DNA of 33,058 nt. Origin: a virus. Below, one piece after another: positions 1 to 33,058 of the stretch (positions are counted from its first letter, which is position 1; each line of letters opens with the position of its first letter). Under the pieces are notes generated by a model, which ran no database searches, was not told the DNA's origin, and saw only the letters and a list, made by a program, of their open reading frames with translations. The DNA lies in IMG/VR virus record IMGVR_UViG_3300027763_000152, positions 1 through 33,058 of that record. One strand, given 5' to 3'. Both the position numbers and the translations under genes were made by a program.

Positions 1-250
1 TCGGGTAGTACTTTTTACTTAATCCAGCCTGAAAACGTATACTTTGGTACTACAAAAAAGTGTCGGGATTTTGACACCCTGTAAGTTTCACGTAAGAAAT
101 GTGTCGGGAAATCGACACTTTGAGTACTTTTGTTTGCAGAAAAATTCCTGATGTAACACTAACGTATTACATGCAGGTGTCGGTTTTCCGACAGTTGTAG
201 CTAGTTTGTTTCCAGAAAACCGTGAAACATAACACTTTAGTACTACATTG
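1..250. repeat. Degenerate tandem repeats carrying short hairpins
   Basis: Three copies of gtgtcgg begin at 60, 101 and 177, each opening a small hairpin: gtgtc/gacac at 60-77, a perfect gtgtcg/cgacac at 101-118, and a perfect tgtcgg/ccgaca with a tttt loop at 178-193. The sequence between them is also related. tttgtttgcagaaaa in the second unit matches tttgtttccagaaaa in the third, and actttggtactaca (41-54) matches actttagtactaca (234-247) at 13 of 14 bases. The window opens with tcggg, which looks like the truncated start of another unit, so the array probably extends left. The unit length is uneven (about 41-76 bp). Function is unknown; protein-binding iterons or part of an origin are possible. 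Confidence 0.7.
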
Positions 251-336
251 TTTTATAGGTGGTTGATTTGTAAGAAAAAAGTATTACTTTGATAGGGCTG
301 GCGTGTCCTGTACAACTTTAGTTCTAACTTTGGTTT

Positions 337-416
337 CCTAACTGTTAGGGATGTGCCGCGCCTATCGGGGCGCCCTTGCCCATAGGTTTTGACTATCGGT
401 TATAGCGCATAACTAT
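337..416. other. Cluster of short stem-loops
   Basis: Three hairpins follow each other closely: cctaa/ttagg with a 3-nt loop (337-349), a nested GC-rich hairpin (361-386), and gttat/ataac with a 5-nt loop (about 400-414). No open reading frame with a ribosome-binding site covers them. They may be transcript structures or protein-binding sites. The base pairing is seen directly; the role is not known. Confidence 0.45.
361..390 (+). terminator. Terminator-like hairpin in the leader region
   Basis: The outer stem cctat/atagg (361-365 with 382-386) encloses an inner gggc/gccc stem (368-371 with 378-381), and TTTT follows at 387-390. The T-run is short, so a real intrinsic terminator for transcripts entering from the left is only possible. 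Confidence 0.35.
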
Positions 417-507
417 ATGCATACTTACTAATCGAGACAATCGTAAGTACACGTACTAATTGATAAATGCATAAAACAAACAATGAACAGACATTCACAT
501 TCAAAGA

Positions 508-608
508 GGGGGGTGGGGGGAAAACTTGGGATTTCATAAAATGACGTAATGCAGCTTACTACGATTTTTATAATTTTTAAAAAGGAGGGGGGACAGCTTA
601 CAGGGGGG
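508..608 (+). other. G-run cluster (possible G-quadruplex)
   Basis: Four runs of six G occur on the plus strand: 508-513, 515-520 (separated by one T), 587-592 and 603-608. The two pairs are about 65 bp apart. Such runs could fold into intra- or intermolecular G-quadruplexes. They are unlike anything else in this window, whose other long homopolymers are A or T. Confidence 0.4.
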
Positions 609-655
609 TATGTTACATGGTTTGGATTAAACGGGCTACAAGCCCTGTTTTATTG

Positions 656-688
656 GTTAGGCTACCTGGGTATTCCCAGGCTCCTAAC
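656..688. other. Long two-part stem-loop
   Basis: An inner 6-bp stem cctggg/cccagg with a tatt loop (665-680) is extended by a second 6-bp stem gttagg/cctaac (656-661 with 683-688) across a small internal loop. The right arm overlaps an alternative stem ctcct/aggag (681-693). It lies between a gggc/gccc hairpin followed by T residues (about 633-650) and a gcctc/gaggc hairpin (744-757). It could be a structured RNA element or a DNA cruciform site; no known RNA family was recognised. Confidence 0.45.
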
Positions 689-809
689 AGGAGCTTCTAG
701 GTGGGTTATAATCGTTTTAAACATGATAACAAGCTCGGCTAGGGCCTCGCATGAGGCTAACAGGAGATATGACGTTCTTGTTAACATGCTCGGGGCCATG
801 CCCTCGCGT

Positions 810-825
810 GTGCACGTACGTGCAC
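810..825. other. Perfect 16-bp palindrome
   Basis: gtgcacgtacgtgcac is its own reverse complement and sits immediately left of the long A/T tract. A palindrome this long is a candidate operator or initiator-protein site. No known protein can be assigned from the sequence. Confidence 0.5.
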
Positions 826-832
826 GTATAAG

Positions 833-960
833 TTATATAATAATAAATATAATAATATAATAAATATATAATAATAATATATATATATTAATATATTAGG
901 GTATCATACTTTTAACTTCTTGTCAATAGTTTTCTATAATTTTTTTTTTATTTTTAAAAA
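833..960. other. A/T-rich tract, candidate DNA-unwinding element
   Basis: Bases 833-898 contain only A and T (66 bp of TAATAATATA-like sequence). After a short gggtatc interruption the tract continues, strongly A/T-rich, to about 960. Next to hairpins, a palindrome and repeats this resembles the melting region of an origin. It may alternatively be an upstream enhancer for the promoter at 986-1014 or simply non-coding drift. No DnaA box with a full match was found. Confidence 0.4.
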
Positions 961-985
961 TCTTGTGGATTTAGTAATAAATCCC

Positions 986-1014
986 TTGACTTTTAGATTC
1001 TTTTGTGGTATAAT
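986..1014 (+). promoter_or_regulatory. Sigma70-type promoter for the packaging/structural operon
   Basis: A -35 box TTGACT (986-991) and a perfect -10 box TATAAT (1009-1014) are separated by exactly 17 bp, so transcription should begin near 1021. This is the best promoter visible in the window and lies 54 bp upstream of the first gene. A weaker second candidate (ttaact 912-917, tataat 935-940, 17-bp spacer) lies further upstream. Use of host RNA polymerase is inferred from the bacterial consensus. Confidence 0.8.
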
Positions 1015-1027
1015 ATTTAGTATAGAG

Positions 1028-1046
1028 CGTCTACTTTCTGTAGACG
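1028..1046 (+). promoter_or_regulatory. 5' leader hairpin of the structural transcript
   Basis: A perfect 7-bp stem cgtctac/gtagacg with a tttct loop starts about 7 nt after the predicted transcription start. No T-run follows, so it is not a terminator. A hairpin near the 5' end commonly protects phage mRNA from decay; that role is inferred here. Confidence 0.6.
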
Positions 1047-1067
1047 TAGTTTGTTTGGAGTAAACAA

Positions 1068-1790
1068 TTGGCTTTAACTGATAACGAAAAAACAAAAGAT
1101 CGTAAACCGAAGATACGTTCTGTTGACGCAGGGACCAACAGGTCCTGGTCAGACAAACAAAAGATTGAAGCTGTTCAGTCTTACCTACTTTTAGGCAATC
1201 TTGCGCTTACGTCTCGAATCTTGAAGATTCCTGAAATTACCCTTCGTGTGTGGAAAACCACCGAATGGTGGAAGAACGTTGTTGACGACCTACGGCAGCA
1301 AGAGTCTATGGAAATGTCAGGACGTCTGCGTAAAATCGTAGACGCCAGCCTGGTGGCTGTCGAAGACAGGCTGCTAAACGGTGACCTGATGTACGACAAC
1401 AAAACTGGTCAAATGGTACGCAAGCCCGTTAACATGCGGGATGCTCACAAGGTTGCTGTTGACCTAATGGACAAGAAAAAGCTCCTGGACAAGGAAGCTT
1501 TGGAAGGTCCTCAAGAACAACAAGACGACGACAGGTTGCTTAAGCTTGCTGAAAAGTTTGCCAGCCTGGTACAAGCTAAAACAGAAAAGCCCGTTGAGAT
1601 TATCGACGTGGAAGACGTAGAGATAAAGGAAGCTGGTTTGACTCCATCTTCCTCCGATATAGAGGAAAACCAAAATGCCATACATGACCAATGGGAAACG
1701 GGACTACAAGAAGGAGAACGAAAAGTACAACTCCAAGCCCGAGATTCGTCAAGCTCGCTCGGAACGGACGGTGCTCCGTCGTCAAGCTAA
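1068..1790 (+). CDS. terS: Terminase small subunit (putative)
   Basis: First gene of the right-pointing operon. The start is a TTG at 1068 preceded by GGAG (1057-1060) at a good distance; no ATG fits this position. The 240-residue product has a helix-turn-helix-like N-terminal part (about residues 25-65, with ALTSRILKIPEITLRVWK) followed by a helical middle region, as in small terminases that recognise the packaging site and hand DNA to the large subunit. The assignment rests on this fold pattern and on position directly before HNH and large terminase genes. The last 38 codons are Ser-rich (ending DGAPSSS) and are overprinted by the HNH gene in the +1 frame, so the C-terminus may be dispensable. 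Confidence 0.75.
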   Translation: MALTDNEKTKDRKPKIRSVDAGTNRSWSDKQKIEAVQSYLLLGNLALTSRILKIPEITLRVWKTTEWWKNVVDDLRQQESMEMSGRLRKIVDASLVAVEDRLLNGDLMYDNKTGQMVRKPVNMRDAHKVAVDLMDKKKLLDKEALEGPQEQQDDDRLLKLAEKFASLVQAKTEKPVEIIDVEDVEIKEAGLTPSSSDIEENQNAIHDQWETGLQEGERKVQLQARDSSSSLGTDGAPSSS

Positions 1791-1983
1791 TGCTGCAGGA
1801 ATCACCCACAAGGGAGACGGTAAGGACCTCGATCACATCAAACCTCTGTCAAAAGGCGGAGCTACCAAAATGTCCAACATGCGAGTCGTCGACGCTAGTG
1901 CCAACCGCAGCTTCTCTAGGAATGCAGACGGAAGCCTCCGTAACCAACAATCCACACGTGAGCGTAAAGCTAAACACAAATGA
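1675..1983 (+). CDS. HNH endonuclease
   Basis: A 102-residue basic protein with an HNH core LDHIKPLSKGG (about residues 52-62) followed by the Asn-containing segment MSNMRVVDASANRSF, which supplies the later motif residues. HNH nucleases next to terminase genes are common in phages and in some systems are needed for DNA cleavage during packaging; others are homing enzymes. Start ATG 1675 follows agagg; a second ATG at 1684 is possible. The gene overlaps the terminase small subunit by 116 nt in another frame and overlaps the large terminase by 4 nt (ATGA), so all three are probably translated from one message. Conserved Cys pairs for structural zinc were not seen. Confidence 0.85.
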   Translation: MPYMTNGKRDYKKENEKYNSKPEIRQARSERTVLRRQANAAGITHKGDGKDLDHIKPLSKGGATKMSNMRVVDASANRSFSRNADGSLRNQQSTRERKAKHK

Positions 1984-3500
1984 CTGTTCTTACAGCAGAC
2001 GTTGTTCAGGGTTTTGTTGGGAGTGTACTCTCATCGCGGTTTGATGGACGTTCCAGTAGCCCAGACTTTCACAAAGAATGCTGGGAACTGTGTTGCTCTC
2101 CAGAGAAGTTTGTAGCGATTGCTGCACCCCGAGGCCATGCTAAAAGTACAGGTGTTACACTAGGGTACGGGTTAGCCACTTTGCTCTTTCGAGAGCGCAA
2201 GTTTATGCTTCTTGTCTCAGATACAGAAGCTCAAGCCTCCTTGTTCCTTGGAACATTTAAACAAGAGCTGCAAGACAACCAAGACCTTATTGACTTGTTT
2301 GGCTTAAAGCGTAACGACAAAGGTTTGGTTCAGTTTGCTAAAGACACTGAAACAGACATTATAGTTGAGTGTCAGGACGGACATAAGTTCAGGATTATTG
2401 CCAAGGGAGCGGAACAGAAGCTTCGTGGATTAATCTGGAACGGGTCACGTCCCGACGTCATTATGTGTGACGATATGGAAAACGACGAGCTTGTTATGAA
2501 CAAAGAACGTCGTGAAAAGATGCGTAAATGGTTTAAAGGCGCTCTTCTTCCCTGTCGTAGTGATAGCGGTATTGTTCGCATGGTAGGTACAATCCTACAT
2601 GCCGACAGCTTGCTAGAACGCATGATGCCCAACCCGTCAGACAAAATGACGGTTGTAGAAGATTTAAAACAATACTCCAAACGCAAGGGTATGTGGAAAG
2701 CAGTTAAATACCGTGCACACAACTCTGACTTTAGTAAGCTCTTGTGGGCTTCTAAGAAGTCTGCTGCAGAGTTTAAGATGCTGTATGAGGAAGCTGTCAA
2801 AGATGGCACTACAGACATCTACAGCCAGGAATACTTGAACGAGCCTATTGATGAATCTGTGTCCTTCTTCAAGAAGGGGGATTTTCTTCCCATCACAGAA
2901 GAAGCACGAAAGGCCCGTCTCAACTATTACATTACGGCTGACTTAGCTATTTCGGAAAGTGAGAAGGCTGACTTCTCTGTGTTTGTGGTAGCTGGAGTTG
3001 ATGAGGATAAAATCATTCATGTTAAGAACGTTATTCGGGAACGTATGGATGGTAAGGAAATTGTGGACACGTTCATGGCCTTACAAAAGCTGTACAATCC
3101 TGTTGCAATGGGTGTTGAGGATATGCAAATTTCCAAAGCCATTGGCCCGTTCCTCCGTGAAGAGATGATTAAGAATAATACATTCATTTCCCTGTTGCCT
3201 TTAAAGCACGGTGGTAAAGATAAGACAACACGCGCTAGAAGTGTGCAAGCACGGTTACGTGCACATGGCATGAAGTTTGACAAAGAAGGTGATTGGTATC
3301 CCATCTTTGAGAACGAATGTTTGGCATTCCCTCGCGGTAAGCATGATGACCAAGTTGACGCTTTTGCTTACCTTGGACTTATGCTAGACATGCTTATTGA
3401 AGCCCCTACTCAAAGCGAAGCAGAGGAAGAAGAATATCTGGAGGAACTGGAAGGTTCCGATTTGAACAACCAAGGACGCGATTCCTACACTGGGTACTAA
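1980..3500 (+). CDS. terL: Terminase large subunit
   Basis: This 506-residue packaging motor has both expected halves. The N-terminal ATPase carries a Walker A-like motif APRGHAKST (about 48-56) and a Walker B segment DVIMCDDMEND (about 158-168). The C-terminal RNase H-like nuclease carries ITADLAISESEKADFS (acidic residue near 321) and a late HDDQVDAF motif (near 455). It pumps DNA into the prohead through the portal and cuts the genome at the end of packaging. It starts inside the HNH stop (4-nt overlap) and is followed 3 nt later by the portal gene. Length and motifs are complete, with no sign of damage or intein insertion. Confidence 0.95.
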   Translation: MTVLTADVVQGFVGSVLSSRFDGRSSSPDFHKECWELCCSPEKFVAIAAPRGHAKSTGVTLGYGLATLLFRERKFMLLVSDTEAQASLFLGTFKQELQDNQDLIDLFGLKRNDKGLVQFAKDTETDIIVECQDGHKFRIIAKGAEQKLRGLIWNGSRPDVIMCDDMENDELVMNKERREKMRKWFKGALLPCRSDSGIVRMVGTILHADSLLERMMPNPSDKMTVVEDLKQYSKRKGMWKAVKYRAHNSDFSKLLWASKKSAAEFKMLYEEAVKDGTTDIYSQEYLNEPIDESVSFFKKGDFLPITEEARKARLNYYITADLAISESEKADFSVFVVAGVDEDKIIHVKNVIRERMDGKEIVDTFMALQKLYNPVAMGVEDMQISKAIGPFLREEMIKNNTFISLLPLKHGGKDKTTRARSVQARLRAHGMKFDKEGDWYPIFENECLAFPRGKHDDQVDAFAYLGLMLDMLIEAPTQSEAEEEEYLEELEGSDLNNQGRDSYTGY

Positions 3501-3503
3501 TAC

Positions 3504-5519
3504 ATGGATGAAGAACAAAAGCCATTGGCAGCCATGCTGGAAAGCGTGAACATTGCCGAGTCTCTTGATGAACAACAACTCAAGGATATTGGACGTGATG
3601 CTGAAAAAGGTTTTTTCCTTGACCATCAGTCTCGCCTTGATTGGGAAAAGAACATTGATGAGTGGACCAAACTTGCTAAACAAACAATTGAGCCAAAGAG
3701 CTATCCTTGGCCTAAAGCGTCTAACATCAAATACCCTCTATTGTCTACGGCTGCTATGCAGTTTGCTGCTCGCGCTTACCCTTCTCTTGTGCCGTCGAAT
3801 GGGAAGATTGTAAACGCTAAGCCCATTGGTAAAGATCCAGATGGTGCTAAAAGCAAAATTGCAGAAGCTGTTTCCATCTACATGTCTGTCCAGTTACTGG
3901 AAGAGATGACAGGATGGGAAGAGGAAATGGACAAGTTGCTCATTATGCTCCCTATTGTGGGCACAATGTTCAAGAAAACATATTGGGATCCTCTCAAAGA
4001 AGAGAATTGCTCACATCTGGTTATGCCAAAGAACTTGGTTGTTAACTACTGGGCACGTAATCTGCAGGATGCAGAGCGCATTTCTGAAATCTTGGAGGTG
4101 TCCCCCCGTAAAGTTAAAGAACGTCAGCAATCTGGTCTGTGGTTGGACATTGATTTTGGTACAGCCAACATGCCAGAGAACGAAAAGAATGCTCCCACAG
4201 TGGATGAAACTACTCCACACATGTTTATTGAGCAACATACGTTCTTGGATTTGGATGATGATGGCTACAAAGAGCCCTACATTGTCACATTCCACAAAGA
4301 TACAAAGAAAGTCGTACGAATTGTCGCACGTTTTGACGAAACTACCATCAAACTTGATGCCGAAGGGAACATTCGCAAGATTGATCCTATTCAGTATTAC
4401 ACTAAGTTTGGCTTTATCCCTAATCCTGATGGTGGATTCTATGATATCGGCTTTGGCGTCCTTCTTGGCCCGCTCAATCACAGCGTAAACACCCTAATTA
4501 ACCAGCTTTTGGACGCAGGCCACCTGGCTACGTTGCAAGCAGGCTTCTTGGGTAAGGGTTTACGCATTAAAATGGGTGATACCAAGTTTATGCCAGGTGA
4601 ATGGAAGGCAGTTAACTCTACAGGCGATGACCTGAAGAAGCAAATTGTCCCCCTGCCCACAAAAGAACCTAGTTCTGTGTTATTCCAGCTTATGGGTAGC
4701 TTGATTACCTCTGGTAAAGAGCTGGCTTCTGTGGCAGAAATCTTCACTGGTAAGATGCCTGGTCAAAACACACCTGCAACCACCACAATGGCTACTGTTG
4801 AACAGGGCATGAAGGTGTTTACTGCAGTGTACAAGCGATTGTACCGTGCACTAACTGAAGAATTCATTAAACTGGCTCGTTTAAACTCCTTGTACCTCAA
4901 TCCGCAGACTTATGTGGACACTGTTGGTATGGATGTAGGTCCAGATGACTTTAAACAGGTCATGCACAAGATTTATCCAGCCGCTGACCCCACAGCAGTG
5001 TCTCAGACTGAAAAGCTCTTAAAAGCCCAGGGTTTAATGGAACTGTTGCCTACAGGTATTCTTGATCCTGTGGTTGTGGTGAAACGTATTTTGGATGCAC
5101 AAGAACAACCCAACTGGCAAGAGTTGCTTAATAAGCAAATTGCTCAAACGGGTGAAATGCCTCCTCCTCCACCCGATCCTAAACTCCAAGAAATGGAAAT
5201 GAAGGGTCAGTTGGAACAACAAAAGATTCAAATGCAGGGCACAGCCCAACAGCATAAGATGGAGCTAGAAGCTCGCGATAAAGAAGTTCAACTCGCTATG
5301 AAACAGCAAGAACATGCTCAAAACATGCAACATGCTAAGGACATGGCGAACATTAAAGCTGCAGAAGCTGTTCACAACCAACGAGTATTCTCCGCCACAG
5401 AACAGGCAGCGTTTATTCAAAAACTCATGCACACTGATGCAGCCCATCAGCAGAAAATGAGTCATGCACAGCAGCAAGCAGCGCAACAGGCTAAGAAGCC
5501 ATCAAAAGGAGCTAAATGA
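3504..5519 (+). CDS. Portal protein
   Basis: The 671-residue product follows the large terminase directly, as portals do, and is in the size range of podovirus portals (P22: 725). It would form the dodecameric ring at one capsid vertex through which DNA enters and leaves and to which the tail attaches. The N-terminal part has the helical, Trp-containing sequence typical of portals (ESYPWPKASNIKYP-like segment near residue 68). From about residue 550 the chain becomes a long Gln/Met/His/Ala-rich coiled coil, resembling the C-terminal barrel of P22-type portals, and ends in a basic tail. No strong ribosome-binding site precedes ATG 3504, so coupling to terminase translation is likely. Confidence 0.88.
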   Translation: MDEEQKPLAAMLESVNIAESLDEQQLKDIGRDAEKGFFLDHQSRLDWEKNIDEWTKLAKQTIEPKSYPWPKASNIKYPLLSTAAMQFAARAYPSLVPSNGKIVNAKPIGKDPDGAKSKIAEAVSIYMSVQLLEEMTGWEEEMDKLLIMLPIVGTMFKKTYWDPLKEENCSHLVMPKNLVVNYWARNLQDAERISEILEVSPRKVKERQQSGLWLDIDFGTANMPENEKNAPTVDETTPHMFIEQHTFLDLDDDGYKEPYIVTFHKDTKKVVRIVARFDETTIKLDAEGNIRKIDPIQYYTKFGFIPNPDGGFYDIGFGVLLGPLNHSVNTLINQLLDAGHLATLQAGFLGKGLRIKMGDTKFMPGEWKAVNSTGDDLKKQIVPLPTKEPSSVLFQLMGSLITSGKELASVAEIFTGKMPGQNTPATTTMATVEQGMKVFTAVYKRLYRALTEEFIKLARLNSLYLNPQTYVDTVGMDVGPDDFKQVMHKIYPAADPTAVSQTEKLLKAQGLMELLPTGILDPVVVVKRILDAQEQPNWQELLNKQIAQTGEMPPPPPDPKLQEMEMKGQLEQQKIQMQGTAQQHKMELEARDKEVQLAMKQQEHAQNMQHAKDMANIKAAEAVHNQRVFSATEQAAFIQKLMHTDAAHQQKMSHAQQQAAQQAKKPSKGAK

Positions 5520-5728
5520 CAAAGAGTGAATTTGTAGATTGGAAAGGTCACCCTGTAACCCAGGAAATCTTTCGCCAACTTCAACGTCGAATTGTGGATT
5601 TGCAAGACATGCTCGGGGAGTCAGCAGGCGTTGACCCCCGACAAGATGCAGTCTATGTAGGTGCAATTAAAGCCTACAAAGATTTAATCACAATTGAATT
5701 TGACGCAGAAGATGAGGAGTCTCAATGA
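5516..5728 (+). CDS. Conserved small phage protein of unknown function
   Basis: A 70-residue acidic, mostly helical protein. It begins within the portal stop codon (ATGA overlap) with a strong aaaggag five bases upstream, and its own end overlaps the next start by 4 nt. Small proteins of this type often sit between portal and capsid genes in podoviruses. No domain is recognised; tight coupling suggests a head-assembly role, which is inference only. Confidence 0.75.
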   Translation: MTKSEFVDWKGHPVTQEIFRQLQRRIVDLQDMLGESAGVDPRQDAVYVGAIKAYKDLITIEFDAEDEESQ

Positions 5729-6051
5729 TCGTTCCCGCATTACACCGTATTCTTGTCAAGCGAGATAAGCTTGAAGACACGGACAAAACCCTTCTCAAAG
5801 CCAAACAACTTGGCTTACACATTCCAGAGCATGAAGATATTAAACGTGCCCAGGCAAGTGTAGATAAGGGGACTGTTGTAGCAATAGGTGCTACAGCGTT
5901 TCGAGATTTTAATACACCTTCTCCCATTTCTGTTGGTGACTACGTTGCTTTTGCCCGCTTTGCTGGTAAAATTGTAGAAGACCCATACACTAATGAAGAA
6001 TTTGTTGCACTAAATGACGAAGATATTGTTTGTATCTTTCATCAAGAATAA
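5725..6051 (+). CDS. GroES-like co-chaperonin
   Basis: The 108-residue sequence has the layout of a Cpn10/GroES subunit: an N-terminal strand PALHRILVKRD, a hydrophilic mobile-loop stretch, then GTVVAIG, the SVGDYVAFARFAGKIV barrel segment and a C-terminal DEDIVCIF strand. Phage co-chaperonins such as T4 gp31 replace or modify host GroES on GroEL so that the capsid protein can fold. The location between portal and scaffold fits that job. The loop (about residues 25-50) is longer and different from bacterial GroES, as in other phage versions. No GroEL gene is in the window, so it should work with host GroEL. A gaggag motif precedes the start. Confidence 0.85.
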   Translation: MIVPALHRILVKRDKLEDTDKTLLKAKQLGLHIPEHEDIKRAQASVDKGTVVAIGATAFRDFNTPSPISVGDYVAFARFAGKIVEDPYTNEEFVALNDEDIVCIFHQE

Positions 6052-6062
6052 GGAGGCCCTAG

Positions 6063-6845
6063 ATGGCTGAAGAAAATACTGTTGTCCCAGAAGACAACGC
6101 CGCTCCCACAGACGAAACCTCTAAACTGTCCGCTGCTGAAGAAAAGGCAATGGAACAAGGATGGGTTCCACAAGACCAGTGGGATGGAGACCCTGAACAA
6201 TGGCGACCAGCAAAAGAATTCCTGGATCGCGGTGAGTTGTTTAAAAAGATTGAAGATCAGAACCGTACGATTAAGGAATTTAAACGTGCGCTAGATGATT
6301 TGAAAGGCCACCATTCAAAAACTCGTGAAGTTGAATACGCACGAGCATTGGAAGCCCTGAAGATGCAGAAACAATCTGCTATTGAAGAGGGTGACGGCGC
6401 CGCTGTTATTAAACTTGATGACCAAATTGACCTCGTTAAAGACGAGCAACAACGTCTCAAAGTTCAAAATAATCAGCCAACCGAAGAAGTAATTAACCCT
6501 GAGTTTACTAACTGGGTTGAGAAAAACAAATGGTACGAGACCAGCGAACCAATGAAAGCTTACGCAGATGCGTTAGGCCGTAACTTGGCAGCAAGTGGTC
6601 TTAGCCCGTCGGCTGTTCTACTTGAGGTAGAAAAACAAGTTAAGTTGGAGTTCCCAAATAAATTTACTAATCCCAACCGTAATAAGCCAGGTGCAGTAGA
6701 GGGTAGTTCTAACAAAGGCGGCAAAGGAAACGATTCGTTCTCTTTGTCCGATGAAGAGCGTCGAGTGATGCAACGTTTCGTCCGTACAGGTGCTATGTCT
6801 GAAAAAGAATACATCGCGGAATTGAAGCGCATTAAAGGAGTTTAA
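6063..6845 (+). CDS. Scaffold (capsid assembly) protein
   Basis: The 260-residue product is highly charged. It has an acidic N-terminus, a segment rich in Trp (GWVPQDQWDGDPEQWRPAKE, about residues 33-52), a coiled coil (about 60-145) and a Gly/Asn linker before a basic, helical C-terminus. This arrangement is typical of phage scaffold proteins, which template prohead assembly and bind the coat protein through a short basic C-terminal helix-turn-helix. It lies between the portal and coat genes, where scaffold genes usually are. The start has a strong aaggagg site. No protease gene or maturation-protease domain was seen in it. Confidence 0.85.
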   Translation: MAEENTVVPEDNAAPTDETSKLSAAEEKAMEQGWVPQDQWDGDPEQWRPAKEFLDRGELFKKIEDQNRTIKEFKRALDDLKGHHSKTREVEYARALEALKMQKQSAIEEGDGAAVIKLDDQIDLVKDEQQRLKVQNNQPTEEVINPEFTNWVEKNKWYETSEPMKAYADALGRNLAASGLSPSAVLLEVEKQVKLEFPNKFTNPNRNKPGAVEGSSNKGGKGNDSFSLSDEERRVMQRFVRTGAMSEKEYIAELKRIKGV

Positions 6846-6846
6846 T

Positions 6847-7257
6847 ATGAGTGAAATCAAAGAAGCAATTGCGAAAGCACCGAGAGGTCGTCCGCAGCGT
6901 GTACCCGTTGGTACGCGTAACGTTTTAACAGTGGCTGACAAAGATGTTAACTACGAATATAGAATTATTAATGACTCGGGAGATCGAGTGCAGGAATTTT
7001 TGGATGCGGGCTATGAGCTGGTTGCCAAAGATTCTGTGAGGGTGGGTGATAAGCGTGTCAACTCGGCTACGTCCGAAGGCTCTCTTGCACATCTGTCCGT
7101 TGGTCAAGGTCAAAAGGCCTTCGTTGTACGAATCAAAAAAGAATGGTACGAAGAAGATCAAGCTCGCAAGCAGATCAAGGTCAATGAGATGGAAAACGCC
7201 ACCAAAGCTAAAGCTCTTGATGGTACTTATGGTAAGCTCGAAATTTCTCGAAGCTAA
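6847..7257 (+). CDS. Conserved head-region protein of unknown function
   Basis: A 136-residue protein starting 1 nt after the scaffold stop, with an aaaggag site. The N-terminus is basic (KAPRGRPQRVPVGTRNVL) and is followed by a mixed alpha/beta part with YEYRIINDSGDRVQ. Proteins with this sequence character are frequent between scaffold and coat genes in podoviruses, but their function is not established to my knowledge. A minor head or assembly role is inferred from position. It is followed by a 52-bp gap. Confidence 0.7.
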   Translation: MSEIKEAIAKAPRGRPQRVPVGTRNVLTVADKDVNYEYRIINDSGDRVQEFLDAGYELVAKDSVRVGDKRVNSATSEGSLAHLSVGQGQKAFVVRIKKEWYEEDQARKQIKVNEMENATKAKALDGTYGKLEISRS

Positions 7258-7309
7258 TTAAAATCTAAGTGCCGTTGGGAATTACCTATTTTATTATGGA
7301 GAATTGCTA

Positions 7310-7933
7310 ATGGCAAGTGTATCTCGTATTAACGGCTTTCGTCCCGTTAAATCAATCACAGGCGCACCTTATAATGGTGCCGCTAACGTGTATTTTGTTC
7401 CTTCCTCTGACTCCACCGTGATTATGGTTGGTGATGCAGTTAAGCTCGCAGGCGACGCCCGCGCAGCTACTGGCGCACCTACTGTTACCCGCGCTGGCGC
7501 AACTGACGTCGCAGTCGGTATTGTGGTTGGTATTTTGTTTACTGGTGAAGGCGACCTCACCAACATTCCTCCTGTTAACGACCTCAACACTCCAGTGTAT
7601 CGTCGTGCTTCTACAGATCGTTATCTGTTGGTTGCTGATGATCCCAACTTGATTTATGAAGTTCAATATGCAGGTACTAGCGTTTCTGCAGCTACAATTA
7701 CTGCTAACGTTGGTCAAAACGGCCAATTCACAACTACTGCTGGCAGCACCACTACTGGTTCTTCTGGTATGCAGTTGGATAGCTCTGGTCTTGCAACCAC
7801 TGCTACTCTTCCCTTGAAGATCGTTGGTTTCCCTAACCGTCCAGATAACATTCCTGGTGACACCTATTTCAGCTACTACGTGAAGCTGAACCAAGTGGTC
7901 TACGGTACTGGTACTGGTTCGACAGGTTATTAA
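7310..7933 (+). CDS. Probable head structural or decoration protein
   Basis: The 207-residue product is rich in Gly, Thr, Ala and Val and appears all-beta. It opens with SRINGFRPVKSITGAPYNG and has a GDAVKLAGD segment and a C-terminal TLPLKIVGFPNRPDN segment. Related proteins are usually found immediately before the coat gene and are described as structural. ATG 7310 was chosen because GGAG lies at 7298-7301; a TTG six bases earlier (7304) is in frame but too close to that site. The role as capsid decoration or stabilising protein is inference. The Gly/Thr/Ser-rich stretch near residues 140-155 is probably a flexible loop. Confidence 0.75.
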   Translation: MASVSRINGFRPVKSITGAPYNGAANVYFVPSSDSTVIMVGDAVKLAGDARAATGAPTVTRAGATDVAVGIVVGILFTGEGDLTNIPPVNDLNTPVYRRASTDRYLLVADDPNLIYEVQYAGTSVSAATITANVGQNGQFTTTAGSTTTGSSGMQLDSSGLATTATLPLKIVGFPNRPDNIPGDTYFSYYVKLNQVVYGTGTGSTGY

Positions 7934-7953
7934 GATTAAAGGAAAGGTAGAAT

Positions 7954-8862
7954 ATGTCTATTATTAATAGTGGCTCGTTTGCCAAGGCGCTATGGCCTGG
8001 TGTTAACGCATGGTACGGTAAAGCATACAATGAGTATGACACCGAATTTGACAAGTTGTTTGACAAGAACACTTCAACAAAAGCTTTTGAAGAAGACGTT
8101 GGTGTTTCTTCGTTTGGTTTGGCTGTTCAAAAGGGTGAAGGTTCTCCTATCTCTTATGACAGCGAGCGCCAAGCGTTCACTACACGTTACCAACACGCTG
8201 TGTTTGCGTTGGGTTTTATCATCACTCGTGAGATGATGGAAGACGACCAATATGACGTCGTGGGTCAGCGTAAAGCTCAAGGCTTGGCATTTTCAATGCG
8301 TCAAACTAAGGAAGTTATCGGCGCTAACGTGTACAACCGTGCTTTCAACAGCTCGTACACAGGTGGTGATGGTTCTGCTTTGATCAGCGGTTCTCACGCT
8401 AACTTGAAGGGCGGCACTTGGTCTAACCAAATTGCTACCGCTTCTGACTTGTCTGAAGCAGCTTTGGAACAAGCTTGTATTGACATCGCTGGTTTTACCA
8501 ATGATGCTGGTTTGCTTATTGCAGTTAAGCCTCAAACATTGATTATCCCACGTCAATACATCTTTGAAGCCAAGCGTATCTTGGGTTCTGATGGTCGTGT
8601 TGGTACAGATAACAATGATTTGAATGCTATCAAAGGCATGGGTTTGATTCCTGAAATGGTTGTTAACCATTACTTGACTGACGTTGATGCTTGGTTCATT
8701 CGTACTAACGTGCCTCACGGTATGAAGTACTTTGAGCGTCGTGCTGACCAGTTTGACATGGATAACGATTGGGACACTGAGAACGCTAAGTTCAAAGCCA
8801 CTGCTCGTTACAGCTTTGGCTGGACTGATCCACGTGGTTTGTACGGCTCTGCTGGCGCCTAA
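7954..8862 (+). CDS. Major capsid protein
   Basis: A 302-residue protein with the sequence character of HK97-fold coat proteins: a helical N-terminus, a long mixed middle with YQHAVFALGFIITREMMEDD (spine-helix-like region near residues 92-111), and a C-terminal RYSFGWTDPRGLYGS ending. It would be the main shell subunit. It is shorter than the P22 coat (430), so the head is not P22-type even though the tail is. The gene has an aaaggaaagg site and ends 8 bases before a very strong terminator, as expected for a gene expressed at high level. Codon use is smooth with no frameshift. Confidence 0.92.
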   Translation: MSIINSGSFAKALWPGVNAWYGKAYNEYDTEFDKLFDKNTSTKAFEEDVGVSSFGLAVQKGEGSPISYDSERQAFTTRYQHAVFALGFIITREMMEDDQYDVVGQRKAQGLAFSMRQTKEVIGANVYNRAFNSSYTGGDGSALISGSHANLKGGTWSNQIATASDLSEAALEQACIDIAGFTNDAGLLIAVKPQTLIIPRQYIFEAKRILGSDGRVGTDNNDLNAIKGMGLIPEMVVNHYLTDVDAWFIRTNVPHGMKYFERRADQFDMDNDWDTENAKFKATARYSFGWTDPRGLYGSAGA

Positions 8863-8870
8863 TTAACCTA

Positions 8871-8898
8871 GGGGGAGTGGCAACACTCCTCCCTTTTT
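8871..8898 (+). terminator. Intrinsic terminator after the capsid gene
   Basis: A 9-bp stem (8871-8879 with 8884-8892, one G-T pair) closes a GCAA tetraloop and is followed by TTTTT (8894-8898). This is the expected form of a strong Rho-independent terminator. Because the next gene starts only 12 bases later with no visible promoter, read-through must supply the downstream genes. Confidence 0.92.
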
Positions 8899-8909
8899 AA
8901 GGAATTAAT

Positions 8910-9344
8910 ATGGGTTTTCGCTTATCCGACATTACACCCCTTACTGCTACCGGCCCAACAACCCTTATCCCTACGTCAAAAGACGTAGTTGTTAAGGCGT
9001 TTAAAGTTACTCGCAGTGATACAACATCCACTTTAAAAACGGTTTTGCCTGCTGATGCTTCTGTATTGAACATCATTATGGCAGGTTCCGTTTCTTCAGA
9101 TGCAGGCACAACTGCTACTGTTACGTTGGTTATTTCTGACAACACTGGTGCTATTTCAACAGGCACTGCTGTAAACGTCAAAACATCAGGTACAACAACT
9201 CAAATTGTGCAAATGCCTAGTTTGCCTAATATTCAACCCAGTCCTTTAACTGGTGATTTGAAAATTACTGCAACTTATGCAGAAACTGGTACAGCTTCCA
9301 CTACTGGTGGCGACTGGACTTTTATCGTCACTTACGTACGTTAA
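8910..9344 (+). CDS. Probable virion protein of unknown function
   Basis: A 144-residue, Thr/Ser/Val-rich, apparently all-beta protein lying between two strong terminators. The start follows aaggaa. It opens with a GFRLSDITPLTATGPTTL-like segment and contains a central LNIIMAGSVSSDAGTTATVTLVI beta segment (the first 20 residues of which are LNIIMAGSVSSDAGTTATVT). No catalytic motif is visible. Its position directly after the coat gene and its isolation between terminators suggest an abundant structural protein such as a head decoration or head-tail joining subunit; this is inferred. A second small beta protein follows at 9384. Confidence 0.7.
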   Translation: MGFRLSDITPLTATGPTTLIPTSKDVVVKAFKVTRSDTTSTLKTVLPADASVLNIIMAGSVSSDAGTTATVTLVISDNTGAISTGTAVNVKTSGTTTQIVQMPSLPNIQPSPLTGDLKITATYAETGTASTTGGDWTFIVTYVR

Positions 9345-9347
9345 TGG

Positions 9348-9371
9348 AAAGGGGCTTTTGCCCCTTTTCTT
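9348..9371 (+). terminator. Intrinsic terminator
   Basis: A perfect 8-bp stem aaaggggc/gccccttt (9348-9355 with 9360-9367) with a tttt loop is followed by T-rich sequence. It starts three bases after the upstream stop codon. Together with 8871-8898 it isolates the 8910-9344 gene as its own transcription step. Confidence 0.88.
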
Positions 9372-9383
9372 TCTGGAGAAAAT

Positions 9384-9698
9384 ATGCGTCCCCAAAGTAT
9401 TACTTTGACCACTACAGGAACATCCGCGTGGATTCCTTTAGATTCTCGTCAAGCCCCTTTTAATGTGGGTCTCGGTGTAAAAATTAATTCAGGTACTGCT
9501 ACCTACACGGTTGAACACACTTTTGATGACGTGTTTGACTCAACTGTAACTCCTGTTGCTTTTAGTAACAGTAATATCTCTGCAGCTACTACTAATAAAG
9601 ACGGTAATTATGCGTTTCCTGTTCGTGCTGTTCGTTTGAACATTGCATCAGGCTCTTCGCCAAATGTCACGTTAACCATTTTGCAGGGAGTTCGATAA
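9384..9698 (+). CDS. Small beta-rich structural protein (hypothetical)
   Basis: A 104-residue protein with IPLDSRQAPFNVGLGVKI, then TYTVEHTFDDVFD, and ending LTILQGVR. The pattern of alternating hydrophobic residues predicts a small beta sandwich. The start has ctggag at a good distance, and the stop overlaps the next start by one base (TAATG). It resembles small head-completion or decoration proteins but no family could be named with certainty. Confidence 0.65.
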   Translation: MRPQSITLTTTGTSAWIPLDSRQAPFNVGLGVKINSGTATYTVEHTFDDVFDSTVTPVAFSNSNISAATTNKDGNYAFPVRAVRLNIASGSSPNVTLTILQGVR

Positions 9699-10171
9699 TG
9701 AATTTATTAGATATTGGTTTGTTTTTGGATTTGGTTTCTAATCCAAAACAATATCAAGCCAAACTTAAAGAATTAAAAGAATACGATGACTCGTTAAAAG
9801 CAAACATTGCTTTGTCACACGATGTTGCCGATATTGAAACTGCAAAAAGTCTTGCTGCAAAAGCATTAACAGAAGCTACGGCTTCTATTGATGCCGCTAA
9901 AGAACAAGCAGAAGTTATTATTGCAAATGCTCGTACTGCTTATGAATCTCGTTTTGCTGCTTTGGCACAAAAAGAACGTGAAGCAGATGAAGCTGTAGCA
10001 ACAAAAAATCGCATTGAGGCAGCCCACGCTGCTCGTGAAAATGCAATTGCACAGCTTGAAAAACAGCTTACAAAACGATCTGAACAACTTAAACAAGATG
10101 AGGCTTCCTTACAAGCACGTCTTGCTGAAGTAAGTGAACGTCTCGATAAACTTAAATCTGTAATGGGTTAA
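9698..10171 (+). CDS. Coiled-coil protein of unknown function
   Basis: The 157-residue sequence is almost entirely helical. A short hydrophobic N-terminus (MNLLDIGLFLDLVSNP) precedes a long heptad-patterned region (about 20-155) rich in Ala, Glu, Lys and Gln, without Pro or Cys. It starts on the stop of the previous gene and is followed 3 bases later by a fibre gene. A trimeric coiled-coil stalk, fibre adaptor or assembly factor would fit, but none of these is demonstrated. Confidence 0.65.
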   Translation: MNLLDIGLFLDLVSNPKQYQAKLKELKEYDDSLKANIALSHDVADIETAKSLAAKALTEATASIDAAKEQAEVIIANARTAYESRFAALAQKEREADEAVATKNRIEAAHAARENAIAQLEKQLTKRSEQLKQDEASLQARLAEVSERLDKLKSVMG

Positions 10172-10174
10172 TAA

Positions 10175-11668
10175 ATGTCTGTAACTACTGCTAGCGGAGT
10201 ATCCGCAACGCTGGTCCAACCAGCAGTGTTCCGTGGTGCAGTAGCACCTTCTGTTGCTTCATTAGGTGATTTATGGGAAGACACTTCTGGAAGTGTTCCT
10301 GTACTAAAACATTGTACTGCTGAACCAAATACTTGGACAGCTATTAGTAGTGGTGGGGGCGGTGGCGGCGTTTCATCTGTTGCATTATCAGTCCCCAGCT
10401 TCTTATCTGTTGCGGGCAGTCCGATAACCTCCTCTGGCACACTTGCCGTGTCGTATTCGGGTACTGCACTTCCCTTGGCAAATGGAGGCACAGGAGGGAC
10501 AACTGCTGCAGATGCTCGAACTAACCTAGGTTTAGTCATTGGTACTAATGTGCTTGCCCCTAACGGAAGTGCAGCATCTCTTACTAGCTTCCCCACGTTT
10601 AATCAGAATACTACGGGTACTGCCTCTAATGTCACAGGCACTGTGGCTATCGCTAATGGCGGTACAAACGCTACATCTGCAGCAGACGCTAGAACTAATC
10701 TTGGATTAGGAACTGCTGCTGTCTTAACCGCTGGTTCTGCTAATGGCGCTGCTACCTTAGATGCTGGTGGTACTGTCCCATTAGCGCAACTTCCATCCTC
10801 GATCACAGGCGGCGTAAGCTACCAAGGAACATGGAACGCAACGACCAACTCGCCAACATTAACCTCCAGCGTTGGTACTAAAGGTTATTACTACGTTGTT
10901 AGCGTTGCTGGCTCAACAAATTTAAACGGCATCACCGATTGGAAGATTGGCGATTGGACCATCTTTAACGGTAGCGTTTGGGAGAAGGTTGATAACACAG
11001 AAGCTGTTACATCGGTAAACGGATACACAGGAACAGTTAATCTTGCTTATTCTGACTTAGGTACTGTCCCAGTTGCTAATGGTGGAACAAACCTGACAAC
11101 TTACGCAACAGGCGATATTCTTTACGCCTCTGCCACCAATACGTTGTCTAAACTAACTGCTGGCACAAACGGATATGTTTTAACGCTTGCTAGTGGTGTT
11201 CCAACTTGGGCTGCTGCAAGCGGCGGTGGCGGTACTCCAGGTGGTTCAAGTGGTCAGCTTCAGTACAACAACAGCAGTGCATTTGGCGGTGTTACAAACA
11301 TTACTGTTGCATCGGGTCAGACTACAGCAAGAATAGACCCGCGAGTTTCAATTGAATCAAACACAGCAACAACGCTAACTCCAAACATCAGCCAATACGA
11401 CATGTATGTATACGAGGCGATGCAAAATAGTTTAACAATTAACATTCCAACAGGAACCCCGTTAAACGGCGACAAGTTAATGTTTAGATTTACAGATAAC
11501 AGCAGTTCTGTTGGTTTAAATTTTGTTATTACTGGTGTAGGTTGTTTTAGGCAAATTAATGTACCAATTCCAACTACTACTGTGGCAGGAAAAGTTACAT
11601 ACGTGGGTTGTATTTATAACTCGTTAAGTTCAACTTGGGATGTAATTGCATCCGGAACACAGATTTAA
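10175..11668 (+). CDS. Tail fibre protein with NGGT repeats
   Basis: A 497-residue Gly/Thr/Ser/Ala-rich protein with repeats of the form NGGTxxTxAADARTNLGL (about residues 104-124 and 164-181) and a partial third (VANGGTNLTTYATGDILYAS, near 307). Such repeats are characteristic of phage fibre shafts. A Gly-run (near 59-65), a GYYYVVSVAGST segment with GDWTIFNGSVWEKVDN, and a second Gly-rich linker (near 349-358) separate the modules. The C-terminal part is a compact beta domain that may contact the host or the next fibre subunit. It is probably a receptor-binding or fibre-shaft protein and lies first in a group of four fibre-like genes. Confidence 0.82.
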   Translation: MSVTTASGVSATLVQPAVFRGAVAPSVASLGDLWEDTSGSVPVLKHCTAEPNTWTAISSGGGGGGVSSVALSVPSFLSVAGSPITSSGTLAVSYSGTALPLANGGTGGTTAADARTNLGLVIGTNVLAPNGSAASLTSFPTFNQNTTGTASNVTGTVAIANGGTNATSAADARTNLGLGTAAVLTAGSANGAATLDAGGTVPLAQLPSSITGGVSYQGTWNATTNSPTLTSSVGTKGYYYVVSVAGSTNLNGITDWKIGDWTIFNGSVWEKVDNTEAVTSVNGYTGTVNLAYSDLGTVPVANGGTNLTTYATGDILYASATNTLSKLTAGTNGYVLTLASGVPTWAAASGGGGTPGGSSGQLQYNNSSAFGGVTNITVASGQTTARIDPRVSIESNTATTLTPNISQYDMYVYEAMQNSLTINIPTGTPLNGDKLMFRFTDNSSSVGLNFVITGVGCFRQINVPIPTTTVAGKVTYVGCIYNSLSSTWDVIASGTQI

Positions 11669-11671
11669 TAT

Positions 11672-13297
11672 ATGGCAAACAGATACTGGGTTAGAAACGC
11701 CGTAGGCAACTGGAACAGCACAGCAAACTGGTCTTCAAGTTCAGCCGCAACTCCCGGTGGTGCATCTGTTCCAAGTACGGGTGATGTGGCAATTTTTAGT
11801 GCTAACTCACTAGCGGGCAACTGCACAGTAAACATATCTCCAACGGTTCAAGCTGTGAACATGACTGGATACACGGGAACGTTAACTTTTAACTCTTCTG
11901 GAAACTTTATAACTGTTACAACAACAGGGACTAATTTTACGGGAAGCACTACAGCCACTATTGTTAGAAGCGGGGCGTCTGTAGAAGGCACTAATATACG
12001 CGCTACAGGAACCAATACTACGGCAAGGGCAATAAATACCGGGGCAGTATCGGAAGCAAACGCGCTTAATTTTGAAATTACTACCACCTCCACACCAACA
12101 TACGATCTCTCTCCTGTTTCTGATGGTATTTTTAAAAATTTGATTATTAACTCATTAACAACTTTTAATCAAATAAAAGTATACGGAAATTTTACTCCGA
12201 CTAGGTCTAATGCATCCGGTTCCAGCTATGTATTTATGGGTATTTCTCCGTCTGTAGCGGCAACGGCAATGGTGGTTGGAACAACGTACACAATTACAAG
12301 TACAGGTACTACAGACTTTACTTCTTACGGTGCAGCAGCAAATACCCCCAATACTATTTTTATAGCTTCAGGCGCAGGAACTGGAACAGGTACAGTAACA
12401 CCAACTAAGTTTATTTACCAAAACGGTGCAAATATTGTTTATAAAGTTAGAGTTGGGGACGGCACTAGCCAAGGTTCAGTTGCGTTAGGCAAATTTACCG
12501 CTTTTGGTACTAATGGTAGTTTAGAAGTATTAAGTGGATTTTTTAATAATAATGCCTTCCCTATTTATCTTACAGGAGCTTATCCGGGCTCAAATTTTTA
12601 CGTTGCTGGTAGCCCGTATGTTAACAACATAAAAATACAACGTAATACATCATATAATTACGATTTATTTTCCGAGATTAACTATTCAAATAGCCCATTT
12701 GGATTAAATGGTGGGGTAGGCACAACACTTGATTTATTGGAAGCAAGAATTTATTATGACATGCGCCAAGGCGGTAACATACAATTTAAAGAAAATACAG
12801 TAATTGCGTCGTTTACACCTGTTTTTCTTGTGGGCGCTAGCGCTTATTTATTTATTAATTCATTAAACATTACTTTTTTAAAACTTGATCTGACGTCCTT
12901 TAAATCTACCATTTATAATGCGTTTTTAACTTTTTATTACAATGATTCTCTTGGTTATCAAAACCCTACTGTAAATATAGGGCAATTAATAGATACTCCA
13001 AACACATCCAGAGTAAGATATATAACTGGTGTTCAAGATGACTGCACATCTATAATTTATAATGTGATTATTAAAAAACTTGGCGGCGGGACCGATTATT
13101 TTACGGGCACAAGGTTTCGGTACGTTACAGGGTCGCCAACAGGTACTTGGTATGCAAACACAACGCTGCCCGGTTCTTTGACTGGAAACGCGCTGTTTAA
13201 TGCTCAAAATTTTGGTAGTAACGAAGACTTTGGTGGCAATTCGGGCATTGCTTTTAACCGTTACCCTGCGCTAGGGGACTTCAATGAGTTTTTCTAG
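11672..13297 (+). CDS. Fibre or surface structural protein (RYWV type)
   Basis: A 541-residue beta-rich protein. The N-terminus MANRYWVRNAVGNWNSTANW belongs to a class of virion proteins often seen in aquatic phages. A module VGTTYTITSTGTTDFTSYGA (near residue 207) recurs in unrelated phage tail proteins and looks exchangeable. The rest resembles a parallel beta-helix or repeated beta sandwich. Bases 12100-13100 are more A/T-rich than neighbouring genes, suggesting separate ancestry. There is no strong ribosome-binding site at 11672, only a 3-base gap from the previous stop. A role in adsorption is inferred. Confidence 0.72.
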   Translation: MANRYWVRNAVGNWNSTANWSSSSAATPGGASVPSTGDVAIFSANSLAGNCTVNISPTVQAVNMTGYTGTLTFNSSGNFITVTTTGTNFTGSTTATIVRSGASVEGTNIRATGTNTTARAINTGAVSEANALNFEITTTSTPTYDLSPVSDGIFKNLIINSLTTFNQIKVYGNFTPTRSNASGSSYVFMGISPSVAATAMVVGTTYTITSTGTTDFTSYGAAANTPNTIFIASGAGTGTGTVTPTKFIYQNGANIVYKVRVGDGTSQGSVALGKFTAFGTNGSLEVLSGFFNNNAFPIYLTGAYPGSNFYVAGSPYVNNIKIQRNTSYNYDLFSEINYSNSPFGLNGGVGTTLDLLEARIYYDMRQGGNIQFKENTVIASFTPVFLVGASAYLFINSLNITFLKLDLTSFKSTIYNAFLTFYYNDSLGYQNPTVNIGQLIDTPNTSRVRYITGVQDDCTSIIYNVIIKKLGGGTDYFTGTRFRYVTGSPTGTWYANTTLPGSLTGNALFNAQNFGSNEDFGGNSGIAFNRYPALGDFNEFF

Positions 13298-13592
13298 TAT
13301 GACTCAACCCATAAATGCAGCCCATGTAGTCACATATGACGGCGCAGTTTTAAAAGTGTTTCATGCTAACAAGGGGGAAGGGTTGCTAACACATAAACAC
13401 AATCACGCGCATTTGACCATGTGTCACGCGGGTTCGTGCTTAGTTACCCAAGGGGAGAAGTTTCTCACCATGACAAAAGACACACCGCCTGTTGACCTAC
13501 CTGCAAACGAGCCGCATAAAATTGAAGCCCTAGAAGACGGCACTGTGTTTGTCAACATGTTTGCTTTACCCATCAACAAACCAACGGCATAA
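13284..13592 (+). CDS. Cupin-like metal-binding protein
   Basis: The 102-residue protein looks like a single small cupin barrel. The first cupin motif region reads GEGLLTHKHNHAHLTMCH, giving His at 37, 39, 41, 43 and 48; the second contains PANEPHKIEAL with His 78. Cupins of this kind bind Fe, Mn or Zn and may be enzymes or binding proteins; no substrate can be inferred. ATG 13284 has agggga upstream and overlaps the fibre gene by 14 nt; ATG 13299 is an alternative. It sits among fibre and small accessory genes, next-but-one to a Dps-like gene. A virion-associated or host-modulating role is possible. Confidence 0.72.
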   Translation: MSFSSMTQPINAAHVVTYDGAVLKVFHANKGEGLLTHKHNHAHLTMCHAGSCLVTQGEKFLTMTKDTPPVDLPANEPHKIEALEDGTVFVNMFALPINKPTA

Positions 13593-13612
13593 TCCCCTAT
13601 AAAGGAACAAAC

Positions 13613-13882
13613 ATGGCATTATTAAAATCAGTAGACACAGACTTCGGTATTCCCGCCACATACTGGAACATCGGTGTAGTACAAGAAGACTTCAAAGGCC
13701 AAGGCACTGAAGTTACCTTCTACGGCTACGCATCCAAGGAAGCCCGTGATGCAGGTAAGCAACCCTTGAGCGCGGGTAAGGTGCAGATCGCTGGTGACGA
13801 GTACGTTGCTGGTGCTGATCGTGCTGCCTTGTACGCCATCATTAAGCAAAAGCCTGAGTTTAAAGGCGCAGAGGACGTATGA
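13613..13882 (+). CDS. Conserved phage protein of unknown function
   Basis: An 89-residue protein with an aaaggaac site and a sequence beginning ALLKSVDTDFGIPATYWNIG, followed by VTFYGYASKEARDAGKQPL. It is predicted to be a small mainly beta protein with a C-terminal helix. Similar small proteins lie among fibre genes of other phages. Its stop overlaps the following start by 4 nt (ATGA). No function is assigned. Confidence 0.7.
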   Translation: MALLKSVDTDFGIPATYWNIGVVQEDFKGQGTEVTFYGYASKEARDAGKQPLSAGKVQIAGDEYVAGADRAALYAIIKQKPEFKGAEDV

Positions 13883-14247
13883 GCGAACTAGCAGGCAAGT
13901 TTATTGGTGTACTGTTCCTTAGTCGAACAGTTGCACATCAGATGCACCTCGCCACAGAATCGTTCTCACAGCATTCGGCTTTGGGTACATTCTATGATGA
14001 AATTGTAGATTTAGCAGATGGTATTGCTGAACAATGGCAAGGAGCTAACGAAAACCTCCTCACCATTCCGACGCTTGCTGCTAAAGAAACAAAAGAGCCT
14101 TTGAAGTATTTCAAAGAAACTCTCAAATGGATTGAGTCTTATCGCTACAAGGCGTTTGACAAAGACGACACATCCATTCAAAATGATGTGGATAGCGTTG
14201 TAAAACTATTCCGCTCAACAATTTATAAACTACGTTTCTTGAAATAA
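13879..14247 (+). CDS. Dps/ferritin-like protein (possible DUF5856 member)
   Basis: A 122-residue all-helical protein. Its His/Asp/Glu spacing matches the ferroxidase ligands of Dps: H20, H32, D47 and E51 keep the intervals of E. coli Dps H51, H63, D78 and E82, and the segment IVDLADGIAEQWQGA parallels LIDHLDTMAERAVQLGG. The Dps D67 position is Gly36 here, so a full dinuclear iron site is doubtful. It is shorter than Dps (167) because it lacks the N-terminal extension. Phage proteins of this kind are often left unannotated (I recall DUF5856). It could bind iron or be a structural four-helix relic. ATGA overlap joins it to the previous gene. Confidence 0.65.
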   Translation: MSELAGKFIGVLFLSRTVAHQMHLATESFSQHSALGTFYDEIVDLADGIAEQWQGANENLLTIPTLAAKETKEPLKYFKETLKWIESYRYKAFDKDDTSIQNDVDSVVKLFRSTIYKLRFLK

Positions 14248-14250
14248 GCT

Positions 14251-14556
14251 ATGCAAAACCACCTCATCTCAGGCAACTGGAATGCGCTATGCGACAGTTG
14301 CGGACGTAAATTCAAAGCACTAGATTTATTAAAACGTTGGGATGGGTTAATGGTTTGCCGAGAGGATTGGGAAACCAGACATCCGCAAACACTTTTACAA
14401 GTACAACGAGAAAAAATAGCTGTTCCCTTTTCTCGTCCTTATCCAGCACAGGATACTTTTGTTACAACCGATGTACTAGAAATTGAATATACCAATCCTT
14501 ATAATGAGGATATTATTGCAATGGAAACAGGACAACCGATTAATTTGGAAACTTAA
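14251..14556 (+). CDS. Small zinc-ribbon-like phage protein
   Basis: A 101-residue protein with C14-x2-C17, then C36 and H44 within the segment GLMVCREDWETRHPQ, a likely CCCH zinc site. The N-terminal GNWNALCDSCGRKFKALDL is typical of short virion-region proteins in phages. The C-terminal half is unstructured and ends acidic. It begins 3 bases after the Dps-like gene and its stop is directly followed by a fibre gene. The function is unknown. Confidence 0.7.
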   Translation: MQNHLISGNWNALCDSCGRKFKALDLLKRWDGLMVCREDWETRHPQTLLQVQREKIAVPFSRPYPAQDTFVTTDVLEIEYTNPYNEDIIAMETGQPINLET

Positions 14557-15198
14557 ATGGCAAAAATTTCACAACTTCCTTCTGCTGGTGCACTAACTGG
14601 CACAGAACAAGTTCCAATTAATCAATCTGGAACAACCGTACAGGTACTTTTAAGTGCTATTCGTACATGGCTTAATACTAGTTTTGCTGCTTCTGGTGCA
14701 AACTCTGACATTACTTCTCTTAGCGGTCTTACTACGCCTTTGAGTTTGTCTCAAGGTGGAACTGCTGCTACGTCTGCTGCTACAGCTCGTTCTAGCCTTG
14801 GTTTGGTTATTGGTACAAACGTACAAGCCTATAACGCAAACACTGCAGTAACTAATGCTGTTCAGTCTTTCTCAGTTGCTCAACGTGGCACAATTACCGC
14901 CCTGACAGACGGAGCAACAATCACTCCTGACTTTGCTGCCGCTAACAACTTCAGCGTGACATTGGGTGGTAACCGTACATTGGCTAACCCAACTAACCTC
15001 ACTGCTGGTCAATCTGGTGTGGTTGTAATTACTCAAGACGGTACAGGTTCACGTACATTGGCTTATGGGAGCTACTTCAAGTTCTCCAACGGTACTGCAC
15101 CGACACTGACCACAACTGCATCGGCTGTGGATGTCTTGGCTTACTATGTCGAGAGTTCTACTCGCATTACAGCCAAACTTATTACGGACGTTAAATGA
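14557..15198 (+). CDS. Tail fibre protein, short
   Basis: The 213-residue sequence has a fibre N-terminus (MAKISQLPSAGALTGTEQVPI, which is a common adaptor-like motif; the last residue is separate from the match), then one copy of the GGTAATSAATARSSLGLVIG repeat (near residues 67-86) shared with the fibre gene at 10175. The C-terminal domain FSVTLGGNRTLANPTNLTAG and VITQDGTGSRTLAYGSYFKF is a widespread fibre beta domain. It probably forms a trimeric fibre. It overlaps the next fibre gene by 4 nt, so the two may be made in fixed proportion and assemble together. Confidence 0.8.
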   Translation: MAKISQLPSAGALTGTEQVPINQSGTTVQVLLSAIRTWLNTSFAASGANSDITSLSGLTTPLSLSQGGTAATSAATARSSLGLVIGTNVQAYNANTAVTNAVQSFSVAQRGTITALTDGATITPDFAAANNFSVTLGGNRTLANPTNLTAGQSGVVVITQDGTGSRTLAYGSYFKFSNGTAPTLTTTASAVDVLAYYVESSTRITAKLITDVK

Positions 15199-17471
15199 GT
15201 GTAATTACTAACAATCTTTTACAGGGCGATGACGGCTACAACATTAGCCGCTCTGTGCGTCTGCGCTCGGCGGCGACTGCTACTTTTAGCCGCACAACAG
15301 GAACGGCAACTTCAGCTACAACTTGGACGTGGAGTGCTTGGATTAAGCGGGGAACACTTGGGTCTATTCAAGCAATGTTTTCAGGTGGTTCTAGTGGAAC
15401 AGTAAGCTCTGCGACGACCAGCATGGTTTATTTTGACAACACTGATGTGCTTGGCGTACAGTTTTCTGGTGGCGCGTCGAATGTTGCAACCACCGCAGTT
15501 CTTCGTGACCCCTCTGCTTGGTATCACATTGTTGTAAAGGTGGCCGCAACAACCGCGACTATTTATGTGAACGGTGTGCAGGTGGCAATGGGTTCGGTGA
15601 CGCCAACGTACATCAACGCCAATTCGACCATTCAGTATTTTGGCTACCAGAACTATTCTGGTTCAACTCGATACTTCGACGGCTACCTAACCGAAGTTAA
15701 CTTTGTTGACGGTCAAGCCCTGACACCATCGAGCTTTGGTGAAACAGACAGCATCACTGGTGTGTGGAAGGCTAAGAAGTACACAGGCACATACGGCACT
15801 AACGGCTTCTATCTGAACTTCTCTGACCCTTCTGCTGCAACTGCTGCTGCGATTGGCAAGGACTACTCAGGCAACGGCAACAACTGGACACCGAACAATA
15901 TTTCTGTGACCAGCGGCGTGACCTACGACTCAATGCTTGATGTGCCTACGCTTGGGACGCTGTCGTCCAACCACTGCGTGATGAACCCATTGGCTTCTCT
16001 GAGTGGTCGCACATCATTTAGCGCGGGTAATCTTCAAGTGCTAGGAACATCGTCAAGTGAATCTGGTGTTGACTACGGAACAATCGGTGTAACAAGTGGT
16101 AAGTGGTATTGGGAAAGCACCGTTCTTGCGGTGAGTAGTGCATCGTCTTATCCAAACTTTGGCGCTGTTAGGGTTTTGTATGGCCCAAGTAACGGCAAAT
16201 ATCCTGGCGATAGTTTTACTGGTGGGGCAGGTATTTTTACGGCTGGAACTATTTACAAAGAAGGCTCGTTGGTTACAACTGCAACATCGTACACAACAAA
16301 TGACATCATTGGGATCGCGCTTGATCTTGACAACTTAACTTGTGCGTTCTATAAAAATAATACGCTGCTTTCCACAGTAACTGGGTTGACTGCGGGTACT
16401 TATTGGGCGGCTGTTGCTAGCTACTACAACTCATCCACTGCGCTCAACTTCGGTCAACGCCCCTTCGCCTACACCCCACCCACAGGCTTCAAAGCACTGA
16501 ACACGCAGAACTTGCCTGATGCAACTATCAAGAAGGGTAACCTATATTTTGATGCGGTTGTACGGGCTGGAGCTACTGCTCCTACTAGCGTCACCTCTCT
16601 TGCATTTCAGCCTGACCTGCTGTGGACTAAGACTCGAAGCGCAGTGACTAATCACAACTTGTTTGATAGTGCTCGTGGTTTAAGCGTTCGCTTACAGTCA
16701 GACAATACGGGCGGCGATGCAGCCGCAGGGTCTATGGTTACATCGTTCAACAGCAACGGCTACACGTTTGGGTCTGATTACTCAGGAACAAATTTGTCAG
16801 GAAGCACTCACGTTGATTGGGTTTGGAAAGAAAGTGTCTCTGCTGGCTTTGACATCGTGACGTTCAACGGCACAGGCGGCGCATCTACAGTGAACCACAG
16901 CCTTGGAGTTGCGCCAAAGTTCATTATCGCAAAATGCCGTGGCACGACAGAGGACTGGCTGGTTGGACACGGCGATCTTGGCTGGACGAAGGCTTTAAAC
17001 CTCAACCTTACGGGTGCCGTTTCGACCAGCATCACGGCCTGGAACAACACCGCGCCAACATCCACTCAGTTTTCCATTAACAGCTTCTTCTATAACGCAA
17101 CAGCGTATGTCGCCTACCTATTTGCCGAAGTCGCTGGCTTCTCCAAGTTCGGCAGCTACACGGGCAACGGGTCTGCTGATGGGCCGTTTGTGTATTGTGG
17201 ATTCCGTCCACGCTGGATCATGTTCAAGGCTACGGGTGAAGCTGGTAGCTGGACAATCATTGACACTGCGCGTCTTGGCTATAACGCAAACAACTCAACA
17301 CTGTATGCAGATACATCAAACGGTGAGCAAGGCTATTTGCCAGCAGACATCTTATCCAACGGGTTCAAAATTCGATTGCTGTCAACTGGCACAAGTTTCA
17401 ACACTGGCGGCATCGGGTACATCTTTGCAGCCTTTGCCGAAAACCCATTCAAGAACTCTTTAGCGAGATAA
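15195..17471 (+). CDS. Large fibre/adhesin with LamG-like and SPRY-like domains
   Basis: A 758-residue multidomain surface protein. Residues about 30-170 form a LamG/concanavalin-like jelly roll (TWSAWIKRG, WYHIVVKVAATTATIYVNG). A conserved linker with GKDYSGNGNNWTPNNISVT follows (about 226-244). A SPRY-like domain (about 270-420, GKWYWESTV and IGIALDLDNLTCAFYKNN) and a C-terminal region seen in many aquatic phage adhesins (about 435-755, HVDWVWKES, FIIAKCRG, RPRWIMFKATG) complete it. These folds bind glycans or proteins, so receptor recognition is likely. Base composition is more GC-rich than the upstream fibre genes, suggesting a recently exchanged module. Confidence 0.82.
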   Translation: MSVITNNLLQGDDGYNISRSVRLRSAATATFSRTTGTATSATTWTWSAWIKRGTLGSIQAMFSGGSSGTVSSATTSMVYFDNTDVLGVQFSGGASNVATTAVLRDPSAWYHIVVKVAATTATIYVNGVQVAMGSVTPTYINANSTIQYFGYQNYSGSTRYFDGYLTEVNFVDGQALTPSSFGETDSITGVWKAKKYTGTYGTNGFYLNFSDPSAATAAAIGKDYSGNGNNWTPNNISVTSGVTYDSMLDVPTLGTLSSNHCVMNPLASLSGRTSFSAGNLQVLGTSSSESGVDYGTIGVTSGKWYWESTVLAVSSASSYPNFGAVRVLYGPSNGKYPGDSFTGGAGIFTAGTIYKEGSLVTTATSYTTNDIIGIALDLDNLTCAFYKNNTLLSTVTGLTAGTYWAAVASYYNSSTALNFGQRPFAYTPPTGFKALNTQNLPDATIKKGNLYFDAVVRAGATAPTSVTSLAFQPDLLWTKTRSAVTNHNLFDSARGLSVRLQSDNTGGDAAAGSMVTSFNSNGYTFGSDYSGTNLSGSTHVDWVWKESVSAGFDIVTFNGTGGASTVNHSLGVAPKFIIAKCRGTTEDWLVGHGDLGWTKALNLNLTGAVSTSITAWNNTAPTSTQFSINSFFYNATAYVAYLFAEVAGFSKFGSYTGNGSADGPFVYCGFRPRWIMFKATGEAGSWTIIDTARLGYNANNSTLYADTSNGEQGYLPADILSNGFKIRLLSTGTSFNTGGIGYIFAAFAENPFKNSLAR

Positions 17472-17472
17472 T

Positions 17473-17946
17473 ATGTTTAAACTTAATAATAAAGTGTTAG
17501 CGTTGGATACAGCGTTTACACATGAGGATATACAATATCCTGCTAATTGGCTTCGTTTGGCTTCTCAACAAGAACGTGAAGCAATTGGTATTACTGAAGA
17601 AGATGATCCTGCAACGTGGGATGATCGTTTCTACTGGGGTGTCGGTAATCCCAAGCAACTCAATGACGAAACAGTAACTCCAGAGCAAGGTGAACCTTAC
17701 ACACAGAAAGGCTTAAAATCTCAATGGTCTGCACAGATCAAGGACACAACCAACAAATTGTTGGCTGCTACTGACTGGATGGTTATTCGTAAAGCAGAGC
17801 GTAACATTAACATTCCAACAAACACAGTCAGTTATCGTGCTGGTGTGTTGGCTGAGTGTGATCGTTTGCTTGCTGCTATTGAAACCGCTGCTGATGTTGC
17901 TGCTTTGGTTACTGTTGTAACTACACAGAACTGGCCTAAAGCATGA
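17473..17946 (+). CDS. Probable tail fibre assembly protein
   Basis: A 157-residue soluble protein directly after the adhesin gene. The C-terminal half has the signature seen in fibre-assembly chaperones and related DUF4376-like proteins: LLAATDWMVIRKAERNINIP, then VSYRAGVLAECDRLLAAIE. The N-terminal part contains a Trp-rich segment DDPATWDDRFYWGVGNP. It would help the preceding fibre trimerise or attach. It resembles gpU/Tfa-type proteins by position and motif only. Its stop overlaps the start of the next small gene (ATGA). Confidence 0.72.
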   Translation: MFKLNNKVLALDTAFTHEDIQYPANWLRLASQQEREAIGITEEDDPATWDDRFYWGVGNPKQLNDETVTPEQGEPYTQKGLKSQWSAQIKDTTNKLLAATDWMVIRKAERNINIPTNTVSYRAGVLAECDRLLAAIETAADVAALVTVVTTQNWPKA

Positions 17947-18122
17947 CAACAATTGACGCTACAGATGCACGACTTTCCTCACACGAAGAAGTTTGTGCCT
18001 TACGATACGAAGTAATAAATGCTCGCCTTAAACGTCTTGAAAGCATCCTTGTCACGGCATGTGGTGTGTTGCTTACAGGTATGGGCGGGGTGGTAGTAAC
18101 TTTAATTACACACGCTCGATAA
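17943..18122 (+). CDS. Small XhlA/BhlA-like membrane protein (holin-associated)
   Basis: A 59-residue ORF starting inside the previous stop (ATGA). It encodes an amphipathic helix with Arg/Glu-rich coiled character (HEEVCALRYEVINARLKRLE), then one transmembrane segment (about residues 36-56, ILVTACGVLLTGMGGVVVTL). This plan, an N-terminal soluble helix and C-terminal membrane anchor, is that of XhlA-type hemolysin/holin partners. It ends 1 base before the next gene. It is likely the first gene of the lysis cassette; the function is inferred from topology and position. Confidence 0.68.
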   Translation: MTTIDATDARLSSHEEVCALRYEVINARLKRLESILVTACGVLLTGMGGVVVTLITHAR

Positions 18123-18123
18123 T

Positions 18124-18852
18124 ATGCCTTTAACAATTCTTGCCGCTGCCAATGCCGCTGTTGCTGCAATACAGCAGGGTTGTGAATTGTATAAAGAATA
18201 TAAAGGCGTTGTTCTTAAAGCTAAAGAAACCTTTGACGAAGCTAAAGAGCATGTCGATGAGGTTGTTGGTATATGGAACTTCATCAAATCCAAACTGTTT
18301 CCTGCAGATACGCCCCCTGTGCCTACGCCGTCTGATGTAAAGAAATCAGAAAAGCCTAGTGCGCCTAGGGGGGCACCCGTCAAAGAAGAACCTCTTGACG
18401 AACAGCGGATTAAAAAAGAGTTAGTTAAAAACCTTAAGATCTTCTTTAAAGGCATGATTGCCATGGACAAGAAGATAAAGGAACAACAGGAACGCATAGA
18501 CACTTCCGAAATACCTCCTGATGAGTTGCTTGACATTTCCCTTGACCATGTTGTGGCTAAGAAAGAAATGGAGAAGCTACAAAAAGAAATCAGAGAAATC
18601 ATGGTTTACCAGAGTCCGGCTGAACTGGGAGCTTTGTACACAGACGTTGTTGAAATGTTTGGTCTTGTACAGGAGAAGCAAGAAGCAACGCACTTATTGA
18701 ACCTTAGAAAACGTAAAGAAGCGGTACAACGCCAAGAACGTTTTATAAACAAAGTAAGACAACGAATAACATGGGTCATCGTTATGGCCTTAGTGGTAAT
18801 GGAAATATGGGGACTAACTCTGGCAATTCTTCTAGCGAGACAGCGTTTGTAA
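18124..18852 (+). CDS. C-terminally anchored coiled-coil membrane protein
   Basis: The 242-residue product has a helical N-terminus rich in Ala, a Pro/Lys linker (about 60-90, DTPPVPTPSDVKKSEKPSAP), long coiled coils (about 90-215) and a single transmembrane helix close to the C-terminus (about 217-236, ITWVIVMALVVMEIWGLTLA). No signal peptide is present, so the bulk is expected to be cytoplasmic. It lies in the lysis region but does not look like a spanin, whose anchor would be N-terminal. A regulator of holin timing or a virion protein are alternatives. No strong ribosome-binding site; it follows the upstream stop by one base. Confidence 0.65.
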   Translation: MPLTILAAANAAVAAIQQGCELYKEYKGVVLKAKETFDEAKEHVDEVVGIWNFIKSKLFPADTPPVPTPSDVKKSEKPSAPRGAPVKEEPLDEQRIKKELVKNLKIFFKGMIAMDKKIKEQQERIDTSEIPPDELLDISLDHVVAKKEMEKLQKEIREIMVYQSPAELGALYTDVVEMFGLVQEKQEATHLLNLRKRKEAVQRQERFINKVRQRITWVIVMALVVMEIWGLTLAILLARQRL

Positions 18853-18959
18853 GTTTTCTTGTATTACTTACACTGCTGTTTTTTATAATCCTTCCATTTG
18901 AACTGTACCTTTACATCATTGTAAAAGATGCCGTTGATATGTGTTACAAAGCTAAATAA
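18771..18959 (+). CDS. Small membrane protein in the lysis cassette
   Basis: A 62-residue ORF whose distal part fills the gap between the coiled-coil gene and the next holin-like gene. Its stop overlaps the following start by one base (TAATG). The N-terminus is Gly/Asn/Ser-rich and overlaps the upstream gene by 82 nt; the rest is one long or two short membrane helices (FVSFLVLLTLLFFIILPFEL and following). The start is uncertain: ATG 18771 and ATG 18807 both lack a good ribosome-binding site. A holin or antiholin role is plausible. Confidence 0.5.
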   Translation: MGHRYGLSGNGNMGTNSGNSSSETAFVSFLVLLTLLFFIILPFELYLYIIVKDAVDMCYKAK

Positions 18960-19411
18960 TGAACGAACTACTAAACATGCTTAAAGGGGCTGCTCCTGGC
19001 CTTGCAACGGCTGTTATGGGACCTCTAGGGGGCATGGCTATCAATGCTATTGCCAACAAGCTTGGAGTCGATCCTACGCCTTCTGCTGTGACGCAGGCAC
19101 TTAAGGACAATCCAGACCTGGCACTTAAACTTAAAGAGATTGACGCAAAAGAATACGAAGTTGAGCAAACAAACTTAACAGAACGTATGAAGGCTGACAT
19201 GGCCTCTGACTCATGGTTGTCTAAGAACATTCGTCCAGCTACCTTAATATTCCTGTTAGTTGCCTACAGTGGTTTTGCTGTTGCATCTATCTTTGGTTTT
19301 GAGACTAGGGGTGCTTACGTTGAGCTGTTAGGTCAATGGGGTATGTTGGTTATGTCGTTCTACTTCGGTGGACGTACGATGGAAAAAATTGCAGATAAGG
19401 TTAAGAAATGA
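18959..19411 (+). CDS. Holin-like protein of the 3TM gene-transfer-agent type
   Basis: A 150-residue protein with a Gly/Ala-rich hydrophobic N-terminal segment (about 10-35), a charged middle (DALKL-type helix, about 45-85), and two strong membrane helices (about 92-112, TLIFLLVAYSGFAVASIFGF; about 122-138, LLGQWGMLVMSFYFGG). The order and the SKNIRPATLIFL and YFGGRTMEKI segments match the family called holin of 3TMs for gene transfer release. It would form membrane lesions that release the peptidase encoded two genes downstream. It overlaps the next gene by 4 nt. Confidence 0.75.
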   Translation: MNELLNMLKGAAPGLATAVMGPLGGMAINAIANKLGVDPTPSAVTQALKDNPDLALKLKEIDAKEYEVEQTNLTERMKADMASDSWLSKNIRPATLIFLLVAYSGFAVASIFGFETRGAYVELLGQWGMLVMSFYFGGRTMEKIADKVKK

Positions 19412-19647
19412 AAGAACAGGTTATTTTTGAAATTGCTAGGATGATTGCTCGTACATTGTCGTTTGTTATGATTGCCATGACAGTGACTTTGTTGGGTGCT
19501 ATGTTTCTACCCAACAGTGTTGTAGATAACAAAGACATCTTCCCAATCATTGCTCCTGCATTCTCGACGATTGTTGGTGGCTTTATTGGCTGGCTTGCAG
19601 CAATTAAAATGAACGGTGAAGAGGAGAAACAAGATGCAACTGAGTGA
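19408..19647 (+). CDS. Second small holin-like membrane protein
   Basis: A 79-residue protein with two predicted membrane helices (about 16-34, TLSFVMIAMTVTLLGAMFL, and 46-66, IIAPAFSTIVGGFIGWLAAI) and a short acidic C-terminus (NGEEEKQDATE). This is the usual form of a class II holin or antiholin. It starts in the stop of the 3TM holin-like gene and overlaps the peptidase gene by 14 nt, an arrangement expected for lysis genes that must be co-timed. Confidence 0.72.
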   Translation: MKEQVIFEIARMIARTLSFVMIAMTVTLLGAMFLPNSVVDNKDIFPIIAPAFSTIVGGFIGWLAAIKMNGEEEKQDATE

Positions 19648-20086
19648 ACATTTTAGCCTTGAAGAAGCAACCTACAGCGAAACCGCTGTTCGTAACGGTA
19701 TTGATAACCAACCTTCTACCGTACAACTTGAGAACATGAAGACTGCTGCTGCAAAACTTGAGCAGCTTCGTGACATTACAGGTCCCTTGAGAATTAACTC
19801 TTGGCTCCGCTTGCCTGCTGTTAACGTTGCTGTTGGCGGTAGCAAGGTTTCTAGTCACATGGACGGTTGGGCAATTGACGTTAGCTCCTCTAAGCTAACC
19901 CCTTACCAACTCTGCCAAGAAGTTAAGAAAGCTGGTATTAAGTTTGACCAGATGATCCATGAGTTTGGACGTTGGATGCACATTAGCTTTGCTCCTGAAA
20001 TGCGCCAACAAGAACTGACCATCTTCAAACCTGAAGGTAAATACAAACCTGGCATCTTGACAGAAGCCGAATATCATAAAGCTTAA
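19634..20086 (+). CDS. Peptidoglycan peptidase, M15 family (endolysin)
   Basis: A 150-residue zinc peptidase of the M15A/VanY-like type. The catalytic motifs are SSHMDGWAIDV (H75 and D82 as zinc ligands), E110 in the MIHEFGRW segment and H116 in WMHISF. It is expected to cut peptide cross-links in the cell wall at lysis. ATG 19634 was preferred over ATG 19616 because gaggag lies just upstream and because the family N-terminus MQLSEHFSLEEAT begins there. No signal peptide was seen, so export depends on the upstream holins. No spanin pair was recognised nearby. Confidence 0.9.
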   Translation: MQLSEHFSLEEATYSETAVRNGIDNQPSTVQLENMKTAAAKLEQLRDITGPLRINSWLRLPAVNVAVGGSKVSSHMDGWAIDVSSSKLTPYQLCQEVKKAGIKFDQMIHEFGRWMHISFAPEMRQQELTIFKPEGKYKPGILTEAEYHKA

Positions 20087-20094
20087 GGAATACA

Positions 20095-20799
20095 ATGGCT
20101 ACTTCTGGAACAACTACATGGAAGCTTCAACGTGACGCTATCATCAGTGCTGCTCTTCGCAAGCTTGCGGTGTTGTCTGGTGGAAGCACAGCAACAGCCA
20201 CTCAGGTGACAGAAGCAGCGGAAGCCCTTAACGCTATGATTAAGGGTTTCCAAGCAGATGGTATGCCTGTGTGGGCAATGAAGAGTTACACCTTCACTAC
20301 CATTGCTGCACAAGCTGCGTATCAAATTGGCAACAGCCAAGCCCTTAATACTCCCATGCCGCTGAAGGTTACTCAGGCATGGCGTAGTGACTCAAACACT
20401 TCTAATGTTCCTTTGAACATTTACACAGATAACAACTATAACGTCTTGCCGTTGAACTACTCGTCTGGTACTCCTGTTAATTTGTACTACCAGCCACAAA
20501 TGCAGCTAGGGACTATCAACTTGTGGCCTAAGCCTGCAGACAGCACGACATCTATTACCATTCGCTATCAGCGTCCCTTTGAGGACATGACAGCATCTAC
20601 TGACGACATTGACTTCCCTCCCTACTGGACAGAAGCAATGATCTTTGGTTTAGCTGACCGCCTTGCACCTGAATATGGTGTTCCTCTGCAAGATCGTCAA
20701 CTCTTAACACAACAAGCTGAACGCTTCCATCAAACAGCCTTGAGCTTTGGTATGGAAGAAGGCAGCATGTTCTTCCAACCTGATTATGTAGGACGATAA
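20095..20799 (+). CDS. Neck/tail protein resembling P22 gp4
   Basis: A 234-residue, mostly helical N-terminus (DAIISAALRKLAVLSGG, then TEAAEALNAMIKGFQADGMP) followed by a beta-containing middle (YTFTTIAAQAAYQIG) and an ending with FGLADRLAPEYGVPL. The helical start corresponds to the P22 tail accessory factor gp4, which binds the portal after packaging and makes the platform for the tail. It is longer than P22 gp4 (166). Position right before a gp10-like gene supports the call. It has a ttaaggaa site and its stop overlaps the next start by one base. Confidence 0.75.
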   Translation: MATSGTTTWKLQRDAIISAALRKLAVLSGGSTATATQVTEAAEALNAMIKGFQADGMPVWAMKSYTFTTIAAQAAYQIGNSQALNTPMPLKVTQAWRSDSNTSNVPLNIYTDNNYNVLPLNYSSGTPVNLYYQPQMQLGTINLWPKPADSTTSITIRYQRPFEDMTASTDDIDFPPYWTEAMIFGLADRLAPEYGVPLQDRQLLTQQAERFHQTALSFGMEEGSMFFQPDYVGR

Positions 20800-22244
20800 T
20801 GGCTTACAGTAAAACACCCGTCATCCAGACATATGAAACTAAGCGGGTTAACTTTATTGCTAACCCACAACAACGTGATACTTCTGGCAGCAAAGACTTT
20901 CGCTTAATCAATATGATGACGGAGGTTATTGCCAGCCCTATTGGTGAACAGAAGAAATACTACATTAAAAGTCGTCCTGGCATGACTCAGTCGTACACCA
21001 CTAACTCTGCTGTGGGTCGTGGTATGTACAACTGGATTGTAAGCGGTACTTCTTACATCATGTCCGTAAGCGGTAACAAGGTTTATTACAACGGCACGTT
21101 AGTACTAACTCTTGCAACATCTACAGGACAAGTTGGTTTTACAGAATTTGTTAGTTCTACGGGCGTAGTAACTTTGGTACTATTGGATGGTACTAACGGT
21201 TATGTGTTTACTGCCCCAGGTACTTACACACAGATTACTGACGCAGACTTCCCTACACCACATCTTCCTCACCCAATCTTCTTGGATGGATATTTGTTTG
21301 TAGCTAAGTCTGGTACTCAGGACATTTACAACAGCAACCTAGACGATCCTTTGTTGTGGACTGCTGGTGAGTTTATTTCTGCTGAGATGTATCCTGATAA
21401 GATCGTTGCCCTGTCAAAAAACAACAACTACATCTATGCTATTGGATCAAATTCGGTTGAATACTTTTATGATGCAGCTAACGCTACAGGGTCTCCGTTG
21501 GGTAGACATGCTAGCGCGGTGCAACAATTTGGTACAGTCGCTCCTGCCTCCGTCATCCAAACAGAAAAAGAAGTAATCTTTATTGGTGAAACGGGTAATG
21601 GTGGACACACCGTCTGGACCATTGACGGATTTAAAGAAAAAGAAATTGGTATTCCTGCTATTAAATCAGCATTGCTTGGTGAAGGAAGTACCCTAAAAGA
21701 TGCAACAGCTTTCTGTGTCAGGGTTTCTGGACAGAAGTGTTATGTAATTTGTTTGTCTGCGCGTACCTTGGTGTATAGCTTCTCTACAGAAATGTGGCAT
21801 GAATGGCAAACAGGAACAAGCATTTTTACTGGTAACTATGGTACTGACGGTCCTAACGGTAGTGCCTACATTTTAGACAAATCTAACGGTAAGGTTTACT
21901 TAATGGACGAGATGAAGTACACAGATGCAGGTACTGCTATCACATGTACAGCCATTTCTGCCAAGCTAGACTTTGACAATATGAACCGTAAGTTTATGCA
22001 CAGACTTACGCTAGTAGGTGACGTTCCTGATGACACTTACGTAGACAGCACGGTTTACGTGTCGTGGTCAGATGATGACTACAAGACGTTCTCAACACCA
22101 GTTGCTCTTACCTTTAACGGCGATCTTCCTGCTATCTTTAGACTTGGACAGTTCCGTAGACGTGCAATTAAAATTACATATGCTTTGCCTCACCTGCTTC
22201 GTTTAGAAGGCATAGAAGTGGATATTAACAAAGGGGGTAACTAA
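20799..22244 (+). CDS. Packaged-DNA stabilisation protein resembling P22 gp10
   Basis: A 481-residue protein, close to the length of P22 gp10 (472). It begins VIQTYETKRVNFIANPQQRD and has repeating beta blades (for example YNWIVSGTSYIMSVSGNKVY and GYVFTAPGTYTQI) expected of a propeller-like tail hub. Gp10-type proteins form the hexameric tail hub that plugs the portal channel and keeps DNA inside. It lies between the gp4-like gene and a needle-position gene, the same order as in P22. The stop overlaps the next start by one base. Confidence 0.82.
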   Translation: MAYSKTPVIQTYETKRVNFIANPQQRDTSGSKDFRLINMMTEVIASPIGEQKKYYIKSRPGMTQSYTTNSAVGRGMYNWIVSGTSYIMSVSGNKVYYNGTLVLTLATSTGQVGFTEFVSSTGVVTLVLLDGTNGYVFTAPGTYTQITDADFPTPHLPHPIFLDGYLFVAKSGTQDIYNSNLDDPLLWTAGEFISAEMYPDKIVALSKNNNYIYAIGSNSVEYFYDAANATGSPLGRHASAVQQFGTVAPASVIQTEKEVIFIGETGNGGHTVWTIDGFKEKEIGIPAIKSALLGEGSTLKDATAFCVRVSGQKCYVICLSARTLVYSFSTEMWHEWQTGTSIFTGNYGTDGPNGSAYILDKSNGKVYLMDEMKYTDAGTAITCTAISAKLDFDNMNRKFMHRLTLVGDVPDDTYVDSTVYVSWSDDDYKTFSTPVALTFNGDLPAIFRLGQFRRRAIKITYALPHLLRLEGIEVDINKGGN

Positions 22245-22963
22245 TGGCTATTGGTTTACCACCACCACCCACAAGAGCGGACAATGGTGACTTTGCATGG
22301 GTCTCTTGGTATAACCAGTTGTACACACTCCTGTCAACAACAGGAGCTGTTGCATGGGCTCAAGTGGACAAAGCGGGTAGCTCTATTGCTGACTTACAGA
22401 ACAAAAACCACTCTTTGCTAACAGGCTTACAGGGTGGTACGTCAGGTCAGTATTATCACCTAACGGCTGCAGAATATGCAACCTTAGTTGCTAACGATAC
22501 TAAGTACGGTGCTTGGCACAACACTGCTTCTCAAACAGCAGCGGCTGCTAATACAGCCTACGCAATGACCGTAGATACCACAGACTACACCAACGGATGT
22601 TCTGTGGCTAGTAGTTCTAGATTTACTGCCGCTAATGCTGGTTTGTACAACATTCAGTTTAGTGCTCAGTTTGTAAGTACAGATTCATCTATTCACGAAG
22701 TATCTATTTGGTTACGAAAGAATGGTACGGATGTAGCAGCAAGCAACTCTGTTGTGTCTGTTCCAAGTAAGCATGGAGCTATTAACGGTCACCTGCTACC
22801 AGCATGGAACTTTTTTATTCAACTTTCTGCTTCTGACTATGTTGAACTAATGTGGTCTACACCGACAACAAACGTTTCGATGGAAGCATTCGGCACACAA
22901 ACAGGCCCCACTCGCCCATCTACTCCATCACTCATTGTGACAATGGACCGAGTTCACGCATAA
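22244..22963 (+). CDS. Probable tail needle or short tail protein with C1q-like head
   Basis: A 239-residue protein (P22 gp26 has 233). The N-terminus (GLPPPPTRADNGDFAWVSWY) is Pro-rich. A short linker with LLTGLQGGTSGQYYHLTAAE follows, then from about residue 92 a jelly-roll sequence that looks C1q/TNF-like (RFTAANAGLYNIQFSAQFVS, VSIWLRKNGTDVA, SASDYVELMWST). The gene follows the gp10-like gene exactly where gp26 lies in P22, and Sf6 is known to have a TNF-like knob on its needle. A needle is therefore inferred, but a short fibre is equally possible. A strong aaaggggg precedes the start. Confidence 0.6.
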   Translation: MAIGLPPPPTRADNGDFAWVSWYNQLYTLLSTTGAVAWAQVDKAGSSIADLQNKNHSLLTGLQGGTSGQYYHLTAAEYATLVANDTKYGAWHNTASQTAAAANTAYAMTVDTTDYTNGCSVASSSRFTAANAGLYNIQFSAQFVSTDSSIHEVSIWLRKNGTDVAASNSVVSVPSKHGAINGHLLPAWNFFIQLSASDYVELMWSTPTTNVSMEAFGTQTGPTRPSTPSLIVTMDRVHA

Positions 22964-22979
22964 CTTTAAGGAATATATT

Positions 22980-24038
22980 ATGGGTTGGTTTACCAAATTA
23001 AGAGATGCAGTAGAAAGCGCTGCAGTAGTTGCTGGTAATTATTACTTGCCAGGCTCTAGCTTGGTGACGTCAAAGTTAGTTAGCGAAGGTTCACAAAAAC
23101 AACTAAACAGTGATCTTGGACGTGTAGCTCAACTAGGTTCTGGTTTAGCTGGTTCTGGTGTTGGTTCCGATTATACAGGTATTCCTGCAAGCGGGGGTTA
23201 TAGCACACTAGGCGACATGTTTAGTGGTGGTGCTGGTAGTGGCGTTCCTGGAGCTGCTCCTCCTGCTGCCACATTGGGTGAGGGTATCGACACGAGTGCC
23301 TCCACTATGGCTAATGGGTTTGACACCACAGGACTGAGTGCTGGTCCTGCTACAGCTCCCCCAGCGTTTACTCCTAACACCGTAGCACAAGGCAGTAACA
23401 TTCCTTCCTACGGTACTGCTGGTGGTGAAGGTAATTATGGCTATGACATGGGTACAGGTACTGCGGTAACAGGTACTCCAGCTACTGCTCCCACTGGTCC
23501 TAAGATGATTGGTGCCGATTACGAGCAAATGCCAGGTAATTTCCCAGCATACAGTGCTGTAAATGCTCCCTTGCAAGGCCAATCTCCTAGTTTTCTAAAT
23601 TCTTTGATGGCTGGTAACTTTGGTCAAGCTGCTACCTCTGCTGGTGACTGGGCAATGAAAAACCCCATTCCAGCTATTTACGGTGCAGGTAGTTTGTACG
23701 ACATGTACGCCAAGAATCAAATGGCTAACCGTCAACAACAAATGTACAACCAAAACCGTGCAGACATCTTAAACACCTATATGCCAGGTTCTCCTGAGTA
23801 CAACTTGCTCAAGCAAGAGATGGACCGTAAGGATGCTGCTGCAGGTCGTAACAGTCAGTATGCTACTCGTGCTAACGAGTTTGCTGGCAAGATTGCAGGT
23901 TTGCGTATGAATGCTTTGAGCAACATGCAAGGAAATCAAAATACCTTGGGCAATCAAGCTTTGGGTAATCAGTATGGTATGTTTAATACTCCCTTGACTC
24001 TGGCTGCATTAACTGCAACACAGAGACCTACATCTTAA
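22980..24038 (+). CDS. Candidate DNA ejection protein 1 (Gly-rich)
   Basis: A 352-residue protein with a short amphipathic N-terminus (GWFTKLRDAVESAAVVAGNY), a long Gly/Ala/Pro/Ser-rich low-complexity middle (about 50-180) and a Gln/Asn/Met-rich helical C-terminus (about 240-340). It occupies the place where P22-like phages carry the first ejected virion proteins. The composition (no Cys, flexible core) suits a protein threaded through the tail. The assignment is by position and composition, not by motif. It has a taaggaat site. Confidence 0.55.
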   Translation: MGWFTKLRDAVESAAVVAGNYYLPGSSLVTSKLVSEGSQKQLNSDLGRVAQLGSGLAGSGVGSDYTGIPASGGYSTLGDMFSGGAGSGVPGAAPPAATLGEGIDTSASTMANGFDTTGLSAGPATAPPAFTPNTVAQGSNIPSYGTAGGEGNYGYDMGTGTAVTGTPATAPTGPKMIGADYEQMPGNFPAYSAVNAPLQGQSPSFLNSLMAGNFGQAATSAGDWAMKNPIPAIYGAGSLYDMYAKNQMANRQQQMYNQNRADILNTYMPGSPEYNLLKQEMDRKDAAAGRNSQYATRANEFAGKIAGLRMNALSNMQGNQNTLGNQALGNQYGMFNTPLTLAALTATQRPTS

Positions 24039-24046
24039 GGAATCAT

Positions 24047-24949
24047 ATGGCTGACTTATCAACCATGTTTAACCAACTTGGCCCAGCAGGAGGTTCTATC
24101 CTTGCTGGCGTTCAAATGGGTAATGAGGCCAATGCTGCTCAATCTGAGCAAGCCATGCGTCAAGCCCAGATGGATAAAATCCTGATGGAAACAGAGCAAG
24201 CTAAGCTGATGAATCCTTTGGCAATTCAAGCCAAACAACAAGAGATTGCTTCTGGTAAACTCAAGGCTTCTCAAGAACAAGACGCCTATCGTGATGAGAT
24301 TCTTGGCAAGGCTATTCCTAAATTAGCAAATATTTCTGGTCCTGCTCGTTATGCAGCAATGGATCAAATCTTTGCTAAAGCAGGTTTACCTTTGGACGAT
24401 GAAGATCGCAAGCATTTGTTTAGTATGGACCCTGACTCTATGCTTAAGGAACTTAAAGCTAAGCATGAATGGTCTCTGACGCAAAACAAAGGCTATCGTC
24501 AAGCTATGGACGTGGCTAAGGAACAAGCCAAATGGCATAAATATTCTGCAGATGCAAGTGCTGGTGCTCAACGCCATGCCGCAGACGTTAGAGCTAGTAT
24601 TGCTAAAGATCGTGCTACTGCTGAGAAATCTTTGCAACAAGCTTTGGCTGGCGCTAAGACTTTTGAAGCTCAATCTGTTGTGTACACCGATTTTGCAGAG
24701 AAAGCCCGTTTAGCTGGTGATGACTTTGAGTATCAGCGTTTAGACACCTTGGCTAAACAAGCTAAAGCAAACGACTTGCAAAAACGTGCTGCCGCAGGTG
24801 ATGCCCGTGCCGCACAACAGTTACAACTCCTACAAGGTTTGGGCGTTCCCATGAACAACGTACCACCAGCAGTTCCCCCTGCAGCTCCTGCAGCTCCTGC
24901 TGCTTCGAGTGCTGGAAATGGCCCACGTAAACCTCTCGCCGCTTATTAA
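24047..24949 (+). CDS. Candidate DNA ejection protein 2 (helical)
   Basis: A 300-residue, strongly helical, Ala/Gln/Lys-rich protein with extended coiled coils (about 25-85 and 140-265) and an Ala/Pro-rich disordered end (PAVPPAAPAAPAASSAGNG, about 273-291). The long helices and the position between two other candidate ejection genes resemble internal virion proteins that build the trans-envelope channel. Two of these genes share Pro/Gly/Ala-rich linkers. The function is inferred from context. The start has ttaaggaatc. Confidence 0.55.
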   Translation: MADLSTMFNQLGPAGGSILAGVQMGNEANAAQSEQAMRQAQMDKILMETEQAKLMNPLAIQAKQQEIASGKLKASQEQDAYRDEILGKAIPKLANISGPARYAAMDQIFAKAGLPLDDEDRKHLFSMDPDSMLKELKAKHEWSLTQNKGYRQAMDVAKEQAKWHKYSADASAGAQRHAADVRASIAKDRATAEKSLQQALAGAKTFEAQSVVYTDFAEKARLAGDDFEYQRLDTLAKQAKANDLQKRAAAGDARAAQQLQLLQGLGVPMNNVPPAVPPAAPAAPAASSAGNGPRKPLAAY

Positions 24950-24957
24950 GGAAAACT

Positions 24958-27900
24958 ATGGACATCGACGCAGCTCTGAAAGACGGGTATTCAATTCAAG
25001 AAGTTAATGCAGAAGCTGCACGACGTGTAGGATTTCGCCTTGCTGATGCTAAAGCCGATGGTTATACTGATGATGAAATCCTGCAAGAATTGCGTGGACG
25101 TTTGTCAACTCCTAAAGCCCCTACTGCCAAAGATAAAACAATGGCAGAGGTGCAACAAGCAATAGGTCAACAGCGTGAAGGTTTAACAGGAACTGCTGAG
25201 ACTCTGTTAAGCTTGGGTACAGGTGCTGTTGCACAGGTTGCTGGTATTCCTGTTGCTGGTATTCAGAAACTGCGCTCTTCTATGGCAGGTGTGCCCACTA
25301 CGTTTGAGAAAGAGTATGCTGATGCTATTCAGCGTATGACTTTTGAACCACGTACAGAAGCTGGTCAAGAAACTACAGGACGTGTTGGTAAGTTTATCAA
25401 CGACGTCGTTCTTCCTGTTGCTCCTATGCTGGGTGGTTTGCCTGCTCTTAAAGTTGGTGAAGGTGCTATGGCTGCTAAAGCCCGTATCATGCCTAAAGCC
25501 AGTGAGATTCCAAAGCCTGTTGAGGTTGCTAAACCTAAGACTGGTGTTGCAGCAATGAAGGACGAGTTGTCTGGTAAAACAGAACCAACTGTTCCTGTAG
25601 ATGCCAACCTTGAGTATTACAAGCAACAAGCTCTTGCTAAAGAACAAGCTGCGTTAGAAGCACAACGTGCTGCTGGTGAGCGTCCAATTACCGTTGGACC
25701 AGAAGGCGTAGAAATGCCAGGTATGCGTAGTGCTCAAGAGGCGCTGGCAAACTTTGACCGTCAAGTGCGTCGTGATGAGCGTCGTGCACCTACAGAAAGT
25801 ACAGACACTATGTTTGTTACTCCTGAAGGTGAGGCCTTGTTCAATCCCCTGTTTGAAGATCAACAGCGCCTTAACATGGTTAAGGACGTTGCTGGTGAAC
25901 AACAGCGTTTGGCTGCTGAGTCTGCATTGGCTCAACGTTCTCAACAAGGTACACAGGCTAGCGTGTTTGAACCACAAACGAACATGCACCGTGCATTTAC
26001 AGAAGTGTTTGCACAGGACCAGAACGGAGTGCGTCCTCTGTCTAAAGCAGAGTTTGTTGAAACTCTGGACAACTTAGCTAAAGAACCTGGCACAGCATTC
26101 CAAATGCCAGAGAACCTTGCTGAAGCCTATCAGAAATATCTTGAGCATCCTGCTCATGGACAGATGGACTTCTTTGGTGCTAATGAAGTTCCTGTAACAA
26201 CTCCTTATAAAACTCTGGGTGAGATGACTCCCGCAGAGAAAACTAAATTTACTAAAGCTGGTAAGAAGCTTGGTATTACTCCTGAGATGGAGCAACGTAT
26301 GCGTGAGCAAGAGTTGTTTCCAGGTATTACCAAACTCCATGCCAACTTTGATCCTGAAGCATTTAAGTTTGCTGGACTGGGTGCTCAGTTTGGTAAGTCC
26401 CCCATGCTTAATGTCCCAGGTGTTGGTGACCGTTTGAAGTCTCTTGGTAATGCTATGATTGAGACTCCAGAGGCTGCCATTGACTTGGCTAAGGCGGCGC
26501 CTGACGTGTCTCAGAACATGGTACAACGTGGTGTCAATGCTTTGACTAAGGGTGGTATCTTCCTAAAAGCTAAGGTTAACAACCCAGTGGTTCACTACAC
26601 TGTGGACCGTTTCCTTAAAGCTGAAGGTTTGGCTGACGCCGAAATTTTGCAGAAGCTACAAACAAATTACTTAGGTTCTTTGCGTGAACTGTCTAAAGCA
26701 GAGCGTACAGAGGCCTTTGAACTGTTAAACCTAGCTGACTTGAATCAAAAGACAATTACTCCTGAAATGATGCAGAAGTATGGTTTGTCTGAAAGACTGC
26801 AAGGCTTCATCACAGAACATCAAACAATGATGGCTGATGTGTTGAATAAAATCAACACTGCTCGTGAAGCTACTGGTCGTAAACCCATCACAGGCCGTGA
26901 GGCTTATTCTGCTATGTCAATGACTGGTGACTTCCGTAAGGTTGTCTACAAGATGGTTGACGGTAAGCAAGAAGTTGTTGGCGTTATTGGTGCTGATTCT
27001 AAAACCCTTGGCTCACGTAGCCTGTCGGCTTTGGAAAAGAAAGTGTTGGAAAAAGACCCTTCCCTGTCGTTTGGTCCTTTGCAAGACTTGTCAAAGACAA
27101 CACGCTCTATGAAGGGTACACCCCATGAAGCTTTCCAAGACGTGCTTGCCACTCTTGGTGAGAACAATCCCCACATTGCAGAGTTTGTTAAGACTCTGAA
27201 AGAAGTGGCTAAGGATGATCCTTCTAACTATCTCGGTATGCAAAAGCACACCATGCAGAAGAAGGGTGTCTTTGGTATGGAAGGTCGTAAGTTCTGGGAA
27301 ACAACAGAAGACAATGCCCGTGCTTTCTTTGAGAACCAACTGCGTTACGCAGAAAGTGCTTACAAGTGGAGTCATTTGGCTGAAGCCGCTAAGGATGTCA
27401 ACGAAGTAATTCGTAATCCAGAAGTGGTTGCTAAACAAGACCAAGCAATTCGTCTTGCTGATGACTACATGCAGAATGCTTTGGGCATCAATCCTAGTCG
27501 TATGGGCCGTGCTGTTAACGATTTCACTAACGCTGCTTTTGGTGCTGTTGGTTTAGGTCCATCCTATCCCCGTGGCATTGTTAGCGCATCTCGTGCTGTT
27601 GCTAACACATGGATGCTGTCTCTTAGCCCTGCCTTCTTAGGCATGCAGATTATCCAAGCTCCTGCGGTGATTCCTTCAATGACTGCGCTATTGCGTGGTC
27701 GTGGTATGGCTCCTAAGATGACTTGGTTAACCCAAGGCATGGATTACTTTGCTCAATCAGGTATGACCTTTACCAAGGCCTTGGCTGGTATGGAGTTGTC
27801 CACTGTTGAACGCGGTGCTTTGAAGTATGCAAAAGATAACCATGTGTATGCTACAGACATGGTTGAGCATGCTAACCAGATCGAAAAAGGCGCTGGTTAC

Positions 27901-29034
27901 TACACTACCAAGTTGACACAGACTCCTGCTGCTATCACTGAACAAGCAACCCGTGCTCAGGTCTACATGACCTTTGTACACATGCTGGATGATGCTGGTC
28001 TATCAACTAAAGACGGCTTGTATCAACAAGCTCATCGCTTTACTGACATGGCTATGGTCAACTATAGTGCTATTGAGAAGCCAACCTTCTACAACAGCCT
28101 TGGTCCCATTGGCAGTGCAGCATACAACTTGAAGAGTTTTGCACATAACGAAATTAGTAAGTGGTCGTTGTTTGCCCGTGAGATTGCAGAGACAGGTAAC
28201 CCTGCTCCTTTGCTGACTCAAATGGCTACAACCATTGCTTTAGCTGGTGTTATGGGCTTGCCCTTCTTCTCACAGTTTGAAGAACTCTATGACTTCATTA
28301 CCAAGAAACTGGGTAAACCCCGTAGCTTAGCCTTGGATGTACAAGAGATGTCTAAGGCTGTTGGTAAGGAACTTGGTCCTAACGCTACCTTTGCCCTCTC
28401 CAATGGTGCTCCAACGCTCTTAGGCGTGGATTTAAGCACTCGTTTGGGCTTGGGTGATGTGATTCCTAGCTCTGCTGCTGACGCAGCCTTTGCAGGCGGT
28501 GGTAAGCTGTATGAGATGGGTAAGGCTACAGGCCGTGCTGTTATCAACCCATCAGAAGAAAACCTGAAAGCAGCAGCAATTAACCTTGCTCCTCCAGTTG
28601 CTCAAGGACCTTTGGATGTTGCTTGGTATCAGAAGAACGGTCTTGCTTACAGTAAGGACCCAGAGAAGCTGCGCCCAATGGCTCGCCGTAACGATGCAGA
28701 CATCTTGTTCAAGAAGATTGGACTTACTGGTATTAACGAGTCTGCTCAGAAAACTGCAAACTACCAAAATGCTCAGTTGGATAAAGCCTACACAGAATAT
28801 CGTTCTATTGCAATGCGAACCATTGCTCAAGACTTGTTCCGTAACCGTCCAATTGATCCCAAAACTCTTGAGAAATACTTTGTTACTGGTCAGGGTGACC
28901 CAACAACATTCTCTACAGACATCCAACGGTTGGCTGTGGACATGAACTTGGACCCACAAACAGCAATTACATTGAAACAAGCTGCTTCACAGCGTATCCC
29001 ACAACTGCGTAGCTTAGAACGGAGAGCACAATAA
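24958..29034 (+). CDS. Very large candidate ejection protein (1358 residues)
   Basis: The longest gene in the window. The N-terminus has two adjacent short segments of similar type (ALKDGYSIQEVNAEAARRVG and ADAKADGYTDDEILQELRG), a pattern common at the start of phage internal proteins. A first hydrophobic stretch lies near 77-97. Hydrophobic helices appear near 885-912 (VANTWMLSLSPAFLGMQIIQ) and near 1085-1104 (TQMATTIALAGVMGLPFFSQ), while most of the rest is charged and helical. No lytic transglycosylase motif was recognised. By size and position it corresponds to P22 gp16 or T7 gp16, but is about twice the length of P22 gp16. It is preceded by aaggaaaa. Confidence 0.65.
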   Translation: MDIDAALKDGYSIQEVNAEAARRVGFRLADAKADGYTDDEILQELRGRLSTPKAPTAKDKTMAEVQQAIGQQREGLTGTAETLLSLGTGAVAQVAGIPVAGIQKLRSSMAGVPTTFEKEYADAIQRMTFEPRTEAGQETTGRVGKFINDVVLPVAPMLGGLPALKVGEGAMAAKARIMPKASEIPKPVEVAKPKTGVAAMKDELSGKTEPTVPVDANLEYYKQQALAKEQAALEAQRAAGERPITVGPEGVEMPGMRSAQEALANFDRQVRRDERRAPTESTDTMFVTPEGEALFNPLFEDQQRLNMVKDVAGEQQRLAAESALAQRSQQGTQASVFEPQTNMHRAFTEVFAQDQNGVRPLSKAEFVETLDNLAKEPGTAFQMPENLAEAYQKYLEHPAHGQMDFFGANEVPVTTPYKTLGEMTPAEKTKFTKAGKKLGITPEMEQRMREQELFPGITKLHANFDPEAFKFAGLGAQFGKSPMLNVPGVGDRLKSLGNAMIETPEAAIDLAKAAPDVSQNMVQRGVNALTKGGIFLKAKVNNPVVHYTVDRFLKAEGLADAEILQKLQTNYLGSLRELSKAERTEAFELLNLADLNQKTITPEMMQKYGLSERLQGFITEHQTMMADVLNKINTAREATGRKPITGREAYSAMSMTGDFRKVVYKMVDGKQEVVGVIGADSKTLGSRSLSALEKKVLEKDPSLSFGPLQDLSKTTRSMKGTPHEAFQDVLATLGENNPHIAEFVKTLKEVAKDDPSNYLGMQKHTMQKKGVFGMEGRKFWETTEDNARAFFENQLRYAESAYKWSHLAEAAKDVNEVIRNPEVVAKQDQAIRLADDYMQNALGINPSRMGRAVNDFTNAAFGAVGLGPSYPRGIVSASRAVANTWMLSLSPAFLGMQIIQAPAVIPSMTALLRGRGMAPKMTWLTQGMDYFAQSGMTFTKALAGMELSTVERGALKYAKDNHVYATDMVEHANQIEKGAGYYTTKLTQTPAAITEQATRAQVYMTFVHMLDDAGLSTKDGLYQQAHRFTDMAMVNYSAIEKPTFYNSLGPIGSAAYNLKSFAHNEISKWSLFAREIAETGNPAPLLTQMATTIALAGVMGLPFFSQFEELYDFITKKLGKPRSLALDVQEMSKAVGKELGPNATFALSNGAPTLLGVDLSTRLGLGDVIPSSAADAAFAGGGKLYEMGKATGRAVINPSEENLKAAAINLAPPVAQGPLDVAWYQKNGLAYSKDPEKLRPMARRNDADILFKKIGLTGINESAQKTANYQNAQLDKAYTEYRSIAMRTIAQDLFRNRPIDPKTLEKYFVTGQGDPTTFSTDIQRLAVDMNLDPQTAITLKQAASQRIPQLRSLERRAQ

Positions 29035-29528
29035 TGGCAGATTCATTAGAACAAATGTTTAATGAACAACCAGGTTTCTTTTCTAAACTCACCGATCCAT
29101 TCACATTGAATAAATTGGTGACAGAAGAGGCTAGGCAACGGCATGGTATTGGTGAAGATGTTGGCGGTACAGGAGATGCTTATCGGCATCTTCTTGCCTC
29201 TGCTATCCTAGCTAAACGTCATGGTCCTGGGTATGCAGAAACCATTGGTAATATGCACGAATGGCGTGTTCCGTTTATTGGTGCTGGTTTTAATCCAGCC
29301 CCTGAAGACACCGCTATGGATTTGCATAACAACTCTCTTGGTAGACAGATTGCTCAAGAGTCAAAGTCTTACAAAGATGTTCAGCGTAAGGTTCAAGCAA
29401 ACATTGATTCAGGTACTGCTAAGACTGTGTACTCCCGTGCACAAGCTCCCAAGCAAGAATATGACCCAATAGATGCGGCAATAAATAAACCTATTGATTT
29501 AATCCGAAGTATGTTTACTCGGAAATGA
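29034..29528 (+). CDS. Protein with RH / HE / MDLHNN-GR motif (unknown activity)
   Basis: A 164-residue protein that starts on the stop of the large ejection gene. It contains an ordered set of polar motifs: GDAYRHLLASA (R51, H52), NMHEW (H75, E76), and EDTAMDLHNNSLGRQIA (D92, D96, N99, N100, R104). A similar RH...HE...MDLxNNxxGR pattern occurs in a domain found in phage proteins and in C-terminal toxin-like modules (I recall it as DUF6973). The conserved His, Glu and Asp residues suggest a metal-dependent hydrolase, possibly acting on the cell envelope during entry, but no activity is established. It ends directly at the operon terminator. Confidence 0.6.
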   Translation: MADSLEQMFNEQPGFFSKLTDPFTLNKLVTEEARQRHGIGEDVGGTGDAYRHLLASAILAKRHGPGYAETIGNMHEWRVPFIGAGFNPAPEDTAMDLHNNSLGRQIAQESKSYKDVQRKVQANIDSGTAKTVYSRAQAPKQEYDPIDAAINKPIDLIRSMFTRK

Positions 29529-29530
29529 AA

Positions 29531-29569
29531 AAAGCCCCTAAGCTCACAAGGCCTAGGGGCTTTCTTTTT
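29531..29569. terminator. Bidirectional intrinsic terminator between convergent modules
   Basis: A perfect 10-bp stem aaagccccta/taggggcttt (29531-29540 with 29554-29563) with a 13-nt loop has T-rich tails on both sides: tttcttttt rightward and ttttttcat on the minus strand. It ends the right-pointing structural operon and the left-pointing operon at once. The stop codon of the last left-pointing gene (29568-29570) lies in its T-tail. Confidence 0.92.
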
Positions 29570-29714
29570 ATGCGTTCTCTTTCATCTTCATGAAGACAAA
29601 GCGTAAGAACGCTACGTTAAGGATAATGGCATAATGATACTCATCTTCCTCGTCACCAGTCATGTGCTCAACGCCCAGTTGCAGGCCGTTGATAAACTCT
29701 AGCATTACTACCAT
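29568..29714 (-). CDS. Small conserved-looking protein, last gene of the left operon
   Basis: A 48-residue ORF read directly from the minus strand. It starts 3 bases after the ribonucleotide reductase stop, with ggag eight bases upstream inside that gene. The sequence has an acidic middle (GVEHMTGDEEDEYHYA) and a hydrophobic C-terminal helix (AIILNVAFLRFVFMKMK). Similar small acidic-plus-hydrophobic proteins occur beside replication genes in phages. It may be membrane associated. An ATG three codons later (29705) is an alternative start. Confidence 0.65.
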   Translation of the reverse strand: MVVMLEFINGLQLGVEHMTGDEEDEYHYAIILNVAFLRFVFMKMKENA

Positions 29715-29717
29715 AGT

Positions 29718-31388
29718 TTAAACTCCGCAGGAGCCGCCGTGACCTGTGTATTCACAGATGTCAACCTCGTCATAAATCATGTCTTTATGCTTGATTGCTT
29801 CTGAGTATGGCACAGACGTCAGGGGTTGTCCACCTCGACTCCCATCTGGATAGCAGGTAAACCCTCGGAGTCGGGGTGCATACTTTGCAAGAGTTTCTGT
29901 AAATGATTGTACACGTTTTTCATTATTTCCTGCGCTTCCCCAGGATGGAAGGTTAATGGTTGAGGAAATAGACATGTCAACGTAATCTTGGATATCCGCT
30001 TGGAATTTAATTCGCTGTTCATAGTTCTCACTCAGGTCAATAGCCGATTCAATCTTGTCTGGGTTGACTCCATATTGTTGGATAAGGTTCTGAGCAGTCC
30101 CATCAACGACGTATTGGTACTTCCATTTAGTGCCTTCTGTAAGGAAGCGTCGCTTGTAAGCAACAGCAAAAAGCGGCTCAATGCCCGTTGTTGTTCCAGC
30201 AAGGATTCCAATTGAACCCGTAGGAGCAATGGCACGGTATGCCTTGGGGTGGTTAAGGTAGAATCGGTCACAGTGTTCATTAGCACTTCGTTCGCTTTCT
30301 TCTTCGTAAACTTTCAACCATTTGTGCAGCTCAGGGCTTACTTCGTACGGTTGATTACGTTTAAGTAACCATTCGTGAATACCCATAAGTCCCAGACCAA
30401 GGCGTCGATTCTTTTCTCGAACTCGGTATACTTTGTCGTATGGGAGGTCAGCTCTAAGCGTTCCACAAACCAGAAACTTGCTAGCAAGGGCAACAATAGA
30501 CTTAAACTCAGCAAGAGATTCAATATTACCAAGGTTAATTGAACCAAGGTTACAAACATCCGAGTCATCCTCAGAAGTGACTTCTGTACAAGCATTGCGA
30601 AGGGTTTCATTTTCTTTAGTTCCAAAGTTAAAGCTGAAGCCAGGTTCTCCTGTCATCAGTGCCTGTCGGCAGTTTTCTACAAATACGGGGTTATGAGCAA
30701 GGCTAAACTCGCCAGGCTTATTGGGATTCTGTAAGAACGATGCGTTGTCATAGTTCACAGAGATGTTAGTCATGTCCAAAGGAGCAGCAGCATTGAAGTC
30801 TTTCTCCTTGGCAGCCTTTACATCGTCTGACCAGTCTTTAACGTGGAGAAATTTATCAATGTCTTCATGTCGCCAATTAAGAGACGCATAGATCGCACTA
30901 CGTCGAGAGCCTCCTTGCATGACGTTGCGTCCAATTTCATTGATCGCATACATAAGTGGTAGAGGTCCGCTTGCAGTGCCTCCTGTTCGGCTAAGAGCTT
31001 TTCCAGCAGCACGGAGTCGTGAGTAGTCAATACCAATGCCACCACCCGTCATCAAACAAGACATTGCTCGCCATGTAACATCACTCCACTCTTCTCGCGT
31101 ATCTGCTTCTGCACGAAGTAGATAACAATTGTTATACGCCTTGTAGGGGCGACCTGCGTAATACAGGTAACGACCACCTGGCAAGAACTTCATTTCCTTA
31201 ATGTATTCAGTAAGCTGTTTACATTCATCCAAACTCATCAATGCTGTTGTAGTACCACCACGCGTACCACAGACATCATCTACTAACCGTTCTGCCAACT
31301 TGTCCCATGTATCAGCGGGACCTTGGGCATATTTAAAGCGAAAAATGTTCTCGCCAAATGTATTACGAAATCGGGATTTATCTGTCAT
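29718..31388 (-). CDS. nrdJ: Ribonucleotide reductase, class II (adenosylcobalamin-dependent) type
   Basis: A 556-residue reductase that makes deoxynucleotides from ribonucleotides. Active-site features: C88 (NNCYLL) and C279 (DVCNLGSINL) as the redox pair, N265-x-C267-x-E269 (NACTE) as the thiyl-radical site, and APTGS at 388-392. The C-terminus has two further Cys (545, 554) suited to thioredoxin-type re-reduction. No N-terminal ATP-cone is present. No NrdB partner or activase gene is next to it, which with the short length points to class II, as in several marine phages; class I is not fully excluded. It would need host or environmental cobalamin. It overlaps the upstream zinc-protein gene by 4 nt. 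Confidence 0.85.
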   Translation of the reverse strand: MTDKSRFRNTFGENIFRFKYAQGPADTWDKLAERLVDDVCGTRGGTTTALMSLDECKQLTEYIKEMKFLPGGRYLYYAGRPYKAYNNCYLLRAEADTREEWSDVTWRAMSCLMTGGGIGIDYSRLRAAGKALSRTGGTASGPLPLMYAINEIGRNVMQGGSRRSAIYASLNWRHEDIDKFLHVKDWSDDVKAAKEKDFNAAAPLDMTNISVNYDNASFLQNPNKPGEFSLAHNPVFVENCRQALMTGEPGFSFNFGTKENETLRNACTEVTSEDDSDVCNLGSINLGNIESLAEFKSIVALASKFLVCGTLRADLPYDKVYRVREKNRRLGLGLMGIHEWLLKRNQPYEVSPELHKWLKVYEEESERSANEHCDRFYLNHPKAYRAIAPTGSIGILAGTTTGIEPLFAVAYKRRFLTEGTKWKYQYVVDGTAQNLIQQYGVNPDKIESAIDLSENYEQRIKFQADIQDYVDMSISSTINLPSWGSAGNNEKRVQSFTETLAKYAPRLRGFTCYPDGSRGGQPLTSVPYSEAIKHKDMIYDEVDICEYTGHGGSCGV

Positions 31389-31573
31389 AGTTTCTTTATA
31401 AAAATAGCAGGCTTATTGCTGCCAGTAAGTTTTTCGTATTCTTTTCTCTTTGCTTCACGTTCCATAATGCAAAGCTCACAGTTGCCTTTTCTCAACCATT
31501 GTCGATGAGTCGGGCATTGACGATTCTTGCGAACCTCTGCCAGTTTCTTCATGGTTGTATCGTCTAATGGCAT
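31385..31573 (-). CDS. Small zinc-finger-like protein
   Basis: A 62-residue basic protein with C20-x2-H23-x8-C32-x2-C35 (CPTHRQWLRKGNCELC), a likely single zinc site, and a Lys-rich tail. The start has the best ribosome-binding site in the left module, aggaggcaaagg directly before ATG 31573. It lies immediately upstream of the reductase (ATGA overlap), but has no glutaredoxin CxxC-in-thioredoxin-fold pattern, so a redox partner role is not supported. It overlaps the previous gene by 98 nt in another frame. Confidence 0.72.
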   Translation of the reverse strand: MPLDDTTMKKLAEVRKNRQCPTHRQWLRKGNCELCIMEREAKRKEYEKLTGSNKPAIFIKKL

Positions 31574-31670
31574 CCTTTGCCTCCTCTTCTTGCTGCATAC
31601 GTTCTAAGTATTTTTTCTTGTAATGCTGCTGTTCAATTGATTCTACAGGATTGTGAGATGTGGTTTTCAT
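31476..31670 (-). CDS. Small basic-acidic protein overlapped by the zinc-protein gene
   Basis: A 64-residue ORF starting within the stop of the upstream gene (ATGA), which argues that it is translated. The N-terminal half is helical and charged (HYKKKYLERMQQEEEAKDAI); the C-terminal half is Ser-rich and overlaps the zinc-protein gene by 98 nt. The EEEAK codons themselves form the next gene's ribosome-binding site. No family recognised; reality of the distal half is uncertain. Confidence 0.5.
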   Translation of the reverse strand: MKTTSHNPVESIEQQHYKKKYLERMQQEEEAKDAIRRYNHEETGRGSQESSMPDSSTMVEKRQL

Positions 31671-31840
31671 GCTACTGCTTTAACAAGACGTTCAAAGTTC
31701 TCTTCGATCTCATCATTAAACTTATCAATGCATTCGGTAAGTTCAATTCCAAGGATGTCAAAAAACTCAGGGATGTCTAGGTTGTGAACAATTAGATCTT
31801 TAAGTTCCTGAAGGTCCATTAAGGTGTTCTCTTGTTCCAT
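31667..31840 (-). CDS. Small acidic helical phage protein
   Basis: A 57-residue ORF not longer than a single small domain. It contains MDLQELKDLIVHNLDIPEFF followed by DILGIELTECIDKF and an acidic end. Proteins of this sequence type accompany replication genes in podoviruses, and the sequence is clearly constrained (regular amphipathic pattern, no rare insert). The start lies 2 bases after the upstream stop and the end overlaps the next start by 4 nt. No function known to me. Confidence 0.68.
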   Translation of the reverse strand: MEQENTLMDLQELKDLIVHNLDIPEFFDILGIELTECIDKFNDEIEENFERLVKAVA

Positions 31841-31842
31841 AC

Positions 31843-31986
31843 TCACTCAATTTTACTTTTGACAATTTGTTCCTTTAAAATATCAATGATAGCTTTCTCT
31901 AACAACAAAGCGACTTCGTCTGCTGTTAAATCAAGCTTAACCAATGCACTACCATCTTCCTGTTCAAACAGCTCGATTATTTTCAT
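31843..31986 (-). CDS. Very small phage protein of unknown function
   Basis: A 47-residue ORF beginning MKIIELFEQEDGSALVKLDL, then TADEVALLLEKAIIDILKEQ. It is predicted to be a beta hairpin followed by one long helix. It overlaps the DUF3310 gene by 24 nt and ends two bases before the next ATG. The reading frame is supported by the tight operon fit and by the amphipathic pattern; function is unknown. Confidence 0.65.
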   Translation of the reverse strand: MKIIELFEQEDGSALVKLDLTADEVALLLEKAIIDILKEQIVKSKIE

Positions 31987-32230
31987 TGCGTTTTTCCAGT
32001 TCTCTATTGATGTACCACATAGCTTTACGCAGGTCCTCTACGGCATCTTGTTTAAGATCGCATCGCCAGATGTACTTCAGAGCATTGCCTAAGTTAAACC
32101 CCATGTGCTCTGTTATCTGAATACATTCGATACCAGAAGGATGCATGGTGTAGTGTGCAGGGCGCTCTACAGGATCAGGTTGTGGTGTGTTTAATTCTTT
32201 GTAATGTTCTATGTCAATCTCGTTCAGCAT
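31964..32230 (-). CDS. DUF3310 protein
   Basis: An 88-residue protein with both hallmarks of the DUF3310 family: ERPAHYTMHPSGIECIQI (about 22-39) and LGNALKYIWRCDLKQDAVED (about 47-66), followed by DLRKAMWYI. The family is common in phages and is labelled nucleotide-kinase-like in some databases, but no Walker motif is present here and the biochemical role is unclear. It lies between the metallophosphoesterase (17-nt overlap) and a small gene, consistent with a nucleotide-metabolism operon. Confidence 0.85.
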   Translation of the reverse strand: MLNEIDIEHYKELNTPQPDPVERPAHYTMHPSGIECIQITEHMGFNLGNALKYIWRCDLKQDAVEDLRKAMWYINRELEKRNENNRAV

Positions 32231-32987
32231 ATTTTTTGTTCAAATAGTTTAAAGAAACGGGCATTAAGTCAAACTCTCCGTCATTCACATCATGCAAGAC
32301 TAAGAAGCCACGCCAATGTCTGTTACCTTGGCTGCTCATGTAGTCTTCATTGTGTTCATAACAGGAACCTGCAATGACACTGGTTAGTAGTCCCCCATCC
32401 GCTTTGTAGCCCGTAGCGATTTGAAGACCCTGCTGATGTCCCTGTACGCAGGACATATGCTTTTTAGATAAACAAGCTGCAGCAGTAGTGACAGGGCGCC
32501 CCATGAGGCCAGTGGTAAAGTAATGACTATAAGCAACACCATCCAAAACCACGACATCAAGAAAGTTGTGAACGTCCCAACCATATTCTTCGTATCCAAG
32601 ATCGCTAATTGAAAGAACCCCCTCAAGTTTAGCATCATCGTTGACAGCGCGGTTAATCCTGTGTTCATGGTTTCCTAAAGTTAGTACTAGTTTTGGTTTG
32701 TATTGTTTCTCTTTATTCTTTTTAGCTCGTGCATTAAAGTCCCATATTGGAGACAGGAAGCTAACCATAGCGTCCTTGCTAGCTTTAATATCCTCGACAT
32801 AGCGGCGTCCTTCAAAGCTCTTTTTGCCAACATCGTAACTAGATAAACTAGGCATGTCTGCAAAGTCACCAATACAAATAATTGTGTCAGGTTTCTTCTC
32901 TACAGCATACCTACCGATTTTACTGAGGTAACTAAAGTCAACCCCAGGTTTTGCCTGTACGTCAGGCAGGACTAAGTGTTTTGCCAT
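32214..32987 (-). CDS. Calcineurin-like metallophosphoesterase
   Basis: A 257-residue enzyme with the ordered metal-binding motifs: LPDVQAK (D9, with Gln11 in place of the usual His of DxH), CIGDFADM (D41, GDxxD form), GNHEHR (106-108), H155 in AYSHYF, and GHQQG (H184). The DxQ and GHQQ variants mean that two of the ordinary His ligands are replaced by Gln, so metal use or substrate may differ from classic phosphatases. Similar enzymes are frequent in phage replication modules and may act on nucleotides or DNA ends; the substrate is unknown. It starts inside the end of the preceding, truncated gene. Confidence 0.85.
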   Translation of the reverse strand: MAKHLVLPDVQAKPGVDFSYLSKIGRYAVEKKPDTIICIGDFADMPSLSSYDVGKKSFEGRRYVEDIKASKDAMVSFLSPIWDFNARAKKNKEKQYKPKLVLTLGNHEHRINRAVNDDAKLEGVLSISDLGYEEYGWDVHNFLDVVVLDGVAYSHYFTTGLMGRPVTTAAACLSKKHMSCVQGHQQGLQIATGYKADGGLLTSVIAGSCYEHNEDYMSSQGNRHWRGFLVLHDVNDGEFDLMPVSLNYLNKKYAERD

Positions 32988-33058
32988 TTGCTAAAATGAA
33001 TCCTAAGTTTGCTAATGAGTAGGCAAAGAACGCTAGTGCCATGCCCGTGTTGTTCTTA
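32962..33058 (-). CDS. C-terminal end of a membrane protein, cut by the window edge
   Basis: The last 31 codons of a minus-strand reading frame are visible. The sequence has a hydrophobic helix MALAFFAYSLANLGFILANG close to the C-terminus, then KTLSPA and a stop at 32962-32964. It overlaps the metallophosphoesterase start by 26 nt, as other genes in this operon do. An ATG at 33040-33042 could even be its start, giving a 26-residue peptide. The true length and function cannot be judged. Confidence 0.45.
   Translation of the reverse strand, partial: KNNTGMALAFFAYSLANLGFILANGKTLSPA

Follow-up and report, generated by a model that had tools for sequence, protein, structure and literature searches.

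A terminase-linked G-run element as the probable cos-type packaging site of an uncultivated tailed phage family

In phage HK97, the small terminase (TerS) binds +15 to +29, CTAACCCGATTTTTT, where an A-tract comes after a C:G pair at 21, and cleavage at cos is stimulated by gp74, an HNH protein (PMC11331095). An HNH gene is found near the genome end in HK97, Pseudomonas phage D3, and Corynebacterium phage BFK20, and a 3′ cos is recorded for all three. The distance to the record end is 51 nt in HK97, counted from the start of a G9 run, and 53 nt in D3, counted from that of GGGGTGGGGCGGG; the annotated 13-nt 3′ cos of BFK20 has GGGGG about 32 nt upstream. These G-run matches were judged by eye and concern three genomes. 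Phage lambda divides its site into a termination signal, a cut site, and TerS-binding repeats (cosQ-cosN-cosB), a division that we also propose for the locus described here, but it is a contrast case in that no G-run lies upstream of its cos. Lambda cos has 5′ overhangs, and the lambda packaging system is not known to include an HNH protein. The records of BcepC6B and phiSLT were not informative as cos comparisons.

The DNA analyzed in this study, hereafter the window, is the whole of a linear virus record of 33,058 bases. Rightward from 1068, it carries a TerS candidate, an HNH endonuclease, the large terminase (TerL), a portal gene, and structural genes, and the genes at its right end, including those for a ribonucleotide reductase and a phosphoesterase, are read leftward (Table 1). 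A terminator-like hairpin, AAAGCCCCTA...TAGGGGCTTT followed by T's, lies at 29528-29568, where the rightward late genes give way to the leftward arm. In complete relatives, a packaging and structural arm runs rightward, a replication and nucleotide-metabolism arm runs leftward, and the region of interest occupies the gap between the 5′ ends of the two. Relatives that reach further left have a conserved leftward gene that begins about 540-940 bp left of the G-run, and therefore the first 500 bases of the window are also non-coding. The region is a divergent control region of a tailed phage of roughly 45-50 kb. The first-pass annotation had found no credible gene in the region and had ascribed control functions to it, and both statements hold: the non-coding stretch is even longer, extending from the left end of the contig to 1067, and it lies between the early/replication and late arms and carries a near-consensus late promoter. 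A small gene at 549-860 (103 aa) was rejected; it has no Pfam or PHROG match and its frame is broken in relatives, where a rightward frame of at least 45 aa overlaps the site in two of the eight listed (L020 and L026) and stop codons cross the equivalent of 549-860 in L011 and L021.

The family profile of the TerS candidate has no confident sequence match, and the identity of its product is weak by sequence. The AlphaFold model of the product, with a mean pLDDT of 68, shows a helix-turn-helix at the N terminus plus a long helix, and the best 8 of 350,542 chains in a fold search were small terminases (G20c, P74-26) at weak E values of 0.6-0.9, matches that are suggestive only.

Table 1. Coordinates of features in the window and of the corresponding element in one isolate.
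Feature	Position	Strand	Basis or remark
Operator-like palindrome GTGTCGGGATTTTGACAC	60-77	.	copies 101-118, 177-194; probable early-gene control
Palindrome CCTAACTGTTAGG	337-349		
Stem-loop CCTAT...ATAGG	361-386		
Stem-loop GTTATAGCGCATAAC	one base off from 400-414		
G-run element GGGGGGTGGGGGGAAAACTTGG, cosQ-like position	508-529	+	conservation; G-runs upstream of the recorded cuts of HK97, D3, BFK20
Predicted cleavage interval, cosN-like	541-561	+	inferred from HK97 and D3 spacings
Conserved TGACGTAATGCA inside predicted cleavage interval	542-553		GTAA columns invariant in 16 relatives
Predicted small-terminase binding site CTACGATTTTTATAATTTTTAAAAA	559-583	+	conserved; resembles HK97 TerS site
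First TTTAAA-type repeat, possible cosB-like TerS site	626-642	+	weak in the window itself
Stem-loop, 6-bp outer stem	656-688		
Second TTTAAA-type repeat GTTATAATCGTTTTAAAC	705-722	+	
Conserved block GCTCGGCTAGGGCCTCGCATG, CTCG repeated at about 11 bp	733-753	+	looser second copy 788-810
Stem-loop GCCTCGCATGAGGC	744-757		
Perfect 16-bp palindrome GTGCACGTACGTGCAC	810-825		
66-bp A/T-only tract	833-898	.	exact run; recurs in relatives
Motif GGGTATCATACTTTT-N-TTGTCAA	899-926	.	just right of A/T tract; conserved in many relatives
Sigma-70-type promoter TTGACT-17-TATAAT, extended -10	986-1014	+	11/12 matches; upstream of terS
Small terminase candidate (TerS), TTG start	1068-1790	+	position before HNH and TerL; predicted structure; fold search
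HNH endonuclease	1675-1983	+	PHROG 333 E 2e-5; Pfam HNH_5 and HNH below cut-off
Large terminase (TerL)	1980-3500	+	PHROG 38 E 1e-80; Pfam Terminase_6C
Element segment GGGGGTGGGGG...ATGCACCTTACTAAATTTT in Alcaligenes phage vB_Af_QDWS535	about 48,250-48,320		

A BLAST comparison of the region with 43 TerL relatives singled out 500-590. The element found there comprises a G-run interrupted by T or TA, then AAA(A), a variable stretch of approximately 20 bases, the core (C)GTAA, and, after CTACG, a tract rich in A/T; its internal spacing is nearly fixed among relatives. A 16-sequence alignment shows no variation at GTAA, at a TA step, at two A positions, or at most G positions of the second run, and at up to 3 mismatches 0.2 chance matches to the G-run element are expected in the window. 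Approximately 30 relatives, with TerL identities reaching as low as about 45-55%, keep the element and its spacing, and the element also occurs at a bacterial-MAG locus (L184) that was located through its TerL rather than through the element. All of the sequence features listed in the first-pass annotation exist, one stem-loop being shifted by one base; the best-conserved part of the region (GGGGGGTGGGGGGAAAACTTGG, TGACGTAATGCA, CTACGATTTTTATAATTTTTAAAAA) is not among them, and neither are the G runs at 508-513, 515-520, 587-592, and 603-608. Structural conservation among relatives, which had been proposed as a check on the stem-loops, did not appear: for the alignment of 16 relatives, RNAalifold gave a consensus of -1.2 kcal/mol with 4 pairs, essentially no conserved RNA structure, and no covarying conserved helices. 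Because the alignment contains essentially no RNA structure, the conservation of the core looks like that of protein-binding DNA.

A pattern scan of viral contigs for a G-run plus GTAA returned at least 119 stretches. Among the matches listed, the element stands beside a terminase in 113 of 119, with 31 in the TerL family of the window (including L094, a fragment of a family contig that was counted to it) and 82 mostly in another lineage; in 112 of the 119 listed, the contig matches the terminase of either lineage on the same strand and near the element, and the 6 outside the 113 look like chance. For the 30 listed matches of the window family with a terminase, TerS matches begin 276-1680 bp downstream on the same strand. 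The second lineage (TerS Terminase_2; TerL PHROG 2) surfaced without any gene information in the scan; in its 82 listed matches, which are mostly close relatives and of which one or two may be chance, the gap from the end of the TerS match to the G-run is 4-52 nt, and TerL matches begin 0.9-2.9 kb beyond the run. At L121, L107, L070, and similar loci, which belong to one phage group, the G-run element is flanked by TerS on one side and HNH/TerL on the other; TerL of this type shares 64% identity with its counterpart in Pelagibacter phage EXVC031P. In EXVC031P, a relative of the second lineage, the G-run is absent from the corresponding place, and we count this against the cos reading. Cronobacter phage Ss1, Vibrio phage VA-RY-3, and Microcystis phage Mwe-JY08 each carry, upstream of their terminase genes, a candidate relative of this layout.

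Because of the terminase linkage and the likeness to HK97, D3, and BFK20, we consider the core at 508-583 to be, probably, a DNA packaging initiation and cleavage site, and most likely one of the cos type. When the spacings of HK97 and D3 are transferred to the window, the cut is predicted to fall within about 541-561. According to the mechanism that we propose, the small terminase would bind CTACGATTTTTATAATTTTT and the phased TTTAAA-type repeats downstream (the cosB analogue), TerL, aided by the HNH nuclease, would cut within the predicted interval, and the G6TG6 run would act as lambda cosQ does, as a termination or arrest signal that is read as the next genome end arrives. The window sequence CTACGATTTTT, downstream of the predicted cut, resembles the mapped TerS site of HK97, a C:G step followed by an A-tract. 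In both phages, the HNH, TerS, and TerL genes adjoin the site and a G-run precedes the cut, which is recorded in HK97 and predicted in the window; in the window, the packaging genes follow in the order TerS-HNH-TerL, with the conserved element 560 bp upstream of the small-terminase gene. The element adjoins terminase genes and is conserved in relatives, as expected of a cos site, and an HNH gene lies beside the terminase, as expected of an HK97-like one. However, terS begins 50 bp after the cut in HK97 and the HNH gene is at the other genome end, whereas in the window terS begins about 510-530 bp downstream of the predicted cut, the HNH gene follows terS, the A/T tract and a promoter separate the site from terS, and the sequences are not alignable. 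D3 and BFK20 have a different TerS and no evident similarity to the window beyond the G-run and A-rich bases. For most sequences, a leave-one-out motif scan put a second TTTAAA copy ahead of the other by 69 or 79-80 nt, distances that are stepped by about 10 bp; this copy reached p<=0.02 in 8 of 13 sequences and was not significant in the window (p 0.41). A cosB-like role is therefore only suggested, and the phased repeats may be a cosB analogue.

The same terminase linkage would be expected of a headful (pac) site, at which the terminase recognizes this element, cuts loosely, and then continues by headful rather than unit-length cos cutting. The TerL of the window is also similar to the TerLs of Mu-like phages and is related to other non-cos terminases, and we count this similarity against the cos reading; Mu-like phages use a different packaging mode. 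Moreover, no contig of the window's family starts or ends exactly at the predicted cut, and several begin 18-112 nt upstream of the G-run, which does not fit a clean end at 541-561 and likewise counts against a cos site. These starts could mark a physical end or result from failed assembly at the G-run, and contig ends were consequently rejected as a proxy for virion ends. The independent contigs L024, L041, L017, L036, L052, L147, and L184 begin 18-47 nt upstream of the G-run. A scan for contig ends from the left arm recovered few ends. However, the HNH gene beside terL is typical of cos phages and HNH stimulates cos cleavage (PMC11331095), the spacing is near-fixed through the GTAA core, and the layout resembles the cos ends of HK97, D3, and BFK20. 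We therefore regard a headful site as unlikely and retain the cos-type site as the preferred reading.

Measured from the G-run, the A/T-only tract is placed at about +320 in the window and at about +190 to +435 in many relatives, including the isolate QDWS535. About 5e-13 such runs are expected at the base composition of the window, in which the next longest run is 27. The tract is a candidate for a second function. To its right, the promoter at 986-1014 would drive the terS-HNH-terL operon; the minus strand of 899-926 reads TTGACA-12-TATGAT, a spacing too short for a normal promoter. In the left non-coding part, a palindrome of the form GTGTCGG(N)CCGACAC occurs three times beside ACTTTAGTACTACA-type repeats, and L006 and L011 have a similar palindrome approximately 400 bp to the left of their G-run; early-gene promoters and operators probably lie on this side.

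The first-pass annotation had named the region a candidate origin, and a replication origin in which the A/T tract serves as the unwinding element and neighboring repeats as initiator sites could coexist with the packaging site. The tract recurs in relatives, and the adjacent leftward arm carries replication genes. The cumulative GC-skew, which had been proposed as a check, has its minimum near the region in two complete relatives, at 47,400 in QDWS535 (G-run near 48,250) and at 18,036 in ct2os315 (G-run near 18,350), with maxima at the convergent gene junction. However, these are also the points at which the genes change direction, so that replication and transcription are confounded in the skew, which does not establish an origin. 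Both minima are also displaced from the element toward the early genes, the long A/T tract is missing in some relatives, no initiator gene or iterons emerged from the analysis, and the most conserved part of the region tracks the terminase genes, in the second lineage as well. An origin at the A/T tract is thus possible but improbable. The control region is supported, whereas the origin as first described is not; the conserved core is linked to the terminase and resembles mapped cos sites.

A structured non-coding RNA transcribed from the stem-loop region is very improbable, and we rejected an RNA gene on the grounds that Rfam gave no match at gathering score, other matches being sub-threshold, and that no structure is kept and no helix covaries across the 16 relatives. 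Although 600-830 folds better than shuffles (z -4.1), 330-830 does not do so clearly (z -1.8), and coding controls in the same window reach z -4.7, with 5 of 40 below -2; stem-loop content alone is therefore weak evidence. A tRNA search found none, and the block at 733-753 was unsupported as an RNA hairpin by RNAalifold in the 16 relatives.

The proposed site is of a packaging-site kind that is already known, and the G-run signature is possibly general. Whether a G-run (G5-8, T or TA, G5-7, A3-4) approximately 30-55 bp before the cut acts as a general cosQ-like signal of HNH-assisted cos packaging across distant terminase lineages is a tentative generalization that we hold with considerable doubt; G-rich DNA perhaps stalls the motor at the genome end. 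A literature search of open-licence papers turned up no account of the G-run acting as a cos signal. For the phages studied here, a plausible origin call is corrected to a packaging site, and a coordinate-level prediction of the genome end becomes available for a large uncultivated phage family. If the generalization is true, the genome ends of uncultivated phages would be readable from sequence, and a signature that links distant terminase lineages could mark genome ends in metagenomes.
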